Assembly: GCF_000069225.1 (NCBI RefSeq)
Contig: NC_010407.1
Coordinates: forward strand, 2,604,001 to 2,668,000
Direction of reading: 5' to 3'
DNA length: 64,000 bases
Source: Clavibacter sepedonicus
Lineage (GTDB): Bacteria > Actinomycetota > Actinomycetes > Actinomycetales > Microbacteriaceae
A program made the translations under genes and the position numbers. The notes beneath the pieces were generated by a model that was not told the origin of the DNA, ran no database searches, and worked only from the letters and a program-made list of their open reading frames with translations. Shown here in pieces: positions 1 through 64,000 of the stretch (positions are counted from its first letter, which is position 1; every line of letters begins with the position of its first letter).

Positions 1-799
1 AGGCGCTCCGGCCCGCGCCGGGGGCCGTGTCGTCATCGGCCGCGGCGCCCGCAGAGCCCTCGCCCGCGGCGCCCCCGCCCGCGGCGCCCCCGCCCGCTCC
101 GGCTGCCGGCTCGGCCGCGCGGATCTCCGCGGTCAGCGACCGCAGCGTCGTCCGCAGCGCGCGCTCCGCGTCGAGCCCCCGCGACCTCGCTGAGACCACG
201 ACCGCGAGCAGCAGCCGGCCGAGGTCGTCCTCGTCGTCGACCGGGATCGCGGCCGGTGCGTCCGCCTCGAGCAGCCCGACGCGCTCCGCCCGGCCGAGCA
301 GCTTGTCGGCGAGGGCGAGGGACGGCATGCCCATCGGGATCCCGTCGACGACGCTCGTGCGCGCCGACTTCTCGCGGTCCTTAGCGGCGCCCCAGACGCG
401 CAGGACCTCCTCGACGATGTCGGCGCGCTCGTCGCCGAAGACGTGCGGGTGACGGCGCACCATCTTCTCCGTCGCGGTGCGGGCGACGTCGGCGAGGTCG
501 AAGCCCCCACCCTCGGTGCGCGCGATGTCGGCGTGGAACACGACCTGGAGGAGCACGTCGGCCAGCTCCTCGCGCATGCCGGGCACGTCGTCGGTCTCGA
601 TGGCCTCGACGAGCTCGTGGCTCTCCTCGAGGAGGTACGGGACGAGGGTCCGGTGCGTCATCCCGCGGTTCCAGACGCAGCCGTCGGGGGCGCGCAGGGC
701 GGCCATGGCGGCGGCCAGGTCCGCGACAGCGTCGGCTCCCGAGGCGGCGGCGGATGCGGACGACGCGGCGGATGCGGACGGGGACGCGGGCTCGCTCAT
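1..799 (-). CDS. mazG: MazG-family nucleoside triphosphate pyrophosphohydrolase (partial at left edge)
   Basis: Hydrolyses (d)NTPs to NMP and pyrophosphate, a house-cleaning role. About 266 codons are visible and the frame stays open to base 1, so the C-terminus lies outside the window. The MazG metal motif is present: E58-E59-x-x-E62, followed by E78-x-x-D81. The segment before it reads CVWNRGMTH (residues 41-49), where the family usually has CPWDREQTH, so the Pro and Asp are replaced. The N-terminus is Ala/Ser rich, and the visible C-terminal part is Gly/Ala rich low complexity. ATG at 799 is preceded by a GAGG-type ribosome site. It is divergent from nhaA with about 107 bases between. The family call is firm; the true start could be slightly downstream. 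Confidence 0.9.
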   Translation of the reverse strand, partial: MSEPASPSASAASSASAAASGADAVADLAAAMAALRAPDGCVWNRGMTHRTLVPYLLEESHELVEAIETDDVPGMREELADVLLQVVFHADIARTEGGGFDLADVARTATEKMVRRHPHVFGDERADIVEEVLRVWGAAKDREKSARTSVVDGIPMGMPSLALADKLLGRAERVGLLEADAPAAIPVDDEDDLGRLLLAVVVSARSRGLDAERALRTTLRSLTAEIRAAEPAAGAGGGAAGGGAAGEGSAGAAADDDTAPGAGRSA

Positions 800-906
800 C
801 CCGCCATCCTCGCACCGGCCCGCCGGTAGGCTGGTGGTCGGTGTGCCGGGAAGTCTGGTCGGCGGCGGGTGACCGTCTCCCCCTCCCCCGACCCCGGAAG
901 GCCTCC

Positions 907-2136
907 ATGACCTCCCTCATCCGCTCCGAGCGCGTCGCCGCCGGACTCCTCCTCCTGGCCGCCGTCGTCGGCCTCGTCGTCGCGAACACCCCGGCAGGGC
1001 CCGGCCTCATCGCGTGGGCCGACGGGCACCTCGCCGTCCCCGCGATCGGCGTCGACCTGTCGCTCCGCCACTGGGTGAGCGACGGCCTGCTCGTGGTCTT
1101 CTTCTTCATCGTCGCCGTCGAGCTCAAGCACGAGTTCCTGGCCGGCGGGCTGGACAGCGTCTCCGCGGCGCTCGTGCCCGCCATCGCGGCGGTAGGCGGC
1201 GTGGCGGTGCCGGCGGGCGTGTACCTCGCGATCACCGCGGGCAGCGGCCTCGAGCGCGGGTGGCCGGTGCCCACCGCGACCGACATCGCCTTCGCGCTGG
1301 GCGTCCTCGCGGTCTTCGGACGCGGCCTGCCCGCCGCCGTCCGCGTCTTCCTCCTCGCGCTCGCGGTGCTCGACGACCTCATCGCCATCGTGATCATCGC
1401 GGTCTTCTTCACGACCGACCTCGACGTGGGCGCGCTCGGCCTCGCGGTCGCGGGCGTCGTCCTGTTCGCGGTCGTGGGTCGCCTCGGCGTCGGGCGGACG
1501 GGAGCCGCACGGATCGCCGTGGTCGCGCTGCTGGTGCTCATCGCCCTGGTGACCTGGTGGGCGACGCTCTCCTCCGGGATCCACGCGACCATCGCGGGCG
1601 TCGCGCTCGGCTTCGCGCTCCCCCGCCTCTCGGGCCTCCGCGCGGCGCACGCGCTGGAGCCGGCCTCGAACGGCATCGTCCTGCCGCTGTTCGCGTTCTC
1701 CGCTGCGCTCGTGGCGATCCCCGCCGTCGGGCTGGCCGAGCTGGCCCCGGCGTTCTGGGGCATCGCGCTGGCGCTCCCGCTCGGGAAGCTCGTCGGCATC
1801 ACGGCGGGCGGGCTGCTCGGGGCATGGGTCGCGCGCCGCCGGGGCGCTCCCAGCGGGCTCGCGGGGCGGGATCTCGTGACCGTCTCGCTCCTCGGCGGCA
1901 TCGGCTTCACCGTCTCGCTGCTGATGAGCGAGCTCGCGTTCGCCGGCCTCGACGAGGTGCGCGACGAGGGCACGCTCGCGGTGCTGCTCGGCTCGGGCGT
2001 CTCGATCGTCGCGGCGGCCGTTACGCTGTCGATCCGGAGCCACCAGGCCCGCCGTGGAAGTGCGGCCGCGGAGGAGGACGACGCGACGCGCGACGACTTC
2101 CCGGCGCACGTGGACGGCGGGCCGGCCCCAAGCTGA
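907..2136 (+). CDS. nhaA: Na+/H+ antiporter NhaA
   Basis: Integral membrane antiporter exchanging cytoplasmic Na+ for H+ in pH and salt homeostasis. It has 409 aa, close to the usual 380-430. The family core is present: TATDIAFALG at residues 123-132 and the adjacent aspartates D156-D157 in LDDLIAI, matching the D163/D164 pair of the E. coli protein. Many hydrophobic segments run through the sequence up to a charged tail of about 35 residues. ATG at 907 was chosen because the protein then begins with the short cytoplasmic segment typical of NhaA; the open frame upstream to 754 looks non-coding. The gene is monocistronic, divergent from mazG. Confidence 0.95.
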   Translation: MTSLIRSERVAAGLLLLAAVVGLVVANTPAGPGLIAWADGHLAVPAIGVDLSLRHWVSDGLLVVFFFIVAVELKHEFLAGGLDSVSAALVPAIAAVGGVAVPAGVYLAITAGSGLERGWPVPTATDIAFALGVLAVFGRGLPAAVRVFLLALAVLDDLIAIVIIAVFFTTDLDVGALGLAVAGVVLFAVVGRLGVGRTGAARIAVVALLVLIALVTWWATLSSGIHATIAGVALGFALPRLSGLRAAHALEPASNGIVLPLFAFSAALVAIPAVGLAELAPAFWGIALALPLGKLVGITAGGLLGAWVARRRGAPSGLAGRDLVTVSLLGGIGFTVSLLMSELAFAGLDEVRDEGTLAVLLGSGVSIVAAAVTLSIRSHQARRGSAAAEEDDATRDDFPAHVDGGPAPS

Positions 2137-2301
2137 TCCTGGAGCGGCGTCCACTCGTAGACCGCCCGTGGAGGGGCGAACGCCGCCTCAGTGCTTAAGC
2201 GCGGACGGCTAACCCGCAACACGAGCTCGTGTCAATAGGCCCGAACGACCAAGACGACAGCCCATACCCTGACCTCTCAACCGTCGTGATGAGGAGAGCC
2301 C

Positions 2302-3402
2302 ATGGAGCCAGCGAGACCAGCATCCCTACCCCAATCCCGTCGATTCATACATACGTTCGCGTTGGCCTCGATTGCGCCGTGCTTTTGGATAGCCGGGCTC
2401 GTGGTGAACATCGCATCTCCGAGTAGCGCTAGCGCGCTTCCTCAATTCGCATGGGTGTCGGTCTGGGGCGTGACCCTCGGGGACGTGACGACGAACTCGC
2501 TATTGTCCTACCTCGCAGTGACAATAGTCTTGTTTGGAATCTCGCTCGGAGGGCAATCGACCTTCGAGGACCAGAAGCACCAAGAACGCGTGAGACGCAG
2601 CGTTGGCGCCGTCGGCGTGTTGATGGCAGTCGCGGCTCTCGTCCTCACGACCTTCGCCGTCGGGGCGACATTCAGTGATGTGCGGAGAATCCCCGCGCTT
2701 GTCGTGATACTCCCTGCAGCCGCCACTTGCTGGCTGCTCGGCATGGAGGTCGGCCGCTTCGTCGTACCCGATCACGAGACCCAGCTGACCGGGACGGCTG
2801 CCAGCTTGTCCAAGGCAGAGGATCGTCTTCGTCGAGTCGAAAGCTCGATCCCCGAGGCAGCCAGCGTGAAGCCGCCGCTATGGATAATACTCGGCCACGC
2901 ATTCGCCTTTTCGGTCATTGCAGAATTAGCCATCGAACAAAAATCCGAGAATACGTGGGTCATCGCATGCGTAACTTTCGTCGGCATGGCGATGGGTCTC
3001 ATTGTCTTCACACAACTCGGCGCAGGTTCCCTCGGGGTCGAGAGCCAGTTGGCCGCCTTCGGCATGTGCGCAATGGCTTTTATCCTCTACGCTGTGCTTC
3101 TTTCCATGTTCAACATCATCGCCCTCTTCACCAGCGAAGCTCCAGTCGAATGCATAGCCGTTCTGTACGGCGCGGAATTGCTGGTTCCAATACTCTGCTC
3201 ACACTTGTGGCGAATGCTCCCTGAGGCTCTGTTCACGGCCTCCCTCTCCGGCGCGATGGCCTGGGTATTTCGGAACGACTCGCTCAGGACGGTCCGAAAT
3301 CTGACGAGGAGACTCAATGACCTCGAGCGTCTTCGCGCAACCGCAGCACCGAAAGGCCTCCGTGAACGGCTACGCGCGGCCGGACGGACCTTCGTGAGTT
3401 GA
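2302..3402 (+). CDS. Orphan multi-pass membrane protein, lower GC
   Basis: Not recognised. The 366-aa product shows about seven hydrophobic stretches (roughly residues 18-40, 60-82, 100-120, 128-148, 195-215, 220-240 and 255-280), a charged loop with some coiled-coil character near residues 170-190, and a basic C-terminal tail. A ribosome site (GAGGAG) lies about 8 bases before ATG 2302. The base composition is visibly less GC-rich than in nhaA and mfd on either side, and codons ending in A/T are common, so recent acquisition is likely. No mobile-element gene or flanking repeat was seen. It stands alone, with nhaA upstream and mfd facing it. Confidence 0.7.
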   Translation: MEPARPASLPQSRRFIHTFALASIAPCFWIAGLVVNIASPSSASALPQFAWVSVWGVTLGDVTTNSLLSYLAVTIVLFGISLGGQSTFEDQKHQERVRRSVGAVGVLMAVAALVLTTFAVGATFSDVRRIPALVVILPAAATCWLLGMEVGRFVVPDHETQLTGTAASLSKAEDRLRRVESSIPEAASVKPPLWIILGHAFAFSVIAELAIEQKSENTWVIACVTFVGMAMGLIVFTQLGAGSLGVESQLAAFGMCAMAFILYAVLLSMFNIIALFTSEAPVECIAVLYGAELLVPILCSHLWRMLPEALFTASLSGAMAWVFRNDSLRTVRNLTRRLNDLERLRATAAPKGLRERLRAAGRTFVS

Positions 3403-3443
3403 GACTTGACAGATGATGAGGACTATGACGACAAAAGGAGGGA

Positions 3444-6400
3444 TCACGCCTTGGGGGCGGACTCCTTCGCGGCCGGCGCCGGCTCGACGGTGAAGACCGC
3501 GTCGAGCAGCTGGCGCACCCAGTCCACGAGCTCGGCGTCGGGCAGCGGCTCGCCGTCGCGCTTGGGCAGCGGCACCGTGACGGCGTTGGTCTGCGCGAAC
3601 AGCCGGCTGCCCGGGTACATGCGCTGCAGCCGCACCTGCTTGCTGTCGGCGAGGTCGGCCGGAGCGATGCGCAGGTTCCGGCCCATCGCGACGACCTCGC
3701 TGAGGCCCGCCCGCTGCGCCACGCGGCGCAGACGCGAGACCCGCACGAGGTTGTCGACCTCAACGGGCGGCTCGCCGTAGCGGTCCGACAGCTCCTCGAT
3801 GACCCGGTCGATCTGGTCGTCGGTGGCCGTGGGCGAGGCCGCGGTGGAGAGCTTCTGGTACGCCTCGAGGCGCAGCCGCTCGCTGTCCACGTACTCCTCG
3901 GGGATGTGCGCGTCGACCGGCAGCTCGAGCCGCAGCTCGGTCTGGCCCTCCGCGACGTCGCCGCGGAAGGTCGAGACGGCCTCGCCGATCATGCGCAGGT
4001 ACAGGTCGAAGCCGACGCCCTGGATGTGGCCGGACTGCTCGCCGCCCAGCAGGTTGCCGGCGCCGCGGATCTCGAGGTCCTTGAGCGCGACCTGCATGCC
4101 GGATCCCAGCTCGTTGTTCGCCGCGATGGTGGACAGCCGGTCGTGCGCCGTCTCGGACAGCGGCTTGTCGGCGTCGTAGAGGAAGTACGCGTACGCGCGC
4201 TCCCGCCCGCGGCCGACGCGCCCGCGCAGCTGGTGCAGCTGGCTGAGGCCATACTTGTCAGCCCGGTCGATGATGAGCGTGTTCGCGTTCGCGATGTCGA
4301 GGCCGGTCTCGATGATGGTGGTCGAGACGAGCACGTCGAACTTGCGCTCCCAGAAGTCGACGATGACCTGCTCCAGCATCGCCTCGCTCATCTTGCCGTG
4401 GGCGACGGCGACGCGCGCCTCGGGCACGAGCTCGGCGAGCTCCGACGCGACCCGGTTGATGCTCGAGACACGGTTGTGCACGAAGAACACCTGGCCCTCG
4501 CGCAGCAGCTCGCGGCGGATGGCGGCGGCGATCTGCTTCTCGCTGTTCGGCCCCACGAACGTGAGGATGGGGTGCCGGTCCTCCGGCGGCGTCGCGAGCG
4601 TCGACATCTCGCGGATGCCCGTGACCGCCATCTCGAGCGTGCGCGGGATGGGCGTGGCCGACATCGCGAGGATGTCGACGTTGGCCTTCAGCTTCTTCAG
4701 CGCGTCCTTATGCTCCACGCCGAACCGCTGCTCCTCGTCGATGATGACGAGCCCCACGTCCTTGAACGCGATGCTGCCCGTGAGCAGGCGGTGGGTGCCG
4801 ATGACGACGTCGACCGAGCCGTCCTCCAGCCCCTTCACGGTCTCGCGCGACTCCTTCTCCGACTGGAAGCGGCTGAGCTGACGGAGGTGCACGGGGAACC
4901 CGGCGAAGCGCTCGGAGAAGGTCTCGAAGTGCTGCTTCACGAGCAGGGTCGTGGGCACGAGCATCACGACCTGCTTGCCGTCCTGCACGGCCTTGAACGC
5001 GGCGCGCACGGCGATCTCGGTCTTGCCGAAGCCGACGTCGCCCGAGACCAGGCGGTCCATGGGGATGGGGCTCTCCATGTCGCGCTTGACCTCGTCGATG
5101 ACGGTGAGCTGATCCGGCGTCTCCATGAAGGGGAACGCCTCCTCGAGCTCGCGCTGCCACGGGGTGTCCGGCGGGAAGGAGTGGCCGCGCGACGCCATGC
5201 GCGCCGAGTAGAGCTTGACGAGCTCGACCGCGATGTCGCGGACGGCGCGGCGCGCCTTGCCCTTGGCCGCGGCCCAGTCGCTGCCGCCCATCTTGCTGAG
5301 GCTCGGCTCCTCGCCGCCGACGTAGCGGCTGAGCAGGTCGAGCTGGTCGGTGGGCACGAAGAGCTTGTCGCCCGGGTAGCCGCGCTTGGAGGGCGCGTAC
5401 TCGATGACGAGGTACTCGCGCCGCGTCTTCACGGTGTCGCGGCCGCCCGAGGAGACCTCGCGCTGGGTGAGCTCCACGAACTTCCCGATGCCGTGCGTGG
5501 TGTGCACGACGTGGTCGCCGGGCTTGAGCTGCAGCGGATCCACCACGTTCTTGCGCCGCGTGGCGAGCTTCTTGACCTGGCGGCTGTCGTAGCCGGCGGC
5601 GCGCCCGTAGAACTCGCTCTCGGTGAGGAGCGCGAGCTTGACCTCGGGCATCTCGAAGCCCGCGTCGATGGCGGAGCGGAGCAGGTAGGCGATGCCGGGC
5701 TCGGGCTCGGCCGGGAACTCCTCGACCACGCGCGCCGGGACGCCCGCGTCGCGGAGCACGGTGTCGGCGCGCTCGACGAGGCCGGATCCCTGGGCCACGA
5801 CGCCCACGGCCCACCCGGCCGCGAGGCGCTCGCGCACGTGCTCGATGGCGCCGTCGGCGTTGCCCGCGAAGCTCGGCACGGGATCCGCCTGGATGCGCAC
5901 GGTCATGACCTCGTCGATCCCGAGGTCCTCCGGCAGCACGTCGGTGGCCTGGAAGCCGGAGAGGGTCCACCAGCGACGCGGGCCGCGGGCGTCGCGGAGC
6001 CTCCCCAGCGAGAGGAAGTCGCCGGACGCGAGGTCGATGGGCGCCTGCGCGCCTGCGGTCGCGGCGTTCCAGGCGGCGTCGAGGAACTCGCGGTTGGTGT
6101 CGGCGAGGCTCTGCGCGCGCGTGGACACGCGCTCGGGCGAGACGACGGCGATGGCCGCGTCCACCGGCAGGTAGTGCGTGACCGGCACGAGCCTGTCGAC
6201 GAGCGCGGGCGCGAGCGACTCCATGCCCTCCACCGGGATGCCCTCCGCGATCTTCGCCAGCATCTGCTGGAGGTTCGGGAACTCGTGCTGCATCTCGCGG
6301 GCGCGCTGGCGCACGGGCGCGCTCAGCAGCAGCTCGCGGCTCGGCGGCAGCTCGACCGAGGTGATCTCCTCCTCGAGGGACCGCTGGTCGGCGACCGCGA

Positions 6401-7076
6401 ACGGCCGCATCTGGTCGACCTCGTCGCCGAAGAACTCGACGCGCACGGGGTGGTCGGAGACGGGCGGGAACACGTCGAGGATGCCGCCGCGCACCGCGAA
6501 CTCGCCGCGGCGCGTGACCATGTCGACGCGCGAGTACGCGAGGTCGACGAGCCGGACGGCCAGCTCGGAGAGGTCGTGGCCGCGGCTGCCGGTGGCGAGC
6601 TGCACGGGCGCCAGCTCCGTGAGGTTGTCGGCGACGGGCTGGAGGGCCGCGCGCACCGAGGCGACGATGACGAGCGGGCGCACCTGGTCGGCCGGCACCT
6701 CGCGCGCGCCCTGGCCGAGCGCGGCATGCCACTGCTCCATGCGGCGCAGCGCGTGGATGCGCTTGCCCACGATCTCGGCGCTCGGGCTCAGCCGCTCGTG
6801 CGGCAGCGTCTCCCACGCGGGGAACTCGAGGATCTCCGCGTCCGGCAGCACCGCGTCGAGGCTGCGGCGCATGCCCTCGGACTCGCGGCCGGTGGCGGTG
6901 ACGACGAGCAGGCACCCCGGGATGCCGCGCTGGATGCGCTGGCGGAGGAGCCCCGCGAGCAGCGGCCCCTGGAGCCCCTCGGTGAGGGAGAAGTCGGCGT
7001 CGCGGGAGGCCGATGCGAGGGCGTCGTCGAACGTGGAGGCGCGCGAGAGCGCCGGGATCAAGCCCTGGAGGATCAC
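3444..7076 (-). CDS. mfd: Transcription-repair coupling factor Mfd
   Basis: ATP-dependent translocase that removes RNA polymerase stalled at lesions and recruits UvrA. The 1210 aa match the family length. An N-terminal UvrB-like module is followed by the RNA-polymerase interaction domain at about residues 515-590 (starting LKPGDHVVHTTHGIGKF). The RecG-like helicase carries Walker A GDVGFGKTE near residue 677 and the DEEQ box near 777. The C-terminal TRCF domain is followed by a Lys/Ala-rich tail. The start at 7076 lies 86 bases after the pth stop on the same strand, so transcription from pth into mfd is likely. Confidence 0.97.
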   Translation of the reverse strand: MILQGLIPALSRASTFDDALASASRDADFSLTEGLQGPLLAGLLRQRIQRGIPGCLLVVTATGRESEGMRRSLDAVLPDAEILEFPAWETLPHERLSPSAEIVGKRIHALRRMEQWHAALGQGAREVPADQVRPLVIVASVRAALQPVADNLTELAPVQLATGSRGHDLSELAVRLVDLAYSRVDMVTRRGEFAVRGGILDVFPPVSDHPVRVEFFGDEVDQMRPFAVADQRSLEEEITSVELPPSRELLLSAPVRQRAREMQHEFPNLQQMLAKIAEGIPVEGMESLAPALVDRLVPVTHYLPVDAAIAVVSPERVSTRAQSLADTNREFLDAAWNAATAGAQAPIDLASGDFLSLGRLRDARGPRRWWTLSGFQATDVLPEDLGIDEVMTVRIQADPVPSFAGNADGAIEHVRERLAAGWAVGVVAQGSGLVERADTVLRDAGVPARVVEEFPAEPEPGIAYLLRSAIDAGFEMPEVKLALLTESEFYGRAAGYDSRQVKKLATRRKNVVDPLQLKPGDHVVHTTHGIGKFVELTQREVSSGGRDTVKTRREYLVIEYAPSKRGYPGDKLFVPTDQLDLLSRYVGGEEPSLSKMGGSDWAAAKGKARRAVRDIAVELVKLYSARMASRGHSFPPDTPWQRELEEAFPFMETPDQLTVIDEVKRDMESPIPMDRLVSGDVGFGKTEIAVRAAFKAVQDGKQVVMLVPTTLLVKQHFETFSERFAGFPVHLRQLSRFQSEKESRETVKGLEDGSVDVVIGTHRLLTGSIAFKDVGLVIIDEEQRFGVEHKDALKKLKANVDILAMSATPIPRTLEMAVTGIREMSTLATPPEDRHPILTFVGPNSEKQIAAAIRRELLREGQVFFVHNRVSSINRVASELAELVPEARVAVAHGKMSEAMLEQVIVDFWERKFDVLVSTTIIETGLDIANANTLIIDRADKYGLSQLHQLRGRVGRGRERAYAYFLYDADKPLSETAHDRLSTIAANNELGSGMQVALKDLEIRGAGNLLGGEQSGHIQGVGFDLYLRMIGEAVSTFRGDVAEGQTELRLELPVDAHIPEEYVDSERLRLEAYQKLSTAASPTATDDQIDRVIEELSDRYGEPPVEVDNLVRVSRLRRVAQRAGLSEVVAMGRNLRIAPADLADSKQVRLQRMYPGSRLFAQTNAVTVPLPKRDGEPLPDAELVDWVRQLLDAVFTVEPAPAAKESAPKA

Positions 7077-7162
7077 CAGATGATCGTACGCGCCGCCACC
7101 GACAGGGCCGCCTCCGTCCGCCGTGGGCGGACGCGGGACGCGCGGACCGGGCCGGGCGCGGA

Positions 7163-7750
7163 TCAGGACGCGGCGGTGTGGAAGCGCAGCTGCGCCGCGA
7201 TGAGGCCCTCGGAGGCGATCATCTCGACGGCGTCGGCCGCGTCCTCCAGCACGTTCGGCAGCACCTGCCGCTCGGTGGAGGAGAAGGGCTTCAGCACGAA
7301 GTCGGCGGCGTCCTGGCGGCCGGGCGGGCGCCCGATGCCGATGCGCACGCGCGTGAAGTCGCCCGTGCCGGCGGAGGAGATGATGTCGCGGATCCCGTTG
7401 TGGCCGCCGTGACCGCCGCCCTGCTTGAGCTTCATGGAGTCGAACGGGATGTCGAGCTCGTCGTGCGCGACCACGAGCTGCGCGGGCTCGAGCGAGAAGT
7501 ACGAGAGGAGGTTCGCGACCGGCCCGCCGGACAGGTTCATGAACGAGTTCGGCTTCGCGAGGATGAGCTTCGGACCGCCCGGGACGGCGCGCCCCTCCGC
7601 GACCTGCGCGTTGGCGCGATGCGAGCGGAACGTGGCGCGCATCCGGTCCGCGAGCACGTCGAGCGCCATCTGGCCGACGTTGTGCCGCGTGCCCGCGTAC
7701 TGCGGGCCGGGGTTGCCGAGGCCGACCACGAGCAGGGTCCGGTCGTCCAC
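7163..7750 (-). CDS. pth: Peptidyl-tRNA hydrolase
   Basis: Cleaves peptidyl-tRNA released from ribosomes, recycling tRNA. The 195 aa are typical. The N-terminal GLGNPGPQY (residues 10-18) includes N13, and TRHNVG carries the catalytic H23. The HDELD segment supplies the conserved acidic residue, and the GGGHGGHNG loop holds the second conserved Asn. It lies downstream of rplY on the same strand, an order common in bacteria, with about 150 bases between them. Confidence 0.97.
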   Translation of the reverse strand: MDDRTLLVVGLGNPGPQYAGTRHNVGQMALDVLADRMRATFRSHRANAQVAEGRAVPGGPKLILAKPNSFMNLSGGPVANLLSYFSLEPAQLVVAHDELDIPFDSMKLKQGGGHGGHNGIRDIISSAGTGDFTRVRIGIGRPPGRQDAADFVLKPFSSTERQVLPNVLEDAADAVEMIASEGLIAAQLRFHTAAS

Positions 7751-7902
7751 GTGCGCTCTCCTCGGTAGGTCGATCGCATCCGGCGCGGATGCGCGGAGCC
7801 CGCCGGCCGCTGCCGGTGATCCCGGACGGCGGCCGACGGGCTCCGTGGTGCTGGTCGTGCTGTCGTGCTGGTCGTGCGTGCGGCCGGAGCCGCGGGCGAT
7901 CG

Positions 7903-8547
7903 CTACTTGTCGTCGCCCGACTGGTCGCCCGTGGCGCCGTCGTCGGTGACCGCGACGTCCGCGTCGCCCTCGGCCACGACGTCCTCGTCGACCGCGTCGG
8001 TCGTGAGGTCGAGCTGCGGCACGGAGATGGCGAGCACGAGCGTCTCGGGGTCGGTCACCAGGTTGGCGCCGGCGGGCAGGTCGACCTGGCCGACCGTGAT
8101 CTGCGTGCCCTCCTCGAAGCCCTCGATGGAGACGGTGAAGCGCTCCGGGATGTGGGTGGCCTCGACGTCGACCGTGATGGATGTGTTCTCGAGGTTGTGG
8201 ATCGTGCCGGGGTAGGACTCGCCCTCGACGTGGATCGGGACCTCGACCTCGACGCGCTCGCCACGGCGGACGACGATGAGGTCGACGTGCTCGATGATCT
8301 GGCGCACGGGGTCCTTCTGGACGTCCTTCACGAGGACCAGCTGCGGAGTGCCCGCGATGTCGAGCGTGATGATCTGGTTCGCCTTGCGGATGATGAGCAT
8401 GAGCTCGTGGCCCGGCAGCGTGACGTGCTGCGGGTCGGTGCCGTGGCCGTAGATGACCGCGGGGATCTTGCCGACCGCGCGGATCTTGCGGGCCGCGCCC
8501 TTGCCGAACTGCGTGCGCAGCTCCGCGGAGAGGTTGTTGTCAACCAT
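7903..8547 (-). CDS. rplY: 50S ribosomal protein L25 / Ctc (long form)
   Basis: Binds 5S rRNA in the large subunit. The 214-aa product is the long CTC form: an N-terminal L25 domain (about residues 1-95, including GKIPAVIYG and the HVDLI segment), then the beta-rich TL5 C-terminal domain (about 96-185), then an acidic Asp/Glu-rich tail. ATG at 8547 was chosen because the L25 domain begins there; the open frame upstream (to 9462) is antisense to the next gene. The order rplY-pth-mfd reads in one direction. Confidence 0.95.
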   Translation of the reverse strand: MVDNNLSAELRTQFGKGAARKIRAVGKIPAVIYGHGTDPQHVTLPGHELMLIIRKANQIITLDIAGTPQLVLVKDVQKDPVRQIIEHVDLIVVRRGERVEVEVPIHVEGESYPGTIHNLENTSITVDVEATHIPERFTVSIEGFEEGTQITVGQVDLPAGANLVTDPETLVLAISVPQLDLTTDAVDEDVVAEGDADVAVTDDGATGDQSGDDK

Positions 8548-8717
8548 GGTGTCGCTCCAATTGCGGCCCGTGAGGGCTCGCGTCGTGTGTCTGTCGTCTG
8601 CTCGAACGCTTGCGCGTGAGGAATGAGGTGCGAGCCCCGTCCACCGCGTCGATAACGGACCGCCGCCGCGCTCGCGCGCGGCTCTTGCGATCCCTCGCCG
8701 AAGTTCAACCCCCGATG

Positions 8718-10739
8718 CTACCGGACGGACGGGTCCCCGGTCGACGCGTCCGCCGAGGCCGCGGCCGAGGCCGGGGCCGAGGCCGGCGCGGGCGATCCCG
8801 GCGCGGGCGGCATGGACTGCCCGACCCGGAGCCGCAGCCCGTCGTGCACGCCGTCGACGACGTCCTCGAACGCGACCGGCGTGCCGAGCGTCGCCGAGAC
8901 GTAGACGCTCACCACGGTGGCGAGCGAAACGAAGGCGTCGTCGACCGTGACGCCGGCCGGGCGGCCGACGCGCAGGGCGTCGGCGATGTCGTCGTACTGG
9001 CGGTAGTGGCCCTCGAGGTAGGTGTTGTCCAGGCGCGGCGAGCGCGGCAGGTCGGCGTCGTGGATCTCGAGCTCGGCGTCGTTGCGCACGTCGGCCTGGG
9101 CGGGCACGCCCGACGCGGGCGCCGCGTGGAAGTAGGTGAGGGATCCGGCCTCGATGACGGCGGATCCGCGCGTGCCCTGCACCTGCACGCGGGTGTCGAG
9201 GCCCGGGTACCCGGCGGTGGTCGCCTGCAGCGTCGCGAGGGCGCCGGACGCGAAGCGGATCACGGCGACTGCGACGTCCTCGACCTCGATGCCGTCGTGG
9301 GCGAGCAGCGCGGTCTGCGCGTACACCTCGACCGGGCGGCCGAGGTAGGAGACGAGCAGGTCGAGCGTGTGCACGCCCTGGTTCATGAGGGCGCCGCCGC
9401 CGTCGAGGTCCCACGTGCCGCGCCAGTGGCCGGAGTCGTAGAAGCCCTGGCTGCGCCACCACGGAGCGCTGGCGACGGCCGAGGTGAGCCGGCCGAGCCG
9501 GCCGGAGCGCACGGCCCGGTCGACGACGACGCTCGACGGGTTGAAGCGGTGCTGGCTGATGACGGTCGAGAGGATCCCCCGCCCGGCGGCCTCGCGCGCG
9601 AGCTCCGCGATGCGGCGGCCGCGCGCGAGGTCGACGTCGAGCGGCTTCTCGATGACGACGTGGAGGCCGGCGGCCAGCGCCTCCTCGGCGAGGCCGATGT
9701 GCAGGCCGCTGGGCGTGCAGATGACGACGAGCTCGGCGGCGTCCGCGCGGATCAGGTCGCCGAGGTGCGCGAAGACGCGCGGGCGCTCGGCGCGCAGCTC
9801 GTCGACGAGCGCGGCGACGCGGAACTCCGGGTGCTCAGCGAGGACGCGCGCATGGTGCGTGCCGATGACGCCGCAGCCGACGATCGCGACGCGGATGGGC
9901 TCGTGGACGACGGCGGCGGGCGCTCCCTCGACGGCGGCGGGCGCGGCGTCGGCCTCGCGGACCGCGGCGGACGGGACGGCGGCGGCGTGGTGCCCGGGCT
10001 CGGACGGCGCTGCCGCGTCCGCGGCGGCGCCCGTGTGGGGCACGTCGGACCCCGACCGCGCCTCCCGGACGAGCGCGGGGACGTCCGCCTCGGGCACCGC
10101 GGCGGCGGGCTCGGTCGAGGTGGCCGGCGCGTCGTCGACCCGGCCGGGTGACGCCGTGCGGCCGCCGGGCAGCAGCTCGCGGACGGCCGCGTCCGCGAGC
10201 GCGACGGGATCGTCGGTGATGTCGAGCGTGATCCCCTGCTCGTCGTCGCCGAGCGGCTCGAGCGTGCGCAGCTGCGACGACAGGAGGCTCGACGGCATGA
10301 AGTGGCCCTCGCGTCCGCCGAGGCGCTCGGCCAGCAGATCGTGGTCGCCGACCAGGTGCACGAAGACGGCGTCGGGCGCGGCGGCGCGGAGGATGTCGCG
10401 GTAGGAGCGCTTGAGCGCGCTGCACGCGACGACGGGTCCGCCCTCGGGACGACCGGCGAGCGCGCGGCCCACCTCCTCGAGCCAGGGGCGGCGGTCGTCG
10501 TCGTCGAGCGCGTGGCCCTCGGCCATCTTGCGGCGGTTGGCCTCGGGGTGGAGGTCGTCGCCGTCGATGAACGGGACGCCGGCGTCCTGCGCGAGGAGCT
10601 CGCCGACCGTCGACTTCCCGGATCCGGAGACCCCCATCACGATCACGGGCGGGAACGGGCGGACGGCGTCGATGCGGATCACTCCCTGCGGTTCGGTGAG
10701 GAACTCGTGCGGCGCGACCGTCTGGGTGCGCTCATCCAT
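8718..10739 (-). CDS. Fusion of gluconokinase and Gfo/Idh/MocA-type oxidoreductase
   Basis: One open frame of 673 aa joins two enzymes. Residues 30-190 are a GntK-type gluconokinase (ATP + D-gluconate to 6-phosphogluconate): P-loop GVSGSGKST at 36-44, then DGDDLHP and the CSALKRSYRD segment. Residues 195-280 are an Ala/Pro/Glu-rich linker. Residues 282-640 are a NAD(P)-dependent oxidoreductase with Rossmann motif GCGVIG (288-293) and the EKP triad (364-366), ending in an Ala/Pro/Ser tail. ATG 10739 fits the kinase start; a longer form from 10811 is possible. Divergent gnd, 84 bases away, uses 6-phosphogluconate, which supports the kinase call. The oxidoreductase substrate is unknown. Confidence 0.9.
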   Translation of the reverse strand: MDERTQTVAPHEFLTEPQGVIRIDAVRPFPPVIVMGVSGSGKSTVGELLAQDAGVPFIDGDDLHPEANRRKMAEGHALDDDDRRPWLEEVGRALAGRPEGGPVVACSALKRSYRDILRAAAPDAVFVHLVGDHDLLAERLGGREGHFMPSSLLSSQLRTLEPLGDDEQGITLDITDDPVALADAAVRELLPGGRTASPGRVDDAPATSTEPAAAVPEADVPALVREARSGSDVPHTGAAADAAAPSEPGHHAAAVPSAAVREADAAPAAVEGAPAAVVHEPIRVAIVGCGVIGTHHARVLAEHPEFRVAALVDELRAERPRVFAHLGDLIRADAAELVVICTPSGLHIGLAEEALAAGLHVVIEKPLDVDLARGRRIAELAREAAGRGILSTVISQHRFNPSSVVVDRAVRSGRLGRLTSAVASAPWWRSQGFYDSGHWRGTWDLDGGGALMNQGVHTLDLLVSYLGRPVEVYAQTALLAHDGIEVEDVAVAVIRFASGALATLQATTAGYPGLDTRVQVQGTRGSAVIEAGSLTYFHAAPASGVPAQADVRNDAELEIHDADLPRSPRLDNTYLEGHYRQYDDIADALRVGRPAGVTVDDAFVSLATVVSVYVSATLGTPVAFEDVVDGVHDGLRLRVGQSMPPAPGSPAPASAPASAAASADASTGDPSVR

Positions 10740-10822
10740 CCTACGAGACGCTCCCCGACGCCCCGCTGACGGTCGGGGGCCCGGGCGTAGCCTGAGGACG
10801 ACTGTCGACAAGGAGGCATCAG

Positions 10823-12277
10823 ATGTCAGATGACCAGCAGGCCACGGCGAACATCGGGGTGGTGGGGCTCGCGGTGATGGGGTCGAACCTCGCCCGCAAC
10901 CTCGCCAGCCGCGAGGGCAACACGGTCGCGGTGTACAACCGCACCACCCAGAAGACCACCGACCTCGTCGAGGAGCACCCCGAGGCGGGCTTCGTCGCCG
11001 CCACCACCATCGAGGAGTTCGCCGCCTCGCTGCAGCGCCCCCGCACCGCCATCATCATGGTCAAGGCCGGACGCGGCACGGACGCGGTCATCGAGCAGCT
11101 GACCGAGGCGTTCGAGGAGGGCGACATCATCGTCGACGGCGGCAACGCGCTGTTCACCGACACCATCCGCCGCGAGAAGGAGGTCCGCGCGAAGGGCCTC
11201 CACTTCGTCGGCGCCGGCATCTCCGGCGGCGAGGAGGGCGCGCTCAAGGGCCCGAGCATCATGCCCGGCGGCACGGCCGAGGCGTACGAGACCCTCGGCC
11301 CCATCCTCGAGTCGATCGCCGCGGTCGCGGAGGGCAAGCCCTGCGTCACCCACATCGGCACCGACGGCGCCGGTCACTTCGTGAAGATGATCCACAACGG
11401 CATCGAGTACGCCGACATGCAGCTCATCGCCGAGTCGTTCGACCTGCTGCGGCGCGTCGGCGGCCACGAGCCCGACGCGATCGCCGACGTGTTCGAGGAG
11501 TGGAACGGGGGCGACCTCGAGTCGTACCTCATCGAGATCACCGCCGAGGTGCTCCGGCAGAAGGACGCCGCGACCGGGAAGCCTCTCGTCGACGTCATCG
11601 TCGACCAGGCCGGGTCCAAGGGCACGGGCGTCTGGACCGTCCAGAACGCGGTGGGCCTCGGCGTGCCGGTGGGCGGGATCGCGGAGGCCGTGTTCGCGCG
11701 CGCCGTGTCCTCCAAGCCCGAGCAGCGGAAGGCCGTGCAGGCGACGATCACGAGCCGTCCGGAGATTCAGTCCGGCGGCGACACCTTCGAGGACGACGTG
11801 CGCGCCGCGCTCTACGCGAGCAAGGTCGTCGCGTACGCGCAGGGCTTCGATGCGATCGAAGCGGGCGCGAAGGAGTACGGCTGGGACATCGACAAGGGCA
11901 AGGTCGCGGAGATCTGGCGCGGCGGATGCATCATCCGCGCGCAGTTCCTCAACCGCATCGTCGAGGCGTACGAGAAGGACTCCGGCCTCGCGACGCTGCT
12001 CGAGGACCCGTACTTCGCCAAGGCCGTCGCCGACGGCGAGCAGGCCTGGCGCCGGGTCGTCTCGGTCGCCGCGCTGTCGGGGATCCCGGTGCCCGGCTTC
12101 GCGTCGGCGCTGAGCTACTACGACTCGCTCGCCTCCGAGCGCCTGCCCGCCGCCCTCGTGCAGGGCCAGCGCGACTTCTTCGGCGCGCACACGTACCACC
12201 GCACCGACAAGGAGGGCACCTTCCACACGCTGTGGTCCGGCGACCGCTCCGAGGTCGAGGCCGAGGACACCCACTAG
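10823..12277 (+). CDS. gnd: 6-phosphogluconate dehydrogenase, decarboxylating
   Basis: Oxidative pentose-phosphate enzyme converting 6-phosphogluconate and NADP+ to ribulose-5-phosphate, CO2 and NADPH. The 484 aa correspond to the long (dimeric) form. The Rossmann GLAVMGSNLARN begins at residue 15, with NRT at 39-41 as expected for NADP. The substrate loop GISGGEEGALKGPS starts at 132, and the catalytic K188 with H191-N192 lies in FVKMIHNG. An AAGGAGG-like site precedes ATG 10823. It is divergent from the gluconokinase fusion and ends at a strong hairpin. Confidence 0.97.
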   Translation: MSDDQQATANIGVVGLAVMGSNLARNLASREGNTVAVYNRTTQKTTDLVEEHPEAGFVAATTIEEFAASLQRPRTAIIMVKAGRGTDAVIEQLTEAFEEGDIIVDGGNALFTDTIRREKEVRAKGLHFVGAGISGGEEGALKGPSIMPGGTAEAYETLGPILESIAAVAEGKPCVTHIGTDGAGHFVKMIHNGIEYADMQLIAESFDLLRRVGGHEPDAIADVFEEWNGGDLESYLIEITAEVLRQKDAATGKPLVDVIVDQAGSKGTGVWTVQNAVGLGVPVGGIAEAVFARAVSSKPEQRKAVQATITSRPEIQSGGDTFEDDVRAALYASKVVAYAQGFDAIEAGAKEYGWDIDKGKVAEIWRGGCIIRAQFLNRIVEAYEKDSGLATLLEDPYFAKAVADGEQAWRRVVSVAALSGIPVPGFASALSYYDSLASERLPAALVQGQRDFFGAHTYHRTDKEGTFHTLWSGDRSEVEAEDTH

Positions 12278-12297
12278 CGGCCAGCCGACCGTCGCCG

Positions 12298-12330
12298 ACG
12301 CCCCGCCGCCCGTCCCGGGCGGCGGGGCGT
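12298..12330 (+). terminator. Hairpin terminator after gnd
   Basis: Perfect 14-bp inverted repeat (12298-12311 with 12317-12330) around a 5-base loop, 20 bases after the gnd stop. No long T-run follows, as is usual in GC-rich actinobacteria. Confidence 0.75.
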
Positions 12331-12347
12331 CTGTCACACTGGGGCGG

Positions 12348-12722
12348 ATGGACGAGGACGAGCACCCGGAGCTCGCGGGCTACGAGCCGCACCGCCCGCG
12401 GAGCCTGCGCAGCAGGCGCACGCTGCTCGTGATGCGGGTCGTCGTCGTGGTCGGCATCGTCAGCCTGCTGCTGCCCGGCGTCGTGACGATGGTGCGCGTG
12501 GGCGCGAACACAGCCGACATGGCCTGCGCCGACTTCGTGGCGTACGAGCGTCCCGACTCCCCCTCGTACGAGGTGCGCTTCCAGCTCTTCGGACCCGGCG
12601 TCGTCGGGTACGAGTGCTATACGCGGTACGCCTTCGGCGGCGACGAGCACATCGTGTCGCTCGGGCTCATCCCGTCGGGGCGCGTGGCGCGCGAGGTCGT
12701 CGAGCGGAACTCCCGGGACTGA
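12348..12722 (+). CDS. Small single-pass membrane protein of unknown function
   Basis: Not recognised. The 124-aa product has a charged N-terminus with an Arg-rich segment, one membrane helix at about residues 27-50, and an extracytoplasmic C-terminal part with two cysteines in the CADF and YECYTRY segments. The topology suggests an inside N-terminus and an exported domain of about 70 residues. It begins 18 bases after the gnd terminator and is followed 6 bases past its stop by its own hairpin, so it appears to be a separate transcript. Confidence 0.7.
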   Translation: MDEDEHPELAGYEPHRPRSLRSRRTLLVMRVVVVVGIVSLLLPGVVTMVRVGANTADMACADFVAYERPDSPSYEVRFQLFGPGVVGYECYTRYAFGGDEHIVSLGLIPSGRVAREVVERNSRD

Positions 12723-12728
12723 TCCCGA

Positions 12729-12748
12729 GGCCGCCCGCGTGGGCGGCC
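12729..12748 (+). terminator. Hairpin terminator
   Basis: Perfect 8-bp inverted repeat (12729-12736 with 12741-12748) around a 4-base loop, 6 bases after the stop of the 124-aa membrane protein gene. Confidence 0.6.
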
Positions 12749-12766
12749 GCACCGCGGTGGTGGGGC

Positions 12767-12942
12767 CTAGGCCGCCCCGTCGACCATGCTCGTGACGGAT
12801 CCGTCGTCGAACACCTCGTGGATCGCGGCGAAGCCATCCCGGTCTTCTTCAGCGTATTCGCGGCGAGGACGGTAGTGGGGCCGGTGTCGATGAGGTCGCC
12901 GACGGGGAGGTAGACGCGACCCCCGGCGTCCCTGGCGAGGAC
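12767..12942 (-). pseudogene. Decayed remnant of the prs 3' end
   Basis: This stretch is a degenerate copy of the last part of the prs gene that lies at 14267-15244. Bases 12767-12824 match prs 14267-14324 with only a few differences and encode the prs C-terminal HEVFDDGSVTSM segment, including the same TAG stop. Bases about 12850-12942 encode, in another frame, RVYLPVGDLIDTGPTTVLAA, corresponding to prs residues about 223-242, with the first Asp of the catalytic DDLIDTG changed to Gly. The roughly 50 residues between the two blocks are missing. It is not functional. The following 200 bases up to 13158 contain nothing recognisable apart from the likely promoter region of the next genes. Confidence 0.8.
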
Positions 12943-13158
12943 ATGGGCCCGAATGCTTGCGACCGGATGCCGCGGCACCGCCCCACCTCAGCGGGCAGTA
13001 CAGCCGTCCTGCAAATCTCCTGTGCAGTTCTCACACGCGCAGGTCGAGGGCAACCTATGTTCTGAGCACCAGCCGGATCCCCTAGTGAGTGGATCTGCCG
13101 ACGACGCGAAGGAGATCCTTACCATGCATAGTCCCCAGGCGCGAAACGCGGATACCTG

Positions 13159-13410
13159 ATGCCGTTCTACGACGCCTTCTGGTCTGTCGCCATCGGCACC
13201 ACCGCCCTTCTGGCCGTGATCGCGCTCATTCAAGTCGTGCGACGCCGAAGCACCATCACCACGAATTCGGCCGCGATCTGGATCATCGTCATTCTCATCG
13301 CGCCGATAGTGGGGGCCTTGATGTGGTTCCTCGTGGGCAACAGGACTACACCGAGCCACAGCCAGGCAGTTCGTCATACTCATCTCGGCCACACGGACAG
13401 GAGCGCATGA
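13159..13410 (+). CDS. Small membrane protein with PLDc_N-like domain
   Basis: The 83-aa product has two hydrophobic helices (about residues 8-27 and 38-61). The second helix, IWIIVILIAPIVGALMWFLV, has the Pro-x-x-Gly pattern of the phospholipase D/cardiolipin synthase N-terminal membrane domain (PLDc_N), here without any catalytic domain. Such free-standing two-helix proteins are often found beside secreted peptides, where some serve as self-protection factors; that role is only inferred here. Its TGA overlaps the ATG of the next gene, so the two are translationally coupled. The base composition is lower in GC than the core genes around it. Confidence 0.7.
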   Translation: MPFYDAFWSVAIGTTALLAVIALIQVVRRRSTITTNSAAIWIIVILIAPIVGALMWFLVGNRTTPSHSQAVRHTHLGHTDRSA

Positions 13411-14171
13411 TGCGGAGTCCCAGGAGATGGAGCTCCCTGACTGCCGGAGCAGTCCTCGCCCTGCTCGCCTTGGCTCAGCCCGCGAACGCGGCTCCCCATT
13501 CTCACCGCGCCTTCGATGACACCGCGCTTCGTCAGCACATGTCGTCGCTTGGGATACACGCAGAGGTGCAGGGCCGACTCATCGTCAAGTTGAAAGCCGG
13601 CCAGCGTGTCGATTCTATGACAGACACCGCATCCGTCTCCACGCAGGTGAGAATCAAAGACGGCTACAGCGTGAGTATCGATACTTACGCAGACGGCTCT
13701 GTTGGCGAGACGGGCAACGAGATCGGCCGGCCGGCCACTCCTGACGAGGTGATGGTGATGCAGGCTCGGGCGAAACCATTCGCCTCCCCTTACTACCACG
13801 GTGATTCTGTAGACCATGAGGGCCTCATCCAGCCGGACGCGACGGTCGGAATCACGAGTTGCGTGCGCGGCCGTAACGCGGGAGTCGTGTATGCACAGAA
13901 TTGCCATGTGTATTACAACGGTGTAACCGCCAGCAACAGCTTCAACGCGAACTACCAGCAGTATCCGGGAGGCGGCAAGGCTCAGTACATCGACGGTACG
14001 GCTAAGTTCGTGAGTTTCGTGCAGTCCGTGAACAATGAGCACGTGGATGTTTACGACAACGGGTCTCGAATCCGATACTCGTTCAGCACGAGCTTGAATG
14101 GCTTCGGCAACATCCCGGGCTTTCTTCAGTTGAAGGTCACTGGGACAGGAGTCTACGTCTCACGAGGTTGA
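13407..14171 (+). CDS. Secreted protein of unknown function
   Basis: The 254-aa precursor has a clear signal peptide: basic start (MMRSPRRW), hydrophobic core SLTAGAVLALLALAQ and a likely cut after ANAA, near residue 30. The mature part (about 225 aa) is polar, beta-rich in appearance, with two cysteines (in TSCVRG and QNCHVY) and Tyr/Asn-rich sequence such as SFNANYQQYPGGGKAQY. No known family was recognised. The start (ATG 13407 or 13410) overlaps the stop of the PLDc_N-like gene. A, T-rich codon use and the position between a prs remnant and prs point to acquisition. It ends at a strong bidirectional hairpin. Confidence 0.75.
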   Translation: MMRSPRRWSSLTAGAVLALLALAQPANAAPHSHRAFDDTALRQHMSSLGIHAEVQGRLIVKLKAGQRVDSMTDTASVSTQVRIKDGYSVSIDTYADGSVGETGNEIGRPATPDEVMVMQARAKPFASPYYHGDSVDHEGLIQPDATVGITSCVRGRNAGVVYAQNCHVYYNGVTASNSFNANYQQYPGGGKAQYIDGTAKFVSFVQSVNNEHVDVYDNGSRIRYSFSTSLNGFGNIPGFLQLKVTGTGVYVSRG

Positions 14172-14202
14172 CGGAGCGTCAACTCGAATCAACAGCATCC
14201 GA

Positions 14203-14240
14203 TGCAGATGGGTCGGCACTCTCGTGCCGACCCATCTGCA
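14203..14240. terminator. Bidirectional hairpin terminator
   Basis: Perfect 17-bp inverted repeat (14203-14219 with 14224-14240) with a 4-base loop, placed between the convergent secreted-protein gene (+) and prs (-). It can serve both. Confidence 0.85.
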
Positions 14241-14266
14241 TGCAACAACGTCCTGGGACAGTCAGA

Positions 14267-15244
14267 CTACGCGGCCCCGTCGAACATGCTCGTGACGGAT
14301 CCGTCGTCGAAGACCTCGTGGATCGCGCGGGCGAGCAGCGGCGCGATGGGCAGCACGGTGAGCTTGTCCCAGCGCTTGTCCTCCGGGATCGGCAGCGTGT
14401 CGGTGACGACGACGGAGTCGATGTGCTCGCTGTCGAGGATCTGCGTCGCCGGGTCGGAGAAGACCGCGTGCGTCGCCGCGACCACGACGCCCGTCGCGCC
14501 GTTCTTCTTGAGCGCCTCGGCGGCGGAGACGATGGTGCGGCCCGTGTCGATGAGGTCGTCCACCAGGAGGCACACGCGTCCGGCGACGTCGCCGACGATC
14601 TCGTGGACGGTGACCTGGTTGTGCACCTTGGGGTCGCGGCGCTTGTGGATGATGGCGAGCGGGGCGCCGAGCTTGTCGCTCCAGATGTCGGCGACGCGCA
14701 CGCGGCCCATGTCGGGCGAGACGACGGTGAGGGTCTTCGAGTCGAGCACCGAGCGCATGTGCTCGAGGAGGACGGGCATCGCGAAGAGGTGGTCGACGGG
14801 GCCGTCGAAGAAGCCCTGGATCTGCGCGGCGTGGAGGTCGACCGACATGATGCGGTCGGCGCCGGCGGCCTTGAACAGGTCGGCCACGAGGCGGGCGGAG
14901 ATCGGCTCGCGGCCGCGGCCCTTCTTGTCCTGCCGGGCGTAGGGGTAGAACGGGGCGACCACGGTGATCCGCTTGGCCGAGGCCCGCTTCATCGCGTCGA
15001 CCATGATGAGTTGCTCCATGAGCCACTCGTTGATGGGCGCGGTGTGCGACTGGATGACGAACGCGTCGCTGCCGCGGACGCTCTCGTCGTACCGGATGTA
15101 GAGCTCGCCGTTGGCGAAGGTCCGCGCGTCGGTGTGCACGAGGGTCGTCTCGAGCTCCTCCGCGATCTGCTCGGCGAGCTCGGGGTGCGCGCGACCCGTG
15201 ACGATCACGAGCCGCTTCTCTCCGGCGGTCTTGATTGCGGACAC
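14267..15244 (-). CDS. prs: Ribose-phosphate pyrophosphokinase (PRPP synthetase)
   Basis: Makes PRPP from ribose-5-phosphate and ATP for nucleotide, His and Trp synthesis. The 325 aa are full length. FANGE at residues 43-47, the RQDKKGR loop near 104-110, the flexible KRRDPK loop (201-206) and the PRPP-binding VDDLIDTGRT (228-237) are all intact. It lies 33 bases downstream of glmU on the same strand, the usual bacterial glmU-prs pair. A decayed copy of its 3' end lies at 12767-12942. Confidence 0.97.
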   Translation of the reverse strand: MSAIKTAGEKRLVIVTGRAHPELAEQIAEELETTLVHTDARTFANGELYIRYDESVRGSDAFVIQSHTAPINEWLMEQLIMVDAMKRASAKRITVVAPFYPYARQDKKGRGREPISARLVADLFKAAGADRIMSVDLHAAQIQGFFDGPVDHLFAMPVLLEHMRSVLDSKTLTVVSPDMGRVRVADIWSDKLGAPLAIIHKRRDPKVHNQVTVHEIVGDVAGRVCLLVDDLIDTGRTIVSAAEALKKNGATGVVVAATHAVFSDPATQILDSEHIDSVVVTDTLPIPEDKRWDKLTVLPIAPLLARAIHEVFDDGSVTSMFDGAA

Positions 15245-15277
15245 GGGACTCCGTCTCGTCAGTGCTGCTCGGTGTGC

Positions 15278-16804
15278 TCAGGCGTCGGACGCGTCGTCCG
15301 CAGGCCCGTCGGCGGCCTCGACGGCGGCCCGGGCCTCGGGGGTGCCCGGTCGCTTCGCCTCGGTCCAGCCGACCATGTTGCGTTGCGGCGCCACCGAGAT
15401 GCCGAGTGCGCCGGGCGGGACGTCCTTGCGGATGACGGCACCGGCACCCGTGTAGGAGCCGGTACCGATCCTAACCGGTGCGACGAGGACGTTCCGCGAG
15501 CCGAGGTGCACGTGGTCGCCCACCTCGGTGCGGTGCTTGGACACGCCGTCGTAGTTCGCGAACACGGCGCCCGCGCCGACGTTGCTGTGCTCGCCGATGG
15601 TCGCGTCGCCGACGTAGCTGAGGTGCGGGACCTTGCTGCCCGCGCCGATCTCGACGTTCTTCGTCTCGACGTAGGCGCCGATCTTGCCCTCGTCGCCGAG
15701 GCGCGTGCCCGGGCGCAGGAAGGAGAACGGGCCGACGGTCGCGCGCGCGCCGATGACGGCGAGCTCCGCGTCGGTGCGGCGCACGGTCGCGTCCTCGCCG
15801 ACCTCGGTGTCGCGGAGGGTCGTGTCGGGGCCGACCGTCGCGCCGGCCGCGACCGTGGAGGCGCCGAGGATCTGCGTGCCCGGGAGGACCGTGACGTCGG
15901 CGGCGAGCGTGGCCTTGACGTCGATCCACGTGGTGCGCGGGTCATGGATCGTCACGCCCGCCAGCTGCCAGCGGCGGATGATTCGCGCGTTCAGCTCGGT
16001 GGCCGCGGCCGTGAGCTGCACGCGGTCGTTGATGCCGGCGACGAGCCAGCTGTCGCGCACGGGCAGGGCCTCGATGGATCCGCCCGCGCGGCGGATCACG
16101 TCGGCCGCGTCGGTGAGGTACTTCTCGCGCTGGGCGTTGTCGGTGCCGATGGCGCCGAGCGTCTGCCGGAGCGCCTCGGCGTCGAAGACGTAGACGCCGG
16201 CGTTGACCTCGTCGATGCGGAGCTGCTCGCCCGTCGCGTCCTTCTGCTCGACGATGGCCTCGAACGCGCCGTCCTGGCCGCGGATGATGCGGCCGTTGCC
16301 GGTCGGGTCGTCGAGGCGGGCGGTGAGGAGCGTGAGGTCGTTGCGCGCCTGGCGGTGCGCGGAGACGAGCGAGCGGAGGGTCGCCGCGTCGAGCAGGGGC
16401 ACGTCGCCCGAGAGCACGACGACCTGGCCCGTGAAGCCGTCGGGCAGGGCCGTGATGCCGACCTCGACTGCGCGGCCGGTGCCGGGGATCTCGTCCTGGT
16501 CGACGATGAGCGCGTCGGGCGCGAGCCGGCTGACGACGTCGACGACCTGGTCGCGGTCGTGGCGCACGACGGTGACGACGTGGCGCGCGCCCAGCTCCTC
16601 CGCGGTCGCGAGCACGTGGCCGACGAGCGGGAGACCCGCGAGGGGGTGGAGGACCTTGGGGAGGCGCGAGCGCATGCGGGTGCCCTGGCCGGCCGCGAGG
16701 ATCACGACCGCGATGGACGGACTGCGCGGCTCGCCGTCGACGTCGAGCTCGCCCGTCACGATGGGGATCTCACGCGTCGTCGGCGTGCTGTCTGAGTCGG
16801 TCAT
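15278..16804 (-). CDS. glmU: Bifunctional GlmU: GlcNAc-1-P uridyltransferase / GlcN-1-P acetyltransferase
   Basis: Makes UDP-GlcNAc for peptidoglycan. The 508 aa start with an extra 30 residues before the nucleotidyltransferase domain, whose signature LAAGQGTRM is at 36-44 with the PK pair at 49-50. The C-terminal left-handed beta-helix acetyltransferase begins near residue 290, with hexapeptide repeats and the GAVFANYDG segment. An Ala/Glu-rich tail of about 30 residues ends the protein. It forms an operon with prs and starts about 50 bases from the tRNA-Gln gene. Confidence 0.96.
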   Translation of the reverse strand: MTDSDSTPTTREIPIVTGELDVDGEPRSPSIAVVILAAGQGTRMRSRLPKVLHPLAGLPLVGHVLATAEELGARHVVTVVRHDRDQVVDVVSRLAPDALIVDQDEIPGTGRAVEVGITALPDGFTGQVVVLSGDVPLLDAATLRSLVSAHRQARNDLTLLTARLDDPTGNGRIIRGQDGAFEAIVEQKDATGEQLRIDEVNAGVYVFDAEALRQTLGAIGTDNAQREKYLTDAADVIRRAGGSIEALPVRDSWLVAGINDRVQLTAAATELNARIIRRWQLAGVTIHDPRTTWIDVKATLAADVTVLPGTQILGASTVAAGATVGPDTTLRDTEVGEDATVRRTDAELAVIGARATVGPFSFLRPGTRLGDEGKIGAYVETKNVEIGAGSKVPHLSYVGDATIGEHSNVGAGAVFANYDGVSKHRTEVGDHVHLGSRNVLVAPVRIGTGSYTGAGAVIRKDVPPGALGISVAPQRNMVGWTEAKRPGTPEARAAVEAADGPADDASDA

Positions 16805-16852
16805 GGCGGTCTCCCTGGTCCTCGTGCGTCTGTCCGGCGCGGCCGTCGGGCG

Positions 16853-16927
16853 TGGCTCCGCCCCCAGGATTCGAACCTGGACCTCACAGCTCCAAAGGCT
16901 GAAGTGCTGCCGTTACACCAAGGCGGA
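16853..16927 (-). tRNA. tRNA-Gln (anticodon UUG)
   Basis: Reading the minus strand from 16927, the 7-bp acceptor stem (TCCGCCT with GGGCGGA), a D-arm, the anticodon loop CTTTGGA with anticodon TTG, the T-loop GGTTCGAATCC and a genome-encoded CCA (16853-16855) are all present. It lies between glmU and the lower-GC nuclease gene, a location typical for integration hot spots. Confidence 0.95.
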
Positions 16928-16982
16928 CCGCTCACGGTCCGGCCGTGCGCACGATGAGTCTGCCAGACCGGCGACTGCCGGA

Positions 16983-18374
16983 TCAGCGCGCGACGGGTAT
17001 GGCGGCCTTACCCGGCGCCGGTGCCACCGGCATCACGCTTCCGGACTCCGTAATTGGCGCGCACGCTTCTTGCACGAAACGCTCGAAGTCAGTGACCATC
17101 GATTCCTCAACTAGCAGACCGACACCGAGCTCATTCAGCACAGCAGACCACTCTTCGCCGGGGAAAATCTCTACGGCTATCACTGGCCTCACAGGCAGGG
17201 AGTTTCGGACCGAATGACAGTACTTGAGCACCTGCCCGAGTGCCATGCGCATCTGATGTTCGATATTGCTCTCGCTTGCCGATTTAACTTCAACAATGAA
17301 CGCTTGCGAACCCCCGAGCAAGGCGAGATCGAACCGCGGCCCTTGAATCGACGAGCTAAGACACTGGAACCCCATTGCTTCGGCAACGACAGCTACGGCG
17401 TTCTGAATGCGTGCGTGACTGCGCACCGCTCGCTCGTTGCCTGCGTAATTCTCCGCAAAGTAGTGCGGTAATTCGACATCGGCACCCTCATTTGCGCTTA
17501 CGTACGGCACAAATCCACCCGATCCTTCGACGACCTCTCGTGCCCGAAGAATCGGTTCCGGCACTGAAGTCTCGGAATCATGCTGGTCTAATTCGATTCC
17601 ATGGACCATCTGCCAGGCCCGCAAGAGGAGCGCGTTCCAAGAGCCGCATAAGTTGCGCACGGTACTTCCGCTGGGAAATATCTCCTGGGATCGTTGCCAC
17701 TCGTCGTATGACGCCGCGGTAGGCGGACGACCAGTCTCACGCCAGCATGAGATGACCGCGGCAACCGCAGTAGCTTCGTCGAAGCGTTTATCTTGGCCAG
17801 AGTGGGGGTTAGCCGGTAAACCCGCGGCCTCCAGCGCGGATCGCCAGCTGCCGAATCGAATGGCCATGACCTGCATCCCGGGCGCGGGACGACCATCTTC
17901 GAGCCTAGGATTTTGAATCGCATGCCTCTGGTAGGCCTGAGCCGACAGAGTGCGACCTTCTGCGACAGCCGCGGCCTGCAAGCATCCTATCAACTCCTCA
18001 TTAGAATACCGCTTCGCCCCTAGGCGCGGCACTCGCGTCAGGACTGCGTAATCCGGCACCGTTTCGGAGATAAAACGCGCGACCCATGACCTTTGAAGCC
18101 CCACATCGGCTGCCACCTCGTCAAGATCACGAAGACGAAGGAAGCTTTCTGTCATCGCCGTCGCCTTTTCGGAGACTGCCCTCAAGCGCCTTAGGTCGAG
18201 AGTCTCACCCAACGAACGCGGCGAGATGCCAAGCGCGCGCAGCCGCCGACGAATAGCCTCCCGAGTCACCCCCTCCACCAGACCCACTTCGTCCAACGTC
18301 AAAAGATCTTCCCTATAGAGTCGCAGCCATTCAGGGGCTTCGGGAGTCTGCCTTACCGGGAGCACCAACACCAT
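16983..18374 (-). CDS. HTH - HNH_repeat - PD-(D/E)XK predicted nuclease
   Basis: The 463-aa protein reads as four modules. Residues 22-60 and 80-110 look like two helix-turn-helix units (LTLDEVGLVEGVTREAIRRR and RDLDEVAADVGLQRSWVARF). Residues 121-186 and 195-257 resemble two homing-endonuclease-associated DNA-binding repeats (HNH_repeat), each ending in the typical GSW motif (FGSWRSALEAAGL and CGSWNALL). Residues 315-430 look like a PD-(D/E)XK nuclease core: D349 in RFDLALL, E362-x-K364 in FIVEVKS, and a later helix with Q381 and Y385. No HNH or LAGLIDADG catalytic domain is visible. GC is clearly lower than in the neighbours. It lies 55 bases beyond tRNA-Gln. A role in defence or as a selfish endonuclease is inferred; the target is unknown. 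Confidence 0.75.
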   Translation of the reverse strand: MVLVLPVRQTPEAPEWLRLYREDLLTLDEVGLVEGVTREAIRRRLRALGISPRSLGETLDLRRLRAVSEKATAMTESFLRLRDLDEVAADVGLQRSWVARFISETVPDYAVLTRVPRLGAKRYSNEELIGCLQAAAVAEGRTLSAQAYQRHAIQNPRLEDGRPAPGMQVMAIRFGSWRSALEAAGLPANPHSGQDKRFDEATAVAAVISCWRETGRPPTAASYDEWQRSQEIFPSGSTVRNLCGSWNALLLRAWQMVHGIELDQHDSETSVPEPILRAREVVEGSGGFVPYVSANEGADVELPHYFAENYAGNERAVRSHARIQNAVAVVAEAMGFQCLSSSIQGPRFDLALLGGSQAFIVEVKSASESNIEHQMRMALGQVLKYCHSVRNSLPVRPVIAVEIFPGEEWSAVLNELGVGLLVEESMVTDFERFVQEACAPITESGSVMPVAPAPGKAAIPVAR

Positions 18375-18551
18375 GACAGAGTCCTTTTACTTGGGAGACC
18401 GAGTGGATTGCAAATTGCTCTACGGCCATATGCGCGCGGCAGGGAGCGATGAACGAAAAGCGTCGTCTCTCGATGTTCGCATCAGCCGCCTCACGCCTCT
18501 ACCCCTCTTACGCGGGTCTCTTCCACGCGCGGGGACCGGCATGATGGGGGG

Positions 18552-19055
18552 ATGCCCAGCCGCGACGAGGTCGACCGCATCGTCGACGCGTGGCGACGAG
18601 AGCGGCCCGACCTCGACTTCTCCCCGCTCGAGGTGCTGTCGCGCGTCGGACGGCTGTCGCGGCTGCTCGAGCGGGCCAGGCGGTCGGCGTTCCAGGAGTC
18701 CGAGCTCGAGTCGTGGGAGTTCGACGTGCTGTCGGCGCTGCGGCGGGCGGGCGATCCCTACCAGCTGAGCCCCAAGGCGCTCCTGCAGCAGACGCTCGTC
18801 TCCTCCGGCACGATGACGAACCGCATCGACCGGCTCGTGGCGCGCGGCCTCGTGGAGCGGCGGACGGATCCGCACGACGGCCGCGGGATCCTCGTGGTCA
18901 TGTCGGACGCGGGGCGCACGCGCGTCGACACCGCGATCACGCGGCTCGTGGCGGAGGAGGCGGAGTTGCTCGAGACCCTGCCCGCGGCCGACCGCGACGT
19001 GCTGGCGGGGCTTCTGCGGCAGCTGATCCTCGACCTGGACGACGACGGGGCCTGA
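18552..19055 (+). CDS. MarR-family transcriptional regulator
   Basis: The 167-aa product has the MarR winged-helix fold: dimerisation helices at both ends and a central DNA-binding region (about residues 70-125), with recognition helix LVSSGTMTNRIDRLVARGLV and wing RRTDPHDGRGILVVMSDAG. These regulators usually respond to small phenolic or antibiotic-like ligands; the target here is unknown. It is alone in its orientation. ATG 18552 follows a weak ribosome site (GGGGGG). The 177 bases upstream show no convincing operator. Confidence 0.9.
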   Translation: MPSRDEVDRIVDAWRRERPDLDFSPLEVLSRVGRLSRLLERARRSAFQESELESWEFDVLSALRRAGDPYQLSPKALLQQTLVSSGTMTNRIDRLVARGLVERRTDPHDGRGILVVMSDAGRTRVDTAITRLVAEEAELLETLPAADRDVLAGLLRQLILDLDDDGA

Positions 19056-19103
19056 CGCCGGACGCCCGACGAGCGGCGGACGCCCGCCAGCGGGCGGGTG
19101 CGC

Positions 19104-19460
19104 TCAGGCGTGCGCGACGCAGCGGCGCGCGGCCGGACGGATCTCGAGCCGCCCCGCCGCAATCGCCTCGCCGCACACCTCGCAGCGCCCGTAGGCGCCC
19201 GCGTCGAGGCGCGCGACCGCGGCGTCGACGTCGGCGAGGCGGACGCGGGCCTCGCGGATCATCGCGTCGGACTGCGAGCGCTCGAACGCGAGGGTCGCGC
19301 CCTCGGGGTCGTGCTCGTCGTCGGAGTTGGCGTCCTGGCGGGCCTCGACGATCGCGGCGACATCGCGGTCGAGGCCGCGGATGAGCGCGAGCGTGTCGGC
19401 GCGCAGCGCGGCGAGCGCTGCGCGTGGGTCCGCGGGAGCGGGCGCGGCGTCGTCGGCCAC
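19104..19460 (-). CDS. TraR/DksA-type zinc-finger protein
   Basis: The 118-aa product has the DksA/TraR layout: an N-terminal alpha-helical part with an acidic centre (DANSDDEHDPEG) and a C-terminal finger. Zinc ligands are C93 and C96 (GRCEVCGEAI), then C114 and H117 at the extreme C-terminus, where the classical family has a fourth Cys. Actinobacterial members of this family are thought to act on RNA polymerase, but that is not shown here. Its ATG lies just after the stop of the flavin oxidoreductase gene, which reads in the same direction. Confidence 0.85.
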   Translation of the reverse strand: MADDAAPAPADPRAALAALRADTLALIRGLDRDVAAIVEARQDANSDDEHDPEGATLAFERSQSDAMIREARVRLADVDAAVARLDAGAYGRCEVCGEAIAAGRLEIRPAARRCVAHA

Positions 19461-19467
19461 CGCTCGG

Positions 19468-20487
19468 CTACGCGGCGACGGCGACGAGCGCGTGCGCGTC
19501 CGCCATCAGATCGACCGAGCGGAGGCGCTCGGGCGTGCGCTGCGAGGCATGCCCGACGATGACCTCGTCGACCCCCGCCTGCTCCGCGAACCGGTTCGCG
19601 TAGTCGGAGACCTCGGCGCCCGTGCCGATGGCCGTGTAGGTCATCATGCTGGCGACGTGCGCGCCGACCGGGGCCTCGAGGAGCCGGTCGAGCTCGTCGT
19701 CCGTGAAGGTCTGCGTGGCCGGGATCTGGCCGCTCTGGCGGAGCAGCATCATGAGGCGCGCGCGGCGGACCTGGGCGAACTGGCGCTCGGCGTCGGCGCG
19801 GTCGTCGGCCGCGATGGCGTTGATGCCGGCGATCGCGTAGGGCGCGTCGAGCTGCTCCGACGGGCGGAAGTCGCGGCGGTAGATCGCGATGGCGTCGAGC
19901 AGCATGTCGGGCGCGAAGTGCGACGCGAAGGCGAACGGCAGGCCGAGGGCCGCGGCGAGCTGGGCGCCGAAGGTCGAGGATCCCAGGATGTAGAGGGGCA
20001 CGCGCGTACCGGCACCCGGAGTCGCGGCGACGCCCGGGACCTGGCTCTCGCCGGAGAGGAAGCCCTGCAGCTCGACGACGTCCTCCGGGAAGCGGTCCGA
20101 GGATCCCGGGTCGCGGCGGAGCGCCCGGAACGTGGCCTGGTCGCTGCCGGGGGCGCGGCCGAGGCCGAGGTCGATGCGCCCCGGGTGCAGCGTCTCGAGC
20201 GTGCCGAACTGCTCCGCGATGGTGAGGGGCGAGTGGTTCGGGAGCATGACGCCGCCGGAGCCGAGCCGGATGGTCGACGTCTGGCTGGCGACATGGGCGA
20301 TGAGCACGCTCGTGGCGCTGGAGGCGATCGACGCCATGTTGTGGTGCTCGGCGTACCAGACGCGGCGGTAGCCGCTCCGCTCGGCCTGCTGGGCGAGGGC
20401 GACGGAGGCCTGGAAGCTGTCGCGGGCGGTCTCCCCGGGGGCGATGGGGGCGAGGTCGAGGATGGAGAGCGGGACGGTCATGCTCAT
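19468..20487 (-). CDS. LLM-class flavin-dependent oxidoreductase
   Basis: Luciferase-like monooxygenase fold (339 aa) using FMNH2 or F420; the substrate is unknown. Typical features are LSILDLAPI at the N-terminus, [10 protein letters not shown] (about residues 40-49), the [20 protein letters not shown] stretch, and [11 protein letters not shown]. This is the YvbT/MsnO8-like subgroup by pattern. ATG 20487 (with a second ATG at 20481) overlaps the stop of the LysE/ArgO gene by 4 bases, so the two are cotranslated. Confidence 0.92.
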
Positions 20488-21293
20488 GCCAACAGCGCGG
20501 ACGCCTCGACTGTTCCTTGCCCGTCCGAGGCGGGGGCGGCGGGCGCGTCGGCCGTCGTCCGGTCGCGGCGGACCGCATCCGCCCGACGCCGGCGCACGAC
20601 CGACCACGCCGCCACCCCGCCCGCCAGGAGCACGCAGATCGCGGTGGCGACGAGGATCCGCGCACCCTCCCCCGGCCCCGCCGGCACGAGCGGCAGCAGG
20701 ATCTGCACGGCGAGCACGAGCATCACCGCCGCGATCACGGTGTCGAGCACGCGCCAGGCGGCGGGCCGCGCGAGCAGGGGCGCGAAGACCCGGGCCGCCG
20801 TCGCGAGGAGCGTGAACCAGACGCAGCTGGCGGCCATCGCGCCGATGCCGAACGCCCAGCGGCCGTCGCCGTGGCCGGCCGCGACGGATCCGACGAGGAG
20901 CACGGTGTCGAGGTAGACGTGCGGGTTCAGCCAGGTGAGCGCGAGGCACGCGGCGATCACGGCGCCGAGCGCGCGCGGTGCCGACGCGGCGACGGCGAGG
21001 CCCTCGGGCGCGACGGCCCGGAGCAGCGAGAGCGCCGCGTAGCCGGCGAGGAAGCACGCGCCGAGGATCCGTATGACGACGATCGCGACGGGCGCCGCCT
21101 CGATGACCGCGCCGATCCCGGCGACGCCCAGGCCGATGAGGATCACGTCGGAGACGGCGCAGATGAGCACGACCGGCAGCACGTGCTCGCGCCGGGTGCC
21201 CTGCCGCAGGACGAAGGCGTTCTGCGCGCCGATCGCGGCGATGAGCGAGAAGCCGAGGCCGAAGCCGGAGAGCGCGTGCGCGAGCGGGTGCAT
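20484..21293 (-). CDS. LysE/ArgO-family amino-acid exporter
   Basis: The 269-aa product has six predicted membrane helices with the family start [20 protein letters not shown] (about residues 10-29) and the [14 protein letters not shown] segment (about 130-143), both diagnostic of LysE/ArgO basic amino-acid exporters. The tail is Arg/Ala-rich and longer than usual. ATG 21293 was preferred over 21335 because it places the N-terminus directly before the first helix. The divergent LysR gene at 21363 is the expected ArgP/LysG-type activator, but it is frameshifted. Confidence 0.9.
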
Positions 21294-21362
21294 GGCCTGC
21301 ACGCTAGGCATCGGGCGGGCATCAGGCCAGCTCATGTTCCTGCTGCACCATTAGCATCGCTG

Positions 21363-22258
21363 ATGATGGACATCCGCACCGAGCACCTCCGCACCCTGGC
21401 CGCCGTCATCGACACGGGCACCCTCGACGCGGCCGCCCGCGCGCTGCGTCTCACGCCCTCCGCGGTGAGCCAGCGGATCACCGCGCTCGAGCGCAGCGCC
21501 GGCCGCGTGCTCCTCCGCCGCACCCGCCCCGCGACCACCACCGAGGCGGGCGACGCCGTGCTGCGCCACGCGCGCCAGGTGCTGCTGCTCGAGCGCGACC
21601 TCGACGGTCTGCTCGGCGTGGGCGACGGCGACGCGCCGCGGGCGGGGACGGCGGCGGTGCCCGTGGTCGTGAACGGCGACTCGCTCGCGTCGTGGCTGCT
21701 GCCCGCGTTCGCCGCGCTGGCGACCGAGACCGGGCAGGCGGTGGAGGTGCTGCGCGAGGACGAGCACCACTCCCTCGACCTGCTGCGCGACGGATCCGCG
21801 ATGGCCGCCGTCACGAGCGTGAAGGACCCGGTGCAGGGCTGCACCTCGGAGCGGCTCGGCCGGATGCGGTACCGCGCGCTCGCGACGCCCGCCTACGTCG
21901 CCGCCCACGTGCCCGACGGGCCGACGCCGAGCGCGCTGGCGGTCGCGCCGCTCGTGATGTACGATCGCAAGGACGCCATGCAGGACCGCTGGCCCGCGGC
22001 CGGCGCTCGCCCGCGGGCCAGCCGCGCCACTACGTGCCGTCGTCGGCGGAGTTCGTCACGGCGGTCACGCTCGGCATGGGCTGGGGCATGCTGCCGGACC
22101 TGCAGAGCGAGGAGCTCATCGCGTCGGGTGCGCTCGTGCCGCTCGACGCGGGATCCCACGTGGACGTCGCGCTGCACTGGCAGCGCTGGAGCGTCGACTC
22201 CCCCGTGCTCGCCGACCTCACGCGGCACGTGCGCGCGGCGGCCGCCTCGCTGCGATAG
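21363..22258 (+). pseudogene. LysR-family ArgP/LysG-type regulator, frameshifted
   Basis: The first frame, from ATG 21363 or 21366, encodes a LysR HTH (AARALRLTPSAVSQRITALE) and the first half of the effector domain down to VMYDRKDAMQDRW, ending near base 21992. The family then continues in another frame, from about 22008 (SPAGQPRHYVPSSAEF) through GMGWGMLPDLQ to the stop at 22258. Joined, the product would be about 298 aa, the normal ArgP length. The break lies inside an inverted repeat, GGCCCGCG at about 21990 and CGCGGGCC at about 22011, which could cause either a real slippage mutation or a sequencing error. If real, the activator lacks half its effector domain. Confidence 0.8.
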
Positions 22259-22292
22259 CGGGGCGGCCGCGGCGGGCGGCGAGCGGGACGGA

Positions 22293-22952
22293 TCAGCGCC
22301 GCAGCGCCGCCCGGGCCATCCGGTTGCCGGCGAACTGCACCACCTGCACGAGCACGATGATGATGAGCACCGCCGCCCAGGTGACGACCGGCTCGAACTG
22401 CCGGTAGCCGTAGACGATCGCGAAGTTGCCCAGGCCGCCGGCGCCGATGGCGCCCGCGACGGCCGTCATGTCGACGATGCCGACGAAGACGAACGTGTAG
22501 CCGAGGATCAGCGGGCCGAGGGCCTCCGGGATCAGCAGCGTGAAGATGATCCGCACCGGGCTCGCGCCCACGGACCTCGCCGCCTCGATCACGCCCGGCT
22601 GCACCGTGAGCAGGTTCTGCTCGACGATGCGGCTGATCGCGAACGACGCCCCGAGCGACAGCGTGAAGATGATCGCCGGCTGCCCGATGCCGTTGCCCGT
22701 GACGAGGCGGGCGAGGGGCTGGGCGGCGACCAGGAAGATGACGAACGGGATCGGCCGGAAGGTGTTGACGACCAGGTTCAGCACCGCGAACACGGAGCGG
22801 TTCGGGAGCAGGCTGCCGGCCCGCGTGAGGTAGAGGCCGAGGCCCATCGCGAGGCCGCCGAGCCCGCCGAACAGCAGCGTGAGCAGCACCATCACGAGCG
22901 TCTCGACCGTCGACCGGCCGAGCAGCGGCAGGAGCGGGGTCAGCGCGTCCAT
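22293..22952 (-). CDS. metI: Methionine ABC transporter permease MetI
   Basis: Inner-membrane subunit of the D/L-methionine importer, 219 aa with five hydrophobic helices. The EAA loop EAARSVGASPVRIIFTLLIP (about residues 124-143) docks with the ATPase. FRPIPFVIFLVA and the C-terminal GYRQFEP segment are typical of MetI. It is the last gene of metQNI: its start lies 1 base past the metN stop. A convergent argP relict lies 35 bases away. Confidence 0.95.
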   Translation of the reverse strand: MDALTPLLPLLGRSTVETLVMVLLTLLFGGLGGLAMGLGLYLTRAGSLLPNRSVFAVLNLVVNTFRPIPFVIFLVAAQPLARLVTGNGIGQPAIIFTLSLGASFAISRIVEQNLLTVQPGVIEAARSVGASPVRIIFTLLIPEALGPLILGYTFVFVGIVDMTAVAGAIGAGGLGNFAIVYGYRQFEPVVTWAAVLIIIVLVQVVQFAGNRMARAALRR

Positions 22953-22953
22953 C

Positions 22954-23991
22954 TCAGACCACCTCCGTCACGGTGACGCCGGCGCGGTCGGCCGCGAGCA
23001 CCTCGTCGATGCGCGCGGGGTCGCCCCCGAGTGCGAGGGTCAGGTTGCCGAACGTGCGGCCCTGGATTTCGGTGATGCCGCCGTGCACGACCTCGAACGC
23101 GATGCCCGCGGCGGCGAGCGCCCGGAACACCTCGGTCTGGGTGGCGCCGCCGTCCGCGAACGACAGCGTCACGAGCCGGCCGGGGTGGCGGCGACGGAGG
23201 CGCTGCACCTCGTCGGTCTCGGGGATCCCCGCGACGACCGTCGAGACGAAGCGGCGGGCCGCGTCGCTCGTGGGCCGGGAGAACACGTCGAACACGTCGC
23301 CCTGCTCGATGACGCGGCCGGAGTCCATGACGGCCACGCGGTCGGCGATGGACTTGATGACCTCCATCTCGTGCGTGATGACGACGATGGTGACGCCGAG
23401 CTCCTCGTTCACCCGGCGCAGCAGCGCGAGGACCTCGCTCGTGGTCTCGGGATCCAGGGCGCTCGTGGCCTCGTCGGCCAGGAGGATCGCGGGGCTCGTC
23501 GCGAGAGCGCGGGCGATGCCGACGCGCTGCTTCTGCCCGCCGGACAGCTCGTCGGGGCGGGCGTGCGCCTTGTCGGCGAGGCCCACGAAGTGGAGGAGGT
23601 CGCTGATCCGGCGCTGCTGCTGGTCCTTCGGCATGCCCGCGACCGTGAGCGGGTACGCGACGTTGCCCCACACGGTCTTCGACGTGAAGAGGTTGAACTG
23701 CTGGAACACCATCCCGATGCCGAGGCGGAGCTTCCGCAGCTCCCGCTCGGGGAGGCCCTGGATCTCGCGCCCGTCGACCGACACGGTGCCCGAGGTCGGC
23801 CGCTCGAGCGCGTTGACGAGCCGCACCAGCGTGCTCTTGCCCGCGCCCGAGTAGCCGATGATGCCGAACACCTCGCCGCGGCGGATGTCGAGGTCGACGT
23901 CGGCGAGCGCGTCGAGGCCCTGCTCGCCCTTCGCGCGCGGCGGGTACTGCTTGCCGACGCCCCGCAGGGAGACGTGCGGGGCGTCCGTCAT
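22954..23991 (-). CDS. metN: Methionine ABC transporter ATP-binding protein MetN
   Basis: The 345-aa ATPase of the methionine importer has Walker A GYSGAGKST (residues 46-54), signature LSGGQKQRVGIARAL, Walker B ILLADEATSALDP and the H-loop VITHEME. The C-terminal 80 residues form the NIL domain that binds methionine and gives trans-inhibition. ATG 23991 overlaps the metQ stop by 4 bases. Confidence 0.96.
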   Translation of the reverse strand: MTDAPHVSLRGVGKQYPPRAKGEQGLDALADVDLDIRRGEVFGIIGYSGAGKSTLVRLVNALERPTSGTVSVDGREIQGLPERELRKLRLGIGMVFQQFNLFTSKTVWGNVAYPLTVAGMPKDQQQRRISDLLHFVGLADKAHARPDELSGGQKQRVGIARALATSPAILLADEATSALDPETTSEVLALLRRVNEELGVTIVVITHEMEVIKSIADRVAVMDSGRVIEQGDVFDVFSRPTSDAARRFVSTVVAGIPETDEVQRLRRRHPGRLVTLSFADGGATQTEVFRALAAAGIAFEVVHGGITEIQGRTFGNLTLALGGDPARIDEVLAADRAGVTVTEVV

Positions 23992-24920
23992 CGGGCCGCC
24001 TTTTTCTCGGCGACGGCCTTCTGGGTCGTGGCGAGCAGGCTCTCGAGTTCGTCCTGGGGCGTCTTCAGCGGGACGGCGGTGCCGCCCGAGTTCTCGACGA
24101 CGGCGTCGACCACGGCGGGGGTGTCCTCGAAGATCCGCGCGAGCTTCAGGTACGTCTCGTTCTCGGCGTCGTCGGCGCGGCTGGCGAAGACGTTGACGTA
24201 GGCGAGCGCCTTCGGGTCGCTGGGGTCGTCCTGCGCGAGGGCCTCGTCGGAGGTGAGGCCCGCGTCGGTCACGAAGTCGTTGTTGATGATGACGGCGTCC
24301 GCGTCCGGCAGCGAGGTGGCGGTGAGCGCGGCGTCGACCGTGGTGACGGTGACCTTCGAGGCGGCCTGGTCGACGTCGTCGAGCGTGGACACGCTGGATC
24401 CGCCGCCCTTCAGCGTCAGGAGGCCCTCGCGCTGGAGCAGGAGCAGGCCGCGGGCGAGGTTCGACTCGTCGTTGGGGAGGATCACGGTGCCGCCCTGCGG
24501 GATCTCGGCGACCGACGCGTGCTTCTGCGAGTACAGCCCGAGCGGGTAGATCGCGGTGGCGCCGATGGGCGTGAGGTCGTCGCCCGCGCCCTCGTTGTAC
24601 TGCGCGAGGTAGACGAGGTGCTGGAACTGGTTGAGGTCGATCTCGCCCTCGCTGAGCGCCGGGTTCAGCTGCGGGTACTCGGTGAAGTCCACGATCTCCA
24701 CGTCGATGCCCTGCTCCTTCGCTGCCTCGACGAAGAGGGGCCACTGCGGGTTGCTCGCGCCGACGACGCCGATCTTGACGGCCTTGCCGCCGCCGTTGAA
24801 CGCGCCGGTGGCGAAGAGGACGGCGGCGACGATCGCGAGGACGACGACGACCGCGCCGATGATGAGGCCGAGGCGGTTCCTCCGCTTCGGGGCGTCGATC
24901 AGGGGTGCCTGGGTGGTCAT
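23988..24920 (-). CDS. metQ: Methionine-binding protein MetQ/NlpA family, membrane-anchored form
   Basis: Substrate-binding subunit of the methionine importer, 310 aa. After a short basic start comes one long hydrophobic segment (residues 19-43, beginning LGLIIGAVVVVLA), then the NlpA core from KIGVVGASNPQWP, with DFTEYPQLNPAL, IDLNQFQH and VIINNDF. There is no lipobox Cys, so an uncleaved signal anchor, rather than a lipoprotein, is predicted. A GAGAGGA site precedes ATG 24920. It heads metQNI. The 344-base leader upstream holds no riboswitch that I could recognise. Confidence 0.93.
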   Translation of the reverse strand: MTTQAPLIDAPKRRNRLGLIIGAVVVVLAIVAAVLFATGAFNGGGKAVKIGVVGASNPQWPLFVEAAKEQGIDVEIVDFTEYPQLNPALSEGEIDLNQFQHLVYLAQYNEGAGDDLTPIGATAIYPLGLYSQKHASVAEIPQGGTVILPNDESNLARGLLLLQREGLLTLKGGGSSVSTLDDVDQAASKVTVTTVDAALTATSLPDADAVIINNDFVTDAGLTSDEALAQDDPSDPKALAYVNVFASRADDAENETYLKLARIFEDTPAVVDAVVENSGGTAVPLKTPQDELESLLATTQKAVAEKKAAR

Positions 24921-25264
24921 GGTGGTCCTCTCGGTGGTGCGGGATCCGGTGCTGTCCGGCGGTGGTGCGGGTGCGGTGCGGCTGACGTGGTGCGGCTGGC
25001 GTGGTGCGGGTGCAACGACGAGCGACGCGCGGGTGCGCGCCGGTGCGGTCGAGCGGACGCGCCTCGGCGCCCGGTCGGGATGCCTCGCGAGGAGGCGTGC
25101 GCGGGACGAGGGGCCCGCTCGCGGTGCGGGACGCCGACGACGGCCGCGTCCCTGCAGCACCTCGACGGTAGGCGGCCGGACGGGCGCGTGTCGAACCGGG
25201 CCGTAACACGGGGACACCCCGCACCCGCCGGGAGGATGTGGCAGGGTCGGCCACGGAGGTGCCC
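24921..25264. other. 344-base intergenic region between divergent metQ and an anchored-protein gene
   Basis: No gene was found. The half nearest metQ (about 24940-25020) is made of imperfect GGTGCGG-type direct repeats. The rest is very GC-rich without a convincing riboswitch, operator or hairpin. The promoters of both divergent genes must lie here. Confidence 0.5.
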
Positions 25265-26167
25265 ATGCACGAGGACGACGACGCCGTCGCCGCGCTCCCC
25301 GTCGAGGAGCTGCGACGCCGCGTGTACGCGCAGGGGGTCGACGAGAGCGACGAGCGGTGGATCCGCGCGGCCGGCGAGCTCGCCCGTCGCGAGCGCGCGG
25401 CCCGGGCCGCGGCGGCCGCTCCGGCGTCCGCTCCCGCTGCTCCCCTGGACGACGGTGCCGCTGCTCCCCTGGACGACGGTCCCGCTGGTGCCTCCGACGT
25501 CGTCGACGACGCCGCGGCGGCAGACCCCACGACGGAGGACGGCCCGGCCCGCGACGACGCCCCGCCCCGCGTGTCCCGGCGCGCCCTCGCCTGGGCCGCC
25601 GGCGCGCTCGCGGTCGGCCTCCTCGCGGGTGGCGCGATCGGCGCGGCCGCGGGTGCCGGATCCCCCGCCGCGACCTCGGCCGACGGCACCCCGAGCCCCG
25701 GTGCCGACGCGCCCCCGGCCGCCGAGCGATCCATCCCGGCCGCCACGGCGAGCGCCGACGGCCCCGCGCTCCTCGGCCCCGACTCCACCTCCGACCAGCG
25801 CAGCCGCCCGGTCGGCGCGATCTTCGACGGCCCGCAGGAGGACGGCGACCGCCCGCCCAAGGCCGTGCGCGCCGACGTCGACGCCACCAGCATCCGCGCG
25901 GTGCAGACGAGCGTCGGCCTCTACGCGGGGCTGTCCACGTCGGGCGACCTGTGCCTGCTGGTCTTCCCGAGCGGCGGCGCGGGCGTCGTCACGTGCGCCT
26001 CCCCCGACCGCGTCGCGTCCGACGGCATGCGCATCGCGTGGACCACCGAGTTCCCCTCGCGCAACCGCGACGGCTCGACGGGCATGATCACGGGCGACGT
26101 GACGGCGACCTGGTCAGGCGACGACCTCATCACGCTGACGACGCCGAACCGCATCCTGGCGTACTGA
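25265..26167 (+). CDS. Membrane-anchored protein, paralogue 1 of a tandem pair
   Basis: Not recognised. The 300-aa product has a short cytoplasmic motif at the N-terminus (LPVEELRRRVYAQGVDESDE, residues 11-30, followed by RWIRAAGELARRERA), an Ala/Pro/Asp linker containing an exact-frame 24-base tandem repeat (25436-25483, giving APLDDGAA twice), one membrane helix at about residues 116-135, and an exported domain of about 150 aa with two cysteines (GDLCLLVFP and VVTCASP). The layout recalls anti-sigma factors, but no zinc-binding or known anti-sigma motif is present. It is a paralogue of the gene at 26226. ATG 25265 was chosen because the conserved motif follows directly. Confidence 0.8.
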   Translation: MHEDDDAVAALPVEELRRRVYAQGVDESDERWIRAAGELARRERAARAAAAAPASAPAAPLDDGAAAPLDDGPAGASDVVDDAAAADPTTEDGPARDDAPPRVSRRALAWAAGALAVGLLAGGAIGAAAGAGSPAATSADGTPSPGADAPPAAERSIPAATASADGPALLGPDSTSDQRSRPVGAIFDGPQEDGDRPPKAVRADVDATSIRAVQTSVGLYAGLSTSGDLCLLVFPSGGAGVVTCASPDRVASDGMRIAWTTEFPSRNRDGSTGMITGDVTATWSGDDLITLTTPNRILAY

Positions 26168-26225
26168 GCGGCCGCGTCGGACCGCGCGGGCGGTATGGGA
26201 GGGTCGACGCGGGAAGGGGACCACC

Positions 26226-27074
26226 ATGGACGCGCGCGCACCGGGGCAGGACGACGACCTCATCACGCTCCCGCTCGACGCGCTCCGCGAGCGCGTCTAC
26301 GCGCAGGGGGCCGATGAGACCGACGAGCGGTGGATCCGCGCGGCCGCCGAGCTGACCCGCCGCGAGCGCGGGCACTCCCCCGCCGCCGGCGCCGAGGATG
26401 GAGGCGCCGAGGACGGAGGCGCCGCTGTCGGGACGTCCGAGGCCGACGCCGACGCCACCGCGCGCCCCTCCCGCCGCCCGCTCGCGTGGGCCGGCGCCGC
26501 CCTCGTCGTCGGGCTGCTCGCGGGCGCGGGCATCGCCACCTCCCTCGGCGGATCCGCGACGCCCTCCGCCGACGCGACGGCGACCCCCTCCGCCATAGCC
26601 ACCGCCTCCGCCGAGCCGGCGCCCGATCCCGCGAGCGTGCGCTCGCTGCTCGGCGCCGACATCAGCCGCACCTCGGACCCCGTCGCGGTCGACGGGATCC
26701 TCGCCGCTCCCCAGGAGGAGGCGGACACGCCGCCGCGCTCGCCGGGCGGCGACATCGACCTCACCTCCATCCGCGGCGTGCAGACGAGCGTGGGCCTCTA
26801 CGTGGCGCGCACGAGCTCCGGCGACGCGTGCCTGCTCGTGTACCCGTGGTCGGGATCCGCCCCGGCGGCGGGGAACAGCCCCGGCTCCGGCGTCGCGTCG
26901 TGCGCCCCGCCCGCGCAGCTCGCCGTCTCGGGCCTCGAGATCACCTGGATCGCGGACGTCCCGGCGCGCGCGTTCGACGGCAGCGTGCGGATGGCCGGAG
27001 GCGGGCTCAGCGTCGTCTGGTCGCCCGACGGGACGCTGACGCTGAGCTCGCCGGACGCCCTGCTCGCCTACTGA
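26226..27074 (+). CDS. Membrane-anchored protein, paralogue 2 of a tandem pair
   Basis: The 282-aa product has the same plan as its upstream neighbour: LPLDALRERVYAQGADETDE near residues 17-36, then RWIRAAAELTRRER, an acidic linker (with a 15-base tandem repeat at 26391-26420), one membrane helix at about residues 87-105, and an exported domain with the matching SIRGVQTSVGLYV and DACLLVYPW segments and two cysteines. Both proteins end in LAY. A GAAGGGGA-type site precedes ATG 26226. The two genes arose by tandem duplication and share only the end motifs closely. Function unknown. Confidence 0.8.
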   Translation: MDARAPGQDDDLITLPLDALRERVYAQGADETDERWIRAAAELTRRERGHSPAAGAEDGGAEDGGAAVGTSEADADATARPSRRPLAWAGAALVVGLLAGAGIATSLGGSATPSADATATPSAIATASAEPAPDPASVRSLLGADISRTSDPVAVDGILAAPQEEADTPPRSPGGDIDLTSIRGVQTSVGLYVARTSSGDACLLVYPWSGSAPAAGNSPGSGVASCAPPAQLAVSGLEITWIADVPARAFDGSVRMAGGGLSVVWSPDGTLTLSSPDALLAY

Positions 27075-27108
27075 CCGCTCGGGGCGTCCCTGCTGACCGC
27101 CCGCATGA

Positions 27109-28935
<1,827 letters not shown>

Positions 28936-29084
28936 CGCACGAGCCTAGGTGACCCCCGCCCGGGGAATTCCCGCGAGCCGTGCGCCGTTGGCCCCCATCG
29001 TGACCCGCGAGGGCCGCGCGCTCGACGGGGAGCAGCCCGCCCCGCCGCCCGTGCGCGGGGATCCGCCCACCGCGAGGAGCGCAC

Positions 29085-30377
29085 ATGACGACCAGCCGCA
29101 CCGAGACCGCATCCGTCCCCGCCGCGGGTGCGCCGGTCGCGTCCGCCCCGTCCCCCGCCCGTCGCGAGTCCGCCGCGGGCCTCCTCGTCTACGCGCTCAC
29201 GCTGCTCGTGCTCGTCGCCTCGGGGGCCGCGCCCTCACCCCTCTACCCCGTCTACCAGGAGGAATGGGCGCTGCCGCCCGTGGTGCTGACGGTCGTGTTC
29301 GCCGTCTACGTCGCCGGCCTCCTCGCGACCCTGCTGACGGCCGGACGCCTCTCCGACCACATCGGCCGCCGCCCCGTGATCCTCGGCGCGCTCGCCGTCT
29401 CCACCGCCGCCATGCTCGTCTTCGCGTTCGCGCACGACGGGCTCGCACTCGTGGTCGCCCGGATCCTCCAGGGCCTCGCGATCGGGCTCGCGACCGGTGC
29501 GCTCGGCGCCGGGATGATCGACCACCAGCCGACCCGCCGTTCCGGCCTCGCGGCGTTCCTCAACGGCGTCGTGCCGCCCGCGGCGCTCACGGTCGGCGCG
29601 CTCGGCAGCGGCTTCCTCGTCGCGTACGGACCCGCGCCCGAGGAGACGGTGTTCGTCGTGCTCGCGGCGCTCATGGTGGCCGCGGGCATCGCCGTCGCGT
29701 TCGTCCCCGAGCGGCAGCCGCGCCGCGCGGGCGCGCTCCGATCGCTCGTCCCGTCGGTCGCCGTGCCGCGCGCCGCGCGCTCCGTCTTCACGGCGGTCGT
29801 CGGCGGCATGATCGCGAGCTGGGCGCTCGGCGGCATGTTCCTCGCCTTCATCGGATCCGTGCTCGGCACCACGTTCGGCCTGCACAGCGCCGCGCTCACG
29901 GGTGCGGCCATCGCGCTGTTCACGGGCACGGGCGCGATCACCGGCATCGTGATCCGCACCCGCGACGCCCGCCGCAGCCTCATCGTCGGCGTGGTCGCCC
30001 TCGTGCTCGGCCCGGTCGGCCTCGTCGCCGCGATCTGGACCGCGTCGCTCCCCCTCTTCGCGATCGCCGCGGTGATCGGCGGCGTCGGCTTCGGCGCCGG
30101 GTTCCAGGCGGGCCTCCGGCTCGTGCTCGCGGAGGCCCCCGTCGACCAGCGCGCGAGCCTCCTCTCCTCCGTGTACGTGGCCAGCTACCTCGCCTTCGGC
30201 GTGCCGAGCATCGTCGCGGGCGTCTTCGTGGAGGCGGACGGTCTGCCGATCGTGCTGACGGTCTACGGCGCGTTCGTCGCGGCGAGCGCCCTGGTCGCGC
30301 TCGTGCTGCAGCTCGCCGGGCGCCGCACGCGCCGGGCCGAGCGCATCGCCGACGCGCTGGACGCCGCGAAGGCCTGA
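29085..30377 (+). CDS. Major facilitator superfamily transporter
   Basis: The 430-aa protein has about 12 membrane helices and the MFS loop motif GRLSDHIGRRPVI between helices 2 and 3 (about residues 86-98). RILQGLAIGLATGALGA in helix 4 resembles motif C of drug exporters. The N-terminal 25 residues are Ala/Pro-rich. A GAGG ribosome site lies just before ATG 29085. Substrate unknown; an exporter is more likely than an importer. No regulator adjoins it. Confidence 0.92.
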   Translation: MTTSRTETASVPAAGAPVASAPSPARRESAAGLLVYALTLLVLVASGAAPSPLYPVYQEEWALPPVVLTVVFAVYVAGLLATLLTAGRLSDHIGRRPVILGALAVSTAAMLVFAFAHDGLALVVARILQGLAIGLATGALGAGMIDHQPTRRSGLAAFLNGVVPPAALTVGALGSGFLVAYGPAPEETVFVVLAALMVAAGIAVAFVPERQPRRAGALRSLVPSVAVPRAARSVFTAVVGGMIASWALGGMFLAFIGSVLGTTFGLHSAALTGAAIALFTGTGAITGIVIRTRDARRSLIVGVVALVLGPVGLVAAIWTASLPLFAIAAVIGGVGFGAGFQAGLRLVLAEAPVDQRASLLSSVYVASYLAFGVPSIVAGVFVEADGLPIVLTVYGAFVAASALVALVLQLAGRRTRRAERIADALDAAKA

Positions 30378-30529
30378 GCCCGCCCGGCCCGCACGCCGCG
30401 CGCGGTATCCCGATCCCGGCTCCCCGCTCGGGGGTAGCATCGGGGCGCCGCGCGGCGCTCCGGCGGCCCGCGGCGCATCCCCTCCCGTCCGGCCGACTGC
30501 CGGCGGGGTCACAACGGAAGGTCCTCCCC

Positions 30530-30700
30530 ATGGCGTTCATCGTCGTCCTGCTCGTCCTCTGGCTGATCCTCACGGTCGTCGGCTTCGCCATCAAGGGCCT
30601 CGTCTGGCTCGGGATCATCGGCATCATCCTGATCCTCGGCACCATCGTCCTCGGCAGCCTGCGTCGCCGCTACAACGCGGCGAAGACGCCGAAGGCCTAG
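30530..30700 (+). CDS. Small two-helix membrane protein
   Basis: The 56-aa product is mostly hydrophobic: residues 2-22 and 24-45 form two membrane helices separated by a Lys-Gly, followed by a basic tail RRRYNAAKTPKA. A GGAAGG ribosome site (about 30515-30521) precedes ATG 30530. Proteins of this type (hydrophobic pair plus basic tail) are common in actinobacteria, and their role is unknown. Its stop overlaps the end of the convergent ABC ATPase gene by 4 bases. Confidence 0.75.
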   Translation: MAFIVVLLVLWLILTVVGFAIKGLVWLGIIGIILILGTIVLGSLRRRYNAAKTPKA

Positions 30701-31377
30701 CGGGCGCGCTCCAACGGCACCACCCGAGTGCACGCCGCGGCGACCTCCGGGTCGTGCGTCACGATCACGACCGCCGTCCCCCGGCGGCGCATCCCCTCGA
30801 GCATGTCGAGGACGCTGGCGCGGTTCTCGGGGTCCAGGGATCCGGTCGGCTCGTCAGCCAGCACGAGGGCCCGGGGCCGCAGCGCCAGCCGCGCCACGGC
30901 CAGGCGCTGCTGCTCGCCACCCGACAGCTCGTAGACGCGATCACGTGCGTGGTCCGCGAGACCCACGGTCGCCAGCGCATCCGCACGCTGCTCGGCGCGG
31001 GAGTGCCGGGTGCCTCCCGTCCACGCCTGCGCGACGCGGAGGTTGCCGTCCGCCGTCTCCTCGTCGAGGAGCGCGAAGCTCTGGAACAGGTACCCGATCC
31101 GCTCGGCGAGCAGACGTCGCGCACCCCGGGTCCCGGGACGCGGTGCCGGCGCGCCGAAGAGCGCCAGCTGGCCCGAGGTCGGGCGGTCGAGGAGCCCGAT
31201 CATGTTGAGAACCGTGGATTTCCCGCATCCGCTCCGACCGGTCAGCGCCACCATCTCGCCCGCCTCGACCCGCAGGGACAGCCCGCGCACGACCTCCCGC
31301 CCGCGGAATGCCCGCGTGACGTCGGTGAGCTCGCACACCGCGGGTCCGTCGACGGGCGTGGATCCGGTCATGTGCAT
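30697..31377 (-). CDS. ABC transporter ATP-binding protein of the bacteriocin locus
   Basis: The 226-aa ATPase has Walker A GRSGCGKST (about residues 49-57), Q-loop FQSFALLDEET, signature LSGGEQQRLAVARLAL, Walker B ALVLADEPTGSLDP and the H-loop THDPE. This is the LolD/MacB/BceA type that pairs with large export or immunity permeases. ATG 31377 was chosen because it overlaps the TGA of the upstream gene by one base (TGATG), a coupled start; the open frame to 31434 would overlap that gene more. It is the last gene of the lactococcin-972-type operon, probably serving efflux or self-protection. Confidence 0.92.
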   Translation of the reverse strand: MHMTGSTPVDGPAVCELTDVTRAFRGREVVRGLSLRVEAGEMVALTGRSGCGKSTVLNMIGLLDRPTSGQLALFGAPAPRPGTRGARRLLAERIGYLFQSFALLDEETADGNLRVAQAWTGGTRHSRAEQRADALATVGLADHARDRVYELSGGEQQRLAVARLALRPRALVLADEPTGSLDPENRASVLDMLEGMRRRGTAVVIVTHDPEVAAACTRVVPLERAR

Positions 31378-33650
31378 CAGAAAGCTCCTTTGAGGATGTC
31401 GACCGTGCGCCGCCGCTCGAGGCGCACGAGCCACGTCGTGGAGACGACCAGCTCGATGACGAGCACGACCGCGGCGGCGGTCAGCACTCCCGCGGGGCCC
31501 GCGTCCGCCCGGCTCCCATCCGCCGCCGAGGCAGCACCGAGGCCGGCATAGCCCGAGGACTCGGCGGCGAGCGCCGCAGCGATCTGCAGGAACCAGACTC
31601 CGGCGAGCACGCCGAGGAACTCCGCGTATCGACGGACGAACCCGTGGCCGAACATGCGGCGAACCACGACCCGGCGGGAGAACCGATCGAACATCAGGCC
31701 GATGCTCTGGAGGGTGAGCACGAGGAGCCCCACGAGCAGGACAGCCCCGGTGATGGCGAGGAGCCGCAGGTCGTCCTCCAGGCGCTGGACCTCACCCGCC
31801 TGGTAGTCGTCGAGCGTCGACAGGTGCGTGAGGGTGTCGTCGAGGTGCAGACGATGGAGCGTGGGGGCGAGCTCGGCGAGGGTGTCCTCGGTCGTGCCGT
31901 CGAGCCGCACCTTGAGCGCGTCGGCGACGCCACCGCGCATCATGTTCGCCCGATCGAAGCCGACGCTGTTCCCGCGGGTCATGACCTGCACGACAGGGTC
32001 CGTCACCCGGCCGCCGTCCTCCGTCCCGAGCGACGGGTCGAAGGCGAACAGGTGCTGATCGGGTCTGGTCCAGATGATGCGAACCTGTTGCGTCGCCGTG
32101 TCGATCGCATCCGCATGGTGCAGCAGGGACCGGTCCGCCTGCGCGACGCTGTGCCGCTGGTCGAGGATGGCGCGCCGCAGGCCGTCCTCCTGACCGCGCA
32201 TGCTCGCGGGGACGAGCACGACCCAGTCGGCGTCCGAGTCCTCGACGACCACGGGCTTGCTGTCCTCACCGACAACCGGGAAGGACACCAGGTAGTTCGG
32301 GTTCACGGTGAGCGAGGCCGTGTGCGCGGATCCGCCGCCCGCTGCGCTCTCCGGCGCGGAGCCGTCGGATGATCCCAGGGCCGAGTCGTCCACGTAGAGG
32401 GCGCCGCGCGAGTCCGCCTCGTCGTAGAGGTCGAACACCGCGTTCGCGAGCCGGCCCAGATCGGAGCCGCCGCCGATAGCGGCGTCATCTCCGCCCGCCT
32501 GCGGATGGAACACCGCGTATCCCGCTGCCTGGCGCCAGGAGCCGAGCAGTTCCTGCTGATGCCGGATGACCTGGACCTGCGCCAGAGTCGTCGCACCCGT
32601 GATCAGGAGCACGACGGTCGCAGCGGCCTTGAGGGCCGTGCTGGTCCAGAAGAGCGACCGCGTGTCGGTGCGGTCCTTGAGCGCGTCCGCGATGCGCAGC
32701 CTGCGGATCGTGATGCAGGTGAGGAAGGAGACGACGAGCAGCCCTCCGAGGAGACGGGCGATGGCTCCGCCGACGGTGATCATCAGGGCAGCGCCGCTCC
32801 CGGACACCAGCGTCGTCGCCGCCACGGCGACGATTCCGGTGATGCCGACGGAGAGGAGGACGATCCGCGCCGTGATGAGGAACCACACCTCGAACGTGCC
32901 GCGGCCGTGCAAGCGGAGCACACCGGTCCGGCGCGCCTGCGCGAGCTGGCGATAGAGGATCAGGATCACGACGAAGAGGACCAGCAACGCGATGACCGCG
33001 GTCACCGGCTCGACTCCGCCGGTGCTCGATCCTCCCCCGCTGTGCGTCGCCGTCAGCGCGTCCGCGGTGAGGGCGGCGCCGGGAGCGCGCTCGTCGATCA
33101 TCGCCGCGGTGCGCTCCACGAAGGCGCGGCAGTCCTCGGCGGTCCTGCACTCCATGCGGTATTCGCCGTCGGGCGTCAGGGTGTCGAAGGCGGCGCGCAG
33201 CGGTCGGATGAGGAACCGGTCGTCTCCCCCGAGATCCGCGATGGTGCCGACGGATGCGGGGTCGCCGACGGCTGCCGTCGCGACCGACCCGGTGACGCCG
33301 CGGGACTCCTCCGGTGTGAGGAACCGGCCGGCTTCGAGCGGGAAGGCACCCGGGAGTCCGGAGCCGTCTGCCAGGAGCACGTAGAGCGTCGTGCGTTCCC
33401 CCGCACCGGAGAAGCCCTCCGCTCGACGGATGACGGAGACGCCCGTCTCTTGACCTGCCGACACGAGCGCGTCGGCGACGATCCCCGGATCCGTGTCCTC
33501 GGGGAGGACCGGGATCGCGAACCGCGATCCCCACCCTGCGGCCACGGCATCGCGAGCCGCCCGATCCTCGACATCGGCGCGCACGACCGCGGATCCGCCG
33601 ACGACTGCCGTGAGGATCACGAGGAGCGCGACGAGGAGCTTGGAGGTCAT
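31377..33650 (-). CDS. Lactococcin-972-type bacteriocin immunity/export membrane protein
   Basis: The 757-aa integral membrane protein has a helix at residues 4-22, a large outside domain (about 25-205), a run of helices at about 206-355, a second large outside domain, and three or four helices at the C-terminus ending in the basic WLVRLERRRTVDILKGAF-like stretch. The size and layout match the bacteriocin-associated seven-helix family that accompanies lactococcin 972 precursors. ATG 33650 directly precedes the first helix; the upstream codons to 33746 overlap the precursor gene. It lies between the precursor (32 bases upstream) and the ATPase (one-base overlap). It probably protects the producer, exports the peptide, or both. 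Confidence 0.88.
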   Translation of the reverse strand: MTSKLLVALLVILTAVVGGSAVVRADVEDRAARDAVAAGWGSRFAIPVLPEDTDPGIVADALVSAGQETGVSVIRRAEGFSGAGERTTLYVLLADGSGLPGAFPLEAGRFLTPEESRGVTGSVATAAVGDPASVGTIADLGGDDRFLIRPLRAAFDTLTPDGEYRMECRTAEDCRAFVERTAAMIDERAPGAALTADALTATHSGGGSSTGGVEPVTAVIALLVLFVVILILYRQLAQARRTGVLRLHGRGTFEVWFLITARIVLLSVGITGIVAVAATTLVSGSGAALMITVGGAIARLLGGLLVVSFLTCITIRRLRIADALKDRTDTRSLFWTSTALKAAATVVLLITGATTLAQVQVIRHQQELLGSWRQAAGYAVFHPQAGGDDAAIGGGSDLGRLANAVFDLYDEADSRGALYVDDSALGSSDGSAPESAAGGGSAHTASLTVNPNYLVSFPVVGEDSKPVVVEDSDADWVVLVPASMRGQEDGLRRAILDQRHSVAQADRSLLHHADAIDTATQQVRIIWTRPDQHLFAFDPSLGTEDGGRVTDPVVQVMTRGNSVGFDRANMMRGGVADALKVRLDGTTEDTLAELAPTLHRLHLDDTLTHLSTLDDYQAGEVQRLEDDLRLLAITGAVLLVGLLVLTLQSIGLMFDRFSRRVVVRRMFGHGFVRRYAEFLGVLAGVWFLQIAAALAAESSGYAGLGAASAADGSRADAGPAGVLTAAAVVLVIELVVSTTWLVRLERRRTVDILKGAF

Positions 33651-33681
33651 CGGGTACGGAATCGGGCCGCGTCCGTCGTGC

Positions 33682-34002
33682 TCAGTAGTTGTCCCAATAC
33701 GCGTATCCGTGCTGGAAGGGCGAGCAATGGACCTCGGCGCTCGCACGCACGCCTGCCGCCGCGTATTCCTTGTCCGAGTTGCTGTCGTCCGGGCATCGGA
33801 CAGTCGCCGAGTGGTAGTGGACGTCCGTCTCGTAATGCGAGTAGACGCGCTTGTCGAAGACGGAATTGGTCTGCGTGCCGTAGTCCCAGTAGCAGTGGCA
33901 GTCGACCGGGCGGTAGCTGTTCTCGGCGAGAGCCGGAGCGGCTGATGCGCCTATGATTCCTACGGCGATGACTGCCGTTGCGAGATACGCGCGTCCTTGC
34001 AC
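33682..34002 (-). CDS. Lactococcin-972-family bacteriocin precursor
   Basis: The 106-aa precursor starts at GTG 34002, after an AAGGGCAC ribosome site. Residues 2-26 form a Sec signal ending APALA, giving a mature peptide of about 80 aa. The mature part follows the lactococcin 972 pattern: an aromatic W-x-YG segment (W39, Y41-G42), VYSHYETDVHYHSATV (residues 53-68), AGVRASAEV (83-91) and a Tyr/Trp-rich end. Unlike lactococcin 972 itself it has four cysteines (C35, C37, C70, C93), enough for two disulfides. Lactococcin 972 blocks septum formation through lipid II; that activity here is inferred from family. ATPase and membrane-protein genes follow on the same strand. No ATG start fits. Confidence 0.88.
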   Translation of the reverse strand: MQGRAYLATAVIAVGIIGASAAPALAENSYRPVDCHCYWDYGTQTNSVFDKRVYSHYETDVHYHSATVRCPDDSNSDKEYAAAGVRASAEVHCSPFQHGYAYWDNY

Positions 34003-34023
34003 GATGTGCCCTTCGGTCGGGGT

Positions 34024-34037
34024 CCGGCGATCGCCGG
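34024..34037. promoter_or_regulatory. 14-bp palindrome upstream of the bacteriocin gene
   Basis: A perfect palindrome, CCGGCGATCGCCGG, lies 22-35 bases before the GTG start of the bacteriocin precursor, in its leader or promoter. It could be an operator or a short hairpin. No regulator gene adjoins the locus. Confidence 0.4.
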
Positions 34038-34124
34038 TACCCGAACGTAGATCAGATGCTCGTCGCTCGGACGCGTCCGTACCCAGGCCGGGGCCTTCCG
34101 ACGGCAGATGCGAACCGTGCCGCG

Positions 34125-34556
34125 TCAGCCGAGCGACGCCACCCACTCGCTCGTGCCGTCGTCGAAGGCCTGCTGCTTCCAGATGGGGACGCGCTGCTTG
34201 ACCTCGTCCACCAGCAGTCCGCACGCGGCGAACGCGTCGGCCCGGTGCGCGGAGGACACGGCGCAGGTGAGCGCGACGTCGCCGATGCCGAGCCGTCCGA
34301 TGCGGTGCTCGACGGCGATGCGCACCTCCGGATACCTGGCGGACACGTCGAGCGCGACCTGCCGGATCGCCTGGCGGGCGGCCGGATGCGCGGAGTAGTC
34401 GAGCCAGAGGACGCCGCGTCCGTCGTCGTGGTCGCGCACGACGCCCTCGAAGGTGACGACGGCGCCGGCGTCGTCGGCGCGCACGGCGTCGGCGCAGTCC
34501 TCGACGCGGATCGCACCGCCCGCGATGCGGGCGAAGAGCACGCGGTCGGCGGTCAC
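34125..34556 (-). CDS. moaE: Molybdopterin synthase catalytic subunit MoaE
   Basis: Together with MoaD it inserts the dithiolene sulfurs of molybdopterin. The 143 aa match the family. Motifs seen are GAVVTFEGVVRD (about residues 31-42), a tyrosine-led helix DYSAHPAARQAI, HRIGRLGIGDVA, and the catalytic C-terminal stretch VPIWKQQAF with its conserved lysine. No MoaD gene lies in the window. Its ATG overlaps the mog stop by 4 bases; it is the last gene of the moe/moa operon. Confidence 0.94.
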   Translation of the reverse strand: MTADRVLFARIAGGAIRVEDCADAVRADDAGAVVTFEGVVRDHDDGRGVLWLDYSAHPAARQAIRQVALDVSARYPEVRIAVEHRIGRLGIGDVALTCAVSSAHRADAFAACGLLVDEVKQRVPIWKQQAFDDGTSEWVASLG

Positions 34557-35107
34557 GCGCGGGCCCCCGCGTCCGGTGCGGCGTCCGGGCGGGCGGTGCC
34601 AGCGGCCGGGTCCGTCGACGGGTGCACCGCGCCGCGTGCCTGCTCGAGCACGTGGTCGAGGATCCGGTCGAGGAGCCCGAGGCCGTCGCGCACGCCGCCC
34701 GGCGAGCCCGGCAGGTTCATGACGAACGTGCCGCGCGCGAGACCCGCGTGCCCGCGCGTGAGCACGGCCGTGGGTGTGTGGGCCGTGCCGATGCGGCGGG
34801 CCTCCTCCATGATCCCGGGGATCTCGAGGTCGAGCAGCGGCCGGGTCGCCTCGGGCGTGCGGTCGGTGGGGGTGATGCCCGTGCCGCCCGTGGTGAGGAT
34901 CACACGCGCGCCGCCCGCGACGGCCTCGGCGAGCGCCGCGGCGACCCCCGGCCCGTCGGCGCGGACGATCGGCGCGCCGACCCGGTACCCGCGCTCGGCG
35001 AGCCAGGCGGCGATGACGGGACCCGTGCGGTCCTGGTACTCCCCCGCCGCGGCGCGCGTGGAGGCGACGATCACGACGGCGCGGCCGCGAGGATCCGCCG
35101 CGCTCAC
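34553..35107 (-). CDS. Molybdenum cofactor biosynthesis protein Mog/MoaB
   Basis: The 184-aa molybdopterin adenylyltransferase-type protein (MoCF fold) has the family TTGGTGITPTDRTPEAT stretch (about residues 71-87) and the NLPGSPGG loop near 131-138. It activates molybdopterin with ATP before metal insertion by MoeA. GTG 35107 was taken as start because it overlaps the moaC stop (GTGA), an arrangement repeated in this operon. The C-terminal 25 residues are Ala/Pro low complexity. Confidence 0.9.
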   Translation of the reverse strand: MSAADPRGRAVVIVASTRAAAGEYQDRTGPVIAAWLAERGYRVGAPIVRADGPGVAAALAEAVAGGARVILTTGGTGITPTDRTPEATRPLLDLEIPGIMEEARRIGTAHTPTAVLTRGHAGLARGTFVMNLPGSPGGVRDGLGLLDRILDHVLEQARGAVHPSTDPAAGTARPDAAPDAGARA

Positions 35108-35646
35108 GGCCGGGCCCAGTCGCCGGACTTGCCGCCCTGCTTCTCGCGCACGAGCACGTCGGTGATCACGGCCCGGGCGTCCACCGCCTTGACCATGTCG
35201 TACAGCGTGAGCGCCGCGACCGAGGCTGCGGTCAGCGCCTCCATCTCGACGCCCGTGACGCCCGTGGTGCTCACGGACGCGACCACCGTGAGCCGGTCGT
35301 CGTCGCCCGTGATGTCGATCTCGATGCGGCCGATGGGCAGCGGGTGGCACAGCGGGATGAGGCTGGACGTCTGCTTCGCCGCCATGATCCCCGCGATGCG
35401 CGCCGTGCCGACGGCCTCGCCCTTGGGGAGGTCGCCCGAGATCACGGCCGCGACCACCTCGGGCCGCGTCACGAGCACGGCCTGCGCGACGGCCCGGCGC
35501 TTGGTGACGGCCTTGTCGGTGACGTCGACCATGTGCGCGGATCCGTCCTGCCGCAGGTGGGTGAGGGACGGCGCGGCCGCGGCCGCTTCGGGCTCGGTCG
35601 TGGCGGGCTCGGTCGTGGCGGGATCAGTCGTGGCGGGATCAGTCAT
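35104..35646 (-). CDS. moaC: Cyclic pyranopterin monophosphate synthase MoaC
   Basis: Second step of molybdenum cofactor synthesis, after MoaA. The 180 aa include an extra N-terminus, then the MoaC domain from SLTHLRQDGSAHMVDVTDK. Conserved parts are the IPLCHPLPI segment, TGVEMEALTAAS and the catalytic DMVKA lysine. The first 20 residues repeat ATTDP/ATTEP, encoded by a 15-base tandem array, and are not part of the fold. It overlaps moeA by 8 bases. Confidence 0.95.
   Translation of the reverse strand: MTDPATTDPATTEPATTEPEAAAAAPSLTHLRQDGSAHMVDVTDKAVTKRRAVAQAVLVTRPEVVAAVISGDLPKGEAVGTARIAGIMAAKQTSSLIPLCHPLPIGRIEIDITGDDDRLTVVASVSTTGVTGVEMEALTAASVAALTLYDMVKAVDARAVITDVLVREKQGGKSGDWARP
35585..35645. 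repeat. 15-bp tandem repeat (4 copies) inside moaC
   Basis: About four imperfect copies of a 15-base unit (type CGGGCTCGGTCGTGG / CGGGATCAGTCGTGG) encode the Pro-Ala-Thr-Thr-Asp/Glu repeats at the MoaC N-terminus. The two copies nearest the start codon differ from the inner two at the same positions. The unit is a multiple of three, so copy changes would keep the frame. Confidence 0.8.
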
Positions 35647-36931
35647 CGATGCTCCAGACGGTGACGGGGTCGCCGGCCTCGAGCCGGTCGACGCCCGCAG
35701 GGATGTGGACGAGGTGGGTGGCGGTCGCGTACGCGTGCAGGAGGTGGGATCCGGGGCCGCCGACCGCGACGACCCGGCCGTCGGCGTCGAGGCGCCCGCG
35801 CCGCACCTGGTGCTTGGCGGCGGGCGAGTCGAGCGGCGCGGCGAGCGGCAGCTCGCGGGACGGGCGATCCGGGCGCTGGTGCCCGGCGAGCGCGCGCAGC
35901 ACCGGGCGGAGGAACAGCTCGAACGAGACCAGCGCGCTCACGGGGTTGCCGGGGAAGGCGACCACGGGGATCCGCTGCCCGCCGATCTCCGCCGTCCCGA
36001 GACCCTGCGGCCCGCCCGGCTGCACGGCGACGGAGACGAACTCCACGCCGCCGCCCGCGAGCACGTCGCGCACGACCTCGTACGCGCCGGCGCTCACGCC
36101 GCCCGTCGTGATCAGGAGGTCGACGCCGGCGGCGTCGCGGATCGCGTCGCGCACCCGGTCGGCGTCGTCGGACGCGACCCGCAGCGCGCGGACCTCCACC
36201 CCGGCGTCCGCGAGCGCGGCGGCGAGCGCGACGGAGTTGGCGTCGTGGATCTGCCCGGGCGCGAGCTCCTCGCCGCGGCCGCGCAGCTCGAGCCCGGTGG
36301 AGAGGAGGAGCACGACGGGACGACGGCGCACGGCGACGGTCGCGACGCCGGCGGAGGCGAGCACGCCCCAGTGCGCCGGGAGGAGGCGCGTGCCTCGGGC
36401 GACGAGCACGGCGCCCGCGGCGAGGTCGCTGCCCTGCGCGCGGACGAAGGCACCCGGATCCACGGGCTCGGCGAAGGAGACGGTCGCGTCGGCCGCCTGC
36501 TCGTCGACGAAGCGGTCGGGGGTCGCGGCCTCGATGGGCACGATCGCGTCGGCGCCGGGCGGGACGGGGGCGCCGGTCATGCAGGGGGCCGCGGTGCCGG
36601 GTGCGAGCGGCGCGGGGGCTACGCCCGCGGGGATCCGGGGCGCGATGCGGAGCACGGCGGGACGCGCGCCGCCCGCGTCGGCCAGGTCGGCGGCCCGCAC
36701 CGCGTAGCCGTCCATCTGCGAGTTGCGGAACGGCGGCAGGTCGATGGGGCTCGTGACGTCGTGAGCGAGCACCCGGTCGGCGAAGCGGTGCGGATCCGCC
36801 GCCAGCGCCGCGGCATCGACGGCCAGCTCCTCCGCGGGCAGCTCGGCGAGCGGGGCGAGGAGCGCGGAGACGGCCGCGCGGTGCGCGTCGACCGTGCGTC
36901 GTCGGCGGTCCGCGGGGCGGTCGGGGGTCAT
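35639..36931 (-). CDS. moeA: Molybdopterin molybdenumtransferase MoeA
   Basis: Inserts molybdate into adenylylated molybdopterin. The 430 aa show the MoeA landmarks: PPFRNSQMDGYAV (about residues 65-77), TGAPVPPGADAIVPIE, the LLSTGLELRG and GQIHDANS segments, TTGGVSAGAYEVVRDVL, and the PGNPVSALVSFELFLRP loop. The C-terminal domain ends in WSIDD. It is the first gene of moeA-moaC-mog-moaE, all overlapping. moaA, moaD and molybdate transport genes are not in the window. Confidence 0.95.
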   Translation of the reverse strand: MTPDRPADRRRRTVDAHRAAVSALLAPLAELPAEELAVDAAALAADPHRFADRVLAHDVTSPIDLPPFRNSQMDGYAVRAADLADAGGARPAVLRIAPRIPAGVAPAPLAPGTAAPCMTGAPVPPGADAIVPIEAATPDRFVDEQAADATVSFAEPVDPGAFVRAQGSDLAAGAVLVARGTRLLPAHWGVLASAGVATVAVRRRPVVLLLSTGLELRGRGEELAPGQIHDANSVALAAALADAGVEVRALRVASDDADRVRDAIRDAAGVDLLITTGGVSAGAYEVVRDVLAGGGVEFVSVAVQPGGPQGLGTAEIGGQRIPVVAFPGNPVSALVSFELFLRPVLRALAGHQRPDRPSRELPLAAPLDSPAAKHQVRRGRLDADGRVVAVGGPGSHLLHAYATATHLVHIPAGVDRLEAGDPVTVWSIDD

Positions 36932-37064
36932 GAGCCCATCATCCCCGACGCGGCCGCGTGCTCACGGGTCGATGCCGAGCGTCTCCGCGTGCTCCGCCGG
37001 TCGCCGGCGAAGGATCCGCCCGCGGGCCTTGCCGCGCACCGGTCGCGCGCGGGAGCCTGTGCGC

Positions 37065-37274
37065 ATGGATCCGCACGAGCGCCGCGCCGCCGTCCGCCGA
37101 CGCGTGACCGCCGCGATCGCCGCCGTGCTGCTTGCCGCCGCGATCGGGGTCGCCGCAAACACGTGCGGAGCCGACCTCGGCCTGCTTCTGCTCGTGGCGG
37201 CGTTCGCGCTCCTCACCGCGGGCGCGGGCCTGGGCGTCTCGGCCGTGGGATCCGCCGCGGACCACCCGCGCTAG
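37065..37274 (+). CDS. Possible small membrane protein
   Basis: A 69-aa frame with a basic N-terminus (MDPHERRAAVRRR) and two hydrophobic helices (about residues 15-32 and 39-60), ending in HPR. Its coding pattern is plausible, with high GC at third positions, but no family was recognised and the ribosome site is weak. It is divergent from moeA and upstream of the lower-GC gene at 37350. Confidence 0.5.
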   Translation: MDPHERRAAVRRRVTAAIAAVLLAAAIGVAANTCGADLGLLLLVAAFALLTAGAGLGVSAVGSAADHPR

Positions 37275-37349
37275 TGCGATTTGGCAAGATCAGCACATCG
37301 CGATTCTCCAAAATCACCCGCCGCCGTTTTGACCTGCCATGCTGTTTGC

Positions 37350-38075
37350 ATGGAGAATCTCATCGGCATCATCGGCGTCATGGTCGCGTTTGCTATTTCT
37401 ATCTACTCCCACCGGCAGAATCACCCCAAACGAGAGCTTCGCTACGCGATCGCCCCGTGGAGTCCGCAGGCAGACACGTCGGATGGGACATTAATGCGAT
37501 TGCTGGTGTGGTCAACCGGAAGAGCAGACATTCCCTCAGCGCAGTTTGACAGTGGCCATCCGATAGTCTTCGTATTCAGCGCCCCTGTATCTCCACAATT
37601 TGGAGTGACCGAGACGGCCCCCCAGTGGTCGCCGGCATTCACATCACCGACCGAGTTTCGGATTCCGACGAGACTGCTCCGGACTGACTTCCGCGTCCAA
37701 GTTCCATTCCAGGCAAGCGAGCCGTTCCTCGTAACCGTCAGCAATCCACTTATCGACGTGCCGATCTTGAGAGACTTAAAGGCAGAAAAGACGACAGTGG
37801 CGTCGCAGGAGCATGCAATTCAAAAATCTCGTGCTCGTGCTCGCGTTTCACTCCTCGCCATAGCTTCGTGGTTGACTGCTATCAGTTTTATCACGTTGAT
37901 TGTTGGGGCCGCGATCAGTGGCAACGACGAGACCCTTGGCGCCGGAATCGGAATTCCCGGAATGTTGGCATTTCCAATCTGCCTTGCACTTCTCGGCGTT
38001 GCCGGATTCAAACGCATGCTGACTCGGGTCAAAATACGTCGCAGGGAACGCGCAAATCAATCCCCGGTGAGCTGA
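37350..38075 (+). CDS. Orphan membrane protein, lower GC
   Basis: Not recognised. The 241-aa product has one N-terminal helix (residues 3-20), a middle domain of about 140 residues without hydrophobic runs and with many beta-type segments (STGRADIPSAQF, VQVPFQASEPFLVTV), then a short charged helix and two C-terminal helices (about 168-190 and 200-220) with a basic tail. The base composition is far less GC-rich than its neighbours, and A/T-ending codons are common. It lies alone between moeA and the PEP mutase-like gene, with no mobility gene nearby. Confidence 0.7.
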   Translation: MENLIGIIGVMVAFAISIYSHRQNHPKRELRYAIAPWSPQADTSDGTLMRLLVWSTGRADIPSAQFDSGHPIVFVFSAPVSPQFGVTETAPQWSPAFTSPTEFRIPTRLLRTDFRVQVPFQASEPFLVTVSNPLIDVPILRDLKAEKTTVASQEHAIQKSRARARVSLLAIASWLTAISFITLIVGAAISGNDETLGAGIGIPGMLAFPICLALLGVAGFKRMLTRVKIRRRERANQSPVS

Positions 38076-38156
38076 GGGCAAACTTGCGCAATGCCGCGTG
38101 TCCGCCTCCCGAACCCGCCCCTGTCACGCACGTCCCGGCCGTCCTAGGGTTGGGGC

Positions 38157-38930
38157 ATGACCATCGCCGCCCTCGGGCAGACCCTCGTCGACCTCCACAC
38201 CGCACCCGAGCTCCTGAGGGTGGTGAACGTGTGGGACGCCGTCTCGGCTGCCGCCATCGGCTCGCTCCCCGAGACCAGGGCGCTCGCCACCGCGAGCCAC
38301 TCCATCGCCGCCACCTTCGGCTACGAGGACGGCGAGAGGATCCCGCTCGACCTCCACCTCGACATGATCGGCCGCATCGTCGCCGCGGTCGAGCAGCCGG
38401 TCTCCGCCGACCTCGAGTCGGGCTACGGCGACGCGGGCGAGACCGTGCGCCGCGCCATCGGCGTGGGCGTCGTCGGCGCGAACCTGGAGGACGGCATGCG
38501 CCCCCTCGCCGACTCGGTGCGCGCGGTCGAGGCGGCCGTCGCCGCCGCGCAAGCCGAGGGCGTGCCGTTCGCGCTCAACGCGCGCACCGACGCGTACGTC
38601 CTGGGCGGCGATCGCGACCGGTCCGACGTCCTCGCCGACGCCGTCGAGCGCACCCGCGCCTACATGGCGGCGGGCGCCACGAGCGTCTTCGTGCCCGGCC
38701 CGCTCACGGAGGACGAGGTGCGCACCCTCGTCGAGGCCGTCGGCCCGCAGCGGCTCACGGTCATCGGCGTCCCCGGATCCCTCTCCCCCGCGCGCTTCGA
38801 GGAGCTCGGCGTCGGACGCATCTCCTACGGCCCGTGGACCCAGCGCGTCGCGCTGACCGCGCTCCAGGACACGGCGAAGGACCTCTACGCGGGCGGCGCG
38901 CTGCCCAAGGGGACGCGGCCGCTCAACTGA
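38157..38930 (+). CDS. Isocitrate lyase/PEP mutase superfamily protein
   Basis: The 257-aa TIM-barrel enzyme has VVNVWDAVSA at the N-terminus (about residues 21-30), the SADLESGYGD metal-binding segment (about 82-91), GANLEDG (about 102-108) and NARTDAY (about 140-146), all typical of PEP phosphonomutase/2-methylisocitrate lyase relatives. The catalytic KKCGH of true isocitrate lyases is absent. Substrate unknown; carbon-carbon or carbon-phosphorus lyase chemistry on a 2-oxo or oxalate-like acid is expected. It stands alone, convergent with the ACR3-like permease gene. Confidence 0.88.
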   Translation: MTIAALGQTLVDLHTAPELLRVVNVWDAVSAAAIGSLPETRALATASHSIAATFGYEDGERIPLDLHLDMIGRIVAAVEQPVSADLESGYGDAGETVRRAIGVGVVGANLEDGMRPLADSVRAVEAAVAAAQAEGVPFALNARTDAYVLGGDRDRSDVLADAVERTRAYMAAGATSVFVPGPLTEDEVRTLVEAVGPQRLTVIGVPGSLSPARFEELGVGRISYGPWTQRVALTALQDTAKDLYAGGALPKGTRPLN

Positions 38931-38964
38931 CCCGCATCGCACGGCGCTCCGGCCCCCGTCCGCA

Positions 38965-40098
38965 TCACACGGTGGGCGCGGGTTCGCGAGCGGCGATCCG
39001 CCTCACCCGCGCGGGGCGCCGTCGGGTGAGGAGCCACGTGATGCCCGCGAGGTGCGGGAACTCGATGAGCATGCCGATCACGATGGACGCCGCGACGAGC
39101 GGCTCGTCCGGCAGCGCCACCGTCGTCAGCGCCAGCATGAGCGGCGCGTTGCGCGCCGCGGTGGTCATCGCGAGGAGCGCACGCTGCGGGTGGGCGAATC
39201 CGAGCGCGCGGGCGATCCGGTCCACCAGCGTGTAGCCGAGGGCGAAGAAGAGGATCACCGCCCCGAGCAGCGCCGCGAACGCATCCGCGTGGTCACGGAT
39301 GGTGCCGACGTTCGCCGCGAAGATCTGCACGATGAGGGCCGCGATGACCAGTGGCACGAGTCGGCCCGTGACCGCGCGGATGCGGAGGCCCGCGCCGCGC
39401 GGAAGCAGCAGCGCGACCGCCAGCCGGATCCCGAGGGCGAGCGACGCGGGCACGACGCACCAGCGCACGAGCGTCTCCGCGATCACGAGGGGATCCGCGA
39501 CGGCCGGCGTGTGCACGAGCGCGCTGAGGAGGAAGGGATAGGCCAGCAGCTGCGTGACCATGTTGATCGGGAGGAGCACCGCCCCGAGGGACGTGTCGCC
39601 GCCCGCCAGCCGGGTGAAGCCCAGGAACCAGTCCGTGCACGGCGCGGTGAAGTAGATGACGACGCCCGCGAACAGCAGCGGGGCGCCGGACAGGAAGAGC
39701 GAGGCGATCCCGAAGCCCAGCAGGGGCATGAGCACGAAGTTCGCGAGCCAGGCGGCGCCGAGCACCCGCGACGCTCCGCGCAGTCGCAAGCGCCGGAGGC
39801 CGGAGAGGTCGAGCTCGGAGAACAGGACGGTCACGAGCACCAGCACGGTGGGATCCACCCCGTCACCGAGCGCCGCCCCCGTGTCGGGGCTCGCGATGCC
39901 GACGAGCGAGCCGAGCGCGATCGCGCCGAGGAAGAGGAGGAGGGAGCGGGCGGGGATCCGGACGCCGTCCGTGAGGGCCGGTCGCGTCGCGTCCCCGCCT
40001 CCCGACGACGCGTCGTCCGCGCGGACGCCACCGCTCCCGCCGTCCGCGCCGACACCGCCGCTCCCGCCGACCCGGCCGCTCCCGCTCAGCATGCGCAT
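38965..40098 (-). CDS. ACR3/BASS-type permease, probable arsenite efflux
   Basis: The 377-aa protein begins with a Gly/Ser-rich cytoplasmic segment (about residues 1-45), followed by about ten helices of the bile-acid:sodium symporter / ACR3 superfamily. YFTAPCTDWFLGFTRLAGGD (about 149-168) contains the conserved Cys (C154) expected for arsenite carriers of this group, and a second family mark is the RNAPLMLALT segment in the C-terminal half. The start, ATG 40098 or 40092, overlaps the end of the upstream flavoprotein gene. The pairing with an ArsO-like protein supports an arsenical or metalloid role. No ArsR gene adjoins it, so substrate and regulation are open. Confidence 0.8.
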   Translation of the reverse strand: MRMLSGSGRVGGSGGVGADGGSGGVRADDASSGGGDATRPALTDGVRIPARSLLLFLGAIALGSLVGIASPDTGAALGDGVDPTVLVLVTVLFSELDLSGLRRLRLRGASRVLGAAWLANFVLMPLLGFGIASLFLSGAPLLFAGVVIYFTAPCTDWFLGFTRLAGGDTSLGAVLLPINMVTQLLAYPFLLSALVHTPAVADPLVIAETLVRWCVVPASLALGIRLAVALLLPRGAGLRIRAVTGRLVPLVIAALIVQIFAANVGTIRDHADAFAALLGAVILFFALGYTLVDRIARALGFAHPQRALLAMTTAARNAPLMLALTTVALPDEPLVAASIVIGMLIEFPHLAGITWLLTRRRPARVRRIAAREPAPTV

Positions 40099-41210
40099 TC
40101 CACGCCGCAGCAGCTGAGGTCGTCCGTCAGCATCCCGGCCTCGCGCCACAGCTCGAGGCCCGCGCAGTCGGCGCCCAGCCGCTCGCCGATCACCCGGGCG
40201 ATGTGCGCGAAGCGCTGGCGGTACTTGTAGACGAAGCAGAAGCGCACGTCCCCGTGGCGCACCGCGGGCCCGGACAGGAAGAGGCCGGGGACGACCGTCG
40301 ACTCGTCGTCCTCCGTCAGGAGCGGCCACCCGTCGTCGCGTCGCGCGAAGAGCTCGGACACGGGTCCGAGGCCCGGGCCGAAGCCGGTGGCCAGGACAGG
40401 GCGTGAGTCGGAGTCGAGGGCCGTGGCCCCGGAGACCTGCACCAGGTGGCCGGCGCCCGCCGGCCGGATGCCGACGACGCGCGCGTCGCCGACGAGGGTC
40501 AGACGGCCGGTCGCGACCGCGGCGGCGAGGCGCTGCACGGACCGCGGCGCCAGGCGGTACGACGGGTCGGATCCGCTGCCCGGCGCCCAGGGATGCTTAG
40601 GATCGACGACAGTCACCTCCGCGCCGAGCGCGACGTGGTGGCACGCGATGTCGATGCCGGACTCGTAGCCGCCGATGACGACGAGCCGGCCGGTGCGGGG
40701 CTCCCACGCCGCCGCCGCCGCCGAGTGGTCAGCGAGCTGCCCGCCCGCGAAGCGCGCCGCAGCGGGATCGTGGAACTCGCCTCCCGCCCACACGACCGTG
40801 CGCGCCCCCACCGTTCCGCGGTTCGTCTCGACGCGGAAGCCGTCGTCGCCGGGCGTGACCTCGGTGACCTCCGTCCCGGTCATGAGCGGCACGGGGAAGT
40901 GCCGGGCGACTCCGGCGAGGTACCGCGCGTACTCGGATCCGCTCGGGTAGTCGACGCCCAGCGAGTACGCGGGCGAGGTGGAGGGGTGGATCGCGTTCAG
41001 GTCCGTGGCACCGAACCCGTTACCGGTGAACGACGGGGAGAGGAAGCGCTGGCGCTCCGGCCAGCGCCGGAAGGTCTCGCCGACGGATCCGCGCTCCACC
41101 ACTCCGGAGCGCAGCCCGTCCACGGCGTCGAGGGCGATGGCGGTGCCGAGGCCGGCTGGGCCGGCCCCTATCACGAGTGCGTCGAGGATCTGCGGGAGGG
41201 AGGAGGGCAT
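40086..41210 (-). CDS. ArsO-like flavin-dependent monooxygenase
   Basis: The 374-aa protein has an N-terminal FAD Rossmann motif VIGAGPAGLG (residues 13-22) and a second nucleotide motif VVIGGYESGID (about 166-176), as in flavin-containing monooxygenases. DPKHPWAPGSG and the LSPSFTGNGFG loop fit the ArsO group. It ends in SCCGVECAC (residues 366-374), four cysteines in nine residues, which suggests metal or arsenic binding. It overlaps the ACR3-like gene. A Zur/Fur-type box lies in its upstream region. The oxidation substrate is not known. Confidence 0.82.
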   Translation of the reverse strand: MPSSLPQILDALVIGAGPAGLGTAIALDAVDGLRSGVVERGSVGETFRRWPERQRFLSPSFTGNGFGATDLNAIHPSTSPAYSLGVDYPSGSEYARYLAGVARHFPVPLMTGTEVTEVTPGDDGFRVETNRGTVGARTVVWAGGEFHDPAAARFAGGQLADHSAAAAAWEPRTGRLVVIGGYESGIDIACHHVALGAEVTVVDPKHPWAPGSGSDPSYRLAPRSVQRLAAAVATGRLTLVGDARVVGIRPAGAGHLVQVSGATALDSDSRPVLATGFGPGLGPVSELFARRDDGWPLLTEDDESTVVPGLFLSGPAVRHGDVRFCFVYKYRQRFAHIARVIGERLGADCAGLELWREAGMLTDDLSCCGVECAC

Positions 41211-41248
41211 CGGGCACGGCTTTCCGGTCGGGGTGCGTCAAGACTAGT

Positions 41249-41263
41249 CGCGAATGATTCTCA
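41249..41263. promoter_or_regulatory. Candidate Zur/Fur-type operator
   Basis: Between the divergent flavoprotein gene (start 41210) and mtnP (start 41359), the sequence CGCGAATGATTCTCA resembles the actinobacterial Zur/Fur palindrome TGAnAATnATTnTCA. The right half (AATGATTCTCA) is complete; the left end is degenerate. It lies 39 bases before the flavoprotein start, a likely promoter position. No site was tested, and one degenerate half lowers confidence. Confidence 0.4.
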
Positions 41264-41358
41264 ATAAGGTGGGGTGTGCACGAGCCGCATGCGGGCGCCC
41301 GGGCCGGGACGCCCGGGCGGGCCTGATTGACTGGGGCGACGACCCGAAGGAGCACGAC

Positions 41359-42297
41359 GTGACCGACACCCCCGCCCCGGCGACCGCCGCATCCGTCCCC
41401 CGCGCGGAGGTCGGCGTCATCGGCGGATCCGGCCTGTACTCCCTCCTCGACCCGGCGACCAGCGAGTCGCACCGGATCCAGACGCCGTTCGGCCCCACCT
41501 CGAGCGAGGTGACGGTCGGCGAGCTGGCCGGGCGCCGGGTCGCGTTCCTCACCCGGCACGGTGCGGACCACTCGGTCGCGCCGCACCTCATCGACTACCG
41601 GGCGAACATCTGGGCGCTCGCGTCGCTCGGCGTCTCCGCCATCGTGTCGTCGTCGGCCGTGGGCGGCGTCTCGCCGGACTACCCGCCGGGATCGCTCGTG
41701 CTCACCGACCAGCTCCTCGACCGCACGTGGGGCCGCCCCGACACCTTCTTCGACGCCGGCGTCGTGCAGCACCTCTCCGCCGCGGATCCCTTCGACCCCG
41801 AGCTGCACGCCCGCGCAGCCGCCGCGCTCGTGGAGCTCGAGGGCGGCGACCGGGCGGATCCCGCGGGGCCGCTGCGCACCTCGGGCACCGTCGTCGTGAT
41901 CCAGGGCCCGCGCTTCTCGACGCGCGCCGAGTCGCTGTGGTTCCGCCAGGCGGGCGCGCACATCGTGAACATGACGCAGTACCCCGAGGTCGTGCTGGCG
42001 TCGGAGCTCAACATCGGCACGGTCAACCTGTCGTTCGTCACCGACGCGGACGCAGGCCTCGCGCCCCTGCCCGGCGAGCAGGGCGACGCCGTCACGGCCG
42101 ACCTGGTGTTCGCCCGCTTGCGGGACGCGCAGCCGCGCATCGTGCGGGCGATCGAGGCGGTCGTCCGGGCGATCCCCGACGACTACCGCGGCCGGCCGCT
42201 CATCGACCCGGACGCCGTCGCGTCCGTGCTCGGGCGGCCCGTCACCGGCGCGACCGGCGACGCCGGCGCGACCGACCCGACGGGCGCGCGCTCGTGA
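41359..42297 (+). CDS. S-methyl-5'-thioadenosine phosphorylase family (MtnP-like)
   Basis: Phosphorolysis of methylthioadenosine to adenine and methylthioribose-1-phosphate, recycling the polyamine and ethylene by-product. The 312-aa product has GVIGGSGLYSL (about residues 19-29), TRHGADHSVAPHLIDYRANI, SSSAVGGVSPDYPPGSLVL and IQGPRFSTRAES, followed by NMTQYPE, all standard for MTAP/PNP family 2. GTG 41359 was chosen because AAGGAG lies seven bases upstream and the protein then starts normally. Its stop overlaps the epimerase GTG. Confidence 0.92.
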   Translation: MTDTPAPATAASVPRAEVGVIGGSGLYSLLDPATSESHRIQTPFGPTSSEVTVGELAGRRVAFLTRHGADHSVAPHLIDYRANIWALASLGVSAIVSSSAVGGVSPDYPPGSLVLTDQLLDRTWGRPDTFFDAGVVQHLSAADPFDPELHARAAAALVELEGGDRADPAGPLRTSGTVVVIQGPRFSTRAESLWFRQAGAHIVNMTQYPEVVLASELNIGTVNLSFVTDADAGLAPLPGEQGDAVTADLVFARLRDAQPRIVRAIEAVVRAIPDDYRGRPLIDPDAVASVLGRPVTGATGDAGATDPTGARS

Positions 42298-43358
42298 GCG
42301 ACGGGATCCTCCTCGTCACGGGAGGCGCCGGGTTCATCGGCGGCGCGATCGTCCAGGCCGCGCTCGAGGAGGGGCGGCGCGTGCGCGTGCTCGACTCGCT
42401 GCGCGCCGACGTGCACGGCGGCGCGCCGGAGATCGACCCGCGCGTGGAGCTCGTCCACGGTGACGTCACCGATCCGGATGCCGTGGCCCGCGCGCTCGAC
42501 GGCGTCGACGTCGTGTGCCATCAGGCCGCGAAGGTCGGCCTCGGCGTCGACTTCCTCGACGCCCCCGACTACGTCGCCACGAACGACGGGGGCACCGCGG
42601 TGCTCCTCGCCGCGATGACCCGCGCGGGCATCGACCGGCTCGTGCTCGCGAGCTCGATGGTCGTCTACGGCGAGGGCGCATACGAGGGCGCCTACGGGCC
42701 GGTGCGGCCGCCTGCGCGACGCGTCGCCGACCTCGACGCGGGGCTCTTCGACCCGGTCGATCCCGCGACGGGCGAGCCGCTCGTACCCACGCTCATCGGC
42801 GAGGACGTGCCGCTGGATCCGCGCAACGTCTACGCCACCACCAAGCTCGCGCAGGAGAACCTCGCGAGCTCGTGGACCCGCGCCACGGGCGGCCGCGCGG
42901 CCGCCCTCCGCTACCACAACGTCTACGGGCCGGGCATGCCGCAGAACACGCCCTACGCGGGCGTCGCGTCGCTGTTCCGCTCGGCGCTCGCACGCGGCGA
43001 GGCCCCGCGCGTCTTCGAGGACGGTCGGCAGCGCCGCGACTTCGTGCACGTCCGCGACGTCGCCGGCGCGAACCTCGCCGCGCTCGTCTGGACCGCGGAA
43101 CGCGAGGCGGGATCCTTCCGGGCCTTCAACGTCGGCAGCGGCACCGTGCACACCATCGGCGAGATGGCGGAGGCGCTCGCACGGGAGGCCGGCGGATCCG
43201 CGCCCGTCACCACGGGCGAGTACCGGCTGGGCGACGTGCGCCACATCACGGCCTCGTCCGACAGGCTCCGCGCGGAGCTCGGCTGGGAGCCGCGCATGAC
43301 CTTCGAGGAGGGCATGCGCGAGTTCGCGACGGCGCCGCTGCGGAGCGCGGTCGCCTGA
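42294..43358 (+). CDS. NAD-dependent sugar epimerase/dehydratase
   Basis: Extended short-chain dehydrogenase (354 aa) with GGAGFIGG (about residues 10-17) at the N-terminus, the DVVCHQAA segment near 80, the catalytic SSMVVYGEG region and YATTK (the Tyr-x-x-x-Lys pair). HNVYGPGMPQNT and RDFVHVRDVA are typical of nucleotide-sugar 4-epimerases and dehydratases. The sugar is unknown. GTG 42294 overlaps the mtnP stop (GTGA), so the two genes form an operon, although no common pathway is evident. Confidence 0.9.
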   Translation: MSDGILLVTGGAGFIGGAIVQAALEEGRRVRVLDSLRADVHGGAPEIDPRVELVHGDVTDPDAVARALDGVDVVCHQAAKVGLGVDFLDAPDYVATNDGGTAVLLAAMTRAGIDRLVLASSMVVYGEGAYEGAYGPVRPPARRVADLDAGLFDPVDPATGEPLVPTLIGEDVPLDPRNVYATTKLAQENLASSWTRATGGRAAALRYHNVYGPGMPQNTPYAGVASLFRSALARGEAPRVFEDGRQRRDFVHVRDVAGANLAALVWTAEREAGSFRAFNVGSGTVHTIGEMAEALAREAGGSAPVTTGEYRLGDVRHITASSDRLRAELGWEPRMTFEEGMREFATAPLRSAVA

Positions 43359-43508
43359 GGAGCCGAGCGCGACCTGCGGTGCCGCCTCGACCACGTCGGC
43401 CGTCCTGGCAGCGGATCTCGCGCGAGTGGCACCCGGGTGCTCGTCGCGCTCCGGCCCCGGCACCTGCGACGGACGAGATCGGGGCCGCATGCTCGCCAGA
43501 CTGGGGGC

Positions 43509-43958
43509 ATGACCTCCGCTTCACCTCGCAGCGTGAGCCGCCGCTCCGGCCTCGCCCTCGCCGTCGCCGCCGCGTCGCTCGCCCTCGCCGGCTGCTCGGG
43601 CATCACCGACGACCTCGCCGACATCTACGCGATCACCTACGAGGTGACGACCGCCGGGCCCGCCGACGGCGGCCTGACGGACGTCTCGTACGCCGAGGCC
43701 TCCCATCGCGGACGCCCGTCGATCGTGAAGGAGGTCGGGCAGGCGTCGCTCGCGCCCGGCGACGACTCCGCGAGCTCGGTCTGGTCGGTGGAGTCCGTCG
43801 TCACCGCCGAGGACTGGGCGTTCGTGCAGGCGACGCCGGCGGACGGCGAGGCGCTGACCTGCCGGATCCTCGTCGACGGCGTGAAGGAGATCGCGACCTC
43901 GACCGCGGCGCCCGGCCAGCCCGTGAGCTGCCAGGTCCCGACGGCGCCGTTCGGCTGA
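43509..43958 (+). CDS. Lipoprotein with MmpS-like domain
   Basis: The 149-aa product has a lipoprotein signal: basic start (SRRSGLA), hydrophobic core and lipobox LALAGC with C29. The remaining 120 residues are beta-type. YEVTTAGPADGGLTDVSYAE and DGEALTCRILVDGVKEIATS, together with a second Cys near the end, resemble the outer domain of mycobacterial MmpS proteins. No MmpL partner is near. ATG 43509 lies 150 bases after the epimerase. Extracytoplasmic and membrane-tethered; function unknown. Confidence 0.8.
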   Translation: MTSASPRSVSRRSGLALAVAAASLALAGCSGITDDLADIYAITYEVTTAGPADGGLTDVSYAEASHRGRPSIVKEVGQASLAPGDDSASSVWSVESVVTAEDWAFVQATPADGEALTCRILVDGVKEIATSTAAPGQPVSCQVPTAPFG

Positions 43959-44016
43959 GCGCGCGGACTGCAGCGACCGCGTCGGGGGCCTGCGCAGCCG
44001 ACGCGGCCGGATCCCG

Positions 44017-44805
44017 TCAGTACTTCGCGGACTGCCCGCCGTCGATCGGCAGCACGGCCGCGTTGACGTACGCCGCGTGGTCCGAGAGCAGGAACGCGAC
44101 GACCGAGGCGATCTCCTCGGCCTCGCAGTAGCGCTTGGTGGGGTTGCCCTGGATGAACTGCTCGGCGAAGCCCCGCGGGTCGTCCGCGTCGCTCTGCTTC
44201 ATGGACGCCTCCACCATGGGCGTCCAGATGGCTCCCGGCGCGATGGCGTTGATGCGGATGCCGAACTGCCCGTACTCGACGGCGGAGTTGCGGGTGAGGC
44301 CGACGACGCCGTGCTTCGCGGCCGCGTAGCCGGACTGGTTGCCGACGCCGCGGATCCCGCCGACGCTCGCGGTGTTCACGACCATGCCGGAGCCCTGCTC
44401 GCGCATGACGGCGAGGACCTTCTCGAGTCCAAGGAACACGCCGCGGAGGTTGATCGCGACGACCCTGTCGAACTCGGCGGCCGTGAAGTCCTCGGTGAGG
44501 TTCTGGCGGCCCTCGATGCCGGCGTTGTTGAAGAAGCCGTCGATGCGGCCGAAGCGCTCGACGGTCTGGCCCACGTACGCGTCGACGTCGGACTCCTTCG
44601 ACACGTCGGCGAGAACGGTGAGGATCTCGGCGTCCGGCGTCGCGGCCGTGACGGCGGCGACGGTGTCGGCCAAGCCGCCCTCGGAGATGTCGACGAGGGC
44701 GAGGCGCGCGCCCTCGGCGGCGAGGCGGACGGCGGCGGCGCGGCCGAGGCCGGAACCTCCGCCGGTGATGAGGACGACCTTGTCGGTGAAGCGGGTGGTG
44801 GTCAT
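44017..44805 (-). CDS. Short-chain dehydrogenase/reductase
   Basis: Classical SDR, 262 aa. LITGGGSGLGRAAA (about residues 12-25) binds NAD(P)H, with D at about 38 (VDIS) suggesting NAD(H). NNAGIEG, the NTASVGG serine and the YAAAKHG tyrosine/lysine form the catalytic set, and LPIDGGQSAKY ends the protein. An AGGAG site precedes ATG 44805. Substrate unknown. Convergent with the MmpS-like lipoprotein gene. Confidence 0.92.
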   Translation of the reverse strand: MTTTRFTDKVVLITGGGSGLGRAAAVRLAAEGARLALVDISEGGLADTVAAVTAATPDAEILTVLADVSKESDVDAYVGQTVERFGRIDGFFNNAGIEGRQNLTEDFTAAEFDRVVAINLRGVFLGLEKVLAVMREQGSGMVVNTASVGGIRGVGNQSGYAAAKHGVVGLTRNSAVEYGQFGIRINAIAPGAIWTPMVEASMKQSDADDPRGFAEQFIQGNPTKRYCEAEEIASVVAFLLSDHAAYVNAAVLPIDGGQSAKY

Positions 44806-44882
44806 GGGGTCTCCTGACGAGTGGGGCGGCGGCCCGCGTCTCGTGGGCGGAGCCACCGATCCATGCGATCGCATGGCCCTAC

Positions 44883-45896
44883 CTACCGTAGGTCGGTTTC
44901 CTGGACGCGGGCTCCGCGCGGGACCCGCAGCTCGGGCGTCCGCCACTCCCACGCCTTCCGCACCGCGACGAAGACGGCACCGCCGAGCACGATGTGCACG
45001 AGCACCAGCACGATCGCGTCGGGCTCGACGAACACGACGTCCCCGAAGGACGGCGTCCAGCTCATGCCACCGAGGACCGCCCGGGTCACCGTGAGCTGCG
45101 TCCAGTGGAACGCCACCGCCACCAGCACCGCGCCCTCCACGGGGATCCGCCGAGCGGCGATGAGCGCGAGGCCGAACAGCACGAGCTGCACGACGAAGAC
45201 GATCGGGTCCTGGCCGCTCCCGGGGGTGACCGAGAGCGGATCCGGATCGGCGCCCGTCAGCACGTCCACGATCCAGCGGACCGGCGCGATTACCACGCTA
45301 AGGAGGGGGAAGAGCGCGGTCGTGAGGATCGTCGCCGCCACGAGGCCGAGACCGTCGCGCAGGTTCGTCCACATGTACCCGCGGAAGGCGAGCTCCTCCG
45401 GGATCGCCTCGTAGAACGCGAGGACGATGCCGTTGAGGAGGAGGAAGCCGGCGAACGCGACGAGGTCGAGGTCGTCGACGCGGATCCAGCCGAGGAGTCC
45501 CGCCGGGACCCAGACGACGGCTCCCGTGAGCGCTCCCACCCCGACGCCCAGCGCCAGGGGCCGCCCTATCCGCCGCGACAGGCCGAGGCTCGCGAGGCTC
45601 CTGCGGTCGAGCCGTCGCCGCAGGAGCACGACGGCGGACACGGCGAGCGCCGACATCAGCACGGCCTGCAGCGCCATTTCGACGATCTCGTCCGCGCCGG
45701 TCGCGCGCGTCACCGCCTCGGCGATGCCGATGGCGAGACCCAGCGCGATCCCGAGGGCGGCCCACCCGAGGAGGGCCGCCGCCACGGCGGGGAGCCAGCT
45801 GCGGGGGTCGCGCGTCTGCGCGTCGAGGCGCGGATCCGGGATGCCGTCCGCCCTCGCGGACGATGCGGGGGCGGGGTGGGGAGCGGCTGCGGTCAC
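44883..45896 (-). CDS. CPBP-family intramembrane metalloprotease
   Basis: The 337-aa protein has about eight membrane helices. The CPBP/CAAX-type motif is present: E167-E168 and R172 in AIPEELAFRGYM, and a later His in AVAFHWTQL as second metal ligand. Family members cleave prenylated or membrane proteins, and some give bacteriocin self-immunity. The N-terminal 30 residues are polar. ATG 45896 follows the family layout. It is followed 77 bases later by the SDR gene on the same strand. No partner gene is apparent. Confidence 0.9.
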   Translation of the reverse strand: MTAAAPHPAPASSARADGIPDPRLDAQTRDPRSWLPAVAAALLGWAALGIALGLAIGIAEAVTRATGADEIVEMALQAVLMSALAVSAVVLLRRRLDRRSLASLGLSRRIGRPLALGVGVGALTGAVVWVPAGLLGWIRVDDLDLVAFAGFLLLNGIVLAFYEAIPEELAFRGYMWTNLRDGLGLVAATILTTALFPLLSVVIAPVRWIVDVLTGADPDPLSVTPGSGQDPIVFVVQLVLFGLALIAARRIPVEGAVLVAVAFHWTQLTVTRAVLGGMSWTPSFGDVVFVEPDAIVLVLVHIVLGGAVFVAVRKAWEWRTPELRVPRGARVQETDLR

Positions 45897-46001
45897 GGGA
45901 CTCGTCTCGTCGGTGGGCGGGAGGACGTCCTGGCCAGGGTGGTCGCCGACACGACCCCGCGTGTCGACCGCGGCGGCGCGGCGCGCATCGGGGGCGCATG
46001 A

Positions 46002-46469
46002 TCAGCCCGCGGACGCCCCCGCGGATGCCCCGCCGGACGTCGACGACGCCTCTATGAAGTCGAACACCAGCACCCCGTGCGGATCCGGCGCGAGCAGCGG
46101 CCCGACGAAGTCCTTGAAGGCGGCGTGCTGCGCGTCGATGCGCGACGGATCCGCGATCAGCGGCTCGCCGAGGTACAGGTTGCGGTCGCCCTCGGACGAG
46201 AAGGTCAGCACGAAGGCGAGCTCGAATCCGCGACCGACGCCCTCGGGGCTCGACTGCCGACCGGCGTGCAGCGAGCGAATGTACGGCCCCGAGCCGTCCG
46301 GATGCGGCGAGTCGGCGAGCGCCCGGAACCGCCGCTCCACCTCGTCGCGGTCGGCGGGCGCCGTGTCGTCCCGGAGGCAGAACAGCACGACGTGGTGGAC
46401 GAGCCCGGGGACGTGGTCGCGCGCGGTGAGCTGGGCGTCGGAGAGGGCGGGGCGGTCGTCGATGGTCAT
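46002..46469 (-). CDS. Dabb (stress-responsive A/B barrel) domain protein
   Basis: The 155-aa product has a single ferredoxin-like Dabb domain at about residues 22-140: VHHVVLFCLRDD begins it, FRALADSP and ELAFVLTFSSEGDRNLYLGEP follow, and the DFIEA strand closes it. Dabb proteins form small dimeric barrels, and some act as enzymes or as stress-induced proteins. The ends are low complexity (Ala/Gly/Ser at the C-terminus). No partner nearby. Confidence 0.85.
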   Translation of the reverse strand: MTIDDRPALSDAQLTARDHVPGLVHHVVLFCLRDDTAPADRDEVERRFRALADSPHPDGSGPYIRSLHAGRQSSPEGVGRGFELAFVLTFSSEGDRNLYLGEPLIADPSRIDAQHAAFKDFVGPLLAPDPHGVLVFDFIEASSTSGGASAGASAG

Positions 46470-46538
46470 GTCCGGATCCTGGCCCGATCCGGCCGCGACG
46501 ACCCGATCCGGCGGCGCGATCCGCCCGCGACGGCGCGG

Positions 46539-46721
46539 TCAGGAGGTGACGAGGAGCGGGACGCCCAACGCGAGCCCGAAGACCCCGACGGCGAGCTGCG
46601 GCCACGTCCGGCGGGCGATCCGGCGGCCGGCACGCCGCGCGACGACGACCGTGGCCAGCGCGTCGAGGGTGACGAGGGCACCGGCGACAGTCATGATCCA
46701 GGCGATGACGGTGGTGGCCAC
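46539..46721 (-). CDS. Small two-helix membrane protein
   Basis: A 60-aa frame from GTG 46721, with helices at about residues 3-24 and 40-58 and a basic loop (ARRAGRRIARRTW) between them, ending in VTS. The positive-inside pattern is convincing for a hairpin membrane protein. The start is uncertain, since the frame extends upstream to 46889, but the upstream part overlaps the divergent gene at 46852. Confidence 0.55.
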   Translation of the reverse strand: MATTVIAWIMTVAGALVTLDALATVVVARRAGRRIARRTWPQLAVGVFGLALGVPLLVTS

Positions 46722-46851
46722 CCGCCCAGGGTACGGGCCGCCCGGCCGTGACCCGGACGGGGCCTCGCCGTGCGGGATCCGCCGCCGTAGCCTGAGCGGT
46801 ATCGGCACCACCGCTCGGCCGCGGCGCCGGGGCCCGCGACGAGGAGGCCGC

Positions 46852-47943
46852 ATGACCGACCCGCTCGACGCCCCCGACGCCGCGCTCACCCGGCGCCTCC
46901 GCGACGATCCCGCCGCCGCGCACCGCCTCGAGGAGCTGCGCCGCGCCGCCTACGGCCGCGACGGATCCACCGCGCCGCTGGTCGAGGTCCCCGCCGACCT
47001 CCGCGCGCGCACCGGCTACGACGAGGCCCGGCTGCCGGCGCCGCTCGTGGCCCTGCTCGTGGAGGAGGCGCGGCTCGTCGACGAGGGCGCGGCCCTGCTG
47101 GCGGCGGAGCGGCCGGTGGTCGCGGCCATGGAGGCGACCACCGCACCCGAGGCCGACGCGGAGCCCGACGCCGACGGGACGCCTCCTGCGCCCGGCCCGA
47201 GCGCCCGCCGTCGTCTCCGCCCCGGCGTCCTCGCGGGGGCAGCCGCCGGGATCCTGCTGGTCATCGGCATCGGCGTCGCCTCCACGGCCGGCGCCTTCGA
47301 CGACCGCACCTCCGCATCGCCCCCGACCTCCGAGGACGTCGGCTCCGCCGTCACCGCGACCTCCACCCCACGCGGACAGGCGATGGGCACCCCGGACGGC
47401 CGACGCGGATCCGTGGTCCCCGACTTCACCGCGGATCCGCCCGTCGAGGTCCCGCAGACCGAGGCGGAGCTGGCCGAGGACCTGCGCGTCCGTGCCGACC
47501 GGGCATGGGGCCTCGTCCTCGAGCAGCAGCCCGACGCGGTGCGGCCGGACGTGCGGATGGAGCGCCTCGTCGACGAGGCGGAGTTCATCGATCAGCAGGT
47601 GGCCTGCCTGCGGGAGGCGGGCGTCACGGCGTCCGTGATCGGGCAGGACAGCTACAGCCTCACCGACGCGGATCCGGTCGCCGTCTACGCGTGCCAGGTC
47701 CGCTTCCCGCAGCGCGAGGCCGGCCCCCGCACCGACGCCGAGCTCGCCTACATCCACGACTACTACCTCTCCTTCCTGCTGCCCTGCTACGCCGCGGAGG
47801 GCGAGCCGTACGTCGGCGAGGTCCCGGCCGTCGACGACTTCATCGCCGCCGTGCGCGCCGAACGCCCCTGGACCCCGTTCCCCGACGGCATGGACGAGCA
47901 GCTGGCCGCCGCGTGCCCGGTGCTCCCGGCGGCGTACCGGTGA
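46852..47943 (+). CDS. Membrane-anchored protein, first of a second paralogous pair
   Basis: Not recognised. The 363-aa protein has an N-terminal cytoplasmic region with RRLRDDPAAAHRLEELRRAA near residue 15, then LPAPLVALLVEEARLVDEGA (about 63-82), a Pro/Ala linker, one membrane helix (about 125-147) and an outside domain of about 215 aa. That domain holds three cysteines (QQVACLREAG, VYACQVRFP, LLPCYAAEGE) and the conserved HDYYLSFLLPCY motif, with a fourth near the end. A GAGGAGG site precedes ATG 46852. The next gene encodes an equally long paralogue and overlaps it (GTGA). Confidence 0.82.
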   Translation: MTDPLDAPDAALTRRLRDDPAAAHRLEELRRAAYGRDGSTAPLVEVPADLRARTGYDEARLPAPLVALLVEEARLVDEGAALLAAERPVVAAMEATTAPEADAEPDADGTPPAPGPSARRRLRPGVLAGAAAGILLVIGIGVASTAGAFDDRTSASPPTSEDVGSAVTATSTPRGQAMGTPDGRRGSVVPDFTADPPVEVPQTEAELAEDLRVRADRAWGLVLEQQPDAVRPDVRMERLVDEAEFIDQQVACLREAGVTASVIGQDSYSLTDADPVAVYACQVRFPQREAGPRTDAELAYIHDYYLSFLLPCYAAEGEPYVGEVPAVDDFIAAVRAERPWTPFPDGMDEQLAAACPVLPAAYR

Positions 47944-49031
47944 ACGCCGCGGCCTCGCCTGCCGAGGCCCTGCGTCGTCGGCTGCGCGACGATCCGGCCG
48001 CCGCCCGCGCCCTCGTCGACCTCCGCCAGGCCGCCTACGGTCGCGAGGACGGCGATGCCCCGCTCGTGGACGTGCCCGAGGGGATCCGACTCGACTCCGG
48101 GCTCGGGGTCGACGCGCTCCCCGCACCTCTCGTCGCGCTGCTGGTCGAGGAGCATCGCCTCGTCGGCGAGGGCCGGGAGCTGCTCGCCGCCGAGGCCGGA
48201 GCGGCCGCTCCGACGTCGGGACCGGCGGTGACCCCGCCCGCGTCGGACGACGTCGTGGCCACGGCCGGGCAGGCCTCGGATCCCCGGGCGCGCCCGCTCG
48301 TCCCGCGCCGCCGCCGGCTCCTCCGACCCGGCGTGTTCGCCGCGGTGCTCGCGGGCGCGCTCGTCGTCGTCGGGCTGGGCACCGCATCCGCGTCCGGCCT
48401 CTTCGTCGACGACGACAGCTGGCGATCCCAGGAGCCGACGTCGACGCCCGGTCCGCCGAGCACGCCGGATCCCCGCATCGGCGTGCCGGTGCCCGCGTTC
48501 ACGGCGGAGCCGCCGGCGCGGCTGTACGCCAGCCTGAGCGACGCGGAGACGGCCGCGCGCCTGCAGGAGAGCGCGGACTCGTCCTGGGAGATGCTCCTGT
48601 CCAGGGAGCCGGATGCCCGGCGACCCGAGGTCGCGATGGAGCGCATCGCCGAGGGCGCCGATCGGGTCCGACAGCAGGCGTCGTGCCTCCGCGACGCGGG
48701 CGTGGACGTCCGGGTCATCGGAGCGGGCGACGACATCCGCCTCAGCAGCTCCGCGACCCCGTCCGTGACCAGCTACGCCTGCGAGGTCCGCTTCCCGATG
48801 CGCCCCCAGGGGCTCATCACCGATGCGGCGCTCGCGTACCTGCACCGGTACTACGTCGACTTCCTGCTCCCGTGCTACTCGTCGGAGGGCGCGGCGTACG
48901 AGGGCGAGGTGCCGGACCTCGCCGACTTCATCGCCCGCGAGCGGTCGGACGACCCCTGGTACCCCGAGGCATCGTCGAACGACGGCGCCATCGCGTTCCG
49001 CTGCCCGCAGGCCCCCGACGCCTTCCGCTGA
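47940..49031 (+). CDS. Membrane-anchored protein, second of the paralogous pair
   Basis: The 363-aa protein has exactly the same length and layout as the one encoded upstream: RRLRDDPAAARALVDLRQAA at the N-terminus, LPAPLVALLVEEHRLVGEG, one helix near residues 135-155, and an outside domain with matching QQASCLRDAG, SYACEVRFP and VDFLLPCYSSEG segments plus a final FRCP cysteine. GTG 47940 overlaps the preceding stop, so both are made together. The four outside cysteines are kept in both copies, probably as two disulfides. Function unknown; a complex of the two proteins is plausible. Confidence 0.82.
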   Translation: MNAAASPAEALRRRLRDDPAAARALVDLRQAAYGREDGDAPLVDVPEGIRLDSGLGVDALPAPLVALLVEEHRLVGEGRELLAAEAGAAAPTSGPAVTPPASDDVVATAGQASDPRARPLVPRRRRLLRPGVFAAVLAGALVVVGLGTASASGLFVDDDSWRSQEPTSTPGPPSTPDPRIGVPVPAFTAEPPARLYASLSDAETAARLQESADSSWEMLLSREPDARRPEVAMERIAEGADRVRQQASCLRDAGVDVRVIGAGDDIRLSSSATPSVTSYACEVRFPMRPQGLITDAALAYLHRYYVDFLLPCYSSEGAAYEGEVPDLADFIARERSDDPWYPEASSNDGAIAFRCPQAPDAFR

Positions 49032-49127
49032 CCCGCCGCCCCGCCTGCTGAGGACGCTTCTCAGCGCGGTTAGGGTGGATCCCGTGCGCGCCCCCGTCGG
49101 ACCCCGGCCCCGCGCCACGGGTCCGCG

Positions 49128-50390
49128 ATGACGGACCGGCACGACCCGTTCGCGCCGGACGACGACACCGCCTCGCCGTTCGACCGGCCCGCACGCCCGC
49201 GCCGTGAGCGAGCGCCCCGCGCACGCCGGGACCGCGCGGCCGGGCCCTCCGACGGATCCGACGCCAGGAGCTCCTCCGGTGGTGCCGCGGCAGCCGCCAC
49301 CGCGGCCGCGACGGCGACCGCGATCCGCCCCCGCGACGACCGCGCCCCCGCGCCCCCGCACGACCACGAGCACCCCCATGACGCCCCGCGCCCCGCCCGC
49401 GCCTCCCCCACGGGCATCCGCACCGGCCTCGCGACGGGCCTCGCCCTCGTCCTCCTCCTCGCCCTCCGCGCCGCCTCCCCCGCGCTCGGCGACAGCGTGC
49501 TGCCCGACCGGATCCAGGACCTCGTCACGCTCTCCGTCAGCGTCATCGTGGAGTCGCTGCCGTTCGTGATCCTCGGCATCGTCCTGTCGATCGTCGTGCA
49601 GGTGTGGGTGCCGCCCGGCGTCATCGAGCGCCGCCTGCCGCACAACCGCTTCGCGCGCCGCGCCTGCATCTCGTTCCTCGGCATGGCTCTGCCGGTCTGC
49701 GAGTGCGGCAACGTGCCGCTCGCGCGGGGTCTCGTCGTGCGCGGCTTCACGGTGCCGGAGTCGATCACGTTCCTGCTGGCGGCGCCGATCCTCAACCCGA
49801 TCACCATCATCACGACGCACGCGGCCTTCGGCTGGGACGGCTTGATCCTCGTGGCCCGCCTCGTCGGCGGCTTCCTCATCGCGAACGTGGTCGGCTGGCT
49901 GTTCAGCCTCCATCCCGAGCCCGACCGCCTGCTCACCGACGAGTTCCGCGCCGAGTGCGCCCTCCCGGATCCGCACGCCCACGGCGGCGCCCGCATGCGG
50001 AAGTCGATCTCGCTGTTCGGCCGCGAGGCGACGACGATCATGCCGGCGCTCGTCATCGGATCCCTGCTGGCCGGCCTCATCCAAGTCGCCGTGCCGCGCG
50101 AGGTGCTCGTCACGCTCGGCGGCAGCCCGATCCTCTCGGTGCTCGCGCTCATGCTCCTCGCGTTCGTCGTCTCGGTCTGCTCCAACGTCGACGCGTTCTT
50201 CGTGCTCTCGTTCGGATCCGTGTTCCTGCCCGGCGGCATCGTCGCCTTCCTGGTGTTCGGGCCGGTCATCGACGTGAAGATGCTCGCGCTCATGCGCACC
50301 ACCTACTCGACCCGCACGCTCGTGATGATCACCTCGGTCGTCGCGCTGATCAGCCTCGCGCTGGGATGGGGTGTCAATGCCATCGCCTGA
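49128..50390 (+). CDS. DUF318/ArsP-type permease
   Basis: The 420-aa protein starts with a long polar segment (about 95 residues, with a His-rich patch HDHEHPHD at 78-85), then eight or so helices of the PF03773 permease family. The signature GMALPVCECGNVPLARGL (about 185-202) has the C191-x-C193 pair, and VSVCSNVDAFF marks the second half. Family members export organoarsenicals or are linked to metal homeostasis. The downstream gene encodes a TIGR03943 protein, the standard partner (as YcgR/YcgQ). The genes overlap, so they form one unit. Substrate unknown. Confidence 0.9.
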   Translation: MTDRHDPFAPDDDTASPFDRPARPRRERAPRARRDRAAGPSDGSDARSSSGGAAAAATAAATATAIRPRDDRAPAPPHDHEHPHDAPRPARASPTGIRTGLATGLALVLLLALRAASPALGDSVLPDRIQDLVTLSVSVIVESLPFVILGIVLSIVVQVWVPPGVIERRLPHNRFARRACISFLGMALPVCECGNVPLARGLVVRGFTVPESITFLLAAPILNPITIITTHAAFGWDGLILVARLVGGFLIANVVGWLFSLHPEPDRLLTDEFRAECALPDPHAHGGARMRKSISLFGREATTIMPALVIGSLLAGLIQVAVPREVLVTLGGSPILSVLALMLLAFVVSVCSNVDAFFVLSFGSVFLPGGIVAFLVFGPVIDVKMLALMRTTYSTRTLVMITSVVALISLALGWGVNAIA

Positions 50391-51255
50391 CGACCGGGAC
50401 GCCCGCGCGCCCCGCGACCGGACCACGGACGTCCTCCGTCGCGCCCGCGCCCGCCGTCGCGCCGCGGGCGGCCGCGCCTCCTCCACCGTCGGCCTCGTGC
50501 TGCTCGCGGCCTGCATCGTCTCGACGCTGTGGCTCACGATCACGGGCCAGCTCGGCCTCTACATCCACCCGCGGTACTTCGTCTTCACCGCGATCATGGC
50601 GGTCATCGGCCTCGTCGCCACGGTCGCCGGCTTCGCGCTCCGCCCCGCCGACGCCGCGGAGGAGCACGACCACGACCACGGATCCCCCGCGCCGGGCGAC
50701 CCCGCCGCCGCGCGCCGCTCCTCCCTGCGTGCCCGCGCCTCCCGCGTGGCCGTCGCCGCCGTCGTCACGATCACGGTCGTCGCCGTCCTCGTCCTCCCTC
50801 CGCGCACGCTGACCCAGAGCACCGTCACGCAGCGCGCTCTCAACTCGAGCTCGGTCGCCTCCGACGCCGCGCCCGACCAGGAGCTCCTCGGCACCAGCGA
50901 CTTCTCGACGCTGGGCGTCAAGGACTGGTCGCAGCTCCTGGCGCAGACCACGGATCCGACGTTCTTCACCTCGAAGTCCGTCGACATCACGGGCTTCGTG
51001 AGCGCCGACCCCGACGATCCCGACGACGTCTTCTACGTGACCCGCTTCGTCGTCACCTGCTGCGCGGTCGACGCGCAGCCCGTCGGCGTCCCCGTCTACC
51101 AGCCCGGCTGGGCCTCGACGCTTCAGACGGACGAGTGGGTGCGCGTCACGGGCCCGTTCGCGTCGAACCCGAGCGCGAAGAGCCGGCAGCCGCTCGCCGT
51201 CATGCCGCAGGGCGTCGAGCCGGTCGACCAGCCCGCCGACCCCTACGTCTACTGA
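50377..51255 (+). CDS. TIGR03943 family protein, partner of the DUF318 permease
   Basis: The 292-aa protein has two N-terminal helices (about residues 35-55 and 62-82), a His/Asp cluster EEHDHDHG (about 95-102), a third helix (about 120-140), then an outside domain with FFTSKSVDITGFVS and the paired cysteines C228-C229 in VVTCCAVDAQPVGVPVY, characteristic of the family. ATG 50377 was chosen for its GGGATGGGG ribosome site; GTG 50371 is the alternative. It overlaps the permease gene by 14 bases. The His/Cys groups suggest metal handling. Confidence 0.88.
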   Translation: MPSPDDRDARAPRDRTTDVLRRARARRRAAGGRASSTVGLVLLAACIVSTLWLTITGQLGLYIHPRYFVFTAIMAVIGLVATVAGFALRPADAAEEHDHDHGSPAPGDPAAARRSSLRARASRVAVAAVVTITVVAVLVLPPRTLTQSTVTQRALNSSSVASDAAPDQELLGTSDFSTLGVKDWSQLLAQTTDPTFFTSKSVDITGFVSADPDDPDDVFYVTRFVVTCCAVDAQPVGVPVYQPGWASTLQTDEWVRVTGPFASNPSAKSRQPLAVMPQGVEPVDQPADPYVY

Positions 51256-51262
51256 GCCGCCC

Positions 51263-52654
51263 GTGACCGACGTCCCCGCCTCCCCGCGCGCCTTCCGCCG
51301 AGCGTTCACCGCCGTGATCCTCGTGCTCGCGATCGTCTGCGGCGGCCTGCTCGCGGTCGCCGGCAGCCAGGGGCCGCGGCTCGTGCGCACCGACGTGGAT
51401 CCGCTCGCCGTCGTGCAGCAGTCCCGCCAGCGGCTCGTGCTCGCGGCGAACCGGCCAGTCCAGCCCGTCGACGCGTCGCGCATCCGGATGGAGCCCGGCG
51501 CCGACTTCACCGTCGACACGCAGGCTGACCGCATCATCATCGACTTCACCCGGCCGCTCGCCTACGACGCCGACTACACGGTGTCGATCGACGGGGTCCA
51601 GGGCGTCGGCGGCGGCCCCGCGTCCGACCTCCGCACGGGGTTCCGCACGGGCGACCCGGGCATGTACGTGCTCGTCCGCGGCGGAGCGCAGGAGGCCGAC
51701 CGCATCGTGCGGCAGGACGTCGCCGGCAACCGCGAGGGCGCGAGCGACGTGGTGTTCGAGGCGACGAAGATCCAGGAGTACGCGGTCGTCGGGAAGTCGC
51801 TCGTGGTGGCCACGCTCCAGGACGACGGCACGAACGGCCTCATGATCGGGGCCCTCGACGGATCAGGCCAGGTCGACCTGCCGCTCCCCGGCCGTGGCAC
51901 GCTCCAGGACCTCCATGCCGAGGACGCCGGGAGCATGGTCGGATTCCGCTTCACGAGCACGGACGGCGGGCCGTACGACGACACGCTCATGGTCGACGAC
52001 GTCGCCGCCAGCGCGGCCCCGACGCCCGTCGTCGGGCTCGACGGCCAGCCGATCAGCGCGCAGGCCTGGGGCTTCGTGCCCGGCCGCCCGCAGCTCGTCG
52101 CGCACGGGCAGGACGGCGACCTCTACCTCGTGACGATCGACGGGTCGTCGCCCATCGTCCCGCTCGGCCGGCACGGGACCCTCGGCCCGTTCTCCGCGGA
52201 CGGCACGCGGCTCGCGGTCACGGATCCGGGCTCGACGACCGAGATCGACCTGCGCACGGCCCAGCAGACGACGCTGCCCACCGAGACCGGCGGCGGCGAC
52301 CTGCAGTACGACGGCGCGATCTCGTTCGTGCCCGGCGACGACGGCGCGGTGCTCCGCGTGCGCACGGCGCTGGATCCCGCGACCGGCACCGCCACGCAGC
52401 GCCTCGTCGTGGTGCGCGACGGGAAGGCGAGCGACGTGTACGTGCCCGCGGATCCCGCGACCCGCATCACGGGCCTCACCGTCACCCCGAACGGCCGGTT
52501 CGCCCTGCTCGAGACCGTGCCGGATCCCGCGCGCGGCGCCAGCGACGACTACCCGCGGAACCCGCGCGACTCCACGGTGACCACGCTCCTCGTCGAGCTC
52601 GCGACCGGCACGGTGACCCGCAGCGTCGCCGGCTTCGAGGTCACGATCGGCTGA
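51263..52654 (+). CDS. Secreted or anchored beta-propeller-like protein
   Basis: The 463-aa product (GTG 51263, 7 bases after the TIGR03943 stop) has one N-terminal hydrophobic segment (about residues 14-33), then a small domain (about 60-125, with PVDASRIRMEPGADF and DFTRPLAYDADY, like a bacterial Ig-type domain) and then WD40/TolB-like repeats with ADGTRLAVTDPGST and TVTPNGRFALLETV. Enzymatic residues were not seen. Position suggests the last gene of a three-gene unit with the permease pair. A 60-base copy of its 3' end lies at 54353-54411. Confidence 0.8.
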   Translation: MTDVPASPRAFRRAFTAVILVLAIVCGGLLAVAGSQGPRLVRTDVDPLAVVQQSRQRLVLAANRPVQPVDASRIRMEPGADFTVDTQADRIIIDFTRPLAYDADYTVSIDGVQGVGGGPASDLRTGFRTGDPGMYVLVRGGAQEADRIVRQDVAGNREGASDVVFEATKIQEYAVVGKSLVVATLQDDGTNGLMIGALDGSGQVDLPLPGRGTLQDLHAEDAGSMVGFRFTSTDGGPYDDTLMVDDVAASAAPTPVVGLDGQPISAQAWGFVPGRPQLVAHGQDGDLYLVTIDGSSPIVPLGRHGTLGPFSADGTRLAVTDPGSTTEIDLRTAQQTTLPTETGGGDLQYDGAISFVPGDDGAVLRVRTALDPATGTATQRLVVVRDGKASDVYVPADPATRITGLTVTPNGRFALLETVPDPARGASDDYPRNPRDSTVTTLLVELATGTVTRSVAGFEVTIG

Positions 52655-52894
52655 GGCCCGCTGGATGGTCGGGCCGCGGCGGATCGATGCGCGGGACGCC
52701 TGTGCACGGACGCCGCCGCCCGGAGGGGCCTGCGCCCACGATGGATGCGCACGGTCCCAGCGGGACGCGGACCGCTTCCCGTCCCCGGTCCCCCGCCCCT
52801 TCCCGGTCAGGCGTCACGCCGATCCGCCGGCGGGCGCCGTGCATCGACCGCGTTCGGAGGATCGCATGGCCGTTCGGAACGGAGGCGGGTGCCG

Positions 52895-54094
52895 ATGCGG
52901 GCGCTGATCGCCGGCGGCGGCATCGCGGGTCTCGCGTGCGGTGTGGCGCTCCGGCGCGCCGGGATCGCGGCGACGGTCCTCGAGAGGCGCGACGCCGCGA
53001 CCGACGAGGCCGGATCGTGGTTGCAGGTCGCGGGCAACGGCATGGCAGCCCTCGAGGCACTCGGACTCGGCGAGGTCGCGAGCGGGCTGGGCGAACCGTC
53101 GGGCCGGCTCCGGACGCACGCCGCCGACGGGCGGACCACCGCGGACATGCCCTTCGGCCCGCGACCGGGGCGGGGGCCGTCGGCGCGCACGCTCATGCGG
53201 GCGGAGCTGCACGGGATCCTCCGGCAGGAGGCCGAGCGCCAGGGCGTCGACATCATCCGGGGAGCACGCGTGACCTCCGCGGAGCAGGACGTGCACGGCG
53301 CCTCGCTCGTCACCGCGACGGGCGAGCGGCACTCGGCGGACCTGGTGATCGGCGCGGACGGCGTCCGCTCGGCGGTCCGGGCCACGATCCTCCCGCCGGA
53401 TCCCGCAGCTGCCCCGGCCGCGCCCACGATGGTCGACATCGTCGGATCCGCCGCTGCCGCGTCGCTCCCCGAGGAGTACGCCGCACCCGCGGGGACGCTC
53501 CAGTTCCGGTTCGGACGGGACTGCTTCGTGGCCACGGTGGCTCTCCGCGACGGGTCGACGTGGTGGTTCGCCAACCCCCGGCTCTCGGCTCTCCCCGGGG
53601 GAGCGGCGTCGGCCGCGCACCTGTCCCCCGACGAGTGGGCGGAGGCGGTGGTGCGTCTCGCCGCTCCGGATGCCTTGCCGGTGGAGCACCTGGTGGCGGA
53701 GGCCCCGCGGCTCGTCGCCCGGCTCTCCGCACGCGCCGCGCCCCAGGCGCGATGGGGGTCGGGCCGGTGCGTCCTCGTCGGCGACGCCGCCCACACCATG
53801 CCGTCCACGTCGGGGCAGGGCGCGTCCCTCGCGCTGGAGGACGCCGTGGTCCTCGGACGGATCATCGGGTCGACGAGCTCGCCGACCGACGTCGTGGCGT
53901 CCCTGGCCCGGCGACGGGACGAGCGGGTCGCGAGGATCATCGCGCAGGGCACCCTCCTCGACCGCAGCAAGCTGCTGGGTCCGGTGGGTTCGCTCCTCCG
54001 GGACCGCGTCGTGCTGCCGCTCGCGGCACGCGACGCGGCGAGGACAGGATCGGGTCCGAGCTCCTGGATGTACGAGTTCACGGACGAGGGCTGA
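52895..54094 (+). CDS. FAD-dependent monooxygenase (aromatic hydroxylase type)
   Basis: The 399-aa class A flavoprotein monooxygenase has an N-terminal FAD motif LIAGGGIAGLACGVALRR (residues 4-21), the second FAD motif VIGADGVRSAVR (about 151-162) and the pyrophosphate/ribityl motif GDAAHTMPSTSGQGASLALE (about 295-314). Related enzymes hydroxylate phenols or salicylate-type substrates. GGAGG lies 10 bases before ATG 52895. The gene sits between the propeller gene and a scar of two truncated gene ends, so it looks like an insertion. Confidence 0.9.
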   Translation: MRALIAGGGIAGLACGVALRRAGIAATVLERRDAATDEAGSWLQVAGNGMAALEALGLGEVASGLGEPSGRLRTHAADGRTTADMPFGPRPGRGPSARTLMRAELHGILRQEAERQGVDIIRGARVTSAEQDVHGASLVTATGERHSADLVIGADGVRSAVRATILPPDPAAAPAAPTMVDIVGSAAAASLPEEYAAPAGTLQFRFGRDCFVATVALRDGSTWWFANPRLSALPGGAASAAHLSPDEWAEAVVRLAAPDALPVEHLVAEAPRLVARLSARAAPQARWGSGRCVLVGDAAHTMPSTSGQGASLALEDAVVLGRIIGSTSSPTDVVASLARRRDERVARIIAQGTLLDRSKLLGPVGSLLRDRVVLPLAARDAARTGSGPSSWMYEFTDEG

Positions 54095-54100
54095 CCCGCG

Positions 54101-54340
54101 GGAGGAAGACGAGGCCGTCGATGCCTCCTGCTGTGATCGCAGGTGGTGCGTCCCGGCGGTGCCGGGCGGGGTGCTACTCGATGCTGACGGCGATCTCGGC
54201 GATGCCGTCGACGAGCTGGTCGGTGACCGCGGTGGTGCCGAACGTGCTGGTGAGGAGCGAGGCGGCGTCGGGGCCGACCTCGACGGTGGTGCCCTCGAGG
54301 ACGGCGTCGTCACCCTCCATGGCGAGGGACTGGGGACCGC
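54101..54340 (-). pseudogene. Truncated copy of the lipoprotein gene 3' end
   Basis: Bases 54101-54340 repeat 54871-55114 with about 85% identity by eye. The coding part (stop at 54174 through about 54330) gives the last 50 or so residues of the lipoprotein: LAMEGDDAVLEGTTVEVGPD, then TFGTTAVTDQLVDGIAEI, then the same TAG stop. No start or signal sequence exists. Right of it, 54353-54411 repeats the end of the propeller gene (52597-52656). This is gene debris, not a gene. Confidence 0.82.
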
Positions 54341-54352
54341 TCACCTCTTCCC

Positions 54353-54411
54353 GCTCGCGACCGGCACGGTGACCCGCGGCGTCGCCGGCTTCGAGGTCAC
54401 ATCGGCTGAGA
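54353..54411 (+). repeat. Copy of the 3' end of the propeller-protein gene
   Basis: Nearly identical to 52597-52656, with one base missing (CACATCGG for CACGATCGG) and one change (CGCGGC for CGCAGC). It encodes, in a short frame, the tail ATGTVTRSVAGFEV of the propeller protein. It joins the lipoprotein fragment at 54101-54340 to the cupin gene and is part of the insertion scar. Confidence 0.85.
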
Positions 54412-54452
54412 CCCTCGGAGCGGCGGAGGATGGGCCCACGACGCATCCTCCC

Positions 54453-54821
54453 GTGATCGATCTCGCCGCCGAGGTCCGCGAGGTGACCGTCCACTGGACA
54501 CCTCGTGTCGTCGGGCGGGTGAACGACCAGTACGTGGAGGTCGCGAAGCCGCGGGGCGAGCTGACGTGGCACGCGCACGACGCGGAGGACGAGATGTTCC
54601 TCGTCGTCTCGGGCCGGCTCCGGCTCCAGCTGCGCGACGACCAGGAGGTCGCGGTCGGTCCGGGTCAGTTCCACGTCGTACCGCGGGGCGTCCTGCACAA
54701 CCCGGTCGCCGACGAGGAGGTCGAGATCGTCCTCATCGAGACCGTCACCACCGCCCACACCGGCGACGTCGTCATGCCGGGCACCGTCCCGGTCGAGCGG
54801 CAGGTGGGCGACTTCCGCTGA
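54453..54821 (+). CDS. Single cupin-domain protein
   Basis: The 122-aa protein is one cupin barrel: metal motif 1 is GELTWHAHDAEDEMFLVVSG (about residues 34-53), with two His and a Glu, and motif 2 is PGQFHVVPRGVLHNP. It is probably an isomerase, lyase or binding protein; no substrate can be named. GTG 54453 is the likely start, since the conserved part follows. Ribosome site weak. The gene directly follows the scar and faces the lipoprotein gene. Confidence 0.83.
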   Translation: MIDLAAEVREVTVHWTPRVVGRVNDQYVEVAKPRGELTWHAHDAEDEMFLVVSGRLRLQLRDDQEVAVGPGQFHVVPRGVLHNPVADEEVEIVLIETVTTAHTGDVVMPGTVPVERQVGDFR

Positions 54822-54852
54822 CGCGCTCGCCCGGATCCACCCCCGGACGCGC

Positions 54853-54890
54853 CGACGGCCTCGGCTCCCCGGAGGGAGACGAGGCCGTCG
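54853..54890. terminator. Bidirectional hairpin terminator
   Basis: An 11-bp inverted repeat (54853-54863 with 54880-54890) whose loop holds a further short stem (CTCC/GGAG). It lies between the convergent cupin and lipoprotein genes. Its right half is part of the segment copied to 54101-54120. Confidence 0.65.
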
Positions 54891-54946
54891 ATGCGTTCTG
54901 CTGCGATCGCAGGTGGTGCGTCCCGGGGTCTGGCCCGGGTGGGGTG

Positions 54947-55633
54947 CTACTTGGTGTTGACGGTGATCTTGGCGATGCCGACGACGAGCTGGTCGGTGAC
55001 CGCGGTCGTGCCGAACGTGCTGTTCAGCAGCGACGCGGCGTCGGGGCTGACCTTGACGGTGGTGCCCTCGAGGACGGCGTTGTCGCCCTCCATGGCGAGG
55101 GGCTTCAGGGTCGTGCCGTCGAGGTTGAAGATGTAGACGTCCTTCATGACCTCGCCGTCGCCGACCTGGACCGAGCCCGTGAGGCGGCTGGTGCCGGGGT
55201 CGATGACGAAGTCGGTGAGCTTCACGACGGTGGAGCCGGCGGTGAGGCTGATGCCGGAGCCTGCGTGGTCGATCTCGCCCTGGACGTAGGGGCGGTAGGA
55301 CTGCTGGGGGTCGAAGTACTTCACGTTGCCGCCGGTGATGGGGAACGCGAGGGTGCCGGTGGATCCGTCGAGGGTCGCGGTGCCGATGACGCCGGGGGTC
55401 AGGCCCAGGGTCGTGAGGGCGCCGGTGAAGCCGGAGTCGAGCGTGACCTTGGTGTCGACGCCGGTGAGCTTCGGGATCGTCGCGAGCGGCGTCGGGTTGG
55501 CCTCGGTGGTCGCGGTCGCGGCGGGCTTGGAGGAGGAGGACGGCGTCTCGGCGGGGGTCGAGCAGGCCGCGAGGCCGACGACGAGGAAGCCCGCGGTGGC
55601 GAGGCCGAAGACGGACTTGGTGAGGTTGCGCAT
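54947..55633 (-). CDS. Secreted lipoprotein of unknown function
   Basis: The 228-aa precursor has a signal with lipobox GLAAC (C24), a Ser/Pro/Ala/Thr-rich linker (residues 25-45), and a beta-rich domain of about 180 residues with SGFTGALTTLGLTPGVIG near residue 67, FPITGGNVKYF, and a C-terminal TFGTTAVTDQLVVGIAKI. The layout matches actinobacterial lipoproteins of the HtaA-type or DUF fold seen in heme-related genes, but no heme ligand is obvious. An AAGGAAAT site precedes ATG 55633. A truncated paralogue of its 3' end lies at 54101-54340. Confidence 0.8.
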   Translation of the reverse strand: MRNLTKSVFGLATAGFLVVGLAACSTPAETPSSSSKPAATATTEANPTPLATIPKLTGVDTKVTLDSGFTGALTTLGLTPGVIGTATLDGSTGTLAFPITGGNVKYFDPQQSYRPYVQGEIDHAGSGISLTAGSTVVKLTDFVIDPGTSRLTGSVQVGDGEVMKDVYIFNLDGTTLKPLAMEGDNAVLEGTTVKVSPDAASLLNSTFGTTAVTDQLVVGIAKITVNTK

Positions 55634-55810
55634 GGGATTTCCTTCGCTGTGTGGACGGGGATCCGCCCGGTACCCCCGGGCGACACAGGGACTTCGGCGC
55701 GGTCGGAGGACGGGTTGGGGTCGGTCGGCCATTCCCAGGCGAACGCCAGGTTCGCGCAGCGCGACCCCGGGATGACGGGGATCGGCGGTGCGGGACGTCA
55801 CGCCGGCTCC

Positions 55811-55854
55811 TTGACATCCGACTGTCGCCGATATATCGTCGCTACATCGCGACA
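55811..55854 (+). promoter_or_regulatory. padR promoter with nested palindromes
   Basis: A -35 hexamer TTGACA (55811-55816) is followed at 55832 by TATATC. The palindrome CGATATATCG (55829-55838) covers the -10 region. An outer inverted repeat TGTCGC (55823-55828) and GCGACA (55849-55854) encloses it. The position is right for autorepression by the downstream PadR regulator, though PadR binding is not shown. Confidence 0.6.
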
Positions 55855-55898
55855 GCACGCCGCGATCCCCGACATCACCTGACCGGAAGGAGCGCTCC

Positions 55899-56582
55899 AT
55901 GCGCACCCACGACCACGACGACCACTTCTCGTCCCCCTCATCCGACGGAGTCCCCGTCGACCGCCACGAACCCTGCATGCAGCACCACCGCGGCAGCCGA
56001 CCGCGCATCATGCCGGGCCACCCCCTCGCCCGCGGCTTCCGCCCGGGCGACGGCCCGGGCTTCCCCGGGTTCCCGGGCTTCCCCGGCATGGGCGGCTTCG
56101 GCGGCCCCGGCTTCGGCCCGGGCCGCGGACGCGGCGGACGGGGTCGCGCCCGCCGCGGCGACGTCCGCCTCGCGATCCTCTCCCTGCTCGCCGACGCGCC
56201 CTCGAACGGCTACGGCCTCATCACGGGCATCGCCACCAAGACGGAGGGCGCCTGGCGACCGAGCCCGGGATCCGTCTACCCCACGCTCCAGCAGCTCGTC
56301 GACGAGGACCTCATCGTCGCCGACGAGTCCGGCGCCAAGAGCGTCTACTCCCTCACCGACCAGGGCCGCGCCCACGTCGAGGAGCACCGCGCGGAGATCG
56401 ACGCCGCCTGGGCCGCCACCACCGACAAGACCGAGGGCGAGGACGCGTTCCAGACGAGCCTCATGAAGCTGATGGGCGTGGTGAAGCCCCTGATGCACGA
56501 CGCGACCGACGCCCAGCGCCAGGCCGCGGCGGAGAAGCTCGACGAGACGCGGCGCGCGCTGTACGCGATCCTCGCCGACTGA
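55899..56582 (+). CDS. PadR-family transcriptional regulator with long disordered N-terminus
   Basis: The 227-aa product has a His/Asp-rich start (RTHDHDDHF), a Gly/Phe/Pro-rich segment (about residues 52-82; FPGFPGFPGMGGFG is its core) ending in Arg-rich RGRGGRGRARRG, then the PadR winged helix (about 87-160): LAILSLLADAPSNGYGLI, WRPSPGSVYPTLQQL and VYSLTDQGRAHVEEH. Helix-rich dimerisation follows. The regulated gene may be itself, given the palindromic promoter upstream. GGAAGGAG site before ATG 55899. It ends at a strong hairpin. Confidence 0.88.
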   Translation: MRTHDHDDHFSSPSSDGVPVDRHEPCMQHHRGSRPRIMPGHPLARGFRPGDGPGFPGFPGFPGMGGFGGPGFGPGRGRGGRGRARRGDVRLAILSLLADAPSNGYGLITGIATKTEGAWRPSPGSVYPTLQQLVDEDLIVADESGAKSVYSLTDQGRAHVEEHRAEIDAAWAATTDKTEGEDAFQTSLMKLMGVVKPLMHDATDAQRQAAAEKLDETRRALYAILAD

Positions 56583-56618
56583 TCCCGCTCTTCGCCGGCA
56601 CGCACCGGCGCCCGGCAG

Positions 56619-56656
56619 ACGACGACGGCCCCCGCTCACGCGGGGGCCGTCGTCGT
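56619..56656. terminator. Bidirectional hairpin terminator
   Basis: Perfect 17-bp inverted repeat (56619-56635 with 56640-56656) with a 4-base loop, between padR (+) and the small acidic protein gene (-). Confidence 0.8.
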
Positions 56657-56673
56657 GCACGCGGGCGGGCGGG

Positions 56674-56928
56674 TCAGCGGATCGCCGCCCCGGTGTCGAG
56701 GTCGTCGCCCGCCTCGAGGTCGGGGCCGTCGGACTCGGTGATGTCGATGCCCAGGCCGCCGTCCGCGTCGTCGTCGTCGACCGGGTCGTCGTCGAGCGGC
56801 ACGACGCGCTCGGCGTCGATGGCCTCCTGCGCCTCGCGGGCGTCCGCTCCGACGAGCTCCTCCTCGTCGACGCCGGTGTCGTCCAGGTCGCGGTCGGCGG
56901 GGTCGCGGGGGTTCTCGATGTCGCTCAC
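56674..56928 (-). CDS. Small acidic protein of unknown function
   Basis: The 84-aa product is strongly acidic (many Asp and Glu, with DDDPVDDDDADGG near the middle) and has no hydrophobic stretch, so it is probably soluble and intrinsically disordered. GTG 56928 has an AAGGAG site at proper distance (STVSDIE begins the reading). Actinobacteria have many such proteins; none is recognised here. It follows the molybdoenzyme gene on the same strand. Confidence 0.72.
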   Translation of the reverse strand: MSDIENPRDPADRDLDDTGVDEEELVGADAREAQEAIDAERVVPLDDDPVDDDDADGGLGIDITESDGPDLEAGDDLDTGAAIR

Positions 56929-57044
56929 GGTGCTCTCCTTCGCTGGTCGATGCGGCGCGCTCGCGCCGTGCATCGACGGTACGCGCCCCGGCTCCGCGCG
57001 TGCTGGCCGGATGCATCCCGCGAGCGTCGGGAGGTGGGCTCGGC

Positions 57045-58091
57045 TCAGGAGACGCCGACGGAGATCCGGTGCCAGCCCGTCGCGCCGTCGGGTGCGGGCG
57101 GCGCCTCGTCGGAGGTCTGCGTCACGCCCGTCGTGTCGGTGGCGCGGACCTCGACGCTGTGGGATCCGCTCGTCGCGTCCCACGCGTACGACCACTGCCG
57201 CCAGGTGTCCGCGCCGACGCCGTCGCCCAGGGTCGCCTCGACCCAGTCGCCCTCGTCGACGCGCACCTCCACCTTCTGGATGCCGGTGTGCTGCGCCCAC
57301 GCCATGCCGGCGATCGCCGTGCGCCCCGCGTCCACGCGCGCGCCGGAGCGCGGGGTGTCGATGCGGGAGCCGGTCTTGATGGGGCCGCGCTCGGTCCAGC
57401 CGCGGGTCGACCAGTAGGCGACGTCCTCGGCGAACGTCGTCACCTTCAGCTCGGTGACCCACTTGGTCGCGGAGACGTAGCCGTACAGGCCGGGCACGAC
57501 CATCCGCACGGGGAAGCCGTGCTGCTGCGGCAGGGGCTCGCCGTTCATGCCGACCGCGAGGATCGACGCGCGGTCGGGATCCGTGAGCGCCTCGAGCGGC
57601 GTGCTCGCCGTCCAGCCGTCCTGGCTGGTGGAGAGCACCATGTCGGCGCCGGCGGTCGGCTTCGCTCGCTTGAGCAGGAGCCGGATGGGGTAGCCGAGCC
57701 AGAGCGCGTTGCCGATGAGATCGCCGCCGACCTCGTTCGACACGCACGTGAGCGTCGTCACGTGCTCCTCGAGCGGCAGGGCGAGCAGCTCGGCGAACGT
57801 GATCTCGACCTCCTGCTCGACCATGCCCGTGATCCGCAGCTTCCACGATGACGCGTCGACCGACGGCACCTGCAGCGCGGTGTCGATGCGGTAGAAGTCG
57901 GTCGCCGGCGTGAGGAAGGGCGCGAGGCCGGGCACGCCGAGCTCGGCGGACGCGGGGATCGCGGCGGCCGGCGTCGCGGCGCGCGGGAGCACGAGCGTGC
58001 GGCGGAAGTCGTCCACGCGGGCGGAGGCGGCGTTGAGGCCGCGGGCCACGGATCCGGCCACCACGGAGACGGCACCCGCCACCACCGTCAT
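57045..58091 (-). CDS. Molybdopterin-dependent oxidoreductase, catalytic domain (sulfite oxidase fold)
   Basis: From ATG 58091, 348 aa. LRITGMVEQEVEITFAELLA introduces the sulfite-oxidase-type molybdopterin domain, TLTCVSNEVGG carries the predicted Mo-ligand C116, and STSQDGWTASTPL, QHGFPVRMVVPGLYGYVSATK and LKVTTFAEDVAYW follow. The C-terminal 90 residues (from AGMAWAQHTGI) form the Ig-like dimerisation domain. Homologues carry an N-terminal multi-helix anchor. That anchor is encoded just upstream but in another frame, so this gene is probably frameshifted and the listed start may be an artefact. The cofactor is supplied by the moe/moa genes. Substrate unknown. Confidence 0.85.
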   Translation of the reverse strand: MTVVAGAVSVVAGSVARGLNAASARVDDFRRTLVLPRAATPAAAIPASAELGVPGLAPFLTPATDFYRIDTALQVPSVDASSWKLRITGMVEQEVEITFAELLALPLEEHVTTLTCVSNEVGGDLIGNALWLGYPIRLLLKRAKPTAGADMVLSTSQDGWTASTPLEALTDPDRASILAVGMNGEPLPQQHGFPVRMVVPGLYGYVSATKWVTELKVTTFAEDVAYWSTRGWTERGPIKTGSRIDTPRSGARVDAGRTAIAGMAWAQHTGIQKVEVRVDEGDWVEATLGDGVGADTWRQWSYAWDATSGSHSVEVRATDTTGVTQTSDEAPPAPDGATGWHRISVGVS

Positions 58092-58136
58092 GAGGAGGAA
58101 GGTGCGGCGCTCGAGGCGGGCGCCCGCGCCCGGGGT

Positions 58137-58662
58137 GAGCGGCGCGCGCGGCCGGGCGGGCGATGCCGCGCACGGGCTCCGCGACCGCGGCCGCCGCGGA
58201 TGCCGCGCGATCCGCCGCGTCCCGCCAGTCGCGGAGGCGGTCGGCGCCCCGGTGGAGGATGAAGACGCCCGCGATCATGCCGACGATCGTGGGGATCGCG
58301 ACGGCGCCCGTGGCCCCGGCGCGCGTGGTGGCCGCGAGCACGGCGACGCCGGCGAAGAGCGCGAGCACCACCACGCCGAGCGGCGGGCGGCGCACCTGGA
58401 GGATCCCGGCGAGCGCGGCGGATGCGAGCACCACGACGCCGAGCACGACGATGAGCGCGACCTTGTCGCCCGTGCCGAACAGGGCGATCACCGTGTCCTT
58501 GACGCCCGCGGGCACGAGGTCGATGACGAGCGCGCCGACCGCGAGCACCGGGCTCGCCGCCGGGGCGACGAAGGCCGCGGCGATCTCGGCGACGGACAGC
58601 ACGGCGAGCGCGGCAACCACCCCGAGGAACGCGGACCACCAGCGGAGGGCCGCGCGGGTCAC
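58137..58662 (-). pseudogene. Membrane-anchor segment of the molybdoenzyme, out of frame
   Basis: From GTG 58662 (overlapping the kinase stop, GTGA), about 175 residues encode four or five membrane helices (RWWSAFLGVVAALAVLSVAE, ASPVLAVGALVIDLV, LIVVLGVVVLASAALAGIL, VVVLALFAGVAVLAATTR, VAIPTIVGMIAGVFILHRG) and then RDWRDAADRAASAAAAVAEP. The frame stays open but becomes Arg/Pro nonsense after ARPAARA, near 58140, while the natural continuation PLTPGAGARLERRTFLLM is in the frame of the catalytic gene. The junction lies in a GCGCGCGC run, a likely place for a one- or two-base change. A sequencing error is possible. Confidence 0.75.
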
Positions 58663-59921
58663 GAGGCGACCGGCTTGCTGTACGGCAGGATCACGTCGAA
58701 GCGGCAGCCGCCGTCGATGTTCTGGACGGTGACGTCGCCGTCGTGCGCGCGCACGATCCCGCGGACGATCGCGAGGCCGAGCCCCGCGCCGCCGCCGCCC
58801 GACGCGTAGCCGCCGTCGTGCGTGCCCTCGGCCTGCACCTGGGGATCCGGCGGCGTCGCCTCGACGGGCGCGACCGGGAAGTCGGGGCCGAGCGCGGTCT
58901 TCTCCGCGGCGCTCTTGCCGTACGCGCGCGGGGTGCGGGATCCGGTCGACCGCCAGCCCGCGTCGAACACGCGCGGGAGGTCGGCCTCGGGGATGCCGCC
59001 CGCGGTGTCCTCGACGGAGAGCACGGCGAGGTTGCCCGAGTCGCGGTGCGCGGAGATCACGATGCGGCCGCCGGGGAGCGACTGCTGGATGGCGTTCATC
59101 ACGAGGTTGCCGACGACGCGGGAGAGCTCGCGCGGGTCGCCCTGCACCACGAGATCGTCGTGCGCTGTCTCGCCCCGGAGATCGACCTTGCGGGCCTGGG
59201 CGACCGGGCCGAGCTCGGCCACGGTGTCGCTGACGATGTCGTAGAGGGAGACGCGCTCGACGGCGAGCTCAAGGCTGCCCGAGTTGATCCGGGAGAGCTC
59301 GAACAGGTCGTCGACCATGCCGTTGAGGCGGTTGGCCTGCACGCGGATCTGGCGGAAGTAGCGGTGCTCGTCGTCGACCATGCCGTCCTCGAGCGACTCC
59401 GCCATGGCGCGGATCCCGGCGAGCGGCGTGCGCAGGTCGTGCGACATCCACGCGATGAGCTCGCGGCGGCTGCGCTCCTGCGCCTCCATCCGGTCGCGGG
59501 CGTCGGCGAGGCGGCGGTTGGCGGCGCTGAGCTCGCGGGCGAGCTGCGCGAACTCGGTGCTGGTGGGACGTCCCGGCTCGACGGCGGCCTCCTCGCCCAT
59601 GGACGCGGCGTAGCGGCCGAGCTCGCGGCTGCCGCGCACGAGGGTCATGCCGAGCATCGCGGCCATGACGAGGGAGACGAGGGCGGAGACGGCGGCGACG
59701 GAGAGGAACGCGGTGAGGCCGGCGTCGTCGACGAGCATGCTCGCGGTGACGGCGACCATGCCGCCCACGACCGAGAGCACGGCGGCGAGCGCGACCACGC
59801 AGATCTGCAGCACGAGCGAGCGTCTGCGGAGCGCGCGCAGCAGCACGCTCGCGCCGAGGCCGACGACCGCGGCGCAGACGAGCGCGGTCAGGACGACGAT
59901 GAGGAAGGAGTCGGCGGTCAC
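58659..59921 (-). CDS. Sensor histidine kinase
   Basis: The 420-aa kinase has two membrane helix pairs (about residues 6-28 and 40-60, then 70-95), a short coiled linker, the HisKA box with H161 (WMSHDLRTPLAG, 158-169), an N-box NLVMNAIQQS, G1 DTAGGIPEAD and G2 GGGGAGLGLAIVRGIVRA. GTG 59921 overlaps the response regulator stop. A long insert (SRTPRAYGKSAAEK to EGTHDGGYASG) lies between G1 and G2. No large periplasmic domain, so a membrane signal is probably sensed. The two-component pair may control the adjacent molybdoenzyme, which starts at the kinase stop. Confidence 0.93.
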   Translation of the reverse strand: MTADSFLIVVLTALVCAAVVGLGASVLLRALRRRSLVLQICVVALAAVLSVVGGMVAVTASMLVDDAGLTAFLSVAAVSALVSLVMAAMLGMTLVRGSRELGRYAASMGEEAAVEPGRPTSTEFAQLARELSAANRRLADARDRMEAQERSRRELIAWMSHDLRTPLAGIRAMAESLEDGMVDDEHRYFRQIRVQANRLNGMVDDLFELSRINSGSLELAVERVSLYDIVSDTVAELGPVAQARKVDLRGETAHDDLVVQGDPRELSRVVGNLVMNAIQQSLPGGRIVISAHRDSGNLAVLSVEDTAGGIPEADLPRVFDAGWRSTGSRTPRAYGKSAAEKTALGPDFPVAPVEATPPDPQVQAEGTHDGGYASGGGGAGLGLAIVRGIVRAHDGDVTVQNIDGGCRFDVILPYSKPVAS

Positions 59922-60778
59922 GCGTCGGCCCCGGCGGAGGGGGCGGGATCCACGGCCTCGGCGTCGGCGTCGGGCGTCGCGGCGGCGGACGGCGCGGGCG
60001 CCGCGGCGTCCGGGTCGAAGCGGTAGCCGACGCCCCAGACGGTGCCGAGCAGCACGGGGTGCGCGGGATCCGCCTCGATCTTCTCCCGCAGGCGCCGCAC
60101 GTGCACGGTGACGGTGGAGAGGTCGCCGATCTCCCAGCCCCACACCGAGCGGAGCAGGTCGTCGCGCCCGAAGACGCGGCGCGGGTTGCGGAGCAGGAAG
60201 GCGAGCAGGTCGAACTCGCGCGAGGTGAGCGACAGCATGACGCCGGCCTGGTGGATCTCGCGCGCGCCGAGGTCGAGCACGAACGGGCCCGCGACGAAGG
60301 GCGGCTCCGGCACGGCCTCGGGCACCGTGCGGCGGAGGACGGCGCGCACGCGGAGGACGAGCTCGCGCGGGGAGAAGGGCTTGGCGAGGTAGTCGTCGGC
60401 GCCGGCGTCGAGGCCGTTCACGCGGTCCTCGCCCTGGCCGAGGGCGGTGAGCATCACGACGGGGACGGGCGACTCGGGGTGGTGGGCGCGGATCCGCCGG
60501 CACACCTCGAGGCCGTCGAGGCCGGGGAGCATGCGGTCGAGCACGACGAGGTCGGGCATGCGCTCGGTGGCGACGCGCACGGCCTCGAGGCCGTCGGCGA
60601 CCGTCTCGACCTGGAAGCCCGAGGCCTTCAAGTAGCGGCAGACGACCTCGTTCACCGTGGGGTCGTCCTCGACCACGAGGATGCGGCGGCCGCGCAGCGG
60701 ATCCGGCCGCGAGGGATCGGGCCGCGCGGGGTCGGGGCGCCCGGCGTCGGCGCGCGCGGGATCGTAGGTGGGACTCAC
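59918..60778 (-). CDS. OmpR-type response regulator
   Basis: The 286-aa product begins with RPDPARPDPSRPDP repeats (DNA repeats at about 60702-60746), then a receiver domain with D38-D39, phosphoacceptor D81 in VVLDRMLPG, T111 and K133 (LAKPF). A winged helix follows at about 165-255 (SLTSREFDLLAFLLRNPRRV, TVTVHVRRLREKIE, TVWGVGYRFD). The Ala/Pro-rich tail has about 30 residues. It is first of the RR-HK-molybdoenzyme unit. Promoter elements were not recognised in the 140 bases to the divergent glycosyltransferase gene. Confidence 0.94.
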   Translation of the reverse strand: MSPTYDPARADAGRPDPARPDPSRPDPLRGRRILVVEDDPTVNEVVCRYLKASGFQVETVADGLEAVRVATERMPDLVVLDRMLPGLDGLEVCRRIRAHHPESPVPVVMLTALGQGEDRVNGLDAGADDYLAKPFSPRELVLRVRAVLRRTVPEAVPEPPFVAGPFVLDLGAREIHQAGVMLSLTSREFDLLAFLLRNPRRVFGRDDLLRSVWGWEIGDLSTVTVHVRRLREKIEADPAHPVLLGTVWGVGYRFDPDAAAPAPSAAATPDADAEAVDPAPSAGADA

Positions 60779-60919
60779 CCGGTCAGACTATGCGCGGTCC
60801 CTGGGCCGGACCCCGGGGGTGTCCGGCTTGCGAGCGAGCCGTCACCCCTCGGCCATCCGGCGTCGGGTGATGCGGGGGCGTGCGGGACGAGCGCAGGCGC
60901 GGCCTCCTAGGCTCGACGG

Positions 60920-61627
60920 ATGACGCAACCGCTCGTGGACGTGGTCCTCCCCTGCCTCGACGAGGAGGAGGCCCTGCCCTTCGTCCTCTCGCGCCTCCCC
61001 GAGGGGTACCGCGCGATCGTCGTCGACAACGGATCCACCGACCGCTCCGCCGAGGTCGCGCGCGAGCACGGCGCCCTCGTGGTGGAGGAGCGGCGCCGAG
61101 GGTTCGGGGCGGCGGCGCACGCGGGGCTCGAGGCCGCGACCGCACCGCTCGTGGCGTTCTGCGACGCCGACGCGTCGATGGATCCGGCGCTCCTCCCCCG
61201 CGTGGTCGACCCGGTCCGCGACGGCGAGCGCGACCTCGTGCTCGGCCGCCGGATCCCGTCGACGCGCGGCGCATGGCCGCTGCACGCCCGGATCGCGAAC
61301 CTCGAGCTCGCCCGCCGGCTGCGGCGGATCACGGGTGTGCCGCTGCACGACCTCGGCCCGATGCGCTGCGGGCGGCGCACCGAGCTGCTGGGCCTGGGGA
61401 TCCTCGACCGGCGCAGCGGCTATCCGCTCGAGATGCTGCTGCGGGCATCGGCGGCCGGGTGGAGCATCCTGGAGGTGGAGATGCCGTACGCACCGCGCGT
61501 GGGGCGGTCCAAGGTGACCGGCACCGTGCGCGGGACCGTCACGGCCGTGCGCGACATGTCACGCGTGCTGGCCGAGGCGCGAGCGGCGGCAGTGGGCGCC
61601 GACCGCACCCCGGGAGGATCCGCGTGA
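60920..61627 (+). CDS. Family 2 glycosyltransferase
   Basis: The 235-aa GT-A enzyme has VVLPCLDEEEALPFVL (residues 8-23), VVDNGSTDRSAEV (34-46), and the metal motif CDADAS (81-86). There is a single domain without membrane helices. It resembles polyprenol-phosphate or DPM1-like transferases, but the acceptor is unknown. The stop overlaps the next gene (GTGA), and the glycosyltransferase / DUF2064 / methyltransferase set forms one unit. Confidence 0.9.
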   Translation: MTQPLVDVVLPCLDEEEALPFVLSRLPEGYRAIVVDNGSTDRSAEVAREHGALVVEERRRGFGAAAHAGLEAATAPLVAFCDADASMDPALLPRVVDPVRDGERDLVLGRRIPSTRGAWPLHARIANLELARRLRRITGVPLHDLGPMRCGRRTELLGLGILDRRSGYPLEMLLRASAAGWSILEVEMPYAPRVGRSKVTGTVRGTVTAVRDMSRVLAEARAAAVGADRTPGGSA

Positions 61628-62307
61628 CCACCGTCGTCGTCATCGCCAAGGAGTGCATCCCCGGCCGCGTCAAGACGCGCCTGCACCCGCCGTTCACGCT
61701 CGAGGAGGCCGCCGAGCTCGCGTCCGCGGCCCTCGCCGACACGCTCGCCGCCGTCGACGACGCCGCGCCCGAGCGCCGCGTGCTCCTCTTCGACGGTGCG
61801 AACCCGCCCGCGGAGGCCGCCGGCTACGACGTGATCCCGCAGGTGGCGGGCGACCTCGACGAGCGGCTCGCCGCCATGTACGACGCGCTCGACGGTCCCG
61901 TCCTCCTCGTCGGCATGGACACCCCGCAGCTCACCGCCGCCCTCCTCCGCCCCGTGCTCGACTCGTGGGCCGACGGCGCGGGCGGCCCCGACGCCTGGTT
62001 CGGCCCCGCGAACGACGGCGGCTTCTGGGCGCTGGGCCTCCGGGATCCGGACGGCGCGCTCGTGCGCGGCGTGCCCATGTCCCGGGACGACACGGGCGCG
62101 GTGCAGCTGTCGCGGCTGATCGACGCGGGGCTCGACGTGGCGATGCTGCCCGAGCTCACCGACGTGGACACGGTCGCCGACGCGCGCGACGCGGCCGCAG
62201 CGGCGCCCGCCCATCGCTTCGCCGCCGTGCTCCGAACCCTGGACACCGGCGCGGGCACCCGCGCCGCCACCACCGCATCCGCGACATCGCAGAGGGACCC
62301 CGCATGA
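61624..62307 (+). CDS. DUF2064 / TIGR04282 family protein
   Basis: The 227-aa protein has the nucleotidyltransferase-like fold of this family: VVVIAKECIPGRVKTRL (about residues 4-20), LLFDGANPP, QVAGDLDERLAAMYDAL, LLVGMDTPQLT, and GPANDGGFWALGL. GTG 61624 overlaps the glycosyltransferase stop, and the stop overlaps the methyltransferase ATG. Family members often adjoin glycosyltransferases and are thought to handle sugar phosphates; activity unproven. Confidence 0.9.
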   Translation: MTTVVVIAKECIPGRVKTRLHPPFTLEEAAELASAALADTLAAVDDAAPERRVLLFDGANPPAEAAGYDVIPQVAGDLDERLAAMYDALDGPVLLVGMDTPQLTAALLRPVLDSWADGAGGPDAWFGPANDGGFWALGLRDPDGALVRGVPMSRDDTGAVQLSRLIDAGLDVAMLPELTDVDTVADARDAAAAAPAHRFAAVLRTLDTGAGTRAATTASATSQRDPA

Positions 62308-62999
62308 GCCTGGCCGTCGACCACCCCGAGGACCGCGCCTCCGCGCGCGTCCGCACCTTCGGATCCGGTGGCGGCGAACCGTACGCCCGGGCCCTCCGCG
62401 ACTCCGGGGTCCTCTTCCTGTCGCTCGCGTCCGACGACGACAGCGCCGAGGCGATGGACATCAGCCGCTGGAGCGCGGACGCCGACGCCGTGGACGCGAG
62501 CCTCCTCGCGGGCGCGGCCGGTCCCGTCCTCGACATCGGCTGCGGCCCGGGCCGCATGGTCCGCGCGGCTATGGACGCCGGGCTCGGCGCGCTCGGCATC
62601 GACGTCTCCCCCACCGTGGTCGAGATGGCCGCGGGCCTCGGCCTCCCCGTGCTCCACCGCTCGGTCTTCGAGCGCCTGCCCCGCGAGGGCGGCTGGGGCA
62701 CGCTTCTGCTGCTCGACGGCAACATCGGCATCGGCGGCGACGCGGCCGCGCTCCTCGCGCGCTGCGGCGACCTCCTCGACGACCAGGGCGCGCTCGTGGT
62801 CGAGACCCACCCGGATCCCGCCCGCGACCGCACCTTCGAGTGCACGGTCGAGGACGGCCAGGGCCGCGCGAGCGACCCGTTCCCGTGGGCGCAGGTCGGC
62901 CGCGACGCCGTCGCGCGCATGGCCGCTGGCGCGGGCCTCGACCTCGTTCAGTGCTGGGAGACCGACGGCCGGTCCTTCTGCCGCCTCGTGCGCGCGTAG
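62304..62999 (+). CDS. Class I SAM-dependent methyltransferase
   Basis: The 231-aa protein has motif I VLDIGCGPGRMV (75-86), GIDVSPTVVEMA, and LLLLDGNIGIGG. Substrate unknown. The first 50 residues are family-specific (FGSGGGEPYARAL, MDISRWSADAD). Last gene of the unit; its end overlaps the convergent membrane protein gene by 52 bases. Confidence 0.9.
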   Translation: MSLAVDHPEDRASARVRTFGSGGGEPYARALRDSGVLFLSLASDDDSAEAMDISRWSADADAVDASLLAGAAGPVLDIGCGPGRMVRAAMDAGLGALGIDVSPTVVEMAAGLGLPVLHRSVFERLPREGGWGTLLLLDGNIGIGGDAAALLARCGDLLDDQGALVVETHPDPARDRTFECTVEDGQGRASDPFPWAQVGRDAVARMAAGAGLDLVQCWETDGRSFCRLVRA

Positions 63000-63448
63000 A
63001 GCGCCGCGACCACGGCCGTCGCCACCGCGGTGGCGACCCACATGAGCGCGAGGCGCGGCGCGTAGTCCGCGATGAGGATCGTCGGGTTGTCGTTGCCGAT
63101 GGCGCGAGCCCGGATCTCGGGGACGACCACCAGGGTCATCACCGCCATCACGACCACGCCGGCCTGCACGATCACGAGCGAGCCCGGAGGGAGGCGCCGG
63201 CCCGCCTTCCGCAGCAGCAGGCCGGTGACGAAGACGACGGGCGACAGGATCGCGTCGTGCACGAGGATCGCGAGGAGCAGGAACACGGCGACGCCGACGA
63301 CCTGGTCGGTGCGCTGGGTCTCGAGCAGGGTGCGCGCGCCGAACGCGAGGCCGACGACGCCGATCGCGACGAGCGCGATCCGGGCGGCCACCATGCCGCG
63401 CGTCACGCGGGCGCCGTCGCCGGGCGCGGGGGTGCGGGTGCCGGACAT
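62948..63448 (-). CDS. Multi-pass membrane protein next to the second molybdoenzyme
   Basis: The 166-aa product (ATG 63448 overlapping the molybdoenzyme stop, ATGA) has four hydrophobic helices (about residues 22-44, 48-72, 90-112 and 130-150) with charged ends. VFVTGLLLRKAGRRLPPGSL and RARAIGNDNPTILIADYAPR are conserved-looking loops. Not recognised as a known family. Coupling to the molybdoenzyme suggests membrane docking or electron transfer to it. The 3' end overlaps the methyltransferase gene on the other strand. Confidence 0.82.
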   Translation of the reverse strand: MSGTRTPAPGDGARVTRGMVAARIALVAIGVVGLAFGARTLLETQRTDQVVGVAVFLLLAILVHDAILSPVVFVTGLLLRKAGRRLPPGSLVIVQAGVVVMAVMTLVVVPEIRARAIGNDNPTILIADYAPRLALMWVATAVATAVVAALYARTRRQKDRPSVSQH

Positions 63449-64000
63449 CACATGACCTCCAGGGTCGAGAGCCACTTGGTCTGCAGCACGCCGGGACGCC
63501 CGGGCGCGATCATGCGCGCCGGGTAGCCGTGCTGGATGTCGAGGGGCGCGCCGTCGAGCTCGAGCGCCACCAGGGTGAGCGGGTCGCGCACGTACTCCGG
63601 GCCCATCTCGGTGCGCCGGAAGCCGCCGCTCTTCTCGAGGCTTGTGACGCGGAGGCGCGCCACAGGGTCGGCGCCGACCTGGTCCATCAGGTCCATGAGG
63701 CGGACGCCGCGCCACGTCGCCGACTGGCTCCAGCCCTCGACGCAGGAGATGGGCAGCGTCGCGGTGACGAGCCCCATGCCGCGGAGGTCGTCCATCGTGA
63801 AGGCCCTGGAGACGGATCCGTTCGAGACGGTGAGCGCCCACGCGGGGTCGACCGCGGACTCCGTCACGCCCGCGGCCTCGGCCGTGCGGTTGACGGGCAG
63901 CCCCTGCGGGCCGGTGCCCATGACGCGCGGGCCGAAGGCGTTGAGCGGGGCGAGGATCCGGAACGACTGGCCCGCGGTGAGGCCCACGACCGCGGCGACG
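63448..64000 (-). CDS. Second molybdopterin-dependent oxidoreductase (partial at right edge)
   Basis: The last 180 or so residues are visible. GQSFRILAPLNAFGPRVMG is a linker, then the sulfite-oxidase-type molybdopterin domain: LPISCVEGWSQSATW holds the predicted Mo-ligand Cys, and LEKSGGFRRTEMGPEYVRDP, DIQHGYPARMIAPGRPGV and QTKWLSTLEVM end the protein. There is no C-terminal Ig-like domain, unlike the copy at 57045. The reading frame is open to base 64000, so the N-terminus, probably membrane helices, lies outside. Confidence 0.88.
   Translation of the reverse strand, partial: VAAVVGLTAGQSFRILAPLNAFGPRVMGTGPQGLPVNRTAEAAGVTESAVDPAWALTVSNGSVSRAFTMDDLRGMGLVTATLPISCVEGWSQSATWRGVRLMDLMDQVGADPVARLRVTSLEKSGGFRRTEMGPEYVRDPLTLVALELDGAPLDIQHGYPARMIAPGRPGVLQTKWLSTLEVM

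What the first reader, a model, noticed from the sequence alone, without database searches (positions are those of the whole stretch)
16983..18374. Predicted HTH-HTH-HNH_repeat x2-PD-(D/E)XK nuclease beside tRNA-Gln
One lower-GC gene next to a tRNA encodes two helix-turn-helix units, two homing-endonuclease-associated repeats with GSW ends, and a restriction-type catalytic core (D349, E362-x-K364, then Q381/Y385). HNH_repeat units normally accompany HNH or LAGLIDADG enzymes; joining them to a PD-(D/E)XK core with no methyltransferase nearby suggests a stand-alone site-specific nuclease. It could be a defence effector or a selfish element.
Basis: partly seen in the sequence, partly recalled or inferred. 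Interest (0 to 1): 0.78.

Follow-up and report, generated by a model that had tools for sequence, protein, structure and literature searches.

The report
Stand-alone DNA-cutting defence enzyme
A foreign-looking bacterial gene encodes a single protein that joins a string of DNA-reading units to a restriction-type DNA-cutting domain; it is probably a rare, self-sufficient defence enzyme whose reading part is of a kind that the papers searched do not describe for such enzymes.

Summary

Elsewhere the nuclease module is fused to other N-terminal parts, among them predicted readers of modified DNA (EVE, SRA-like, MTaX1). EVE-PD(D/E)XK proteins are already predicted type IV restriction enzymes. In an unrooted tree the HTH/HNH_repeat form is one side of a branch. 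Two of three other full-length loci sit beside known defence genes (BREX pglW/pglX; type I RM plus Shedu).

Best reading: a stand-alone restriction-type defence nuclease with an HTH/HNH_repeat reader. It probably works like a type IV enzyme; target and modification dependence are unproven. A homing element is less likely: insertion sites are unrelated, and of 41 sampled HNH_repeat ORFs without this nuclease at most two match an HNH domain.

The parts
16983..18374 (-). 463-aa gene: HTH-HTH-HNH_repeat x2-PD-(D/E)XK nuclease
   Evidence: ORF; Pfam PF18780; 42 database matches, one of them probably the window's own cluster; model
18234..18332 (-). HTH 1, residues 15-47 (sigma-70 region 4-like)
   Evidence: Pfam PF04545 E 0.0013, below cut-off; model helices
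18060..18164 (-). HTH 2, residues 71-105
17817..18008 (-). HNH_repeat unit 1 (residues 123-186, holds FGSW)
   Evidence: PF18780
17616..17762 (-). HNH_repeat unit 2 (about residues 205-253, holds CGSW)
   Evidence: PF18780
17055..17519 (-). PD-(D/E)XK nuclease domain, about residues 286-440
17328..17330 (-). D349, catalytic Asp
   Evidence: Invariant in 24 rows; D...E-x-K complete in 39 of 43 rows
17283..17291 (-). E362-V-K364, catalytic E-x-K
   Evidence: Invariant in 24 rows; D...E-x-K complete in 39 of 43 rows
16968..18532 (.). Non-homologous slot holding the gene; both flanks are found in 17 of 17 other genus genomes, contents differ
16853..16927 (-). tRNA-Gln (ttg), left neighbour
   Evidence: ARAGORN

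Best explanation
A single-chain restriction-type DNA endonuclease used in defence against incoming DNA. The N-terminal HTH-HTH-HNH_repeat array (residues about 15-258) docks on DNA and supplies specificity; the C-terminal PD-(D/E)XK domain (about 286-440; D349, E362, K364) cuts, probably as a dimer or next to a second bound copy, and probably without NTP since Pfam finds no ATPase domain. Its nuclease module belongs to a lineage whose other members carry predicted modified-DNA readers (EVE, SRA-like, MTaX1) and other N-termini, so it most likely works like a type IV enzyme with an exchanged reader. With no dedicated methyltransferase seen beside it, the host is presumably spared because the target is a modification, or a sequence the host lacks or protects. 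Open: target, modification dependence, regulation.
For: Fold and triad. Nuclease module shared across N-termini: of 225 module-bearing ORFs with 60 aa or more before the module, my own profiles label 108 EVE-type, 24 SRA-like, 6 both, 43 HTH/HNH_repeat, 12 MTaX1-type, 9 a Micromonosporaceae-only segment, 4 wHTH-like, 19 none. Outside anchors for these labels: MTaX1 above cut-off in L023, EVE and SAD_SRA below cut-off in L052/L053; EVE at E 0.01 or better in 13 of 108; PADLOC type IV methyl-directed restriction enzyme in L027 (E 2.2e-21) and weakly in L052, of 10 scanned. EVE-PD(D/E)XK proteins are described as putative type IV enzymes (PMC7641849 section 9). The 20 HNH_repeat rows of 100 form one side of a branch, SH-aLRT 98. 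Neighbours of full-length copies: pglX and pglW in Rhodococcoides; type I M, S and R genes, SocA_Panacea and, directly upstream, SduA (Shedu) in Microbacterium. Sporadic: full-length in 1 of 18, 1 of 398, 1 of 396, 1 of 37 and 2 of 366 genomes (samples overlap). No methylase among 10 flanking ORFs.
Confidence: 0.62

Rival explanations
1. Homing or otherwise selfish site-specific nuclease: the array recognises one long site and cleavage of empty alleles spreads the gene by repair.
For: Sporadic presence, stand-alone gene, low GC, several helical DNA-reading units, the name of the HNH_repeat family.
Against: The four full-length loci whose surroundings I saw lie in unrelated contexts: glmU/tRNA/marR; pglW and a TetR gene; type I RM/Shedu; secretion-ATPase genes. 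In the window it lies between genes; I saw no split host gene there. In the genus the slot holds different contents. The nuclease lineage is tied to type IV-like readers. No match in 72,556 plasmid or 50,697 phage records at E 1e-5.
Confidence: 0.13
2. Sequence-specific restriction enzyme on unmodified DNA (type II-like or orphan), the host being protected by a methylase encoded elsewhere or by lacking the site. This is a variant of the best explanation, and its odds overlap with it.
For: HTH and repeat units are typical sequence readers (recalled); the host has two PF01555 methylases on the chromosome and a PF00145 methylase on contig C3.
Against: No methylase among 10 flanking ORFs in the window. 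In the two named relatives the nearest methylases belong to other systems (BREX PglX, type I HsdM).
Confidence: 0.3
3. DNA-binding regulator or repair factor whose nuclease fold is structural or acts in repair, as in NucS/EndoMS or Hjc.
Against: The catalytic residues are invariant in the 24-row alignment, and a full-length gene is absent from nearly all genomes sampled, unlike a housekeeping repair gene.
Confidence: 0.08

Closest known systems
EVE-PD(D/E)XK putative type IV restriction endonucleases (PMC7641849: section 9 read whole, other passages seen)
   Same: Single chain, reader plus PD-(D/E)XK nuclease; EVE-matching proteins found here carry the same nuclease module.
Winged-helix fusion endonucleases, PD-(D/E)XK-wH such as FcyTI (PMC11037411: abstract and passages seen)
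   Same: Stand-alone nuclease plus HTH-class reader; in that paper 87% of over 1,000 inspected have no methylase among the three genes on either side.
   Different: There the tested wH enzymes sense 6mA in GATC and the order is nuclease-wH; here the order is reader-nuclease, with no tested specificity. I did not compare the sequences.
Can2/Cdn1/Card1-type CRISPR ancillary nucleases
   Different: No CARF match in the protein by Pfam; identity 11-12% in the two best rows.
Pfam PF18780 HNH_repeat proteins
   Same: Two units above the curated cut-off.
   Different: The 41 sampled relatives without this nuclease show HNH matches in at most two.
XisH family (PF08814)
   Different: XisH is a small protein tied to excision of the fdxN element (name; role recalled); no reader domain.

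Membership tests
PD-(D/E)XK nuclease superfamily | Conserved alpha/beta core fold | tested here: met
PD-(D/E)XK nuclease superfamily | Catalytic D...(D/E)-x-K | tested here: met
   All three in 39 of 43 rows; exceptions: P0002 (frameshifted), P0038 (another C-terminus), P0040 (broken), P0043 (archaeal-looking, repeats only)
PD-(D/E)XK nuclease superfamily | Metal-dependent DNA cleavage | not testable with these tools
   Needs purified protein
Type IV (modification-dependent) restriction enzymes | Known modified-DNA reader domain (EVE, SRA/YDG, wH, SBD) | tested here: inconclusive
   Pfam finds HNH_repeat, Sigma70_r4 (weak) and XisH (weak) only; HTH domains may or may not read modification
Type IV (modification-dependent) restriction enzymes | Nuclease module shared with reader-nuclease fusions of this predicted class | tested here: met
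Type IV (modification-dependent) restriction enzymes | No cognate methyltransferase beside the gene | tested here: met
   10 chosen flanking ORFs scanned, none a methylase
Type IV (modification-dependent) restriction enzymes | Cuts modified, spares unmodified DNA | not testable with these tools
   Needs assay; therefore not filed as a member, only as working like one
Homing endonucleases | Fixed insertion site or intron/intein host shared by homologues | tested here: not met
   Four full-length loci in four unrelated contexts
Homing endonucleases | HNH, LAGLIDADG or GIY-YIG catalytic domain | tested here: not met
   No such Pfam match up to E 1; PD-(D/E)XK homing enzymes exist (recalled)
Can2/Card1 CRISPR ancillary nucleases | CARF ligand-binding domain in the same chain | tested here: not met
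   Pfam shows HNH_repeat and HTH instead; the model's N-terminal part is helical
Pfam HNH_repeat (PF18780) | Score above curated cut-off | tested here: met
   56.6 bits against 26

The most novel reading that the evidence does not exclude
HNH_repeat arrays are a general modular DNA-reading scaffold, each unit of roughly 55 aa reading a few base pairs, which actinobacteria deploy alone as regulators or silencers and which here was joined once to a type IV-like nuclease core, making a restriction enzyme whose specificity could be set by the number and kind of repeats.
Probability: 0.12. Interest if true: 0.8.

Novelty: new variant of a known kind. Interest (0 to 1): 0.47.

Why it matters
It adds a reader type, not described in the papers searched, to a widespread nuclease module otherwise seen with predicted modified-DNA sensors, and gives a handle on what HNH_repeat units do: one paper of the library names the family. 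If the array reads a sequence or a modification, it is a new specificity module for restriction enzymes; if it spares the host without a methylase, it asks directly how self is told from foreign.

Tried and rejected

Counting limits: the census uses profiles built from the same set, seeded partly by motif patterns that I chose; the 'canonical EVE' seed includes rows that also hold an SRA-like part; some rows come from the same locus or genome (L044/L117, L018/L113). The sample comes from biased searches, so its proportions are not natural frequencies. ORF starts are the first start codon of the open frame. The tree is a quick, unrooted one of 100 of the 204 rows that passed the length filter; it holds two rows with very long end branches and a pair of SRA-like rows on a very long branch. 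Of 542 relatives found, 120 were listed and 108 of these went into A3 and the Pfam tally. The wide genome searches scored at most 4 candidates per genome. The 41 HNH_repeat ORFs are only those whose loci were fetched.

Full report
WHAT IS THERE. The ORF at 16983-18374 (minus strand, 463 aa) exists as described, next to tRNA-Gln at 16853-16927. Pfam gives HNH_repeat at E 3.2e-15 over two stretches, a weak Sigma70_r4 match at residues 17-46 and a very weak XisH match at 356-396. NCBIfam gives only a weak regulator match, PADLOC nothing, PHROGs one family of unknown function (E 3.2e-4) over residues 156-252. The gene's GC is 0.591 against 0.727 for the window. A database of 5.8 billion proteins gave 42 matches at E 0.001 or better among 7995 scored candidates. 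One (P0002) is probably the window's own cluster. Where a source names a match, the name is 'hypothetical protein', 'TPR repeat protein' (two) or 'transcriptional regulator with XRE-family HTH domain' (one).

WHERE IT SITS. Both flanks were found in 17 of 17 other genus genomes: homology stops at 16967-16981 and resumes at 18524-18533. Between them lie about 450 bp in 11 (the one I translated, L073, holds a 130-aa ORF; the others look alike by eye), about 280 bp in one, 29-71 bp in three, about 1 kb in one, about 4.4 kb in one, and in the window's genome this gene. tblastn finds no trace of the nuclease in the fetched loci of the others. So this is a turnover slot, and the gene was most likely acquired there. 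One genome (G005) also carries a separate 10.3-kb insertion at the tRNA's 3' end.

HOW RARE. Full-length copies: 1 of 18 genus genomes, 1 of 398 family and 1 of 396 order, each time the window's own; 1 of 37 in the genus of Rhodococcoides kroppenstedtii; 2 of 366 in the genus of Microbacterium hydrocarbonoxydans. Partial matches (nuclease part or reader part alone) are commoner: any match in 2 of 18, 14 of 398, 46 of 396, 2 of 37 and 19 of 366. The samples overlap.

RELATIVES OF THE NUCLEASE. Their N-termini differ. Of 10 such proteins given to Pfam (two of them reader-only), L023 has MTaX1 (E 2.2e-17), L052 and L053 weak EVE, L052 weak SAD_SRA, L026 weak Mrr_N and HTH_45; L037, L038 and L044 match nothing and L024 only a weak PDDEXK_5. 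Of 10 given to PADLOC, L027 matches the type IV methyl-directed restriction enzyme model (E 2.2e-21), L052 weakly, 8 nothing. A database search with one relative's module gave 542 proteins; of 108 scanned, 13 match EVE and 18 XisH. Clustering and my profiles on 225 ORFs label 108 EVE-type, 24 SRA-like, 6 both, 43 HTH/HNH_repeat, 12 MTaX1-type, 9 a Micromonosporaceae-only segment, 4 wHTH-like and 19 none. In an unrooted tree of 100 module rows the 20 HNH_repeat rows form one side of a branch (SH-aLRT 98); EVE and SRA labels need 12 and 10 changes.

WHAT PAPERS SAY. EVE-PD(D/E)XK fusions are listed as putative type IV enzymes (PMC7641849, section 9 read whole). [quoted passage not shown] HTH-class readers sense 6mA in other fusions, and stand-alone genes without a methylase are argued there to be modification-dependent because otherwise toxic (PMC11037411, abstract and passages seen).

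Among ORFs found with the same profile, 41 have HNH_repeats but not this nuclease. All 41 score for HNH_repeat, 16 for Sigma70_r4, 8 for HTH_23, one for HNH and one for HNH_5 (the call does not say whether the last two are the same protein). The family name is therefore misleading in this sample: the repeats mostly travel without an HNH nuclease, often with HTHs, as a likely DNA-reading array.

NEIGHBOURS OF FULL-LENGTH COPIES. Rhodococcoides kroppenstedtii (L020): pglX and pglW, BREX type 2-like genes, about 1 kb upstream on the opposite strand. Microbacterium hydrocarbonoxydans (L021): type I M, S and R genes, a SocA_Panacea gene and, directly upstream on the same strand, SduA (Shedu). Of the other ORFs in these two loci, 6 were given to PADLOC, with one weak hit. 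A second genome of that genus (L116): beside duplicated, partly interrupted secretion-ATPase (T2SSE) genes, no PADLOC hit in the two ORFs given to it. The window: prs, glmU, tRNA-Gln, marR, a dksA/traR-type, a luciferase-like and a LysE gene; no defence family by Pfam; of two ORFs given to PADLOC, the MarR protein hits a CARF model weakly. Two of four in defence contexts is suggestive, without a background rate.

SELF AND FOREIGN. No methylase lies among the 10 flanking ORFs scanned. The genome has two PF01555 matches on the chromosome far away, a PF00145 match on the 94.8-kb contig C3, and no PF02384 match; other methylase families were not sought. Either the enzyme cuts modified DNA that differs from the host's own, or its site is absent or protected. 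This cannot be settled by sequence.

MECHANISM AND CONFIDENCE. Restriction-type defence nuclease: about 0.62. Within that, modification dependence is slightly more likely than plain sequence specificity (the latter, 0.3, overlaps with the best explanation). Homing element about 0.13.

LITERATURE. The family name or accession of HNH_repeat occurs in one paper of the library of 5.39 million, in a table of modelled repeat families (passage seen). A survey of Clavibacter defence systems (PMC11856565, passages seen) mentions restriction-modification systems and no CRISPR-Cas; the passages found describe no enzyme of this kind. The statement that this architecture is undescribed rests on these searches plus only.

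Noticed in passing
L087/L088 (genome G005, between C1:1572534 and C1:1582813): A genus relative carries a 10.3-kb insertion at the 3' end of the same tRNA-Gln, the usual attachment side for integrating elements.
   Followed up: no
P0013, P0016, P0018: Three database relatives carry the whole reader-nuclease protein plus a C-terminal TPR array of about 250 aa.
   Followed up: no
P0002: This match (4 member sequences, 6 contigs; sources shown as for proteins of the window itself) is frameshifted before the catalytic E-x-K, so inactivated alleles seem to exist in near relatives.
   Followed up: partly
P0038: The same reader half is followed by an unrelated C-terminus instead of the nuclease; a domain swap or an assembly fault.
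   Followed up: no
L098-L100, L102-L109, L111-L114 (Microbacterium genus search): A recurrent family joins an SRA-like segment with a distant PD-(D/E)XK module (E-A-K-K/R-S, then GQ-LDY, by eye) in one chain; looks like another predicted type IV enzyme.
   Followed up: partly
L057, L059, L061-L065, L067, L068: Micromonosporaceae versions of the nuclease carry an N-terminal segment not shared with other rows of the set.
   Followed up: no
L116:10627-16537: Duplicated secretion-ATPase gene segments (300-nt repeats, 87-90% identical), one copy interrupted by two ORFs.
   Followed up: no
window 13089-14171: A low-GC stretch (0.604 at 13-14 kb) with an ORF that contains a likely secreted protein, no Pfam match.
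   Followed up: no
window 2001-3000 and 37001-38000: Two further GC dips (0.625 and 0.613).
   Followed up: no
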